Of a stretch of DNA of 64,000 nucleotides, positions 1-64,000 are shown in pieces. This stretch comes from Pagrus major (taxonomy: Eukaryota; Chordata; Actinopteri; Spariformes; Sparidae): contig NC_133230.1 of NCBI RefSeq assembly GCF_040436345.1, forward strand, positions 19,292,197-19,356,196, in the 5' to 3' direction. The position numbers were made by a program, and so were the translations under genes. The notes under the pieces are model-generated. The model searched no databases, had not been told where the DNA came from, and saw only the letters and a program-made list of their open reading frames with translations. How positions within the stretch are numbered: position 1 is the first letter of the stretch; each line of letters begins with the position of its first letter.

Positions 1-826
1 ACTGTGAATAGTTGACATGTTTTATTCAATGCAGAATGCACCACAAAATACAAACACACTATAACAAGTCAACGCCAAGAAGTAATTTACAAAGAACAAA
101 GAACAAACAACACCCTGTTGTACATCCTCCTTCTCAGACACCCGTTTCCTCCTCATTGTTCCTGTTATCAGGTCACGATTATCACATTCATTAGATGAAG
201 GCTCTTCAGTGAAGGTATGATACAAAGATTTACTCTGACAAGCTCAGAAACTGTCAGATTATTTATGTCAAAAGTAAACTGACCTCTTCAATTGTTCATT
301 GCTTACGGTGACTGAGAGTAAACTTAGAAAATACAGGTGAAATCCAAATTTTACACAATCTAAAACAAGCTTGACCAACCACATTTAAATCCCTAACGTT
401 TATCACAAGTATTTTACATTTCACAGTTTTGTTCGGACACACAAAAGAAAAACGTTTCTTGCTAACAGTACAAAGGCATGGCTACAACGTGAAAGGCAGC
501 ACAGACAGAGTCATGTTTCACTACATGTTGCAGTTAAAGGCAGCGGGAACTTGAGCTCTTTTCAACCACGATGGTCTTAATGCATCTCTAACAATCTATT
601 AACTCTGATGATTCATCACTGTGCGTTCTACACCCCCGGCATTACGTTTCGGTCTGTGTCAAGAGGAAATTACATCCATCATGCTCAAACCTGACGTTAA
701 AGTCCATTTATCAGCTTGTGGCAATGTCCTGTGGTTCACATTCATTTAGGATTTGACTCATTTCATTGGTTGGCAGATTGATTGGCCGATGAGCTGGAGG
801 TGACTTTTAAGAAGTGCATGTCTGTC
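1..826. other. Intergenic flank with no recognised gene
   Basis: I see no coding exon here. The short open frames have no family resemblance and no splice context. A TTTATT at 21-26 reads as AATAAA on the minus strand, so a long alternative cldn23 3'UTR could reach this far, but nothing else supports that. Confidence 0.5.
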
Positions 827-1426
827 TTTAAAGGAACAGTTCACCCAAAATTGAAAGTCATTATCTACTCAAAACTGCTATTTATTCACATTCATAATTT
901 AAGTACATTTTTTGAACGTTTTCAAATCAACCTCTGACATATTGCCCCTATAAAAAGCAAAAAAACTAAAAAAAAAATGAAATGACTCCTTACAGTCTCA
1001 GAAGCCTTTAGATCCCAAATTGATTAGAAAAGATGATATTTACACCCTTTTTTTATGCAGAAATCTATAGCAGCTGAGCTAAAAAAGGTAAGCCCACACA
1101 CTGTCTGATGTGGGTGCAAGACCTTGACCAAGTGTTAAGGGTGTAAATAACGTCTTTTCAAATCAATTTGGGATCTCCTGGCTTCCATGGACTCGTCTTA
1201 TTACATTTTACGTTTTTTTTCTGTAGTTTTTTTTCTGTAGTTTTTTTTTTACTTTTTATAACAAGACCCCATCTTCTTCAGTTGTTTAGGAGAATGCTTC
1301 ACCGCTGTTTTGCTGCAAAGCTCCAAAAATGTTTTGTGCAGCAAGAAACTTCACCCAACTCTCCATCAGCATCGTAGTAAGTAAATAATGACTAAATATT
1401 AATTTTTGGGTGAGCTGTTCCTTTAA
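827..1426. mobile_element. Complete ~600-bp non-autonomous element with terminal inverted repeats
   Basis: The left end (827-852) reads TTTAAAGGAACAGTTCACCC and onward; the right end (1401-1426) is its near-perfect inverted complement, giving arms of about 26 bp. A second inverted pair lies inside: 1009-1047 (GATCCCAAATTGATT...) against 1139-1175 (...AATCAATTTGGGATC). No transposase frame is present, so this is a non-autonomous, foldback-like element of a kind I recognise as dispersed in fish genomes. A related, inverted and diverged copy begins at 56281. The element ends 12 bp beyond the cldn23 stop codon and carries a minus-strand AATAAA at 886-881. Confidence 0.7.
881..886 (-). terminator. 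Candidate poly(A) signal for cldn23
   Basis: TTTATT on the plus strand is AATAAA on the minus strand, and it is the first such hexamer met below the cldn23 stop codon. The next minus-strand bases are T- and GT-rich, as expected for a downstream element. It lies inside the inverted-repeat element, so the 3'UTR of about 550 nt would be nearly all transposon-derived. This is inferred from sequence only. Confidence 0.4.
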
Positions 1427-1438
1427 GTGTTTCACATT

Positions 1439-2176
1439 CTAACAGCTGACTTCATAAACACCCGTGTCTGGCTTGTTGGTTATCTCTGGACATGAACTAC
1501 ACGCAGGGCAGGCAGGGAGATCTGGGCAGGAGGGGCAGGTGGGGCATCTTGGTCGTTTGAAGCTAAACAGTAGGGCGCCGCCTCCCAGCACCTGTAAACA
1601 CGAACCCAACCATCCAAAGTAGAGGGAGCCAGCCGGATGCAGGCTGAGGTGGGGGAACTTGCTGTTGTTGATCCCTTGACTTGGGTCTGCCATCCCCAGT
1701 CTTCCAAGATTGTGGGTGTACACGCTAAGTGCAGTCAGGCTCAGCAGCCCGGACATCACCACCAGGAGTCCACCTGTAGCTGTCACACCTCTCAGAGGTA
1801 TATCTGTCCAACAGCGGACCCCGATACACGCCAGAACAATGCCGGTGCCACACAGGAACAAAGAGGTCAGAATCAAACCTTGTGCCAGGCGAACCCTCGG
1901 GTCTCTTTGGTACGGACCTGCCACGGGCCAGCACTGCTTCAGCTCTGAGTGCTCCACCTGCAGGCAGCTCTCCCAGAGTCCATCCGAGCGCAGCAGGAGC
2001 AGAGCCTCCACTGACCCCTGACCTTTCGTTCCAGACCGAAGGAGTGACCCCGGCCCTGCCACGCCCAGACGGGCCCGTCCCTCTCTCCACTGAGGGGTGA
2101 TGGCGGCGGTGAAGAGCAGGACCAATCCCAAGGGGGCAAAGACGATCCCCATCACCATGGAGGCTGGAGTGTGCAT
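1439..2176 (-). CDS. cldn23: Claudin-23-like tight-junction protein, single exon, 245 aa
   Basis: Claudins are four-pass membrane proteins that form the strands of tight junctions. The chosen start at 2176 (MHTPASMVMG) aligns with the start of CLDN23; an in-frame ATG 13 codons upstream (2215) is also possible. Visible segments: TM1 about 7-27, first extracellular loop with the claudin signature W30, GLW at 66-68, C71 and C82, TM2 about 98-118, TM3 about 130-152, TM4 about 183-206. N170-N-S is a possible glycosylation site in loop 2. Intronless structure fits CLDN23. Unusual points: the first loop has 37 residues between the two signature tryptophans, against 19 in human CLDN23, and the tail carries C211, C214, C217, C223, C226, C229 and C245, ending YEVSC rather than the YV PDZ ligand of most claudins. 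The family call is firm; the exact fish paralogue (cldn23a or a -like copy) is less so. Confidence 0.88.
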   Translation of the reverse strand: MHTPASMVMGIVFAPLGLVLLFTAAITPQWREGRARLGVAGPGSLLRSGTKGQGSVEALLLLRSDGLWESCLQVEHSELKQCWPVAGPYQRDPRVRLAQGLILTSLFLCGTGIVLACIGVRCWTDIPLRGVTATGGLLVVMSGLLSLTALSVYTHNLGRLGMADPSQGINNSKFPHLSLHPAGSLYFGWLGSCLQVLGGGALLFSFKRPRCPTCPSCPDLPACPACSSCPEITNKPDTGVYEVSC

Positions 2177-2215
2177 TTTAAGTGGTGCAAAACCTGATTC
2201 TTTCTCAGCTCTCAA

Positions 2216-2400
2216 GACATAGAACTATTTAGTTTTCCGCTAAAGTAAAACATACCAGCTGCACAGTACCTGTCCTCAATGAGAGTATTTTCCAAAAGAA
2301 AGACAACAGTGGCTGCTGCTGCTCCTCCTCCAGGCAGGGATGCTGCTTGTTTTTATCATATGCCGGTGTAGTGGGACCTCTCAGAGCAGAGTGGATCTAT
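2216..2400 (-). promoter_or_regulatory. Probable cldn23 5'UTR and core promoter
   Basis: Directly upstream of the cldn23 start. On the minus strand a TATA-like GATAAAAA (complement of about 2352-2360) would place transcription start near 2325, giving a leader of about 150 nt. A possible splice donor (CAG/GTACTG) lies near 2270, so a leader intron cannot be excluded. Confidence 0.3.
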
Positions 2401-2831
2401 TCTGAAAAGGCAGAACGATACGATAATTCAGTTGTCAGCAAAGGCAAAGAAAGTCAGTGCAATGATCAGAACAATGAAAGTTCAACGCCTCAATAAACAC
2501 AAGTTAATCCATTACCTCCTCATTGAACCTCTTCTCTCTTCTACCTGCAGACGCTTCATGACTGTCTCAGTGGAAGAGATAGCTTCAGTTAGAGTGCAGC
2601 AGCGGTGGTGCACGTCAGGTGGAGGTGATGGAGAGAGAGAGAGAGAGATGGGGGTAAAGATAATGAGAGACAACAGAGGTGTGAAGGGGAGACAAAAGCT
2701 CCAGCAGCCGGAGAAAGCAGAAGGAGGGTCTGGCTCCACTGCTCCAGCGCTGGACAGGAAAGGACTGGCTGATGGTCGATGCCTCTCTCTGTTGCTAGGA
2801 TACGATAACTTGGCCAGCCTCAGTGTGTCAG

Positions 2832-2947
2832 GGTGTGTGTTTGTGTTTGTGTGTGTGTGTGTGTGGCTTTTATCACAAGACCTAGTTAGACTCCTCTTTA
2901 TACAAGTCCTGATTGTCTTGGCACACCCGAGTTCATCTGCGTCCTTT

Positions 2948-2986
<39 letters not shown>

Positions 2987-3001
2987 ACGTGCGTGTGTGT
3001 G
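2832..3001. repeat. Two GT microsatellites
   Basis: An interrupted GT tract at 2832-2865 and a longer one at 2951-3001 are separated by about 85 bp of ordinary sequence. The second ends in GCGTACGTGCGTG, an alternating purine-pyrimidine stretch. Confidence 0.9.
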
Positions 3002-5154
3002 CTTGTTTTGGCTACTGTTTTCATCTGACGATTGATGGCTGGCTGCGACCTTGGAAGAATTGAGTCGAGGTAGTAATTATGTCAGGCCAGCAGTGTCTGA
3101 ATGCAGAGCGAGTGCATCAACAGCGTCTCAGCACCCGGAGGAGGAGAGGAAGAGTGCCCTCTGGGACGGAGGCAAGACAACTTGAAGACGTGTGTGACTC
3201 ATGCACACAAACACAAGTGGCCACAGTCAGTGTTGGCTACATCTCTGTCAAACAAACACGCACACAACTGGTGATGATGTGATGACTTCCTTAATGTGGA
3301 AAAGCCACCTTGCTCCATTTTCTTAGTCCTTGGTATTACAGATGTTGGTGACTACAATCATGTACACACTTCTCAGTACAATTTCTTTTTTCTAAACTCA
3401 ACTTTTATTTTGAAAAAAAAAGAAATGGCCTTACTAATGTAATTTCTCTTCTAACCCCAAAAATGTGGCCATAGAGAGGTGGCTTCTTCTTCATCTTGGA
3501 TTTTTGTATAATAGCACTTCATTGTTCTGTTCTTATCAAATAAATAAATAATCAAAACATGTTGAACATTGGACACTATTTGGCCACTGGGATCTGAATA
3601 CAAGAAACAATCTGACCCTTTTTGAACTTAAAACATAATTGTCATGTATTGGAAAGACGTACAATTAACAAATCTATTTTGGCAACAGAAGCAGCTTAAT
3701 CTACAAGATTATTTTAGGCAAATTTCTAAAATAACCTCTTAGTTTTTCTCATAGCAAAACAGTCAGGTGACACAAATGGCTTCAATTCGAAGTGCCATCT
3801 GTCAGATCAGAGGCTCTTTCTATCATTGTCCTTGGTCCTGTAATGATCTGCAGGCCAAGCTTAAACTTTAAATCTATTTAAATGCATGATAAAGGAAGTG
3901 GTTACTGCCTGCTGTTGCTACACACATGCCTAAATATTGTTGCATTGTCTATGCACTCTATTATTAAATGTATTTTTGTACTAATTGTACCTCATTAAAG
4001 GTAAGATGTGTCACCTCTGGAAATGTCACCGGAGGGTTGGTGACATTTACTTTGAGAGGACGGAGTAATCGCCTTTATGAGGGGGATTGGAAATATAATT
4101 TTGAAAGGATCAAATACAATCCAGCAGCTATCAGTCTAAGAATGGTCAGAAAGATTTACTGGAAAATACCAGAATGTATAAGAATGCAATATACCAGACT
4201 AGGCTATAGTTTAAAGGATTAAATGTACTAGAAATCTGAGATCCAAGCAAATGGAATGTGTTTTCATAAATGCATACCAGTTGTCAAGTGTCACCGGAGA
4301 CTTAGATTATATGCCAGCATCAGAAATATGACAATGTTTCCTGCTGCAACCAGAATGTTTTGACTTTGTTGACATGGAAAGAGAAAGAAAGACTGAAGGT
4401 GTTTTGGTAGCATATGTTGTTGGACACAGGTATTACCTGTTCCTGTTGGGCAATAATCATAGCCAAACATGCACCTGTCATGTTGTTTGATCACTGGCCG
4501 CTACTGCGATGATTGAAATGCAGTAATCTCCAAATGCTTGTTTTGTTTTGATGTAGAGATGCCAAGAGGAGGGACATCTGCAGAGAGGCACAACGTGGAA
4601 GAGGCTGATCATGAATTGAAAAATGATGAACATACTGTAGGTTATTAATATGGAAAAAAACACTCCTTCACACATGCACAGTCACACACACACAGTCACT
4701 TACCATTCAGGAGGGGTGGTGGGTATCTCACTGCAGATCGCTGGCTGCCTCCCTGCTCTCATCTGAATGGCGACAACATGTTTCACGCTCTCTGGCAGCA
4801 GATGGTGCAACCACCTCTTCATTATTCCTGCTCACTTATCCTTCACATCTGTCCTCGCTGCAGTGGCTCCTCACCTGTCTCTGCCTCTTAATTTTCCACG
4901 TCTTAGTTTGTCCTTGTGTCTGTCCCCTTCTCTTTTGTCTGCCTGCCTCGGTGCCTCCTCTCTGTGTGTGTGCCTATCTCTTTGACTTGCTGAAGGATGT
5001 CTGTGTTATATCGAGGACAGAGTGCCTCCCTGCTTTTCTCTGTCAGTGTCACCAAATAGGGGAAGGCAGTGAGCTTTTCTGTATATGCCAATACGTGTGT
5101 GCTTCCCATTTGAGAGCACAAAGAGAAAAACTGTGATTTGTTTTTTTCTTTAAC

Positions 5155-5275
5155 CGGTGATGGAATGTAACTTAGTACATTTACTCAAGTACTGCACTTA
5201 AGTAGATATTTGAGGTACTTGTACTACTTCTCAGGGACAAATATTGTACTTTTTACTTCACTGCATTTGTCTGAC
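5155..5275 (+). mobile_element. Fragment of the CAGTGATGGAATG-type element
   Basis: GGTGATGGAATGTAACTTAG with following TACATTTACTCAAGTACTG matches the left part of the long copy at 15769-16254. The right part is missing. I recognise this as a very common dispersed fish repeat, probably a non-autonomous hAT-like element. Confidence 0.6.
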
Positions 5276-5404
5276 AGCTGTGGTTAGCGTTTTTCATTCC
5301 CTTTCTGTCCAGTGATAACCATCATTAAATGTGCTGATTGTGATTTTTTTTAAATTATAACTGATTAAGTGTCCCTTTATGTGTTAAAAAAAATGTGCCT
5401 ACTT

Positions 5405-5680
5405 CTTAAAGCAACATTATGTAGAAATTGGCATTTTGTGCGATTTGGCGCCCCCCACAGTTCCTGAGTGCAACTCCACTGTTGTGAATACGAATCCCAG
5501 GTCAGAAGCTGTGTGTTGAAGTAAACATGTAATGCTGTGATCCTACCCTCTCGCTGAAGTTACATAGTGCAGAAACAAGCAATAGGGCTGCGGAGTGGCT
5601 GTGACAGAGACACCGTCCACCCTGTTACAAGACACTGCATCATCAAAATGATTTCGAAGCTGCTATTTTAAGGTAAACGT
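5405..5680 (+). mobile_element. Probable degenerate non-autonomous element
   Basis: Begins with TTAAAGCAACATTATGTAG and contains GGCGCCCCCCACAG, matching my memory of a dispersed fish repeat. The right boundary is not clear and no terminal repeat was proved. Confidence 0.35.
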
Positions 5681-6027
5681 TGCATAACATAACGTTGCGC
5701 ATAAAGTTGACCTTTACGAGATATGTGGCTCTCACAGGACAGCGAGGCTACTGACATATGATGATCTCATACAATATGATGCATTGCTGTAGCTTAAACT
5801 ACCCAACAGTATATAAAGTAGTTAAAACGAGCTCAACCTTAAACATCTGCAGCAGTATAAATCAAATTTAACATGAATGCAATGGTAAAATAATCCAAAA
5901 ACATCAAATATAACAGTTACTTTAAGTACATTTTGCTCATGATTCTTGCTTTTACTTAGAGACCTATTATGCTTTTTCATTTTTTAATTTAATTAAAGCA
6001 TCTAAACACTGTCCATCTTTGCCTTTA

Positions 6028-6054
6028 ACACACACACACACACACACACACACA
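6028..6054. repeat. CA microsatellite
   Basis: Uninterrupted (CA)n of about 27 bp, about 250 bp beyond the predicted grhl3 cleavage site. Confidence 0.9.
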
Positions 6055-6304
6055 TTCATCCATACATACCAAAAATACAGAAAATGAGTCCAAAGCTCTC
6101 TCATGCAGATGGGATTCATACTTCTGCTTGAGCTGCACAGAGAGCAAATTGTATTTTCATTTTTTCCAATATGCACTTCATCTCAAGGACTAATTGCAAC
6201 ACCCAGTGATAATTACTGGCAGAGCTGTCAATGGCTCTCTTTTCAATCTGTAGGCGCGGAAATGAAAGAAAAAAAAACAGAGACAAAACCTATTATGCAT
6301 TTTC

Positions 6305-6310
6305 TTTATT
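6305..6310 (-). terminator. grhl3 poly(A) signal
   Basis: TTTATT on the plus strand gives AATAAA on the minus strand. The minus strand just beyond is strongly T- and GT-rich (complement of about 6262-6288), as a cleavage downstream element should be. The 3'UTR would be about 880 nt (7170 down to about 6288) and includes an A/C-rich stretch at 6984-7014. Confidence 0.55.
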
Positions 6311-7170
6311 TTTTGTTACAAAAGAGGCAAGATATGCTAATACAACCAGAATTGCCATGGTATAATAATGAAATATTACAGGGATACATGTTTGCTTTGA
6401 AATGATGCGTATTGATAAAAGGGAAAAGAATCCTACAACTTTTCACACACACACATACACACGCATACTATGGCTTTAGGGGGTTACATACAGTCAGGAA
6501 ATGTCCACAGCTTTGGGCTAAATGACGGCCAATACTAACTCTTGTGTGGTTTTACGGGTGGAAATGTCTGACTTTTTTGGTTGTGAATTGAACCCAGCGT
6601 TGGGCCATTTTAGTCATGAAACTGAAAAGGAACCTAAAAGAAGATACTTATGGCAATGAAAATTAGTAGGTTGTGGGTGAATAAACGCACCAACGAGTCT
6701 CATGGGAGAAATGATGAGTACATTGAAAGCAGCGAGAATAGCAACCTCTGAAAATGCTGAAAATAAACTGCACACACATCATGTACAGAGCTCTGTAAAA
6801 ATACAATTGAAATACATAGCAATTCGTGAAAAATGGGTCGCAACACGCACCTGGCTAGTTCATAAAACACTGTCATATTAAAATCTATTTACATTATATA
6901 TATGTACACACAGGCTGTTCATAATTGCTCTTAATATTAAATTCAAATAAAAAAATCATAAGAACAGGGGTGAGTGGTATTTACAAAAAAAAAAACAAAA
7001 AAAAAACAAAACAGAGAAACGGTTTGACTTTTTCGAAGGTCTCTTCAGTCCGGTTCTCTTACTGGTGTCGGCAGTCCACAGCTTATATTATCAGTGATTG
7101 GGCAGTGCTTCGAGAGATGGTTAAAACTGGCAGTTGTAATTTCTTACATCCTTCAAGTGGAAGCTGGCCC

Positions 7171-10100
7171 TCATACTTCAACGAGAGTGACCTGGAACTG
7201 ACCGGCGGCGACCTCGGACATCTCAATGAGGAAGGCTGACTGGTTGGTGTAGTGTTCGATGATGTTGTCGTCCATGTTGACGAAAATCCTGCAGAAAACA
7301 GAAGGGCGAAAGCAAAAGGTTACCCCGGTGATCAGAACTGAAACTGGGCCAAATAAGATGTTATTTTTGAATAAAAATAACTGATTAATCTTCAAAACTA
7401 GGATGCACAAATTGGCTCTTAAACGTGTTCTGCTTTTTCACTCGTGTGTGACATAAGCGACAGGTCATGAGATTTCTTATGTGGGTTCAAACACAACGTG
7501 TCATCTGCTTCTTGGTGGAAAAAAAACAGCGTATCTCTTGCATCAGGAGGGGTAGTAAATCAGGTCACTCTCCTCCTCTTCTTCCCTGACACCAACACTA
7601 ACCTTTAAGTCTTTAAGGCTTTTAATGACTGAACTAACCACCACGTTCATGCATTCTGCCTGCAGGGACAGGGCTGATTGAAGACAAGAGCCAAAAGAGG
7701 AGGGAGGGAACAGCGGGGAGAATGTAACCCAACCTGTTAGCTTAGCTGCTCCCCCTCAGGTGATGGCTGCAGGCAAGCAGCAAAAAAAAAAAAAATAAAA
7801 AATAAAAAAAAAAAATCACCCAAAGGTGATTGTGAGTCTCTGTAAAGAGGTCTTAATAATGTCTGCCATCATATCTCCTCTGAAAGCGACTCAGATTATA
7901 ATAAATTTGACTGTAAGATACAGTCGATGCATGACGTGATCTTTGTGTATCATCAAGAAAGGACTTTACAAACTCAAGTATAACCTTTTTTTCCCTCATG
8001 TCTTTGAGGAAATGAAACGCAAAAGGCAGGGTACTTCTTACGAACTCATCTGGCCTGACCTAATGTTTTGCTGATAGAAACATAACCTGCGATGGTTCAA
8101 ACAAAGATGCCAAACTTGCTGGACAACCTTCACCCAGTTAGCCTTCCACTTTATCAAACCAGATATCTTTTCCACTACGGAAAAACTTCCCGATGTTGTG
8201 ATGCGATTATGAGAAAATAGAACGTACAACAATAGGTGCATGACGCATCTGCAGGACTTTTGAAATCTTTTCATCCTCGCTCAGTCACCTGTCTTTCTTT
8301 TGGAGGAGCTGCAATTAACACATTCCAGCAGACAGAGCCAAATAAACCTACCTACCCAGTCTGTCGACATGAATTTCCTTAAAGATTAAAACAACACGAG
8401 CTAAGCCCTGAATTTATGCGCATTTCATGCGTCAGATGAACTCTTTTAATCCAACTAAGCTGGTTGTCTAATAGCAGTACATTAGGGAATACCAGAGGAA
8501 CAAAAAGATACTTACCCTCTCTTGCATTTTTTGTAGATTTTCCCGATGGTGTCTTTTTGCATGCCATACTTTTCTGAAACCTGAGGGAGGAGAGGAGTAT
8601 GAGATGACGGTTAGCGTGATGAAAGAAAGGTGATATGCTTGAGAGATAAGGTACAGTAAAGTTAACGCTATGTGAGCGCGGATACGTGTGAGATTCCACA
8701 TCAGAAATCAGGTCAGATAGTCGTAGAGAGTGTGTTACTTACAGCATCTCGTAGGCCTGACAGAGTCGGCGTGCTGAGCATGAGTGCGTCAAACACTTCT
8801 TCAGCGCTAGTCCTCACGTACAGCAGAACTATTGGAAGGCGAGAAAAGAATAAAACATTAGGCATAAAAGTTAAAAAAACTCATTGGATCATTAGACGTT
8901 TTATTGAAAGGGTTAGGGTTGGGTTGTACCTCTTTGTGGGTCTTCTTTGCGGGCTTGCTTGCTGGGCGGAGAGCTGTTTTGGTCTCTGTCTTGATACGAT
9001 CTCTTCATACAACTCCTTAGAAAACAAAACACAAATTCACATTAGTATAAAGCAGCCTCTATGTGATTATTTAGAGAAAAACAATTGTGATGGATTTCAA
9101 TGTTGTGTTTATTATCTACGCTTACCTGTCGTTCTCGTCCATGGGAGTGACCTGGAGAGACAGAGAGAGAAACAGAGAATCGGATTACACACCACTCCAT
9201 TGCTCGATGCCCCTCTTCCCACCATTGCCTGTCTGCGCAATACCTTCAAGAATGAATGTTATCATCACTCTGAGACTGCATTTCCCATAACCTCTAACAA
9301 AAACCACGTCAGCGTGGATGCTGATGGCGAGACGCTGATAGGCTTTATCGTGCCGGCCAATCACAGATGTTTTCTGAGCAGGCTGTGAGGCCTTGCATCA
9401 TTTAGTCATTCTACAATATCAGTTTCTTTTACTGTGAGAAGTCATGGAAGTTGTGGAAGCTTTTCCTCTCACACGTCAGTCTAGACTCGGCGGTGTGGGA
9501 AAACTTGCCTGTCTGAACAGCACTCTCACCTCACTGTTTTTGCAAGTGTGTGCGAGTAAAGGAGAAGATGAGGGTGGCGCATCTGTTGGACCAGGTGTGT
9601 ATGTGTGTGTGTGTGTGTGTGTGTGCGTGATCCCCCATAGCTTAATCCGCAGCGGCTTGTACCTGTGCCTGGTTTCGACTCAAAATTAGCTCATCTGATC
9701 TTTCGCCTCAACTTCGCTGACACTATATCCTCCCCCCATCCCACTACATACTTTCCCACAGTTTTTTTTCCCTGCCTGTCTCGTGCCTGCAGGGACTCAG
9801 GGGTCGGGAAGATGATTCACTCAACACAAGAGGCGAGGAACAAAATATAATTAAAAAGAGGGGCTTACAATGCGCTGTAAGCTGGAGAGGTGTGTTTCTG
9901 GGATGAAGAGAACTGGCTGGGTGGCGTGGTCATCCAGGGTTTGGAAGAAGGTGCTGTCGCTGCCCATGGAGCTGCTCACTAAGGACTTGTTGGCTGAAAA
10001 CAAAAGCAGGAATGTCAGAATACACTTTACACATAGTCTTTGGAGGCTGTAATGCTGAACAGAGGATGAAATCTTTAAGGTAACACTTACTGCCAGCATC

Positions 10101-13100
10101 ATTCTTTCCCCTCCTTTTGCTTCTCTTCCTCTCCTCATCACGCATCTTCCTCTCTGCACCCTGAGGACACAAGATCGCAGGGTTACAGTCATGATTCAAA
10201 CACAAATATCAGATTTTTTTTGTTTCTGTGTGGGAATGAGGTGAAACATACCTTATCACAGAAAATCTTGACCTGGCATGCAGCTCTGTGTATGAGCTGG
10301 TTGGTTCCCGAGCTGAAGTCATAAGTGTCGATCTGGATGTTGAGAGGCAGGCCTTTCACTCCCTTCTGAGAGGAGAAGTCCGTGCTCAGGGAGTTGATGC
10401 CAATGTACACCTGTAGAGGAACAGGAGCAGGGATTTTAAATTAATCATGCAGGCATCATGCGTTTGTACATGTGAAGAGATATTATGGGGTCTGAGAGAT
10501 GCCATTGAAAACAAAGGGAGAAGTTGGAGGCATTCACACCATGATTGCATGTTTAACCCTAAAAGCTGTGAAAAAGAGAGTCTGTCTTCCTTCTGTTTTA
10601 ACTTCTCTATCCTCACATTTTCTTATCACAATCTCCCTTCTTCCTGCTTCGCTCCACCTGCAGCAGGTTTGGCGGCCCCACCTCGGCGCCTTCGGGCCAC
10701 AGAGCGGCTCGAATAAGCCGCCGCCGCTCTCTCGCCTGCTGTGGTGACAGGAGCCTCGGGGCCAAACACATTTCTGGGATTCCTCCCCCTCCCTCCTCAG
10801 CCACTCCTTCTCCCTCTTCACCTCCATTCTCTACCTCTCCTCTTTTTTCTTCTAAATCTTCCACCTGTTGTCCTCCCTTTCTTCCCTCTTCAGAGAACTG
10901 GCCTTACAGAGACATCGTTACATAAAAAAAAAATATGATTCTTGTTTTATAATAACGTGTGTTTACCTTGGCCTCTTCGCTGGGGTTCCACACAAAGGAG
11001 AGAGCGTTGAAGGCCACTTCTTCAATGTCACTGATGCCGCTGAACACTTCTTTGTAGTCAGCTATGAAAGGAAGGAAAGAACATTTTTAATCTTTTTTTG
11101 AATGAAATAAAATCCTTCACTGTTATGCCGTCGGTGTTGGGTGCAGGTACACAGGAACCTTGCGTGTGTATTTTCATTTATGAAGAACATACCGATGTCA
11201 ATGACCCTCTGCTTGACAGTTGGCTGGCGCGCATGCCAGTGATTCCAGAAGCGGAGCTGCATTTCTGGGCTCTTGTCATTCTCAAACACAGCCATCACTA
11301 CGGTCTGGAGCGGAGAAGAAAGGTGAGAGAAAAGATTTAGGGACGTTTGTCAGGCTGAATGTTCCCTATGCTTCAAGAGAACCATCGGGTTTCATTTATC
11401 ACTCCAAATCCACCCTTTCTCCTCACATTGTCACCAGTTATTTGCAGTGAGCGGGTGTGTGTTTGTGTGTATTCTTCCCCTGATTTACTTGACAAAGAAA
11501 AGGGTTGTCACATATGTTTTAAAACCACACACCCTCCTTGTCCTCTCCTCTTTTTTCTTTTTTTTTTTCCCCACCCTGCTTGTGTCAGATGAGACAAACG
11601 GAGCTGAGCTGCACTCTGGCCTCATTAAACCACAGTAGGAATAAGTTATACAGGGCAGGACACTGTCATTTTAATGGTAGCGGCACAGTATGCGGGGTGT
11701 CAGCAAGGAATTAGTCACCAAGGAGCTGGCTATAAGGGAGGGACAGATATTTGGGAAGGGTTGGCTTGGTGGCACGCAAGGAATTTATGTATTCATGAAG
11801 CCGTGAAAAAAGCCTGAAGGGAAGGATGGAGTTTGAAACAATAGTCATCATATTTTTATGTAACCAACACACAACAAAAACAAAACAAGAACTTTCGTGC
11901 TTTCCTGATGATGTCTCTCATGACTCACCTTGACTTTGGTGGCACTGAGGCAGGCGTTGTTGTCCAGTCCATGGAGAGTGATGGGGTAAAACTGGCCCTT
12001 GTTCAGGTAGACCATGGGCAGCTCATTGGACTTGTAAGGAGAAGCCAGGGGAGCTCCCAGGGAAAACTGGAACTCGTTCCTGAGTCTCTCTGGTGGGGAG
12101 CTGGCGTAGGAGCCGGAGTAGACCGGGCTGGAGTGGTCCTCGGGGAAGGGGTCGCTGTAGGGAAGAGTCTGAAAGAAAAACGCAAATGGACATTTGTCAA
12201 TAAAGGAAGATGTAAAGGATGGAGATGTAAAATAGAAGAGGAACCAGGGCTCAGCTTTCAAGTACACTAACCTCCGTGTTGTGATCAGGGAAAGCGCCGG
12301 GTTCTGGCCACTTCTGGAGCAGGGAGTCAAAGATGATGTTGAGCTCCTGCTTGTCATAAGTGTCAGCTACGACGCTTGTAAGGGTGGCGTAGGTGTCGGA
12401 GGTGGTGGGGACAGAGATTGGCAGGGAGGTGTTATGCTTGGATCCCAAAACCTCTTGGGAATGGCTCAAGGGAACATTCTCAGAGAGGATCTTCATGACG
12501 CTGGCGGACGTCTCCAGTGACGCAAACTCATTGGTGCTGGTTGGTGTCCTGGAGGGTTGAGGAGAAAAGAGGAAGTAGCTGATTAATTACAACAGGAAAG
12601 CTACTTCTTTCAGGTCAGCATGACTCGGTACAAAGAGATCCAGGAAACAAACAGGCTTTAAGTGACTAACTGTATTGTGTCTTACAGAAGCCTGCAGACG
12701 GCCTGTGCAAACACGAAGCAAAAGCCCTTCTTGTGTCTAAGCACACACAGCTACTGCAAGGTGAACCCGCAGAAAGACACGGTTCGAGTGTGGGTGGGAA
12801 CTATTTGTCCCTTAATCCAGCTTTTTTTCTTCTCTGTGTTTGAGTTTCTCTGTTGAAAATGTTTGAGGGGACAAACTGCGCCCCAACAATGGCCATTTCT
12901 CACCCAGCAGTGAGGACAGAGGGAGAAAAAAAAAACAACCGTCTCTCTGCCTGTTGGGAAACTCTTTAAGTGAGGCAGAGATGATGATGGAGAGAGGATA
13001 GATGGATGGAAGGTCTGGAGGAGTAGACAATAAATCCCTCTGACTATGTTTGACTTGAGGATTACCCACTCACCTGTTTATGACCCCTGCCTTTCTCTTT

Positions 13101-14964
13101 TTGTGTTCACACTCTCTCTGAGACATTTTATCATGTCACAGTATTTAACGTCTTAATCATGCAAGCTCTCAAAATTGTTCGTACAAATGGGAATTTAGTT
13201 TTGACACTTTTTTGAGGATTTTGCTTACCTCTCTGTTTTGCACATGTTTCCAGCGCGGTTGCATGCAGAAGTCTTCTGCTCTTTCTGGTTCTGCAAAAAT
13301 AAAAATAAAACAAATTGTAAAATCGTCATCAGATTGAGAAAGTTAGAATAAATCCTTGTGTCTTGTTTATTGCTGATTATCTACCTTGCACTGCTCATAA
13401 AGCATGGTTATGGCTGCCAGGTCGTCTCCTGGGTGGAGTCTGGGTTTGGAGTGGTTCTGCTCAGGTACGCTGCTCTCCAGGTAGGACCAGGGGTCCATGA
13501 TGTGGTTAGTGTAACGGTTATAGTTGAAGTTCTCGCTCTGAAAGACCAGTCCCAGAGTCCTACAGAAGGGAGCAAAGAGTTGACAGTGACTGATTAGATA
13601 CAATGAAAATGTACACAAAAGAAAAGTGTGCCGTGGACCAAAAGTGAACTAAATGTAAACTTGCATTTTTGACGCACCGGGTTTGACAGTGTGAGTGTAA
13701 CAGCTGTACCCGAGCCTCAGGACACTGCACATACTTGCCCCTGAGCATGAAGGGTTTCGATTGCAAAACCACAGAGCTGACTAATATCCCTCAGAAGCAG
13801 CGGTGTCAAAAAAGGTTTAAAAAGCCAAGGGCCACCCACTAATACACCCCCCACAACTTCCCGTGCATCTTCAATGCTGGATAAACCCTCTTATTTGCAC
13901 AGATCTCGAAAGAGATTACAAGAAAACCCACAACCAGTCAGTCAATAGTTTCCGTATCACTTGTGAAAAAGAAATAAAGCCTGGGATTCTGAGGATTGGA
14001 TTTGTTTGGAGAGACTCGCAGTGACTGTAAATATCCCGCCTACCAGGATAAGCCCCCTTTGGAGTTTGTCTGTGGTAGCTAATGAACAAATAGCAGCAGT
14101 TTACTGTGGTTAAACATCTCATTAAATGTGCTGACAGGAGGAGAAAGATCACATGTGTTCACAACCACAGCAGAACCAAAGCTAACGGCGAAATGAAGTG
14201 ATTTCTCGCAGGGATTAATGAGAGAATATTGGGTTATTCTCACACAGCGCCTGGAGAGCTATAAAATGCTGTTTTTGAGCATGTAGCTCTGTACATTTGA
14301 ACTTTTATTTTGACGCCAGATTACAGCCTGTTTACTTGATATTTAGCTACTTTAAAGAAACTCAAACAAAACTCATACACCTGCTCTGAGATGCACCTGT
14401 CTCTGCCTGTCATACGCAGCAGCCTCAGCAAACACCACCCATTAGTTACCCTCCAATTCCCCCCTAAAACCAGCCGAGTGCAGACGTTTTTACACAAACA
14501 CAAAGGGGGGGCTCGTGTCTAGGGTTTCGCCATTATGTAATTCAATGCATTACATGCTGTCTTTGCCCTCTGTCTCTGTCCAACACCTCGAGAGGAGATT
14601 CTTATTTCCCGGGCTCCTTTTGTGCTCTGTGGCCCCTAGGTTAGTGACAACACAAGCCGAAACAGACCCATAGACCCAAATGTGTGTGTGTGTGTTAAAA
14701 CTATCCATATCAATTTCCTCTGCAAAACACCCCTTTCTTAAAACAGGGAGATTTCACATGGGGGTCTCATTGCAAGTAGGAAAAAGGGAGGTTTCTGTCC
14801 CAAAGACTGGAATCTAACAACAACTTCTTACCGAATTACACAAAATCCAAACCAAAATGTGTGTGTCTTGTGGACAAAAGCACACTTTGGAGAAAAAATC
14901 CACATATACAAAGCCCAAATAATATAAAAAACAACTCATAAACTTACTCAGTCTCTTTGGTCAT
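7171..14964 (-). CDS. grhl3: Grainyhead-like transcription factor 3, 15 coding exons, 570 aa
   Basis: Coding exons in transcript order: 14964-14948, 13559-13385, 13290-13229, 12548-12272, 12168-11929, 11304-11193, 11061-10967, 10410-10252, 10160-10091, 9993-9869, 9151-9126, 9015-8930, 8828-8743, 8580-8516, 7288-7171. All junctions are GT-AG and frames join without a break, 1713 nt with stop. GRHL proteins are DNA-binding activators of epidermal and neural-tube closure genes that recognise AACCGGTT-like sites. The N-terminus (MTKETETLGL, 1-90) is activation-type sequence. The Grh/CP2 DNA-binding domain covers about 230-430, with [33 protein letters not shown] and the basic [16 protein letters not shown] that follows CDK. 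The C-terminal dimerisation domain is about 480-570 ([29 protein letters not shown]). [15 protein letters not shown] and the nipal3-rcan3 neighbourhood point to GRHL3 rather than GRHL1 or 2. The start is the first ATG after the leader, with G at -3. The 26-nt exon 9151-9126 is unusually small. Alternative first exons cannot be excluded. Confidence 0.92.
7289..8515 (-). other. grhl3 last intron
   Basis: A 1.2-kb intron between the exon ending AAGAGAGG and the final exon starting GATTTTCGTC. It contains an A-rich tract at 7779-7816. I see no other gene or recognisable element. Confidence 0.7.
9152..9868 (-). other. grhl3 intron upstream of the 26-nt exon
   Basis: A 717-bp intron with a GT microsatellite at about 9596-9626. 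A plus-strand frame of 238 codons (8672-9388) runs across several antisense exons and introns here and is not a gene. Confidence 0.7.
10411..10966 (-). other. grhl3 intron with a CpG-rich block
   Basis: A 556-bp intron. About 10660-10770 is markedly GC- and CpG-rich (GGCGGCCCC, CTCGGCGCC, CCGCCGCCGC) in an otherwise AT-balanced gene. It could be an internal regulatory element; no splice-competent exon was found in it. Confidence 0.5.
11305..13228 (-). other. grhl3 introns in the 5' half
   Basis: Covers introns 11305-11928 and 12549-13228, with the coding exons 11929-12168 and 12272-12548 between them. Apart from T-rich tracts (about 11549-11569) I see no further features. Confidence 0.6.
13560..14947 (-). 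other. grhl3 first coding intron
   Basis: A 1.39-kb intron after a 17-nt coding part of the first exon. The donor is GA/GTAAG and the acceptor TTCTGTAG/GACTCTG. I see no other gene inside. First introns often hold regulatory DNA, but nothing specific stands out. Confidence 0.6.
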
Positions 14965-15150
14965 GTCTCCAATCCAAGTCAGCAGGAATAGTTCCTTTAA
15001 TGTTAGCTTCTTCTCCTGTTTGTACGTGTTTCCTTCTCTGTGTGTGTGTGTGTCAGTGTAGCAGAGGAGAGCAGTGACACACAGATGAGTCAAGTGTTGT
15101 GATCCTCTCTTGAACGGGGCCCAGATTTATTTCATTGCAGCCAAGATTCC
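14965..15150 (-). promoter_or_regulatory. grhl3 leader and possible core promoter
   Basis: Upstream of the start codon the minus strand reads through a CA-rich leader (complement of about 15040-15055). An AATAAAT-like A/T box is the complement of about 15127-15133, which would place transcription start near 15100. No CpG island is present. Confidence 0.3.
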
Positions 15151-15768
15151 CTCTCTTCTCTGATTGGCTGAGAGGACTGAGACAGGTGTCTGATAGGACA
15201 GGTGTAGAATCATTAACTCTTCCCTGGCTGGAGAGAAACTGGCTCGCATGTGTATGAGTGTGTGCACACTTTGCAAGACAATCCGAGGCAGGAGGGTTTC
15301 GAATCTCATTATGGTGCCGGATAAAAGGGCGAGATTGGAGAGCCATAGGTGTGAAAGGTTTAGTAATGACCTGGAACTGGGCTTTAAGATGTTAATAGTT
15401 TTCCAGTATCATTTTCCACCTCTACCTTCATGTCATACACAGGTTTTGGTTTCTTTATTTTCTGGGGAATTATACATGTATGTATGGGGGCTTTAGTGTT
15501 GTGGTCAAAACTCCTGAAGGGAGGCGGGCTTAAAGGAATCTTGTATGTAAGAATGAATGTTTTAAATTAAAGTGGAACAAGTTGAGTATATTTAGGATAT
15601 AAACAGGAAAACGAGAAATAATATGAAGGTATTTCTTAGATTTAGAATGAAATTAAAATGTTTTGTAAGTTTTGCTTTTTAGTGAAGACATTTGAATTCA
15701 CACAATTATGCAGCAAAACGTACACACACAGAATTTACTCTCTAATTCCAATATAAACTATTTAATAC

Positions 15769-16254
15769 CAGTGATGGAATGTAACTAAGTACATTTACTC
15801 AAGTACAATTTTAAAGTTTGGTACTTTACTTGAGTGTTTCCATTTTCTGCTACTTTATACTTCCACTCAGTTACTATTAATCACTATTTTGGAGGCAAAT
15901 ATTGTACTTTTTACTTCACTTTATTTATTTTATAACTTTAGTTACTAGTTACTCTGCAGGATGCATGCTGCACTGGAGCCACAGAGCATTTTTAAATTAA
16001 TTTATTTTATCACAATCAGATGAAAAAGGCTGATAATTGGTTGATTTAAAGCATACAGTTTATACACACATTTAAATATATGTATAATTTACTTTTATTT
16101 GTACTTCTGATAATTAAGTATGTTTGATATCAGATACTTTAAGACTTTTAGTCAAGTATTATTTGTATGGCTGACTTTCACTTTTGCCAAAGTGATATTT
16201 TAACACAGTATCAATACTTTTGCTCAAGTATGACTTTTAGGTACTTTTTATAAC
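15769..16254 (+). mobile_element. Longest copy of the CAGTGATGGAATG-type element, hAT-like
   Basis: Begins CAGTGATGGAATGTAACTAA and ends near GGTACTTTTTATAACAC. The right end inverted (GTGTTATAAAAAGTACC) matches the left end of the minus-oriented copies at 31866 and 52314 (CAGTGTTGTATAAAGTACCC), so both termini start CAGTG. The interior is dense in TACTTTACTTGAGT-type words. No transposase is encoded. Other pieces lie at 5155, 31866, 43159 and 52314. Confidence 0.6.
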
Positions 16255-16610
16255 ACACACAAAAAAAACCAGAAAAGAGCAAAAACAAATATATTTTTAA
16301 GTAATAAATAATTGTTTGAAAGTATTTACACGTTATTTTTTGATACAAATAATTTCCCGGCCTAACTGAACCTGTGTGAAACTGAAACTGTGTAAATTTA
16401 ACGGTAAACTTTAAATAAAAATAGCAATTGATCCAGTTGGAGCACATTTTAACCACTTTATATAATGTTGGATATTTTGATCCACAACAATAAATCAGAT
16501 TTGATAGAAATGATGTTTGGTATAAAAAGACAGCAGGAGATAACAATAGCTGTTAAACAAAAAAAAGTAGATTTATCCAAAAAAGATTTATCCAAATACA
16601 TTACATGAGT

Positions 16611-16657
16611 ACAGTTCAGTTCAGTTCAGTTCAGTTCTGAACTGAACTGAACTACAT
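16611..16657. repeat. AGTTC pentamer microsatellite forming a perfect palindrome
   Basis: 16611-16637 is a run of CAGTT units; after a single T at 16638 the complement follows. Perfect 15-bp arms are 16623-16637 and 16639-16653. TACATGAGTA-type direct repeats flank it. Confidence 0.85.
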
Positions 16658-16950
16658 GAGTATTTGTACTTAATTTCCTTTCACCATTGCAATTTCTTAA
16701 TATTAACATGAAAATAAAATAAATTTGCTCTTCCCATGGCAAACTAAATTATGTAACTGTTTCTGCCATTTGAACTATTTTTATTGGCCTGATTAACAGG
16801 CAATTCAGTGATGCATTTATGACTTTGCATGTAGAAGTGGAATTTAATTTAGAATATAAACCCTGGGAAGGTGGAGCACAGACAGTTTTTACGAGTGTAG
16901 ACTACACTATAGGATGAAATGTTCAGTTTCACATTGACTTCACGGTAAAA

Positions 16951-17290
16951 CACACACGCGCACACACACACACACACACACTTCCTGACAAATAAAGCCC
17001 AAACTCACAACTCGTGCTGCCAGGAACCGAAAAGCAGTGAGGCTTGTAAGGTCTTCGTGTCAGTCAGGGATATCATCTTCCACCCACACACAGGTGTACA
17101 CTCACACAAACACACTCACACAAACGCACACAGAGTGATGTGCTTGTGTATAATTACATGTGGCTGTGTATCTCTTCATACGTGTGTGTGTGAGCACCTC
17201 TTGCGGCTGACACCTGAGGGAATCTGGCGTGGTAACACACAAGGGTGCGTGCTGTGCAGCTTGCCCACACACTCACACACACCCTTGTAC

Positions 17291-17330
<40 letters not shown>
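16951..17330. repeat. Cluster of CA and GT microsatellites
   Basis: CA tract at 16951-16981, interrupted ACACTCACACAAA sequence at 17097-17131, short GT tract at about 17180-17192 and CA tract at 17295-17330. Reading frames across it are simple-repeat artefacts. Confidence 0.85.
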
Positions 17331-17959
17331 AGAGGCCCAAGGGCGAGTTGGCATCGAGTCAAAAGAGTAAGAGAAAGAAGGAAGACTTTTCTGTGTACGG
17401 CACACCTTCAATATACTTTGCACGTTAATTAAAATTAATTAAAGAAGCTCTATCCTAGATTACTTCACCCTCTACTACAAATGTGGCTAGACTAAAAACT
17501 TACCATATGTTGTACATTTATGTTTTACCAAACATCTCATGCAGACATAAACCACTAGAACCAATAGTTGTAAAAGAGGCAGAGGTGAACAGAGGATGGA
17601 TGGATCACTTTCATCAGCTCGTTCAGGGTGTGAACACTCTTTCTCTCATCTGCACTTTCTTTCTCTCCCTGGCACTTTGTCTTTCTTATATTTTCTCTAT
17701 CTGTCCCTCATTAGTGCTGCGAAATTAACACATCACAGTGTCAAACTCTTTTATTCCCACTCCCTGTTTCTCTCTCTTTGCACTTCAACTACAGGGAAAT
17801 CCCATAAGGCCCTGATGCACACATCTAAACAAGAACAGCCTTTGAAACACACTGGAAGTGTGTGATCAATGCTTCAGTGAGGGAAATTTTCATAAATTAA
17901 AAATGTAACTCCTATAAAACATGCAGGTATAACGCGATATGATAAGATATACTGTTTTG

Positions 17960-18240
17960 CAGTGGCGGACTCAGGATGTTTGAGGGGCAGGGGTGAAAAA
18001 ATTAAAAAGGGCACCAGTGCTTTTATGTAACCATAGAGAAATCTGTCTCAGACTCAAATGCTGTGCACATATAGCTGCCTCCACAGTGCTGACAATAACA
18101 AAATAACGTATAAACAAAGCAACGCATACTGTAACAAAACTCAAACTACATGTATTGCCCATTGCACTATAAGCAATATTTGCTTGATATTTTACTGTTA
18201 ATATTGGCAGCAAGTTCTAAATATATGTCGAGTTATGCAA
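17960..18240 (+). mobile_element. Possible left end of a hAT-like element
   Basis: CAGTGGCGGACTCAGG at 17960 followed by GGGGCAGGGG resembles the start of CAGTGGCGG-type fish elements. The right end was not found, so the extent is a guess. Confidence 0.3.
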
Positions 18241-21200
18241 TGACCCTAAAAAGAAACTTCTTCTAATTTTAGGGAAATCAGACAGTGTTCAATCAGTCCA
18301 TTTTCAATTACTAGTTTAACATAGATAACATTAATGCTGGAGTGCAGCAAGTCGACTGAACATGCAAAACATCAAACCAAAAAAAAAAAAAACAACAAAA
18401 AACCCCCCACAATATATCAATAAAATAATTAAATTAACAATAAATTAATAATTATTTGGGTTTCAATGAATTTTCCTTTTAATTGGTACCAACATACATG
18501 CTTGTTTACAGGAAACTTGTAAGAACATGATCTGAAAGTTATGAACTTATAATAATACAGCTTGCAAAACACAAACCCACAGCTACAATAAATAATAACA
18601 TACAACAATTCCCAAAATGAAATTGTCTAACATTTTTAGTGTGTTTTCACTAATCCAAGATACAGAGTCTAAGTATGCGTGCGCAGGAATATTAGAAAGG
18701 TGAGCTAACAACAGCAGAAGTCTGGTCTCTGTTGGGTGTCTGTAGTTTTTCTAAATTTTTTAATGTAAACGTACAATCACACTAAGAAAAGAGAATCTAC
18801 CTTTGCACAAAACTTAACACTTGCCTGTCTAAGGTCCTGTCAAACTTATCCTAACACTCTTTTCTGTGTTTAACTATCATGTTGTGTAAAAGTGTGAATG
18901 GCCCCCATAGAGACCTGTGGCTCAATCCTTCAGGGTGGGAACGATTGGAAGATGGATGGATGTCACAAGATGTTCAAACGACTTCCTTTCATGCCTTGAA
19001 ACTCACCCACGGAGTAAGAAACCAAGACCTGAAGTGTCCTTGTGCTTTGGTCTGTTGAATGTGTGCCTGTTTTGTGTGTGTGTGCGTGTGAGCATGCAGC
19101 CATGCATGGTGGCATACAAACAGATATCAGTTCTGGCTCTCCGCAAGACTGCCGCTGAGAAAGGGGCTCTCTCATCACCTTTCTCCTCCCACTATGTCCC
19201 TCTTTCTCTTTTTCCTGTCTCCCACTTGCTCCTCCTTTCACCTTCTTTTCTTGCTGCTGCTTTCCCTTACGACTGAACCACCAAACCCCGCTCTTACTGC
19301 TTAAGAGCATTTTCATCACCCTGAACGTAAAGACCACGCAGATTAAAACTCTTGAGCCGCGGTGATTAAGTCACGCGAGGTGAAGAAACCAATGAAAAAG
19401 GAAGGCCGTTCTTTAGTTCTGCGTCTGATCTTTCTCACCAACTCCCACATATTATACATATCTCTCTATCTCTTTCTCTTCCTGTATCTCTTAATCTACT
19501 CTAATGCCTGGTTTGACATGGAGGAATGTGTGCAAAGGGTTGACAGAGATATAAGGAGCCCGGGGCGTGTTGCTCTCTATCTGCTCCTCACATTGGGAAA
19601 CCAGCAAGTATTGCACCTGTTACCGGAAGGCTGCGACACATTTCCCTTTTTCCACTAATGTCCCACCCTTACCCACTATGTTCTGCTAAATATTCAGTTT
19701 AATTACAAATGTATGTAATGCGTGTAGTTATGTTATGTCACTGTTTTCAGGACACAGTGTGCAATTAGTTTATCAGTATGTGTGTTTGCACGATTCGTTG
19801 ACCTCTGCCAGGTGCTCTGACCTCCTCAGAGCTGTGATACTTCGGTGAATGGTGAGACCTCTTTAGCAGAATCCTGCTGTCACTTTGTTTGGCCTGGACT
19901 TGGAGAGGCTCCAAGAGTCTGGAAAGACTCTCTAACCCCACCACCACCACCTCTTCCTCAGCCTCACTCCTTTTTAATATCCCCCCCCACCAGGCAGCAG
20001 CCACTCCCAGAAACTCCACATTGCCCCGAGTAAGGGATCAGGGCCAGGGAGGAGGAGAGAAGGGGGATTTGGGTGTAAGAACATGGAGAGAAAAGGGGAA
20101 ATTGAAGGGTGAGGAGGTGGCGGGAAATATATGAAAAAGCAGCGGATTGACGGTAATGCTGGCAGAGATTGAGAGGAGAGAAAATGGGGAGCTGACAGGA
20201 TCTCTTCAAGTTTCAGCACTTTGACATTTGCATGTTGGCTATTAGAGATTAGGACACCACGTTGCCTGGGGCAAAGAGAAGCTGCAGAGGAGAACACGAT
20301 AGTTGCATTGCTCAATACATGCATTTCTTGGAGCTCTGCTCGGGGGCGTACGTGTTGACAAAGTAGCTACGAGGGGATTTTACAGGCAACAAAAAAGGAA
20401 CTGAGTTCCTGCTATTTGGTCATAAAACATCATAAAACACAAATGCATGCCTCGTGTAACCCTAAAAGGATTATTATTACTGTATGAGTCCAAGATAAAA
20501 TTAAGTAGTGTTTAAAGTGTTTAAATTATCGGTTGTTTGCCTGTAACTAGATGAATATAAAAACATTTCCTCATCCTAAAATTTGGATACAATTTTAATT
20601 ACCTCAGCTTAATAAAAAAGTTGTTCACTTCTCCAAAATAAGCTAAGCTTCTCCTTTCCCACATGTGCAAAAGCATTCAGTTTGCACTACCCTTGATCTT
20701 CAGCCTGAAATATGTGTGCAATGTTAGCTTCAAAACAGATTAGCTTCGGAGAAATTATTTGAATTCTCGTCAAGGACTCTGTGAAGTTCAACAGAGTTTT
20801 CATCAATTCCTGGTGTTTATTCTACTGTAAGTTAGGTCCGTTCCACGCACACTGAGAAGAACCTCGTGTTTAAGAAGTCTGTTGGTGTTCAGTCTCTGTC
20901 GTGTTTGTTAAGAGTCACACCTCTTTCATTTCATTTCTCAGACTCCGCTTTTGTTTTTGGAGGATTGGTAGGAACACAAGTGAAAGAGCCGGTAAAGAAT
21001 GTGGAATGACAGATGAATGCTGTAGGCATATGCACACACACAAACAAACACGTACATCTTCCATTATGCTCTCTTACATATAAACATGAAGTGGTAGATT
21101 TAGACAGGTGATAATCTCATCTGTCAGATGAGCCACATCTCTGCATCATCTGCCATATCTACTGCCAGACGAATTAATGAAGCGATGCCAAGAAACCCAA

Positions 21201-21893
21201 GGAGTGTCGAAAATTAAAGAAACATTACCTGTTATAGAATATCGATTTAGTTATCGCAACTGGCAGCATTTGATATTTGAAATTGGATAACAGGTACATG
21301 GAAATCTTAGAGTTGTGTGAGAGCGTTCACATGTTTAATGAAGACTGCTGCAGGCTGACACGAGAGATCCGACGGCCATCGTCAGGGTTTGGAGCTAAAA
21401 ACTCAAACACACTGCACAAATATGAACGGAACTACAAACTACAAAGAGAAAGCGAGGTTTAGCATGTGGTAAAGTTATATTATCAAGATTAAAAGGTGAC
21501 ACACCAACACATACAGAGACACTTTATGGTGTTAGGCCACTGGTTGTGGTCCCACCCATGTGGAGGGCAGGTATTGGGCCTATCTACATATTAGGTTTCA
21601 TTCTGGACCCCTCAGGCTAAAGGTGGGTGCATCTTCACTTCATATAACGAGGAGGAGGACTCTCCTATCTGCAGCAAATAACAATTGGAAAGAATTGTGG
21701 CTAATTGCCCTCTGACACTCCCAGAATGCATGTATAGTCAAACACCTGCTGTCTCTCTAGTAGTGCTGGTGTGTACAACATTTAGGGCAGCTCATTGGTC
21801 TTTTAATAAAAAGGCTATACAAAGGTTTTGCAAGTTATAGTCCATTGAAAGATTAATCAGAGAGTTTGGAAAATGTGCTCAACCACATTGTTG

Positions 21894-22190
21894 TCGAGAG
21901 TTGGATGAGAAAATTGATGCCCCTCCCATGACTGTAGGCTAAATATGAGGCTGCAGCCAGTTAGCTTAGCATTAAGACTTGAAACAATGGGAAACAGCTA
22001 GCCTGGCTCTGCAAAGTGTCTGAACAGTGTGTACAGTGTATAACTGAAACATCTTGATTGGCAAGAGAGATAGCAAATCTAAAGTGAGCTTTTTGAGGCA
22101 GTCTTAATGCTAAGCTAAGCTAACTGGCTGATGGCTGTAGCCTCAGATTTACTGGTGTTGACCTTATCTAACTCTCTGCAAGAAGTGTAT
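21894..22190. mobile_element. Foldback copy of the 'gctaagctaac' fish repeat
   Basis: The right arm (22098-22185) carries GTCTTAATGCTAAGCTAAGC, then GGCTGATGGCTGTAGCC and CTAACTCTCTGCAAGAA. The left arm (21894-21989) is the same sequence inverted, with gaps: CGAGAGTTGGATGAG, GGCTGCAGCCAGTTAGC, GCATTAAGAC. The centre (21990-22097) contains AAACAGCTAGCCTGGCTC, also part of the known repeat. The result is a long imperfect hairpin. Confidence 0.65.
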
Positions 22191-22429
22191 TTCCACAAGT
22201 GTCAAAACATTCCTAACTAGCGAAAATCTTGTGCTAGAATCACATCAGCCGCTTCGCCCGCTAACATGTTGACATTCCAACCCATGACCACTCAATAGTC
22301 ATTACTAGTTTATTACATGAGACTTCACCACACCTATCTTGGAACTCTGTCTTCATTTTGATCTCAACTACACCCCTATGAAAGTTTGTGAAAGCATCTT
22401 GCAGAGTTGTGATGCTATCGTGCTGACAC

Positions 22430-22718
22430 AAATCTGACAGACTGCAATATAAACACCTCTATAGGCCACACAACTCGGAAGATCTGGGTATTGTCAAACC
22501 CGGGTTGTCGAGCTCTTTTGGCTTCACAACGCCACTGAGCAGCTTTCATAGCAGTGATTGGGGCTCGGCCTCCAACACTTTGTCCAGATTTAATATAACG
22601 AGCTTGGAGTCTTTTACAAGACAGGACAGGCCGGGTTAACATGCTAACTTTGACATGATGTCAAAACTCACTTTTTGATTCCTTTAAACAAAAATTCTCA
22701 CATATTGCACCTTTAAGG
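22430..22718. mobile_element. Probable degenerate element ending CACATATTGCACCTTTAAG
   Basis: The right end matches my memory of a dispersed fish repeat whose terminus reads CTTAAAGGTGCAATATGTG. The left boundary is unknown. A minus-strand frame at 22927-23199 follows but matches no family I know. Confidence 0.35.
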
Positions 22719-25038
22719 GCACAAAGAAAATATAGGCCTTGAAGAATGGTCAGGATATATCATAGTTAATGGGCTACAACAATTAAAATAAACAGTTGGA
22801 CAAATCAAAAAAAGGGATCCAACTAAAAAATCTCTCAAAAAATATCCACAGTATTCCTCAGCTGTATCCGTGCCAGCCCGTGCAACATTAAAGTGTGACG
22901 GAAAATAATTTGGCAACGAGAAAGAGTCAAGCGTCAAATATCGCGGCAAAAGCATTTTCTATGAATATCTGCGGGGTGAGCTCACTCTGTCCCTGTAGCC
23001 GTAGGCCCTCAAACACCCTGGAGAAAAGCTGAGACTGATATTTTGGTGAAAATTTCCTGCAGGCGGTAACACAACGCGCAGGCGGTGTAGGTTCACAGGA
23101 GATACAGTGCAGCTCATATTCTCCACAGAGAGACAACAATGCAACAGTCTGCTCTTTCTCTTCAGCAGAAAGGGACAATGTGGCAATAAAAAGGCACAAT
23201 GTTCCCTGGTGTTTCAGTTGTTTGTGTGAGTCAAATGTGGGTGCATGATTTTTTTTGGGTGTGTGTGTTACATTGCAGTATCAGTGTGTATACAGGCATG
23301 GATGTTCACTTGCGGGTCAGAGTCAAGTGGAAACTGAAGAAGATGAGGGCAGCAGTGAGAATGTGTCTGTGGGAACGGTTCGATCACTTCTCTGCACATC
23401 CTCTCCTTTCTCTAACGATAAACATCTCTCTCTCTCTCTTCACATCTCCTCCTCCTCCCTTCTTTTCTCATCCACCCATCATCCCTCTCTGTCCCTCTTT
23501 TTCTATGGATGAGTGGTGATATTCCCGTGGGATAGTGGAGGAGGAGAGCTTTCCAGGGAGTGTTGCTTCATCATCCCAAATAAAGCAGGGAACATGTTCA
23601 GACCACCTCACCTCGGGTTCAGTGATGAAAACCTCAGACAGAAACTATTTTTTTTTTGCAGGCATGCCGTCCCTGTAAACACAGTCCCTCTTTTCCGTCA
23701 TCAGTCTCTTCTTCCATCCTGAATCTTCATCTTTTTATGTCAAGTTTTGGGATTTTTTCTTGAGATTATTTCACAATCTGTTAATATTTACAGCAATAAC
23801 TAAATATATGGGTCTAAATATCAACATTGCTTTAATGGTTTTTCTTCTATATATTGTTTTTAATCTCAAAAAAGAAAAAAAAAAAGTTTATAGACTTTCA
23901 ACCAGCCAACTCTGATTAGAGGGTAGAAAAAATTTTCCATGTTCACCTGCGATACCTCACCATAATCTATTTCTCTCTCTCTCCCTCCCTTTTCCTTTCT
24001 TCCCCTCGCGCCCAGTTTCAGTCTACATGTCTCGGCTCGTCTGAGGTTTAGAGGAACCACGCACTCCTTTTCTCCTCAATCGCCTGGAACAATCACAACG
24101 TGCCCTGCTCAAGGGCCACAGCAGGGCGCGCCCCATCTCAGGCCCAGGAACAAGGAAGACTGACGTACTTATCGATGCACAATCCCTGTGACCTCTAGGC
24201 TTAGTCCACAAGTCTGTCACCATAGAGACATATTACTCAGTTTTTCACTGTAATAAACTATCTGCTTGTCTGTTGTTTAATCCTGAGGGGAATCACTCCA
24301 GAAATCTCCTGTAAAGGTCAAAAGTTCACATCTTCTCTTGTTTCTTCTTCTGCTAGTCTTTTTAAATAATCCTTCTGAATGTTTTTTTCTTTTTTAAGAT
24401 TTAGTTTACATAGTGAAATCCTTTCACAATAAGGCCGATGTGGAGATTTATCAAAGAAATGTATTTTTCAAAATTGTTTCTTCTGACTCTTTTCAATTTA
24501 TTCCTTTAAATGTATTTATTTATTCCTAAATTTCTACAAAAGTCCCTAACTCAAATAGCTGCTGCTGCAAAACATTTAATAGAGGAGTTAAGATTTAATT
24601 TGTGTCATTGAGTCCTTGCACACATAAAATCAACACGCTATATAGCACTGGGAATTGGTTAACTTTAGCCAGTACCAATTGGTTGTTTTGACCCAGTGAT
24701 GGTATCTAATCTCCTGCGGTACTGTTAAAATATGGTTACGTTGATTCAGAAGCAATAAGCTCAAGCTCTTTACCTTTAGACTGTCCCAAATGTATTGTTA
24801 GTTGTACAAAAGGATGTGCATAGGAGATTAAAAACTGCAAAATTAAACATATTATCAACAATCATTGACAAATAGGATGTGAGTTTTAAAAAGTTGTTTT
24901 AAACAAAGCATAATTTAGTTTGAGCCAATAAAACGAGTGATATAAAAAATGACACTAACACCAAGTCAAAACAATCCATTGTCATGGGTGGATTTCTGCC
25001 CATGGGTACTGGGGTAAAGTTAAACCAGTATTGTTTTT

Positions 25039-25326
25039 AGAGCTACCACAGGTAATTGATTATAGTATATGAATCGCGAAATCGAAACTATTTTAATAAT
25101 CAAAAAAATCTGTTTTAGTTCATTTTTAGTTCAAAATGTCAAAATCCAGTTTTCCACTTCTTAGATGTGAATGTTTTCTGGTTTATTTACTCCTCTGTGA
25201 CAGTAAACTGAATCAACACTGTTCAGATTTAACATTTGACATTTACAAAACCAAACCAATAATCAATTAACTGAGAAACAATCAAAAGATTAATCAGCAA
25301 TGAAACAATCGTTCGTGGCAGCCCTA
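25039..25326. mobile_element. GGGCTGCAAC-type non-autonomous element
   Basis: Left end AGAGCTACCACAGGTAATTG and inverted right end AGGGCTGCCACGAACGATTG form related termini. The interior (CCACTTCTTAGATGTGAATG, TCTGGTTTATTTACTCC) matches a very common fish repeat. Partial copies lie at 48300-48495 and about 59080-59280, and a short inverted piece at about 31795-31860. Confidence 0.6.
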
Positions 25327-26380
25327 ATTGTGTTGATGCTGTAGTGACCTGAATGGGGTCCATTTTGTTTCAGGTTTGTGATTTTCACAGTTTACTCAGT
25401 AGAATTAAAGAAGAAATGCATATGGATTGTAACAAAATGCAAAAGTCTGAGGAGGCTGCCTCTTTAACTGCCGTCCATCTGTTTTGACTGAGTCTTGGGT
25501 ATTTCGGTCTCGGAGGAGTAAAATTGTGATCTAATCATATTTAAGTTTTACATTTATGTTTTTCATCCGCTGAAATTGTTGTGCAATTATTTCTGCAAAC
25601 CAGATCAATTACTTCCTGGTAGGTGTCATGTTTTCAAAGAAGGAAATGACCGTTATAATGGGTCAAATAGTACAGAAACAAAATGAGTGAACGAAGGTCG
25701 AAATAGTCTCAGAAATTAAGATCTGCCAAAAACAATTTTAGGTCACAAATAAACTGAAGTTATTTGCAGCAGCAACTGACATCTTCCACATCTTCTACAT
25801 TGACTAGTTGTGTTTACTTAACATTTGAGGCAATATTTGCATATGAAATTGCCACATAAACAACATTTTCTGAATACCTTGAATCCAGCTTGGGAAGATT
25901 AATTAATGCAAAGTTTAGATGCAGAAAGAAAGTTGTGTGAACGTCCCATCTTATCTGAACACTGAATTAAAACTTTAACAGCCTCACACTACTTAATGTT
26001 TTGGCTGCTTTGGTGTAAAGGTCATTCATCAACAACACATACAAAGGAACATTGTGTGCAGGAATAAGGATCTTAAATGTAATACAGTTTTAATCAGACT
26101 TCCATCAATAGTTATATCAGTCCATCTAACAGACTTTTTGAGTCACATCCGTCACACGTGCACCTGCTATTGTCTGACTTTAGTCTCTCCTGAAAGGAAA
26201 TTCACCTGCCAGTGCAACAGGGGGGAGGAGAGGGAGAAAGGGAATGACAGAAAGAATAGAGGAGGCAGGGAGAGACAGTCATGCCTTCAAGACAAATGTG
26301 TCTTGTCACCCGTTTAAAAGAGAACGCAAATCAAGGCAGAAGTGTGAATGGAAGACTGGAGAAGATGTGAGGAAAGAGGA

Positions 26381-26405
26381 GGGAGGGAGGGAGGGAGGGA
26401 GGGAG
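26381..26405 (+). repeat. (GGGA)n tract with G-quadruplex potential
   Basis: Six GGG runs separated by single A residues lie on the plus strand. This meets the usual G3N1-7 definition with spare runs. Confidence 0.85.
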
Positions 26406-26586
26406 TTGTCGTCTCCTGCAACAAGTTTAACCTGAATCCAAAGCTAACAAGATGCTGTGATTGCAGGGTGCTGAAAATATGAAGGAACTACCAAAGACAA
26501 CAGAGGGAAAAAAAAAAGAAAATTAAACACAGGCTTTTGTTCGCTGTGCTCTCTGCTGTCTCTCCTCAGGTTTCAGACAAGAGCTG

Positions 26587-26706
<120 letters not shown>

Positions 26707-29339
26707 AAACAGACACTAACTCACAAAAAAAACTGGGAAGGGATGTGGCAGACAAGATAAAGTTAGCGCATAATCGCTTGTGTCTCAGGTCAAGCTGCAG
26801 TGCCAGGAAGCATGCAGGTGCTGTCTGCACACACAACCCCAAAAGTCAAATAAAATCCTGCACACTGCACACTGTCCAACTCTGAACACTCCTCATGCAC
26901 TTGCACTGTATTCACTTATTAGTAAAGATACAAAGACAGTTATAGAAACCTGTGACACACACGGTGCACGACTCGCTTCCTGGTAGAAGAGGTATTTAGA
27001 TCCTTTACAAGGAACTTTTAACTGGTTATTAATACTGATGCCTCAGTGTGGCCTATATAAGCAAACTACTATTGCTGTATAAATATGTTTATTCAGAAAG
27101 CTTGTCACCAGGTCAGATTCTGACATAAACAGGTTGGATAAGTCATAAAATCAAAAATATTATTCATGGCCGAGTGCTGAGGATGACTTGATGGGTGTCA
27201 CTGCTTGAGGAAAGAATGGCACCAAAACCAAAGTTACTTTGTTTCACCATCGTCATCTTTTTTCCACAGAGGACACCAGAATCAACACAAAAAGGGAAGT
27301 TCCTTGTTGTAGCTTTAAGTAAAAGTAGCAATGACTTTGAAAACATTCTGATTTCAGTGAAAAACCTGCAGAATGACCCCTTTCAGCTTGCTATATTATC
27401 ATATAACTGGATTATTATGGCTGATGCATTAATATACAAGTAGCATTTTAATGTTGCTTCTCTATTTCAGTTATCTAATAATGCAAAACAGGCTAGACAA
27501 ACAGACTAGAACAGTCTCGCCAAAGTGAGGTCACAGTTGGCTCGCCACAAGGTTTTATTTGGCCCGGTAGATGTCTCTCGCAAAAACAAAAAATAATGAC
27601 AAGAAAATGTTATTAATCTAATAATAATCTATGTTTTTTGTGAGATAAAATTCTCTTTAAATTGACCTTTACAGGATCCCTTATTATTATTTTTTCTGAG
27701 CACTTTGTGCATGAAGTCAGCCAATAAGGGAACCTGGAATCCTACTGAAGCTCTGAGAGGCAAGTGAAAAAAAACCTAGATTATCCTAGCAAAACATTTT
27801 ATCACCTGTTCTTACATCATAAACACAGGAGATTTAGATTATCAATTTAGATTAGATTTAGAAAATTGATCGCTGGATTCATTTTCCTATTTGCCTCCAT
27901 GAGCTTCCAGATCATTTCACATTTCAACAGTGTGTACGCTGTACGGTTGAGAACCAAAGTGGAAATAAAAGGAAATCACCACCTCATTTTATACACACCC
28001 AACTAACTGCGACACTCTGAGATGTGTAACGTATACAGTGCGTCGGGGTCAATAGTTGAGACAAAGTGTTACCTTACTCCTCTCATAACTGCGGGTGAGA
28101 AAAAGTACAGGCCACAAACCATGGGAAGTGTTGAATGTGGGCTCTCACAACATCTCAGTCCTCATGTCGCTGTATCGGAGTTTGGCATCCAGGGTTTTGA
28201 AAATTCACACTGAAACCACGTGAATAAAAATAGTAGTCGTGTAACATTTTTTTTCATTGTGTAACATGGAACATTGTGTACTGAACACAAAAAACAGAAT
28301 CTAGAGCAAAATGTCAGTTAAAGTGTTGCTCAATCATTTGTCATTGTATCCTGACACACGATGACTCTGGTATGAGGCTGTCAGTACCATGATGTTTTAA
28401 ATCGTGTACCAAAGCCCTGAGTCACAATCATGTGTCATGATATAAGTATGTCGTAAATCCTAACTTTGTCAGAAATACTTAAATAATGTTGAATGAAGGG
28501 AGTGCATACCACTTCATACAACTGAAAGTTTTGTAGTGTCAGATGATTAGTGATTTACGATGTGAATATTAAGCTCGTCAGTCAGTTTTATGTATCTATT
28601 TTCATCCCAAATAACAAATTTAACTAAGATTGGTTTAACAGAGTAATAAGGACAAAGACAGACAGAAATGATGAAGGTGAAATCATATTTAATATTGAAA
28701 GAAGTGACAATAATGTAATATTTGAAATAAAACAAATATAATTTTAATTGTTACCTAAATTGATCAGTGATGACATTTTCATGATTTCACATGATTTTAA
28801 AGATACTATAAAGCCTCGTGACCACAATTTAGACCCATATGATCTAAATTTGTATTCCACTCCACCTGTCTATAGTCTTCAATGGACTTGAGGCCAAAAT
28901 GTTACTTACAGCCTTTAAAAGCCTCTCATCTGTGTTCACGCATAAGAAATCCATAATTACAGAGATTAGCAGACTGTAATTCTCCTCTCACACTTAATAG
29001 CCAGGTATGGCACACAGGACTACAAAGCTCTGAATGAGCCGGGTATGCACAGGGCCACCTGGAGGTTAGATGGACACAGTTTTGCTGTTTTGATTATTAT
29101 CTCAGTAGTCTGGTGGTTCGGCGTGTTCTTCCCTCAGGAATGCGTCTGTACTTTTGAAAGAGGTTGGGCTAATTCTCTAACGATTGCTGTGAATTTTAAC
29201 GAAGCTGGAAATTGATTGCTCTCCTGTAATAAGCTGTAGAATGGTACAAAACAGGATTATTATAAGAATCTCTTTAATGGCGAGAATAACTCATATGGAA
29301 CAAGCAAATATTCACGTTTACTGAAAAATATAATGAAAT

Positions 29340-29708
29340 CAGGTTTGGGAGGGTAACTTTAAAAAAGTACTCTGATACAGTTACTAATTACCCGTTAACT
29401 GAATGTAACTTGAGTACTTTCTGTTAACTTTCAATAAGATGACTTTTATTTAATCTTAATAACATGCATTCTCTTTCACTCAAGACCAGAGTGATGATGT
29501 GTGAGACTCATGAAGTATTGTCGTGTGCACATGTGCATAGTTACAGTGCATACATCATTCTGTATTTTAAAACTGTAATCCTGTTAGTAATCCTCTTGTG
29601 TATCTGTAATCTAATTACATCTTTGTTCTGTAACTTTACTGGAATACAGTTACCTTTTTTTGTATCCTGATTACGTAATCCTGTTACATGTATTCTAGCC
29701 TGAATGTA
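29340..29708. mobile_element. CAGGTTTGGGAGGGTAAC-type element
   Basis: The left end and the right part (GGAATACAGTTACC, GATTACGTAATCCTGTTACA) match a dispersed fish repeat rich in 'gtaatcctgttac' words. A partial second copy lies at about 54937-55075 (AAAGCTGTAATCCTGTTAGT is shared). Confidence 0.5.
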
Positions 29709-30071
29709 ATATATTAAAAATACATTTTATGGAAGGAGTCCACTTGACAATATATTGTCATTTTGCTTCAGGAATATATTACAAAACATAATTAATTCAT
29801 ATTTTGATATGTACAGATATGTAGCGAAAAATCTATTAAGTAAAATATATTTTGCATTTATTACTAGTTTTGTGTAAAATGTCATATTCTTAACAAGTTG
29901 TGGAAAAACTGCCATTATTGGTATATTTGTCAATATGTAAAGAATATATCAGTTCATTGTTAAATATGTATTTATATTTTAAGACAAATAAGATGGCACT
30001 AATTCCAAATATGTGTCATATCAGTAATAACATGAATTTATAAAAGGCAACATTTAATGATAAAAAACATT

Positions 30072-30340
30072 AACAAATGGTAAATTTACAGTTAATTAAA
30101 CTTTAGTTAATTGTTATTTGATCGCTTCAGAAACCATTTATTGAGCAATTGTTTATCGCAAAGTTGCAACTGATTATTTGACTGTTTATAATACTTTGTA
30201 AATGGTAGATAAATACTGTTAAGTTCATCTGAAAACAATATTTGGAGGGCCATTATAAAGCTCATGCTCAACCTTTACACTTACATAATAAATGGTTTGG
30301 TTAACAGTACAATAACTATTAATTCAAGTTTAATTAACAC
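30072..30340. mobile_element. AT-rich inverted-repeat element, copy 1
   Basis: Left end AACAAATGGTAAATTTACAG with ATTAAACTTTAG following; right end CAAGTTTAATTAACAC. It aligns along most of its length with the copy at 34098-34443 (shared words include AACCATTTATTGAGC/AACCATCTATTTAGC and GGCCATTATAAAG/GGCCGTAAAG). Confidence 0.5.
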
Positions 30341-31865
30341 ACATGGGAAATATACATATAGAGAAATTATATTGTTGCGTATACATATACAGTATTAAAT
30401 GAGGTATATGTAGCATAAGGGGAAATTAAAGCATGCGCCGGCTCTGAATTTGACATTGGCAATTGTGTTTTAGATGCTCATCAAGCTTTCACTGACATGA
30501 ATAATATCTCGGACATAAAAGATTTGAGTCCTCTGGTGAAATGTAAAAAAATAAATGAGACTCCAGACACTCACTACATCAAACAGGAGTAGGAATGAAT
30601 ACAAATAAATGAAAGGCATCCGTCTGATTATTATGACTAAAGCGGATTCTGAGTATGTCTTTTGTCACATAAATTTCTTAATCCTGTTCAGCTGATGAAA
30701 AAGTGCACACAATGTCACCGAAACCAGCGCTCTGGAGGGATGCCCAAAAAGAACAATGGTAAGTTGATTTTTTTTTTTAACACCCACAGCCACAAGCTGT
30801 GCTCAATATTTTCACCTCAGCATTTATTTCTAGTGTTGTCATTGTCGCTTTGGAGTCATTGCTAGAAATGTTCCCGACAAGCCTGGACTTGCAGTGGATT
30901 TAGGAAAAGCCTGCTCTTCAACCACAGCTTCGTAACGTGTTAACATTCCTTCACAAGATGGAGTATCACCTCACGGCTGCAATGACTTCCTGTTGCATGG
31001 TGCCATATGCCGATGAATACATCCCCTTCATTCCCTGCTCCGATCTAACGTACAAGCATTCCTCAGTCATTACAAATGGATGCTGGTCTGTTTGGTTTTT
31101 AAAACAGGCCTGGCAGTTATTAAATACACACTGCCATGCTTAACGTTTGCATTCCTCTAGAGATGGTGGACGGCGCCCACGCATCACAAGTAACTGACAG
31201 GAGAGAAGGGAACCACAGATATTTTGTTGATGGTTAACAGAAAGTAATTAGAAAATGTATCAGGGTGTTGAAACGGTGTATTTTGTGGGTCAACAAAAGG
31301 AGTTTAAGGTGGGAAAAAATTAGACAATAGGATGCGTTGTCTGAGAAAGCTCCTTGTCTCTTGTTAATTAGTGGATACAACAGGCACTTCAACTTGGCAC
31401 CAGAGGTTAAGAAGTTCAACGCAATCAAAACATCCATTTATCAATTCATTCTCTGTAACCACCTACCAGACCTTGGACAGATCATCAGATCAAGTCTTTG
31501 ACCTCTGTCCTCGGAGCTTAGATGATTGAATGATTAGTCTATCAACAGAAAACTTAACATACAACAAGAAACTTTGAGCTGGTTACGAAAACAGTCTCGG
31601 CTCAATACTGATGTCTCTATATGATAGGTAATCAAGACCATCAGCCAGAAGATTGGCTATTTATAGTTACTCTTAATGCCTAAACTGTGTGGGATTCTGA
31701 CTGTCATTATGGGCTCCTGGGAAATGTTAAAGCCCATTTTTAGGCTTAATTTTTAGGTAGGCTAGATTAATTGATAATACATAAAAATGTCATTGGTGAG
31801 GCTGGAACAATTAGTTGCTCAATAACTTAATTAACAGAAAAAGTAATCAGTTGCTATTCTGACAG

Positions 31866-32150
31866 CAGTGTTGTATAAAGTACCCAAAAGTCATACTTGA
31901 ACATATTGTGTCAAAATATGATTTAAGTAGAATAGTACTTGAGTAAAAGTCTCAAAGTATCTGATATTTAGCATACTTAAGTATCAAATGTAGTTTAGTA
32001 TCACAAGTACAAGTACAAGTAAATAATAAAAATATTTACATATATGTACTGTATATACTGCAGACTCAAGATGTCGGCTGGGCTCTGAGAAATTATAAAA
32101 GGCATATTTCACTACGGATCAAAGTAATAAATAAATCAGAATTAGCAGAT
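31866..32150 (-). mobile_element. Minus-oriented copy of the CAGTGATGGAATG-type element
   Basis: Starts CAGTGTTGTATAAAGTACCC, followed by AAAAGTCATACTTGA, the inverted right end of the 15769 copy. The distal part is degenerate and the end is approximate. Confidence 0.5.
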
Positions 32151-32240
32151 TAATTGATAATCAGAATAAGTGTTTGTTGCACATCAGCCTGATAATACAT
32201 TCATTTGGGGATTCAAAGCTGTATCTTTCACTTACAAGCA

Positions 32241-32244
<4 letters not shown>

Positions 32245-32294
<50 letters not shown>
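32245..32294. repeat. CA microsatellite, 50 bp
   Basis: Uninterrupted (CA)n. The frames across it on both strands are artefacts. Confidence 0.9.
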
Positions 32295-32296
<2 letters not shown>

Positions 32297-34097
32297 TAGC
32301 ACTGAACAGGTCTGTCCACTATGCAGGATGACCGGATGTCCTCAGGAAGGGCCACACCTTTACTTACTTAACCACCAGGATCTCAAGACGATGACAACTC
32401 CTGAAACCTAAGAAATATATAAATATTCAACTAATACTATCACAGGCCTTGACAGAGAAGCTGTAATTGTGTTATAGTAACAGTGTGAGGCTATGATAAT
32501 TACTCAGAATAGATGCTTTGTTGAGCATTTGCATATTTAATGACATAAAATCATATTAAATTTAATTTCGTGGTGTTGTTATGAAGATGTTTGTTTGTCA
32601 ATTGTATTAAAAAGACATGAAAGAGGTTTTTAAATAGATTTTGATGTGTATAAGCACAAATCATCGCATGTATTAGATTAAATTCATAATAAGCTGTTTT
32701 TTATTGATAATTAACATTAAAAATGATACTGAAGTGACATTATCAGTCTGTGCTGATGATGCTTTACGTGTTGGATTGTTGGAACAAATTGCATCAATTC
32801 ACTGGGAATTGTTCTGTCATTTTTTAAATTTAATTTATCATCACAGTCACAATCTAATGTGTGTAGTAGTTCACAAAACCAACTAAATCACAAGTAAAGT
32901 AATCAAAATGAATTCACTTCAAACTAAACTGCATAAGAAGTCCAAGAGGAAGACTTTACAGAAAAACCTAAACACTACACATTCTTTTGTTTTCTGTATT
33001 CTTGACACTTTGATAATGACAGTAATTGCTAGGTGCATTCACCTTGAATAATGGTTCATACTACATATGAGGCCATGCATTGGAAAAAAGACATTTATCT
33101 GCATACCTCCACATACCTGTTGACACCCTGAGGAAGAAGCACCTGTTCACTGTCTCTATTTATCCTACCCCCCAAACCAAAAGCCACTGAGCTGTAAATC
33201 AGTGTCTTAGTGACAGATACCTACGAGCCATAATGCCGCGTCTCATTCCAATAAGTCGTGAAGGACATCAGACTGTGACAGGCTGGGAAGGAGAGAGGCT
33301 TTGTAGTTTGGAGGGAGATGATGGTTTAATGACACACCAGGTCCCTGACTGTCAAAGCACAGACAGTCTACTGCATTTTGTATTGCCTTGTTATTGAAAT
33401 ATGCTGTACAGATAAACATCCCATGCCTTCATCTACAGATATGCTGCTATTGGATTAAACCAGCCTCTGTAATGCATTTACAAATGATTTTGTACCATTT
33501 ATAGTGCATGCATGCAATCCACTTAAAGAAGATGCACAAGATTTTCCTGATAACTCTTTTAGATGTCAGGAAGACTGTTTTCACTGGATGTCATGGCAAT
33601 CTGACTAGCTTTTTGGACTCTGAAGAAGAGGGTGAATACATCCATTTCCAATAAAAACGTATTCAAATGTGTGCTATGATGAAAAATTCGATCTGAGCAT
33701 TCGCAGCAGAAATCATCACTTCACAGTTCTTGCAACACGCCAGTCAGAAAAAAGGCAGTGCCAAAAATAACCACTTTCTTATATAACTTTCATATGAAGC
33801 ATGCATTCAGGTATTTACAGTGTCAGATCATTGCAGGCAAAGAGTGGAATTAAATACCAATGAAACATCAAATGACAGCGGGGACTTTGAATGTCTCGGC
33901 TTCCATTAGGGCACAATGGGACAGGCTGATGGTGTCCTCCCAGCTGTGGTGTTTCACTCCCTCTGCTGGTTAGCAAACGAAATGTGAAGAGCAAACTCAA
34001 ATCGAGAGTTTGTGTTAACACCTGAGACTGGAGTAGAGTAAACTTTAGTTTAAGTTCAGTATTTCCTATTTTGCAACAACTTGTAATAACTATCATT

Positions 34098-34443
34098 ATT
34101 AAATGGTCAATTTATAGTTTATTAAACTTTAGTTAATAAGTATTTCACCATTAACAAACCATGAAATGCTTTAAAAACCATCTATTTAGCAATCATTTAT
34201 TGTAAAGTTGTAAAGTACTGTTAAGTTGCAGTTAATGTTTACAATACAATAATGTTTAAAATGGTTATAAATATGGTGTAGTTCATAAATAAACATTATT
34301 TGGATGGCCGTAAAGTTACAACAGATGTTTATCAACCTTAACAATTACTTAATACATTTTTTTTAATAAAGCATTTCATTGTTTGTTTATCGTGAGATAA
34401 CAGTTAACTCAAGTTTAATTAACTATAAATTTACCATTTATTA
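34098..34443. mobile_element. AT-rich inverted-repeat element, copy 2
   Basis: Termini at 34098 and 34443 form 32-bp inverted repeats with 29 matches (core GGTMAATTTATAGTT with ATTAAACTT). No coding potential. The short size, AT-rich interior and second copy at 30072 fit a MITE. Confidence 0.55.
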
Positions 34444-35044
34444 TTGAGCTTACCTTCCTATTTAAATATTACATTAAACCGCAGCTCACTCGTGTCACCA
34501 CAGCTACTGCACTGTCACCACAGCTACTGCACTTTGCCATATTTCTTGCCAATTCCACATGTGGAATCAATGACTCATCAGTTCCTCATATGATTTATGA
34601 TTTTACCCGTGATGGAAATGTTAAAAAACTCTGCTGTCTTTTCAAACAGCAAGCTAACACCCTTCATTGACATGCCTTTGTTTTGTTGTGCAGCTCCAGT
34701 TATAGAAACACTGTTACTGACACACCTGTACCGTGTCCCTCCTTTCACTGCTGCAATGACACAAAGAGAAGAGAAAACATACCATTAGTGTTATTCAGGA
34801 TTACAATATGATGTCATGTCAGATAGTCATTATCACTCATTCCTTCTGGATCAGGAGGGGCAGCCCACATTCAGATTAATGTATTATATAAAGAAATAAC
34901 CTTTGTGTCACCTCATTTATTTATGTAGTCTGTTTGTGATGGATATGATGAATGAGTTAAAAAAAATAATAACTGGGCTTTGACATGTCCTAGATGTCTG
35001 GCTAATGTCACCAGGGCAATACTCATAATAAGAATTGAAATTCA

Positions 35045-38000
35045 TTTTAAATTTGGTAAGTCATAATTATGAGATTTAAAAGTTGAAATTATGAGATAAA
35101 AAGTCAACATTCATCTCATGATTTTGAAGTTTTATCTCACAATTTTGACATTTTATCTCATAATTGTGACATTTTATCTCATAATTGTGACATTTTATCT
35201 CATCATTGTGACAATTTATCTCACAATTTTGACATTTTATCTCATCATTGTGACATTTTATCTCATCATTGTGACAATTTATCTCATAATTGTGACAATT
35301 TAACTCATAATTTTGATATTTTATCTCATCATTGTGACATTTTATCTCATCATTGTGACAGTTTATCTCATCATTGTGACAATTTATCTCACAATTGTGA
35401 CATTTTATCTCATCATTGTGACATTTTATCTCATCATTGTGACATTTTATCTGACAATTGTGACATTTTATCTCATCATTGTGACAATTTAACTCATAAT
35501 TGTGAAATTTAACTCACAATTGTGACATTTTATCTCATCATTGTGACAATTTATCTCATAATTGTGAAATTTAACTCATAATTTTGAGATTTTATCTCAT
35601 CATTGTGAAATTTAACTCACAATTTTGAGATTTTATCTCATCAATGTGACAATTTATCTCACAATTTTGACATTTTATCTCATCATTGTGACATTTTATC
35701 TCATCATTGTGACATTTTCTCATCATTGTGACAATTTATCTCATCATTGTGACATTTTATCTCACAATTGACATTTTATTGATGAGATGGTCTCATCATT
35801 GTGACATTTTATCTCATCATTGTGACAATTTATCTCATAATTGTGACAGTTTATATCATCATTTTGACATTTTATCTCATCATTGTGACATTTTATCTCA
35901 TCATTTTGACATTTTATCTCATCATTGTGACAATTTATCTCACAATTGTGACATTTTATCTCATCATTGTGACATTTTATCTCATCATTGTGAAATTTAT
36001 CTCACAATTGTGACATTTTATCTCATCATTGTGACATTTTATCTCATCATTGTGACAATTTATCTCACAATTGTGACATTTTATCTCATCATTGTGACAT
36101 TTTATCTCATCATTGTGACAATTTATCTCACAATTGTGACATTTTATCTCATCATTGTGACATTTTATCTCATCATTGTGACAATTTATCTCACAATTGT
36201 GACATTTTATCTCATCATTGCGACAATTTATCTCATCATTGTGACAATTTATCTCACAATTGTGACATTTTATCTCATCATTGCGACAATTTATCTCACA
36301 ATTGTGACATTTTATCTCATCATTGCGACAATTTATCTCATCATTGTGACAATTTATCTCATAATTGTGACAATTTAACTCATAATTTTGATATTTTATC
36401 TCATCATTGTGACATTTTATCTCATCATTGTGACAGTTTATCTCATCATTGTGACAATTTATCTCACAATTGTGACATTTTATCTCATCATTGTGACATT
36501 TTATCTCATCATTGTGACATTTTATCTGACAATTGTGACATTTTATCTCATCATTGTGACAATTTAACTCATAATTGTGAAATTTAACTCACAATTGTGA
36601 CATTTTATCTCATCATTGTGACAATTTATCTCATAATTGTGAAATTTAACTCATAATTTTGAGATTTTATCTCATCATTGTGAAATTTAACTCACAATTT
36701 TGAGATTTTATCTCATCAATGTGACAATTTATCTCACAATTTTGACATTTTATCTCATCATTGTGACATTTTATCTCATCATTGTGACATTTTCTCATCA
36801 TTGTGACAATTTATCTCATCATTGTGACATTTTATCTCACAATTGACATTTTATTGATGAGATGGTCTCATCATTGTGACATTTTATCTCATCATTGTGA
36901 CAATTTATCTCATAATTGTGACAGTTTATATCATCATTTTGACATTTTATCTCATCATTGTGACATTTTATCTCATCATTTTGACATTTTATCTCATCAT
37001 TGTGACAATTTATCTCACAATTGTGACATTTTATCTCATCATTGTGACATTTTATCTCATCATTGTGAAATTTATCTCACAATTGTGACATTTTATCTCA
37101 TCATTGTGACATTTTATCTCATCATTGTGACAATTTATCTCACAATTGTGACATTTTATCTCATCATTGTGACATTTTATCTCATCATTGTGACAATTTA
37201 TCTCACAATTGTGACATTTTATCTCATCATTGTGACATTTTATCTCATCATTGTGACAATTTATCTCACAATTGTGACATTTTATCTCATCATTGTGACA
37301 TTTTATCTCATCATTGTGACAATTTATCTCACAATTGTGACATTTTATCTCATCATTGTGACATTTTATCTCATCATTGTGACAATTTATCTCACAATTG
37401 TGACATTTTATCTCATCATTGCGACAATTTATCTCATCATTGTGACAATTTATCTCACAATTGTGACATTTTATCTCATCATTGCGACAATTTATCTCAC
37501 AATTGTGACATTTTATCTCATCATTGCGACAATTTATCTCATCATTGTGACAATTTATCTCATAATTGTGACAATTTAACTCATAATTTTGATATTTTAT
37601 CTCATCATTGTGACATTTTATCTCATCATTGTGACAGTTTATCTCATCATTGTGACAATTTATCTCACAATTGTGACATTTTATCTCATCATTGTGACAT
37701 TTTATCTCATCATTGTGACATTTTATCTGACAATTGTGACATTTTATCTCATCATTGTGACAATTTAACTCATAATTGTGAAATTTAACTCACAATTGTG
37801 ACATTTTATCTCATCATTGTGACAATTTATCTCATAATTGTGAAATTTAACTCATAATTTTGAGATTTTATCTCATCATTGTGAAATTTAACTCACAATT
37901 TTGAGATTTTATCTCATCAATGTGACAATTTATCTCACAATTTTGACATTTTATCTCATCATTGTGACATTTTATCTCATCATTGTGACATTTTATCTCA

Positions 38001-39712
38001 TCATTGTGACATTTTCTCATCATTGTGACAATTTATCTCATCATTGTGACATTTTATCTCACAATTGACATTTTATTGATGAGATGGTCTCATCATTGTG
38101 ACATTTTATCTCATCATTGTGACAATTTATCTCATAATTGTGACAGTTTATATCATCATTTTGACATTTTATCTCATCATTGTGACATTTTATCTCATCA
38201 TTTTGACATTTTATCTCATCATTGTGACAATTTATCTCACAATTGTGACATTTTATCTCATCATTGTGACATTTTATCTCATCATTGTGAAATTTATCTC
38301 ACAATTGTGACATTTTATCTCATCATTGTGACATTTTATCTCATCATTGTGACAATTTATCTCACAATTGTGACATTTTATCTCATCATTGTGACATTTT
38401 ATCTCATCATTGTGACAATTTATCTCACAATTGTGACATTTTATCTCATCATTGTGACATTTTATCTCATCATTGTGACAATTTATCTCACAATTGTGAC
38501 ATTTTATCTCATCATTGCGACAATTTATCTCATCATTGTGACAATTTATCTCACAATTGTGACATTTTATCTCATCATTGCGACAATTTATCTCATCATT
38601 GTGACATTTTATCTCATAATTGTGACAGTTTATCTCATCATTTTGACATTTTATCTCATCATTGTGACATTTTATCTCATCATTGTGACAATTTATCTCA
38701 TAATTGTGACATTTTATCTCATCATTGTGACAATTTATCTCACAATTGTGACATTTTATCTCATCATTGTGACATTTTATCTCATCATTGTGAAATTTAT
38801 CTCACAATTGTGACATTTTATCTCATCATTGTGACATTTTATCTCATCATTGTGACATTTTATCTCATCATTGTGACAATTTATCTTACAATTGTGACAT
38901 TTTATCTCATCATTGTGACAATTCATCTCACAATTGTGACATTTTATCTCATCATTGTGACAATTTATCTCACAATTGTGACATTTTATCTCATCATTGT
39001 GACATTTTATCTCATCATTGTGACAATTTATCTCACAATTGTGACATTTTATCTCATCATTGCGACAATTTATCTCATCATTGTGACAATTTATCTCACA
39101 ATTGTGACATTTTATCTCATCATTGCGACAATTTATCTCATCATTGTGACATTTTATCTCATAATTGTGACAGTTTATCTCATCATTTTGACATTTTATC
39201 TCATAATTGTGACAGTTTATCTCATCATTTTGACATTTTATCTCATCATTGTGACAATCTATCTCACAATTGTGACATTTTATCTCATCATTGTGACATT
39301 TTATCTCATCATTGTGACATTTTATCTTACAATTGTGACATTTTATCTCATCATTGTGACATTTTATCTCATCATTGTGACATTTTATCTCACAATTGTG
39401 ACATTTTATCTCATCATTGTGACAATCTATCTCACAATTGTGACATTTTATCTCATCATTGTGACATTTTATCTCATCATTGTGACAATTTATCTCACAA
39501 TTGTGACATTTTATCTCATCATTGTGACAATTTATCTCACAATTGTGACATTTTAGCTCACAATTTTGAAATTTTATCTCAATTGTGACATTTTATCTCA
39601 TAATTGTGACATTTTATCTCATGATTGTGACTTTTAAACTCAATATCTTGCCTTTTCATCTCATAATTTTGCCTTTTTAACTCTTTTTCAACTTGTTTTT
39701 TAATCTCATAAT
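35045..39712. repeat. Hierarchical 21-bp minisatellite array, ~4.7 kb
   Basis: The monomer is TTTATCTCATCATTGTGACA plus one base (21 bp), with variants carrying ACAATTG, ATAATTG, ATTTTG or ATTGCG. Trimers of 63 bp (one ACAATTG unit plus two TCATTG units) repeat 3, 5 and 3 times in three successive blocks. Higher-order units start at 35283, 36358 and 37559 with lengths 1075 and 1201 bp for the first two; the third loses register near 38600. A further internal duplication is offset by 545 bp (38576 and 39121). Edge monomers are more diverged. Because 21 is a multiple of 3, long stop-free frames of FYLIIVT heptads appear on the plus strand; I do not consider them genes. Confidence 0.95.
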
Positions 39713-40047
39713 AATAAAGAATTGTTTTTAAATCAAGGCTTAAGTTGTCTTTTTTGTTTAACTGATGAAAATGGACTTCCATTCATTTTATTTCATTTTC
39801 TAATTAAACTGATCGACATCTTTGTCATAGGCTAAATGCTTTTGGCTGAATCCTAGCTCAATAGCACAACCTGGTGCCACCAAGTGGTACTGCAGGCTCA
39901 AATACAGCAAATAATACATTTTAAAAATCGCATTAATGTTAATTCGCGGATTCAGTAATATTGGAGAAAAACATTATAAACATATTTGCCTATTTGTTAT
40001 GTCATCTTTAATATCAACTGTGTAAAAGGAAAAGTACTTCCTGTCCG
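39713..40047. other. Spacer between minisatellite and nipal3 promoter
   Basis: About 335 bp of unique-looking sequence. CACCAAGTGGTACTGCAGG near 39877-39895 is a short non-repetitive island. I see no gene. Confidence 0.5.
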
Positions 40048-40147
40048 CGGTCACGTGACTGATTACGTCGTGCGTCAAGTCGCCGCATGAAAGCAGGTCG
40101 GTGGAGGAACTCGGAAGTGAGGCGCTCCTCGTCCCAAAGATGGTGTC
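40045..40147 (+). promoter_or_regulatory. nipal3 core promoter with E-box, ETS and YY1 motifs
   Basis: GTCACGTGAC at 40050-40059 is a perfect 10-bp palindrome and equals the CLEAR/E-box consensus used by TFEB/TFE3/MITF and USF. CGGAAGTG at 40112-40119 is a consensus ETS site. AAAGATGGTG at 40136-40145 resembles the YY1 element often placed at or just after the start of transcription. The stretch is CpG-rich compared with its surroundings and has no TATA box, so transcription start is probably near 40120-40140. Confidence 0.55.
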
Positions 40148-40260
40148 TTCCTCGACGTAGTGTCAGATAAACACACGAATTATGAGTGCTAAACGTATAA
40201 TCTGAAAGCGACGAGATGAAATATATAACATGTGAACGTGTGAGTAGTCCTGATAATTAA
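40140..40260 (+). promoter_or_regulatory. nipal3 leader with three upstream ORFs
   Basis: Three short complete frames precede the main start: 40140-40160 (MVSSST), 40182-40205 (MSAKRII) and 40216-40260 (14 codons). None overlaps the main ATG at 40286, so reinitiation would be possible. The first lies at the presumed transcription start and may not be in the mRNA. Confidence 0.45.
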
Positions 40261-40285
40261 CAAACTGCCTCTGAAGGCGGACAGT

Positions 40286-45355
<5,070 letters not shown>

Positions 45356-46600
45356 AAAACAAGCATTTCTACTTTTTTCCCCCTCGCATTTTGAAAGACA
45401 TTGAAAGGCAAAGATGGGCACATTCCGTTTTTTTCACATATTCACGAGACCAAACTCCAGCCCAGTAGGGGTGTTGTACTGTAGCTGTTCTTTCACTCTG
45501 CCTTACACTCCTCCTCACATGCATTCCTTTCTGAAATCTCCAAACCAAAACCTTGAAAAGCATTTCTTTTTTTTGAGAAGATGTCAGCCGTATTCATTCC
45601 GAAAATGAAGGGAGGAAACCTGAAGCTGCTGCTGCTGCACGTTGTTGTGGATTTACAGCCGCGGAAATATGGCAGCAGAGACGGTGTTGTGCCTTGAAGC
45701 TTACTGCCTGCACTCTTTGTTTGCTTTGAGATGTAAGGACTCACTTCCATGACAGTTATACAATTTTTGCTCTCATTTGGGAACACACAGTGATCTGTTT
45801 CTCCTCAAACCCAGGTTCTTACCAACAATGTTGTATCGTGTAGCTGCAGACTTTTTCAGAGGACTCGCCAATGAACATTTTAACTTTACAAGTCTGTCTT
45901 ATATGAGCAGATTGCACTCCATTTTCTGCCTCTTATTCTTGGAATGTCATCGTATTACTGCTTTTCCTGACGTGACCAAACAATGGGTGCAATTTTTTCT
46001 AATTTATTGTATTTATTAATTTTCAACTGTGCTTTTAGTGTGCCTTATAAAGTAGCCGTACACTGGATAAGTAACCGTAAGGTGGCACAAAACCAACTGG
46101 AATAAAAATCTGAAACTATTAAAAAGAACGTGACACCACTTTGACTTATATACATGAAGAGTGAATCACGTTCCGATCTTTAAATTACTGATAAGCTGTA
46201 CAACTAGGTAAATCTGTACTGTAAGTGTAGAAGGGTACTCTATTGTAGAAAGTCTACATTTTGTTTTTAGCTAAAACAATTCAAGTACTATTCATTTTGA
46301 TTGCCTCTTTAACATGATGCCTTGAAGTTTCTGATGTCAAACAAACCATGAAATGAAACTAAAAGTATGCAGTTAATGTTGCTGACGTACACTTTGTAGT
46401 ATTCGTAGTACAATGTTTTTTTTTTTTTACATGTAAACGTCAGATATAATGCAGCAATAAGCAACATGTCTACGAAGCGTGCTATGATTAAATACTTCAT
46501 TATGAATCAATGGCTACATAACTTGGATCCACTCCTCCTCTACATATGTGGCAGTGTATTTCTACAGTGTTAATAAAGCAGTCTTCCCACAGTTTTTAGT
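45356..46600 (+). other. nipal3 3'UTR with two poly(A) signals
   Basis: Follows the TAA at 45353-45355. AATAAA occurs at 46101-46106 and again at 46572-46577, the second followed by a T-rich stretch. Use of the first gives a 3'UTR of about 770 nt, the second about 1240 nt. No coding sequence lies in between. Confidence 0.55.
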
Positions 46601-47269
46601 GCTTGGTTATTTAGGTTGTATGGCCTGTGGTTTACTAGCATCATTATATAAACCATTTAATGTGTGTCGACATTAAAACAGGCCTCTAATGAAACCAGAG
46701 CAGCTTTTAAAAAGAGGTCACTGATGCTGTAAAAGTCGTACTTCTTCCATTGTAAATTTGATGCAATCTGGTGTCATATAAAGTTAATGTCACCTAGTTT
46801 TGGTATACTTGGAGTCAAGCTTTGTGTATTTTGTTGGTCAAACCCGGCAGAAATTTGCATGAAGATGAAAAGCCTAGGCTACTGCAGAGTAGCCACAGAG
46901 ATTTTATTAAAATGTATTCATTTATTTATTTATTTTGCATGCAAAAGTGGCTCTTTTGATAGTAAAGGTTGACCCCTGGCCTAAGATGTCTACAGAGGCT
47001 GTTTACTTCATTCTGTGGCCATAAAACAACACTTTAATTTATCAGTGTTTGTTTTAAATCCACTATGCAACCTAATTAACTGACATGGGTTTTTTGTTTG
47101 AAAGCCTGTTGCTTCGTGCAGTTTGAAAATCACTTTAAACCACCTTAAAAATGAAGTGCCTTTGTTTGTGTGCGCAACAGGTGGATCCAGAGAACTGCAC
47201 TGCATCTGAAACTATCAAAAATCCTATTAAAGAAGTGAGCACCTCATCGTCCTCGCACAGCGGATGAGA
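46601..47269. other. Short nipal3-rcan3 intergenic spacer
   Basis: AT-rich sequence with no exon or repeat that I recognise. It separates the last nipal3 poly(A) signal from the CCAAT-rich promoter-like block. Confidence 0.5.
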
Positions 47270-47480
47270 CAGCTGATTGGTCCGCAGCTTGTCAGATGTG
47301 TCTCTCTGGGACGTCCTTGTCAAATTAAAGCACGGGCCCGCTGTGCGCCACTTCGCTGCTGGGTCGCCACCAATCTTGAATCGCAGCATCCGCCCCCTTG
47401 CTGCAGCCTGATTGGTCGGTGCGAGCCTGCGCCGGTATTTCATTGGTCTCACCTGCTGGTCCTGACGCCGGAGTAGGCTG
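47270..47480 (+). promoter_or_regulatory. GC-rich putative rcan3 promoter with four CCAAT boxes
   Basis: CCAAT boxes appear as ATTGG at 47276-47280, CCAAT at 47370-47374, ATTGG at 47411-47415 and ATTGG at 47442-47446. The block is GC- and CpG-rich against an AT-rich background and has no TATA box, which fits an NF-Y-driven dispersed promoter. Its position and the donor at 47630 suggest rcan3, though nothing in the sequence proves the link. Confidence 0.5.
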
Positions 47481-47629
47481 CAGCAAATAGTGTCTCATAA
47501 TCCAGTAATAACAAACACCGACAGCCTCCAAAATATCACAGCAGTGTGACTGAATAAACTCATTTTCGCTTCCTGCGTTTAGTCCACTTGAGATGGCGTG
47601 TTTCGGCCTCTTCCACTGACAGCTGTGAG
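47481..47629 (+). other. Putative noncoding first exon of rcan3
   Basis: GACAGCTGTGAG/GTGAGTGC gives a consensus donor at 47630-47631, downstream of the CCAAT-rich block. The exon has no in-frame start joining the coding exon. The 5' boundary is a guess. Confidence 0.35.
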
Positions 47630-49413
47630 GTGAGTGCACGCAACAATTCTCGCGTTTAAACCGATTAGAAAGGGAAATAAACACAGTAACTTCACCGGTG
47701 CGTGTGCAACCACGACTCAGTGCCGACTTCCGTTTAAATTCCCTCCTCGTTTGAGCTTAAAAACATTAATTTGACTCTGGAAAACAAACAACTTTGGAGA
47801 AAACGTGTTACTTTTGTGACAAACGCTCGTGCAGCGATTTTTGCACGAGCCCATTACGTAATTTCCAGGGGTTTCCTTCGAGGACACGCGAGGCAAATAT
47901 TGATGTCACACAAGCCTCCACGGTCATTTATTTATACTGTGGACATGTGATGTCATTGATGTCATTGCCTTCGCGTGCTCTGTTTGCACGTCACTCCTCA
48001 GAGGTTAAAGTGCAAGACACAGTTTTTGCTCTGTAATAAATAGTAAACCATGTTTCACCTTGATACTTGAGATCAGGTTGATTTTCAGCTGGTATTTTGA
48101 TTAAAAGATAGATGACAGACTCATTCCGGTTAAATGACGCTAGATGGCGCCCTGTCCTCAGTACTAAGTTGTTTATTTCACAGTAAGAGACCTTTTTGTT
48201 TTTTTTATGATCAATGTTTCCCACTTGTTGCTTCCTTTTCCGACTTGAAAATTGTTATGATCAAAATAAAAGTCACTGCTTTCAGCCTCTTAAACGTGAA
48301 TATTAATTGATTTTCTTAAGTGTCCGTGACAGAGAATTGAATATCTTTGTGTTTTGGACTGTAGGTTGGACAAAACTAGTGATTAACCTTGGACATGTTT
48401 CACTATTTTCTGACATTTAATGCAAACAGTTGATAAATCAATAAAATAATTGGCAGATGAATCCCAAAATGAAAATAATCATTACATGCAGCCCTATAAG
48501 AGATATCAATTACATAATCTATAGGTCTGTTGCACAAATGCTTTTTAAAGTGAGAGTAAGTGAGTGGGGCCCTGTCAAACTTTTAATCACAACTCTGATC
48601 AACACACGAGACCAAGATGAAGTCCTTCCCTAAATGTTTTTTATTTCACAAACAGAACATTTATCAAACGGGCAAATTAATAATCCATCCACATACATGT
48701 AACAGTTTAGAAACTTGCATGTCTTTGCAAACACATGCAGGTACAACTCGCTGTCGAGATACGTTGTGATGTTGTGAGTCTGTTCCCCTGTCAAATAATG
48801 TTGCCCTGTTTAGAATTGTGTTTCCTGCAACGCATCCAAATGGTGCAGGTTAAGGTCAGTAGATGACACACATATCCATGTGAAACAGACTTCAACACAA
48901 CTTTAAAATGGCTCAGGTAAATAAAGAATAAAATGTTATTTAACTACCATGTTTTATCAGTTCAAAAGCTTTTTTTTAAAGCTTTTTTTGAATTATTTAT
49001 TGTAAATGACCTCTCACGGCCGACCTGCAGTACCTTCACCGCCAACCAACTTTGAGAATACTGTTGCAAACACTTTGGTCTGCGAGCAGGTGGTACATTT
49101 TCTCAGTCAACAGTGATGCCCAGATAAAATATGATATAGATATTATGAAGAATTGCGACAAAAGAGAATATTTGAATCATTAATACGGACCTACAGATTG
49201 TTTCTCTCTTCTCCTGATCTTTAACTGTCACTCCTTCCTTCATGTTCTTTCTATCCCAGAACCTGTGTTGTCTCATCACTTAAACTTCAGTGCAACCCTG
49301 TAACCTTCACGCACCAGTGCCTCACCATCACCTCCTTCTTTCTTCACAAACATCCAGCCACTATATTCACCTTATGTCCCAACTTCCGGTCTCTTAACCT
49401 CCCCTCTCCCCAG
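47630..49413 (+). other. Putative rcan3 leader intron
   Basis: About 1.8 kb between the putative noncoding exon and the first coding exon. It contains a 9-bp perfect hairpin at 47825-47850 and a GGGCTGCAAC-type element fragment at 48300-48495. The acceptor is CTCTCCCCAG at 49413 or TCCCCAG at 49420. Confidence 0.35.
48300..48495. mobile_element. Partial GGGCTGCAAC-type element
   Basis: GAATATCTTTGTGTTTTGGA, then TTCTGACATTTAATGC and the end ATGAAAATAATCATTACATG before GCAGCCCT match the family of the 25039 copy. Confidence 0.6.
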
Positions 49414-49468
49414 TCCCCAGCCTCTGTGGTCCCTGAGGACTGTCAGCTGCCTCCTGAAAAGCTTCAAC

Positions 49469-49678
49469 ATGCTGCGAGGGGGCTCCAAGGCGTGGAGCAA
49501 TGGCTCGGAGGCCTACAGCAGCGACCCTGAGGAGGACGAGGAGGAGGAAGAGGACATGGTGTTTGGGGAGACTGATCAGGAGGGCATGGCGGAGGAGATG
49601 ATGGATCTGAGTGACCTCCCCACGGCGCTTTTTGCATGCAGCGTCCATGAAGCCGCGTTTGAAGAGGACGTACACAGG
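49469..49678 (+). CDS. rcan3: Calcipressin-3 (regulator of calcineurin 3), first coding exon, partial
   Basis: RCAN proteins bind calcineurin and modulate NFAT signalling. This 70-codon exon starts MLRGGSKAW, has an acidic run (about residues 21-29) and ends with [20 protein letters not shown], which matches the RCAN3 N-terminus (human MLRDTMKSW, acidic run, [20 protein letters not shown]). The donor AGG/GTGAG at 49679 is in phase 0, as expected before the RRM-like domain exon. The RRM, the FLISPP-type linker and the calcineurin-binding tail were not found in the remaining 14 kb, so they must lie beyond the window. The leucine-proline box shared with RCAN1 and RCAN2 is less conserved, which supports RCAN3. 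Synteny with nipal3 agrees. Confidence 0.9.
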
Positions 49679-52313
49679 GTGAGATGAGGCAAACTCACTT
49701 TCTGTGTCAAATTTTGGTGCTGTGTGTGTGTGGGTGCTTGTGTGTTGTTGGTGCATCAGTGTGTGTGCGTTTGAGTCATCCTGCTGGATGTGTCAGTGCA
49801 TCTGAAATTCAAAGCCCAGCAACGAGTAACAAGTGCATGATGTCATCCACAGCTTTTGCTCCTGTCTGTCGAAGTCTGTTCGTGGTCTTGAGCTGCACTG
49901 CTGATTGCTCACACACACACACTCACACACACACCTATACACATCCGGATGCTGTTATTTATTTGCCAGGGAACATGAATGCAGGGCAGTGGATTACAAA
50001 ATGACTTGCGCAGAAACGCGAGCCATACTCAGCATGTCATCTTCATACTCATTCTATCATTATGCAATATGTCATTCATGCCCACATCTGTTTTACAGAA
50101 GTGGCAACAGGCCTTAGACAAAAGCCCACATACACATATACATATAGTATGTTCATAGTTACGGTCAGGAACATAACCATCAGCCCTTGAGACTGGCAGT
50201 TTTAATGCCAATCCAGAAGAGGGCAGACTTTGTTTGTTGTGCGAGGGAGACGAGCTTGAGAACAAGGTTAATGTTTTTGTTTTGCTGTCCTGTCTACAGG
50301 GATGTAAGGGAGGTTGTTTTTCACTGAAATGTCCTCCATTTATGTTGATTTCTTTTGGCTGGAAGATAACGAAAACCTTTTCTTGAAGCAGATTTTGTTT
50401 GCCAAGCTTGTGAGAAAAGGCAGAATATTTTGTTTAAGATGACGAAGCTGCCAAATAAATGTACTTTTGATGTCGTGACTCATGAGGGATGTGCAGTTTG
50501 TGTGGATGACACGAAAATAAAAGAAATCAATCAATGAAGCAATCATACAGTACATTGTTGGCCTAGTGCTGTACATATACATACATCAAACACTGATTAA
50601 CATAATTATGCAACATGGCTATAGTTAGTATTCACTGCTGTCAAGCTAGCATGTTATTAAGACATTTTGGCTGCAGTTTCTTCTTCTTTTCTGTACCACT
50701 AGCTATCTTATAGCCTTACCAATGTATCTGCCTAGCCTTATGGAAGACAAAGTGGTCTGACTGCACAGGCAAAGCATTTGATTTATTGATTGCTGTTGGG
50801 ATATTATGAGATTTTCTACAAATAAAACCAAAAATGCTTTTAGAATAATTTTCCAACCTTATTATAACTTTAAGGCTCTCTTGGATGAGTAGAGTCTCTC
50901 TGTTATAGCTCCTCAGAGCAGGAATACTTTGTAATAGCTGGATCCTGTTTTCTGGAGGAGGATATAAAGAAAATACTTTTAATTTTCTGCCCCCTCTAAT
51001 CCAATTACGCTGTCCTACCATCCTTCCATCCTCCCAGCTGGCACCGTCCTCTGTCTCGTCTATCCATTCATCTCTCTCTAAAAGCTATCTGACCCATCTT
51101 CATAACATTTTTCTCTCCTGTTTCTGATCACTAGCTGGTTAACTTTCTTCTCCTTCTGCTGTTCTTTTAATATTCCCCTTCTGTCTCCCTCCTAAGCTGT
51201 CTTTATTTATCCTCTCTGTGTATGTAAATGCAAAGCAGAGAGGCTAAATGTGGCGCATACACAAAATCCCTTTAAACGAATCACTCCTGCTTTGTGCGGT
51301 TGCTGTTTGTACACCCATTGCTCCCAGCAGTGGAGTCGGCCCCCTTCCCCTCCTTTCGTTTTTTTTTTTCTCTTCCTATTTTGCCTCCCCACTTCATTAC
51401 GATTCACACTCCTGCTTTTAAGTGGAAATGCCACCCACGCACCCCTTCAGTCAGAGCGTGTCAATAGATTGTTCTCCATATGGCTCAATTAAATGAGCTT
51501 CACTAAAAATAGAACTTTTTGACATTTGTTTAAACTTTCAAAAACGAGGACAGGAAGGGATGAGGTATGAAACAAAAAAACAGGTTGCTTGTGATATTTT
51601 TCAAAGCACGAACAAGGACTTTATGAGGTTGTTTTTGGCTTGTAGCAGTGCTGTTTGATTCTCCCCACACACACATGCACTCACAGAGTCTTTAACGTAT
51701 TTTTGAATTGCTCAATTTTGAGAATTTCGCTAACTGCTCAAAACTTGACATCTCTAAACTCAGTGTCTGCATCCTCCCAGTGAAGAACAGGGACATGGCA
51801 ACCTACATTTTTGTGTCTTTGGGCTCTTGGCTCCCTCCCAACACCGACATTACCTTCTGTTTCTGTTCTCAAAGGCCTGCATGCAGGAGGTTGGGCTGTT
51901 TCTGTAATCACACTGTGCACTTTTAGAGAGGAAAGGAGGGAGGAGAGACAGACAGAGAGAGAGAGATAGATACATGTGCCCTCATATTTATAAGAAGCTC
52001 TTAGCAAGCTGTAAAAGCCTTTTTCCTTTCTTCTGCATTAGTGAAAAGAAAGTAAAACCTAGTGGCACACTTTCTTCTTTTATCTGCAGTATTTTGTTTC
52101 CCTGACCAGCTTTTAGGTAAAAATGGGGAGACGCCTTAAAAGTGCTTCGAGTTTCTTCAGGAAGTTCAGCTGGGGTCTGGTCAGATCAGCCCAAGTCTCT
52201 GCTGAAATGAATGGCTTTATTATTCATTTACTCATTAAAATTAATTAACTCTCATGATTAAAACAGGGCTGTGTCACTACACTCAGTGATCTCTCATAGA
52301 GCCCAATCAACAG

Positions 52314-52440
52314 CAGTGTGGCAAAAAGTACCCAAACATCATAAATGAGCAATAATAAAGATAGTGTGCTAAAATATTATTAATAATAAGTATTAAAAGT
52401 AATTTTCTGACAATAAATGTACTTGATAGGAGTGTGTGAA
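52314..52440 (-). mobile_element. Degenerate minus-oriented CAGTGATGGAATG-type fragment
   Basis: CAGTGTGGCAAAAAGTACCC parallels CAGTGTTGTATAAAGTACCC at 31866, followed by AAACATCATAAATGAG in place of AAAAGTCATACTTGA. Confidence 0.45.
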
Positions 52441-53636
52441 AATGCACTGAATCCTTACCGAGTCATTTCAGATTTCACTTTGAAAATGCTGAGTCGCCTA
52501 TGCCTCTGATTATCTTCCCTAGCCTGCTTCTCATGGTGGCCTGAGGCATGATCTGCTACATTCAGAATACGATTACCAGCACTGCATAGAGTGAGCACAG
52601 CCGCAGCCAGCGTGGCTCCTAATTTTGACATGATTCATTATCTGTAGCACCCACAGAAAACAAGTGTGTGCGAGGAAAGAGGGAGTTAGGCACAGAAGTG
52701 TGAGTGGGCAAAGTAAGGAGGCAAAGTGGTTGTCAAGAGGAAGGTCAGAGAAGCCATTATAAGTCGTCCCTCATAGTGCCCAGTGTATATCAGGCCTAAT
52801 CAGCACAGAGCAAAGCTTTCATCACTGCTCCTGCTGCTGTCAGACTGAGCTCTCCTCAACCTATAACCAGTGCAATCAAGCAAGCACCAGCTGCAAGCTT
52901 AATACAACACCAGGCAAAACATTTTCATCTGACAGGCAATAGAAAGACAAGCAAAATATCTTTAAGTTGCTGCTCTGTATTGTCATACTGTAGGATGATA
53001 CTAAATGAATTATGTCAGCTTAAAGCTGAGGGTTGTTCATTGTGACGAACCCACATAGACCCTCTGTTTTGTTCCAGAAACTGCATCTCTGTCACTGTAG
53101 ATAATGTATCGTGCACTCTTGTCAACATACTTCACAGGGACTTTTTCAGTGGGACTTGTTATTTGGTGGGAGAAAAACAGCCCATAGGGTTATCCATGGA
53201 TTATCCAGAGTAACAAGGATCATTTTCTGGAAAGTGCTTGGAGCAACATAATTGAAATACCTCAATTGTGTTGGTGGTGGTGGCAGAAACCTCGAAGACG
53301 CCCAGTGTATAGAAGCACATCAAACCAAAACTATTGCTGTCGTCTCTGGATAACTTGTCTGACATCTTTGCTGCAGAAGCCTTGCAGACATTTTCCAAAC
53401 TGCTCCTGTTAGCAATGCATTAGCAGTGTGGCGGCGATATACCACTGTAAGTATGTGAAAAGTTGAGCTGCGTTGCTCGACACAGATGTCCCTCTTCAGT
53501 CTAATGTGTTTGATAGTGTGACTCATATCGGGCGATAAAGTACGACAAACCCAGAGCAGAGTGGAGCAATGAAACACATCAGGGACTAAAGATAGTGTGA
53601 TAGAGGATGTGAAAAGTGAGATGTAAAGTGAGTGTC

Positions 53637-53706
53637 AGTGTGTGTGTGTGTGTGCTACGTGCACACAAAATGCATGTACATACAGCGTGCGTGCATGCAT
53701 GCGCGT
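53637..53706. repeat. Alternating purine-pyrimidine stretch
   Basis: (GT)n of about 18 bp, then GCTACGTGCACACA, GTGCGTGCATGCATGCGCG. Nearly every step alternates purine and pyrimidine, a property of Z-DNA-forming sequence. Confidence 0.7.
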
Positions 53707-56280
53707 GGTAGTGATATGTTTGCATGTGTCAGACTGCAATCTATTTTTGGGTGTCGGTCCCGGGGGGTGAACGTGAGGGAGCGGGTGCTTGGCAGGCTGA
53801 AGGTCAGACATGATGCAGTGCAGAGTGAGTGAGCGCCGCCGGCCCCTGCTCCTGCTGCGGCCTGGATATTATTCTGGTACACTGACCGGGGTTGTCTCAC
53901 CGGCCTGCCGCGCTCGTTTTGCCTTTATTTATCAAACAGAGGAGAGCAAAAAGCAATTTCAGAGAAGCAGACAACAATGGGAGCACAGTTCGGTTGAACT
54001 GAGCTGCTGCGGCACTCAGAGTGTGAGTAATTTTTTCACATTTGACAAGATGACAGTGTCTTCTTTTGCAATGACAGTTTCCCATTTTTCTCTGTTTAAT
54101 GACACTGCTTCTTGGATTTTGATGAGCACGTTGAGCTACTTGGTTTTGCAGTTAAATCTGAGCATTTACTTAAGCTGCAGATAAAAACCAGATAAAAGAC
54201 AGAATAAATATCTGCATCATCTTTAACAGTTCTTTCTGTGTTTACTTACCAGTTTCAACAATTAAAGGTCTCTGTGCAGATAAGTTAAAAAGGGAGTGGA
54301 TAAGTTATAAAGGGCAAATCTGCACACCCATACAGGTGATTGTAATTATACTGACTGATTAGGTCTCCTCTCAGGACTGTATGGGTTTGTGCAGATTGCG
54401 CGTGATTGCCATCTTCCTCACTCTTCTGTTTTACCTGTCAGGATGGAACAAAACGCACCTCAACTCCAAACCGAACTAGCAGCGTGCCGATTAGTGCCAG
54501 TCAGACCTAGTTCCTACTTCATTGCTATTCGGTATGTAAAACAGCCTGGCAGCATGCCACTTTTGCCATCTTGAATGGACAGCACTGTGTGGCACCTTGA
54601 CAAAATACCTCATGTACCAACAACACTGTAACAATGAAGACTCATCCACACATATATATGACATGGCTCATTGTGGCTGAATGCAAATGAAAAGGCACTG
54701 TGCTGTAAGGTTGTCAAAAGTATCGATACTGTGATATTTTTTAAAACACTACAATATTTGCATTTGATAGGCCAATTTAAGCTATTAAGGGTCTACAAAT
54801 ATTAACAATATTCCAAATGTGTTGGTAAGTGACTTTTTCTATACTACCACTTTGTGCGGATTGTTAATTTAAAAAAGGGGGGAAAAAAATTGTTTGTGCA
54901 AAGGACCAAGGAGGTATCGAGTTACAGATAGTTACGATGGTTAAAGACTATTGTATTATATTTGTATTTTAAAGCTGTAATCCTGTTAGTAATTTGCTTT
55001 TTTACTGAATGTATCTGTAATATAGTTACATCTCTTTTTCTGTAACATGTATTCTGTTTCTCCCAAAGCCTGCTAGTATTGTATCAAAATTTAAAATTCT
55101 GATATCATAAAAATCCTGACTTTTTTGTCTTTTCCAGAACTTGGCAGCTGTGAAAATATGAAATTAAAGTTTACTACAGCATCACTACTAGCTTCAGTAT
55201 GATTAAAGCAACAAAATGCATGTTATAACGAAGATAGGATCCAAATGCAGGACAGAGACTCTAGGTGACCTTGATGAAGAAAGGAGTTTGTTTTTTTGGA
55301 ACCAGGGACAGGATGAGAGGAGTGATGGTAGGGGAATAAGGTGCAGAGGCAGCGGGTTGGGCAGGATGAGGGGAGTTGTGGCTGGCGGTGATGGCGTAGG
55401 GGGATGGCGTGATGGTTGGGAGGTTGTACGCAGGTTGGTAGATGAGTGGGTGATCCTGATAGCACAAAGAAACAGGCGTTAAACAAAAGGATAAAAACTC
55501 TAACTCACAAGAAGATTTGGCCTTGATGAGGTGAGAGCTGGAGATAATACTGCTGTAGGAGCTGATTGCAGACAGGTGTATTCAATAATCAGAGCCGGGA
55601 GTCCACGCAAACACACACACACACACACTGACAACATATGGCAAAGAGAAGGAGACAGACAGAGGGCACTGGGAGCACAGGGAAAGGGAGAACACAGGAA
55701 AACACTTGACATAGTTGATTGTTTGATTGAATAAACACAGAGCCATCGTTCATTTTATTAGTAACACCGAGCGTTTCTTGCCATGACACGTCAGAGGCTG
55801 CGTCTTGAATCTATAGTAAGCTGTAAATTGAGATTTTGGTCACTTATGATTAATCATTTATAAAATCCAGACCATTGCATTATGGGAAAGCTAGCATTAA
55901 CTCAACCTTTTTCTCTCTGTCAGACAGAATATCTGTTGTGTAAAAGGTCTATTCTCATTAGTACGAGGAGTTGAGAGCCCTCATGTAATTCATAATTCAC
56001 CCACCCTCAACCTGAGTGGCATTGTAATCAGCCAGAACACCTGTGTGCCTGTGTCTTCTTTTTAGTGTCGTGTTCATGTCATATGTGTAAGGATTCATTT
56101 TTAAATTTAATTATTTAACCTCTTATACCTGACAGAAATGTCTGACACCTACACTATCTCCCACATGGTAAAAAGAAGAACAGACGTTCCCACAAACTGT
56201 TTTCAGAAAGGCTGGACATGCACCAACGCTGGCAGTCACATCTAAATACATTCAATAGTATGGATTCAGCTAATTTAAAT

Positions 56281-56640
56281 CGATAGTTCACCCAAAAATG
56301 AAAATTCACTAATTATGAGTAGCGCCCTCCTGCTGATGGAAAGTTGGGTTAAGTTTCGAAGTCTGCAAAACATTTCTGGAGCTTCACAGCAGAGCAGTGG
56401 TGTAGCATTCTACTGAACAACTAAAGTAGATAGGGGACGACCAAAAAACCCATAAAACAGCTCCATACAGTGTGTCTGGTGTAATCCAAGTCTTCTGGAG
56501 ACCTGAGATGCCAAATAGTTTTGAATAGTGGCTATCCACACCCTTTTTTAAGCAGAGATCTTCATTTTGGGCTCCTAGATATAGTGGGGGGCTATTTTCT
56601 GACATCTTATAGTGTTGTTTTCAAGTCACAGATCACAATC
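56281..56640 (-). mobile_element. Second, inverted copy of the AGTTCACCC-type element
   Basis: The start AGTTCACCCAAAAATG and about 160 bp beyond it (TGCTGATGGAAAGTTGGG, CAAAACATTTCTGGAGCTTC, ACTGAACAAC) match the inverted right half of the 827-1426 element. The remainder differs and the far terminus was not found. Confidence 0.6.
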
Positions 56641-58079
56641 CCTCAATCGATTTTACAATCTGTACATACTCCCCTTAGTCCCATGATTTCGATAAGGAAA
56701 AACTCCAGGTTAGTTAGGAAAAATACAGACTTTCTAATATTGCTCTTATTTGTATTCTAAAGGATGCTGATCACTGGGTTTTCTGTATTTGTACTCAAAA
56801 GACATTACACTATAATATTAAAATGATCTCCTAGTGACATTAATGTGATGTTATTACCTCTTAATGTTGAAAGATCACTTCACACAGCTAATCAAATCAG
56901 GTTGCATAAGTCGATGATGTCATATTGTCCCTTCTAAACCTCAGACATCTATTTAAAGACAACTTCCTCATTTCTTCATCATGATTAAATCGTTTTTTTT
57001 TCCTATATTGATACTCATTCAGCACTACTCCCACGTCTCCAGCATTTCAGCTTCGGGGAAATTCATTTTTCCTCTTTGATATGTAATTATGATAGTTTTG
57101 TGTACGGTTGCTTTGATAAAAGAGACGGCTCATCTCGCCTCGCCCTCGCCCACCACGCAGGGGCTGATTATGAAACTGTAGGATTTAGGATGCGCTGTAA
57201 GCCACTGTGTCATTTGTTCTAAGACATGCTCCTGTGATTCTATTTAAATCAAGATTATTTTCTGGTTCAATCAGTCTAAAAAAAGAAACGTCCAGTGGGC
57301 GCTTTCAAGAATAGCAGCTCACAGGACAACAAAACATGATCTCTTATGTGACTGACGCCAAGTATAAACGGACGCCAATGATGAGTCCATGAAATAGAAA
57401 GATGTTCTGCAGATGATTGCTTTTACTGAATGTGTAAAATTAAGGAGCTGAAATACAACCACAGGAAACAGGAAGTTTAGTTTATCAGACTGTGAGGATA
57501 GTACAAGGATTTATGTACCAGGTTATTTTTGGATCGGTCTGTCGCCCATATTCAATTTGTACTTTATTTTAAAAAGGGAATGTTTTTCTCTTTACAGAGA
57601 GTCAGTCGGTCTGTGTCGTATTAATCTAAAAGTATTACTTGTATACTTCACTGTCCAGTACTAGCTCCAGCCCTTATTACTTTTCCTTTTTATTTACAGA
57701 ACTGTATTGATGTCTTATTGTTGTGAGTCTGCTCTCCTGCGATGCTGCTTCTCGGAGGTATTTATGAGGAGAGCAGAGGGGAGACTGGCATCCCAATCAA
57801 TTCCTGCCTGTTGTCATTTAGAGAAAAGGACTATTGACAGTCTGTTGATTTTTCTCTTTGCACTTGTTTTTCACTGCCGTTACTTTGCTAGCAAAAGCAA
57901 ACAAAATTGGGTATGTGACTCTTCCTGATTCAATTTGGTTTGCTTTGGTCGTCGTTTGTTCCTGTTTACATCTTTGAATTACTGATTTTCTTTCCTTTCA
58001 TTTTTTAAAATCTGTCTCTGGGTGCTTCTCACACTCTCTGCTTCTCTCTTAACTCCATTCACTCGATGCAATATTTAAA

Positions 58080-58200
58080 ACTAGAGCCTGTCCAATATAT
58101 TCGCTGGCTGATATTGTCGGTCGATATTCGCCTATCACAGGTATATTGGTATTGGTGTATATGTTATTTGGCTTTATGAAGCATTTCATTTAGTTTTTGT
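58080..58200. mobile_element. Degenerate GATATTGTCGGTCGATATT-type repeat
   Basis: AGAGCCTGTCCAATATATTC, then GGCTGATATTGTCGGTCGAT and GGTATTGGTGTATA recall a common fish repeat built from CCGATATATCGGTATCGG words. Boundaries are approximate. Confidence 0.35.
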
Positions 58201-60588
58201 ATGAGCCAGCTTCATCCTTTATAAAGTTTGCAATCTTATCGCACCATATCACCACTTGCTCTCATCTCAGTTGCCATGAGGATCCTGTAGCTTTAAATTA
58301 GATCTGTTTGAAGTGAAAGAATAGAGAGCTGTTCCTATCCTCTGGTGAAGATGATACATTTCTTTCTTCCTCTTTGTTTGCCTTCTACAGAAAATGGCAC
58401 CCTCTTCTCAGAGCGCTGTGTTGTCTTCGAAGCTCTGAGACCGCCTTGGGTCATTCCCTGCCTGTTTTCTTTTTCTTTTTTTTCCCTCTTTGTTTTGTCT
58501 GGTATTCAAGCAGCGGCGATGTCTGTATGCGGGTCGGAGAGTCCGCCTAACCCATCCTCAGATTTGACCTGATTTCAAAGCGAAGCAATCAGTGGAACCA
58601 TCGGCACGTGTCGCTCTGTCTGTGTGCCGCTCATACAGCTATCCAGCAGCTCATCTCTCCAGCTCCTAAGCTCCTGGACTGGGTTAAAACAGTGAACAGC
58701 TGCTGGTGGCCCACCAGATGTAGGCTGTGGACCAAATACATACATATAGTACTATGCTGTCAGCTCCCGTGGTCAGACAGTGCTTGTGATGCTGTTAGCA
58801 AATGTCCTCTGTACATAATGTTATTTATTTACTAATTTGCATTTTCATGTTATTGAAAAGTATTCTTTTTATACCCTGCAAAATGTTTCCCACCACACTC
58901 TTCAAAAACATTATATTCAACAACTGTGTAATGGCCATCTGACTTTCTCCATTGTCTTTCTGGTCATTATTTTCTTTAAAATTACATTTTTCTTTGCTTG
59001 GAGTGGGGTCAGGACACCAGGCCGGTCTAATACACCGGATAGGCCTTGCTCCAGCTGTTTTCATTATTAATTAAACTGCTGAATATTTTTAGGATTAATT
59101 CATTAATGATTTAGTCCATAAAATATCAGAAAATAATGAAAAATGCCCACCACTAGTTGAGTTTTTATCAGGTAAAACATGTTTCGTCTGATCAACAGAC
59201 CAAAAAATAAAGTTGTTTCATTTATGATAACCTGAGAAACCATCAATGATTTTAATTTAATAATTTAATCAATTAATTGGTTTAATAGTGGATTAGTATC
59301 AGTTTGATACTGATCCTATTAAACTGATTGTAGATGACTGAGGAGATTTGACTGATCCTCATACAGTTTCTTTGTGACTGTCAACAACAAATTTTATAGA
59401 AATATATATATAATATATATAAACATCTGGATAAATGTAATATTGATGTATAATCACCTGTACTATGGCACATCATCCCCTCATGTAGATATAAGGGGAT
59501 AATGAACCATAGTATTAGCAATGTGCTGACTTATGTTATTGACTGGTTTGTCCCTATTTCCTTCAGTTCACGACAACTTGATAACAGATTGACCGAGTCT
59601 TCGGAACTTAAGTATGTTAACCCTGATGTAAAGTTAGAAAACTTTCTATAACCCTAAACTCATTCATTCATATTCAAATGTGGAGGAAAACTCATACCAA
59701 TCAGCTCAACTGCTTTGTCAGCACTGTGACGGTGTGCTTTGATTAGATTTGACAGACAGAGGACCGGCAAGACAAACAAACAGCTGTCATCAGATTTTGA
59801 TTAAAATGTTGCTAAATCCTGATTGGAAGAGCACAGACAACAGACACAGTTAAAATAACTGTTCAAACATTTTGTTTTTCCAAATACAGGAATATTGGAC
59901 ATTCCACTCATACAGTTGCATCTACAAATTTCCCATGATGACAGGCTCATTTTTGTTAATTAGGAGGAGAGAGTTGCAGTCAGATTTGGCCTCTGGGAGT
60001 TGTCTATCACTATTAATTAAAGCTTGATTGCCAGAAGTCGTGTAAAACTTCTCCGTCAACATTTTTCACATCCAAATCACCGAGCGCTACGGCAGCTACA
60101 ATCCCGCCCTCATCCTGTCAGACTGTCTGCAGAATTCAAACCACCAGATAAAACAAATCTCAGGCTTTGAAGGAGTGTTGATGGAGGCTACTTGTGTCAT
60201 TTACAGTTGATGGCTGGTGTCAGCTCATCCTCAGATATTCATGCCTTCCTCTGCACCAGACGAGGCCCCTCTTTCTATTTTCATTCACCCTCTCACTACT
60301 TTTATTCCCTCTACGCCATCCCGACTCCCTGCGCTCCTCTCTTCTCCCCCGCTCTTTCTCACCTACACTTTCTGGATGTGTCTCTCTGCCCTGTAGACAC
60401 TCTTTTATCCTCCCATCCCTCTGTCTCCCCCTGGCTCCCTGCACTTGTACTTGGCTGCTTGCTTTATAAATAGCTTGGCCTAGATTACAGCAGCTGCATT
60501 GGCGCTGGCACCAGGGTTTGGTTAGGCTGGGCCAAGCGAGGTAGCCTGGTGAAACAAGAGGTTGGCAGTGAAGGGACGAAGCATGTGA

Positions 60589-60591
<3 letters not shown>

Positions 60592-60641
<50 letters not shown>

Positions 60642-60722
60642 GATCATGAGGATAGTGCAGCCGCAGCCTATCTGCATGCCTGCAGTGGCCGAGCTGTTTT
60701 CATTCCTTCCATTCTTCTGCAG

Positions 60723-60799
<77 letters not shown>
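60592..60799. repeat. GT and CA microsatellites in inverted arrangement
   Basis: (GT)24 at 60592-60639 and (CA)38 at 60724-60799, separated by 84 bp, are complementary when read inverted. A short GA tract follows at 60799-60808. Confidence 0.9.
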
Positions 60800-60802
<3 letters not shown>

Positions 60803-63800
60803 AGAGAGCTGATATCACTCATACGTCTGCGAGAACTGTTGTCATACTTGTCATATTTTCATTTCTATTTTTGGTGAATTCTTTTTTGGTGAATTCTTCT
60901 AGTGAATAAATGTTTACTAATGTGTGTGTGCTCAGTTTGACTTCACAGGTGATGCAGCACAAATACACTACACTCTATATTTGCATGCCGCGTATATCTG
61001 TCATTTATGTGTTCGGCGTGTGCGGGCGTGCATCAACATACATGTGTGTATTGTGAGCATGCGTACATGAGCCCACCGTGATGATCCACTGCCCTGATTT
61101 CCTCCCTCCTGCTCCTCTGCAGAGCTCCACTTCAGAATACAAATTGTGCTCGTCAGTGAGTCCGAGGCACAGCGTCTCACCCTTTGAGCATCTCTGCTGC
61201 CTCGCTGCCTCCTCCTCTTCTCATCTTTTATGAAGTGCATCATGCCCCTGCAAAACCTAGATTTCTGCTGTTGGATTACAGATTTGTGGAATGCATTAAT
61301 TCACTATTTTGCAGAGCGTTAGATTAAAAGATCTACATAAAGCTTTGGAGGTGCTGGTTGCTAGATATCAACCATTTAAAAAAGTGACACATTCCTATTT
61401 AAACTAATAGTTGATATCAAAGTGAAACGAGTGCTGTTATTAACAAGTCATACAAGGTGGCAGCATTCGAGCGTTCATAATCATCTGCATTTTGAAAGAA
61501 ATGAGCAGTCGCTCGCCTTGTTTGAAATGGATAAAGAGTGTGTTATATTTTCCTCCATGGAGTCTTGTTTGGGGCTGAGATCTAACAGAGGGAATTGTGA
61601 ATGAGAAGAAGAGAATTGAGAATGAGGAGGAGGAGGGCTGCAGAATGAGGCCAGAGAGGAAGAAAAGTGCTTCATCATCCGCAACGATCCATCCGACTTA
61701 TCAGCAGCAACAAAAGGGATCAGAGGAGCGCATCGCGACAGTGCTTAGATAACCGAAAACATTAATGTTTACGTCTGTATGTCAGTGGCTAGCACTAAAG
61801 GTGGTCCCCAACCATCTTTTTTTGATGATCTCAAGCATTGCTACCACCCATTATGCTCATTTGATTGATTTTAAAGTTGTTTACGCTATTACTTATGTAT
61901 AAAAGGGGATAATGTTATTACATTTTCACTGTTTATGTCAGTTTGCACTTGTACCTCAAGCACTTGTATTTGGCAGAAGCTGGTTGTTTTAATTGTTTAT
62001 CCATTACTTTTGGCAAGCACTTTCAACCGATTACTCACCTCTTTTAACTATTTCCATTTATCCATTATTTTTGCTGCAGTCATTTATAGACCAAATCACC
62101 GTGACGTTGTGCTAACAACAACACTTACTTCCTGGGAGACAACTGGCGGCTGATATGCATTGTGGACAAATGTGCAAACTTGTTTTCAGCCTTAACTGTA
62201 AAGTTTAAAGATACACAATGAAACAAAGTAAATCTGCTGTGCTTATTTCATGAACTGTGTTGCTATACTAGTGTCTTTGATATCTACCCAAGAGCGGCAT
62301 CTCTGAATCTCTAGCTTTGGGTAAATGCAAGCTGTCATTTTCCTAGTCTGTGGCCCAACAGGTAAATTAGGTCTTCTAACTAACGTTAGTGAAAGTGGTG
62401 TTATTAATGAGAGGGTTAGGGTTAGCCATTTTTAACCATGTGTTTATTAAGTACTGAACCATTTAGCCATTATTTTTTTCCTATTATATCTTTTTCTATT
62501 CATTAACTTTAAGCAACCATCCACTGCTTTTACAGCACTTGAAGTAGCAGAACCCTGATGTTTAAATAATTTGTCCATTACTGTTAGCTAACTATTTTGA
62601 CTGCTCATTTGCTAATTAGCTTTTATGCACCTTTAACCACAGCACATGGCGCTCAGGTGTTAGAACTGACTCAGACAGAGGTGTAAATTGAGCAGTCAGC
62701 ATTTCACAGCTGCTGAAAAAGCACCATACCATTTTGTAATCTATTTATGTTTGTTTCCCTCCTAAACAAATTATATGGATATATGTTTTATTAAATCCTG
62801 GATTACTTCTTTTCTGATTAGCTGAGCTACTCGACAATCTTTTCACGTGTCCCACAGATCCCAACTGAAGTCCCCCTGCGGATCAAGTATTCCTGGTTGT
62901 GAATCCAGCAGCAACACTTGAGTGGAATAGGCTGGACTAGATCCTGTTAGACCAGATTAAACTAGTCCGGACTAAATGTGAGGCTTACCACAGGCAGGAT
63001 GGCTTCGAGGACTGAGCATCAGTGAAGCAGAAATTCTCTTCAGCCAGACAGTGAATCTCTTCCATCTTCTGTTGACCCAAGGCTTTGTAAACAGGGGCAA
63101 GTGAAAAGAGAATTTTCCAACAAGGCATAAATAAATGATCACAACAGTTGGCGAGCTTCGACTACATTAGATTCCAGAAAACAGAGTGGATTTAAAAGAA
63201 AAGGCGACACAGGCGCGCTGCTTTATCACTTCTGAGCTTGTGATTAATGAGCTGTGGGGGTGATTTTGAAAATATATCGGGGGCCTGTCAAGTAACATCT
63301 TCCATACCGCCTGCTCTCACTACCGTGACTTGAAACAATAAAAAAAGATTCACTCGCAGCAGATGAAGCAGCTGACGATGGTATTCAGGCTCAGGCCAAC
63401 ATGTTACAGTGTCTGAAACATGTCGTTTTTGGCATTTAGAGTCGGATTGTTCCAGACTGACTGACTGATGCTGTCTGGTGGAGGAATGTCACAGTCATCC
63501 TCACATATCTCACTCATGTTCCCCGTCTGCACAGCATGGACAATGCCTGACACACAGAGACATAAATAGCCTTTACCGCCGAGAGCCTTAATATTAATGG
63601 CTTATGGGGGACTTAGCTGTCTCAGCCGGCTGGGCAATTATTGTTATGAAACGGCGAGAGAGAGAGAAACTGAGAGAGAGAAGGGGAGATGATCTGAGTG
63701 ATGGAAAGAAGACATGGTTTGTTAGGATATTACGCAATGGCCTAATGTCTGTGGGAATTTTTTAAATGATTGGGCCTCAGCTGAAGTGGAAACTCGCACT

Positions 63801-64000
63801 GTATCATCATAATTAAGAGCTGTGGCAGCGCTGTCAGCTCCATCAGCTGCTTTGTTGTGGGTGATAAAGAGCCACGGTACAGTTAATCTTCAATCAACAA
63901 GTCAGCACTAAAAGTACAGTTCAGCTCACTAAGAACATCTTTGAAAGTTTTCGTATCTGAGTCTATCCAGGATCAACAAGGCAGACTCAAATTAGATATC

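What the first reader, a model, noticed from the sequence alone, without database searches (positions are those of the whole stretch)
35045..39712. Minisatellite with at least three nested levels of periodicity
The array is not a plain 21-bp tandem repeat. Monomers group into 63-bp trimers, and trimers plus marker monomers group into units starting at 35283, 36358 and 37559. The first two units are 1075 and 1201 bp; the difference of 126 bp is exactly two trimers (3 against 5 trimer copies). A one-monomer insertion occurs in the third unit near 37980, and another internal duplication has an offset of 545 bp. This layered structure is like centromeric higher-order repeats but sits in a short euchromatic interval between two ordinary genes. 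It suggests recent unequal exchange or replication-based expansion.
Basis: seen in the sequence. Interest (0 to 1): 0.7.

Follow-up and report, generated by a model that had tools for sequence, protein, structure and literature searches.

The report
Layered minisatellite grown from transposon arm
A 4.5-kb stack of 21-letter repeats beside a fish gene is really one end of an old jumping-gene remnant that has copied itself internally in layers, the latest of them very recently; it is a clear example of a known way in which new repeat DNA is born.

Summary
The array (35113-39636, 219 parsed 21-bp monomers) has 63-bp trimers (runs of 3, 5, 3), three ~1.1-kb units starting at 35281/36356/37557, and older ~545-bp blocks. 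The three units differ only by whole-repeat copy number: 0 substitutions in 1012-1075 aligned bases. The host genome has 997 near-exact ancestral monomers. Fetched copies lie in short arrays, often facing inwards from shared inverted ends, TATGGAAGCCC...GGGCTTCCATA. A model of those ends that excludes the window finds the window's right end (E 5e-8). Two other copies have an integrase-core gene beside the same kind of end. Termini, partly supported 6-bp target duplications and transposase fit IS3EU DNA transposons. So the window holds a decayed, non-autonomous IS3EU-like insertion (about 35049-39783) whose one arm of subterminal repeats grew to ~219 copies. Other copies show their own, different higher-order periods, so layering is ordinary for this family. 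The array is predicted to be strongly curved and lies ~0.4 kb from a CpG-rich, promoter-like stretch of a NIPA-type gene; no function is shown. Known parallels: Drosophila Tetris, Xenopus MITE satellites.

The parts
35043..35048 (+). putative left target-site duplication CATTTT (inside the 10-bp shared string ATTCATTTTA 35040-35049)
   Evidence: exact match to 39784-39789, just outside the right end; 1.1% of 14-bp stretches of the window outside the array hold CATTTT; suggestive only
35049..39783 (.). whole decayed non-autonomous IS3EU-like element (inferred limits)
   Evidence: right end by end model, E 2.8e-8 and 5e-8; left limit from the direct repeat only
35056..35111 (-). remnant left arm: about 2.5 inverted 21-bp monomers beginning GGTAAGTCATAATTATGAGAT; outer ~70 bp of the left terminal inverted repeat not found
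35113..39636 (+). hyper-expanded right arm: 219 parsed monomers of ~21 bp
35113..35280 (+). left edge monomers, partly of ancestral type (AATTTTGAC, TAATTGTGAC)
35281..36355 (+). unit 1, 1075 bp, 3 trimer copies
36356..37556 (+). unit 2, 1201 bp, 5 trimer copies; 0 substitutions against unit 1
37557..38589 (+). unit 3, 1033 bp, 3 trimer copies, one extra monomer near 37974-38015, tail 63 bp shorter; 0 substitutions
35999..36187 (+). trimer run x3 (63 bp each)
37074..37388 (+). trimer run x5
38296..38484 (+). trimer run x3
38129..39635 (+). older ~545-bp blocks: 38129-38610, 38611-39155, 39156-39635 (99.6% and 95.6% ungapped identity between neighbours)
   Evidence: 272-bp exact match 38388/38933
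35780..35798 (+). private marker: 8-bp inverted repeat around 3 bases (TGATGAGA-TGG-TCTCATCA), repeated at 36855 and 38077
   Evidence: absent from the 51 other fetched loci L009-L059
39637..39697 (+). diverged ancestral-type monomers at the right edge (e.g. 39658-39678, 1 mismatch to the ancestral monomer)
39698..39782 (-). right terminal inverted repeat of the element (66 of 83 aligned positions match the family model)
39784..39789 (+). putative right target-site duplication CATTTT
40001..40500 (.). CpG-rich stretch (CpG o/e 1.14), presumed promoter and first exon of the NIPA-type gene, of which an exon lies in the ORF 41244-41525
   Evidence: PF05653 E 4e-14; that both belong to one gene is inferred

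Best explanation
The array is one arm of an old non-autonomous IS3EU-like DNA transposon whose ends carry short tandem runs of a ~21-bp subterminal repeat. After insertion one arm grew locally by unequal exchange or slippage: first monomers, then ~545-bp blocks, then a 63-bp trimer, then a ~1.1-kb block copied twice, and last single trimer and monomer copy-number steps. The other arm stayed at 2.5 repeats and lost its outer end. SHOWN: the layers, zero substitutions between the ~1.1-kb units, the dispersed family with shared inverted ends, the right end in the window, an integrase-core gene beside the left end of two other copies, independent higher-order periods at other loci. INFERRED: the IS3EU name, the exact left limit, the order of the early steps, unequal exchange (rather than another copy process), and that the repeats began as transposase-binding sites two helical turns apart. 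NOT SHOWN: any present effect on the neighbouring gene.
For: Ancestral monomer TTTTTATCTCATAATTNTGAC with up to 1 mismatch: 348 forward and 649 reverse places in the host genome, backwards-read control 0 and 1. Several fetched copies show minus monomers, a centre and plus monomers between shared inverted ends; 28 ends were aligned, consensus TATGGAAGCCCATTTC.... The end model without the window's sequence hits 39782-39698 at E 2.8e-8, best hit in the reversed window E 0.56. Those 28 ends had been gathered with seven seeds, one of them the window's own end; gathered afresh without it, 26 ends from 19 loci give a model that hits 39781-39698 at E 5e-8, reversed control 0.61. Published IS3EU features: TA..TA termini and usually 6-bp duplications (PMC10045372, passages); TAYGG..CCRTA with 6-bp duplications in rust-fungus IS3EU (PMC12730594, section 13). 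Target-duplication test, with up to 3 bases of play at each side: 2 of 7 two-ended copies match 6/6 and 4 of 7 at least 5/6; of 42 mismatched pairs none reach 6/6 and 19% reach 5/6. Integrase core rva_4 (PF24764) next to the left end on contig 9 (E 2e-10; end model E 2.8e-7) and on contig 17 (E 3.2e-12); contig 17 has a facing right end ~19.0 kb away and AATTCA beside both ends. One-armed growth: 14 of 16 distinct clusters of 10 or more monomers have at least 90% of them in one orientation. Different higher-order periods of 80 bp or more in 6 of these 16 (227, 185, 143, 124, 82, 81 bp; 74-94% matches). Units 1-3: 0 substitutions, copy-number changes only.
Against: The left outer end is not found; the weak left hit (35054-35093, E 0.009) is no better than hits to ordinary monomers. 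The target duplication is AT-rich, and another 10-bp string is shared by the same two flanks. 3 of 7 two-ended copies show no good 6-bp duplication (best matches 3, 3 and 4). The link from rva_4 to IS3EU is my own knowledge; no IS3EU sequence was compared here, and the PDB search with the integrase ORF found nothing. A right end for the contig-9 copy was not found (the end model does not hit L042), and the middle of the contig-17 interval was not seen, so that it is one element is inferred. The fetched copies were picked by near-consensus monomers, so the family sample is biased. The number of element ends in the whole genome could not be counted (search unanswered).
Confidence: 0.85

Rival explanations
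1. A free-standing minisatellite that arose de novo at this locus by slippage and unequal crossing over, unrelated to any mobile element.
For: Layering and homogeneity are typical of tandem arrays; three derived markers of the core are private to this locus (none in the 51 other fetched loci).
Against: The ancestral monomer is dispersed in hundreds of copies with shared inverted ends, one of which flanks this array; monomers at the right edge are close to the family's ancestral type.
Confidence: 0.05
2. Assembly artefact: the three units are one unit duplicated by the assembler or alleles laid in series.
For: Zero substitutions in 1012-1075 aligned bases between units.
Against: The units differ by 126, 21 and 63 bp, so at least three versions would be needed; the assembly is chromosome-scale (785.9 Mb in 25 contigs) and the window and all loci fetched hold no N; a graded series 100%, 99.6%, 95.6% between blocks is expected of a real array.
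Confidence: 0.08
3. The array is kept by selection as a regulatory or structural element of the NIPA-type gene (or the grainyhead-type gene), through curved DNA or dense GATA-type sites.
For: Array end lies ~0.4 kb from a CpG-rich, promoter-like stretch; AGATAA/TTATCT 41.1 per kb against 0.58 in the rest of the window; predicted end-to-end/contour ratio 0.52 against 0.935-0.954 in six flank stretches, and an A-tract phasing measure of 7.25 against 1.42-1.81.
Against: Both features follow from the monomer itself: 11 of 11 other family arrays tested are also predicted to be curved; 49 of 500 column-permuted arrays reach the A-tract measure; no expression or conservation data.
Confidence: 0.1
4. 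A protein-coding heptad-repeat gene (21 bp = 7 codons; open frames up to 421 codons).
For: Long stop-free frames through the array, the longest 421 codons.
Against: Monomers without a stop in a frame give long open frames for free; 26 of 218 monomers have parsed lengths of 20, 19 or 14 bp, which break the frame; Pfam hits such as HALZ are low-complexity heptad matches.
Confidence: 0.01

Closest known systems
Tetris foldback transposon and its TIR-220 satellite (Drosophila virilis; PMC4079207, passages seen)
   Same: Tandem repeats inside terminal inverted repeats of a DNA transposon act as seeds that expand into kb-size arrays, with unequal crossing over proposed.
   Different: 220-bp repeat, beta-heterochromatin, arrays of up to 66 copies; here a 21-bp repeat, a locus close to a presumed gene promoter, a different kind of transposon and a nested ~1.1-kb order.
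Xstir satellite from the Xmix MITE (Xenopus laevis) and miDNA4 MITE satellite (X. tropicalis) (listed in PMC9659126, passages seen)
   Same: Vertebrate tandem repeats that ride on a MITE and expand.
   Different: Other transposon families; no higher-order units mentioned in the passages seen.
IS3EU superfamily DNA transposons (PMC10045372 passages; PMC12730594 section 13; counted in a table of four teleost genomes, PMC4746887, one passage)
   Same: TA..TA / TAYGG..CCRTA termini, about 6-bp target duplications, integrase-like transposase.
   Different: The passages seen mention no 21-bp subterminal repeats; the window copy is a decayed non-autonomous one.
Alpha-satellite higher-order repeats (general knowledge; HOR passages in PMC8122249)
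   Same: Blocks of diverged monomers amplified together, blocks nearly identical.
   Different: 21-bp monomer, one small array of 4.5 kb, no evidence of centromere function.
Chicken W-chromosome XhoI/EcoRI 21-bp curved repeats (recalled; search found no paper)
   Same: ~21-bp unit with phased A/T tracts and higher-order units of about 1 kb (recalled).
   Different: Large heterochromatic arrays (recalled); no relation tested.

Membership tests
IS3EU DNA transposons | termini TA..TA (TAYGG..CCRTA) | tested here: met
   family consensus of 28 ends starts TATGGAAGCCC, with T at position 1 in 24 of 28 and A at position 2 in 19 of 28; the window's right end matches from model position 2, its outermost base being T where A is expected
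IS3EU DNA transposons | target-site duplication, usually 6 bp | tested here: inconclusive
   2 of 7 two-ended copies 6/6, 4 of 7 at least 5/6 against 0% and 19% of 42 mismatched pairs; contig-17 ends both have AATTCA beside them; window CATTTT on both sides
IS3EU DNA transposons | DDE transposase of the IS3EU/GingerRoot clade | tested here: inconclusive
   rva_4 integrase core, PF24764, beside the left end of two other copies; no IS3EU reference sequence or tree was available
IS3EU DNA transposons | both terminal inverted repeats present in the window copy | tested here: not met
   right end E 2.8e-8 / 5e-8; left outer ~70 bp not found: a truncated copy
Minisatellite / VNTR | tandem array of short units, 0.5-30 kb, in euchromatin | tested here: met
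   21 bp, 4.5 kb, within ~0.4 kb of a CpG-rich, promoter-like stretch; chromatin state itself not tested
Minisatellite / VNTR | length differs between individuals | not testable with these tools
   one assembly, no reads
Higher-order repeat array | multi-monomer blocks far more alike than the monomers within them | tested here: met
   units 100% alike in aligned bases; core monomers differ from the consensus by 1.68 positions of 21 on average
Foldback transposon | long terminal inverted repeats built of tandem subrepeats | tested here: inconclusive
   some clusters have inward-facing subrepeats in both arms, e.g. L012 5-/8+, L013 19-/2+; arms mostly unequal, and the outer ~70 bp are not built of subrepeats

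The most novel reading that the evidence does not exclude
The 21-bp subterminal repeats are an ordered row of binding sites for the element's own integrase or its THAP-domain protein, set exactly two helical turns apart on intrinsically curved DNA. The same geometry makes one arm prone to runaway, layered expansion after the element dies, so that a dead transposon end keeps turning into fast-changing curved arrays, here beside a gene promoter.
Probability: 0.15. Interest if true: 0.65.

Novelty: new member of a known kind. Interest (0 to 1): 0.42.

Why it matters
It gives a step-by-step record of a transposon end turning into a higher-order minisatellite in a vertebrate, with sister copies of many lengths in one genome (clusters from 3 to ~80 repeats by strict count, and 219 here). 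That makes the question of how tandem arrays and their higher-order units start directly testable, without a centromere. IS3EU is not among the sources in the review-table passages I saw, so it may be an unlisted source of vertebrate minisatellites.

Tried and rejected
Literature by sequence: twelve 14- to 16-base strings of the monomer, both strands, gave 0 papers. Viral and prokaryote collections: 0 exact matches to three patterns. Rfam on the window at gathering scores: 0. Pfam hits of one of the array's open frames (HALZ, E 2.3e-26, and 12 more) rejected as heptad low-complexity. PDB search with the rcan-like ORF and with the integrase ORF: nothing. Chicken W repeat papers: none in the library by those terms. 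Searches for IS3EU together with subterminal or tandem repeats in fish listed nothing that I judged relevant by title; I did not read those papers. Passages on Nothobranchius minisatellites (PMC2688266) describe centromeric 77-, 49- and 24-bp repeats and were not used. Target duplication read first as TA (Tc1-like): dropped when the two-ended copies favoured about 6 bp outside TATGG. Comparing the two halves of unit 1 (94.2%) was not used because unrelated stretches of the array are also very alike. One script hit its time limit with no output. In the count of 16 clusters I dropped repeat fetches of the same place (L023; L028, L029; L032-L034) and all clusters under 10 monomers.
Full report
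OBSERVATION. The finding is accurate in nearly every number. TRF reports one array at 35113-39636 with periods 21, 42 and 63. A cyclic parse yields 219 monomers of 33 types. Three units start at 35281, 36356 and 37557 and are 1075, 1201 and (to where unit 3 leaves the pattern) 1033 bp long; pairwise alignment gives 1075, 1012 and 1012 matching bases and 0 substitutions in all three comparisons. The differences are gaps of 126 bp (two trimers), 21 bp (one monomer) and 63 bp (a missing tail in unit 3). Exact repeats of 964 and 800 bp run through them. Trimer runs are 3, 5 and 3, and monomer order is far from random: lags 52, 3 and 58 score 0.329, 0.278 and 0.267, with maxima of 0.180, 0.190 and 0.193 in 500 permutations. 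A further, older layer of ~545-bp blocks lies at the right: neighbours are 99.6% and 95.6% identical without gaps.

AGE. Zero substitutions over 1012 columns in three copies bounds their split, on a star tree, at 0.10-0.49 Myr for assumed rates of 1e-8 to 2e-9 per site and year (the rates are assumptions). Gene conversion would give the same picture. The right end of the element matches the family model at only 66 of 83 positions; 45 end hits of at least 60 aligned positions in the other loci, many of them used to build that model, average 0.80. So the insertion looks much older than the layering.

SOURCE. The window lies on contig 16 of a 785.9-Mb genome of 25 contigs; by its genes it is a vertebrate, and I take it for a teleost (inference). 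The ancestral monomer occurs at 997 places with at most one mismatch, control 1. In fetched loci (L009-L059: 51, some overlapping) the monomers form clusters of up to 80 by a strict count that listed only those of 3 or more, often minus-strand units on the left and plus-strand units on the right. Outside them lie shared inverted ends of about 70 bp before the first GGTAAGTCATAATTATGAGAT. A model of 28 ends without the window's sequence finds the window's right end at 39782-39698 (E 2.8e-8; best in the reversed window 0.56). Because the window's end had been one of the seven seeds with which those ends were gathered, I repeated the gathering without it: 26 ends from 19 loci, E 5e-8, control 0.61. 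The left outer end is not found, and another 10-bp string is also shared by the flanks, so the left limit is tentative.

SUPERFAMILY. On contig 9 and contig 17, copies with the same left end and 21-bp arms carry an integrase core (rva_4, PF24764; E 2e-10 and 3.2e-12). The contig-9 region also shows THAP and HECT-like pieces; whether they lie inside the element is not shown, since no right end was found there. On contig 17 a facing right end lies ~19.0 kb away and AATTCA stands beside both ends; the middle could not be fetched. Published IS3EU elements have TA..TA ends with usually 6-bp duplications (PMC10045372, passages) and, in rust fungi, TAYGG..CCRTA (PMC12730594, section 13). Of 7 two-ended copies, 2 have 6/6 and 4 at least 5/6 matching duplications, with up to 3 bases of play at each side; 3 do not. 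I therefore file the family as IS3EU-like with good but not complete support.

MECHANISM. One-armed growth is the rule in this sample: 14 of 16 distinct clusters of at least 10 monomers have 90% or more in one orientation, the exceptions being L012 (8 of 13) and L027 (13 of 15). TRF finds higher-order periods of 80 bp or more in 6 of the 16: 227, 185, 143, 124, 82 and 81 bp, with 74-94% matches; the other 10 show none. Hence layering arises anew at single loci, as expected if local unequal exchange or slippage copies blocks of varying size. Markers of the window's core (a hairpin-like 19-mer, a TTGCGA variant, the palindrome TCACAATTGTGA) occur in none of the 51 other fetched loci. The hairpin marker, an 8-bp inverted repeat round 3 bases, looks like a template switch (inference).

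DNA SHAPE AND NEIGHBOURS. AA/TT steps have a strong 10.5-bp period. A wedge model with recalled parameters predicts an end-to-end/contour ratio of 0.52 for 126-bp stretches against 0.935-0.954 in six flank stretches and 0.92-0.95 in 20 base shuffles; 0 of 60 column-permuted arrays are as curved. A cruder A-tract measure agrees on the contrast with flanks (7.25 against 1.42-1.81), but 49 of 500 column-permuted arrays reach it. 11 of 11 other family arrays tested are more curved than both their flanks. So curvature belongs to the monomer. To the right lies a CpG-rich stretch at 40001-40500 and a NIPA-type magnesium transporter exon; to the left are exons of a grainyhead-type gene on the minus strand (CP2 domain; GRHL chains in the PDB). 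The names nipal3, grhl3 and rcan3 are recalled, not tested. No effect on any gene is shown.

VERDICT. A true, well-described and unusually clean layered array, but of a known kind: a tandem repeat born inside the end of a DNA transposon, as in Tetris (PMC4079207, passages) and the Xenopus MITE satellites (PMC9659126, passages). What is new to me is the IS3EU source and the series of stages in one vertebrate genome; my searches for print on this listed none that I could recognise, in an open-access library only.

Noticed in passing
L054 4869-8930 (contig 9) and L049 5064-5654 (contig 17): Copies of the same element family with an rva_4 integrase-core gene beside the left end; the contig-9 region also has a THAP piece and a HECT-like piece on the other strand.
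   Followed up: partly
window 35780, 36855, 38077: 19-bp inverted-repeat marker in each unit that looks like a template-switch scar.
   Followed up: partly
window 35113-39636: AGATAA/TTATCT (GATA-factor core, recalled) 41.1 per kb and 39 perfect 12-bp palindromes TCACAATTGTGA; by-products of the monomer unless shown otherwise.
   Followed up: partly
window 1439-2224 minus: Claudin-family open frame of 261 codons (PF00822, E 4.9e-14).
   Followed up: no
window 47501-48000: Second CpG-rich stretch (o/e 1.11), perhaps the promoter of an rcan3-like gene whose coding exon seems to be at 49304-49687 (name recalled; no Pfam or PDB match).
   Followed up: no
window 26588-26704 and 60724-60799: Long (CA)n microsatellites, 58.5 and 38 copies.
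   Followed up: no
L052 5318-6270: Unrelated 164-bp tandem repeat, 5.8 copies, 95% matches.
   Followed up: no
L009 3224-3888; L035 1101-1218: Another dispersed tandem motif (TTATCTCGAGATCTCGAGAAAA and relatives) near copies of the element.
   Followed up: no
L046 3230-6057: A 2.8-kb array of the same family with ~135 copies by TRF and no higher-order period found, predicted even more curved than the window array (0.478).
   Followed up: partly
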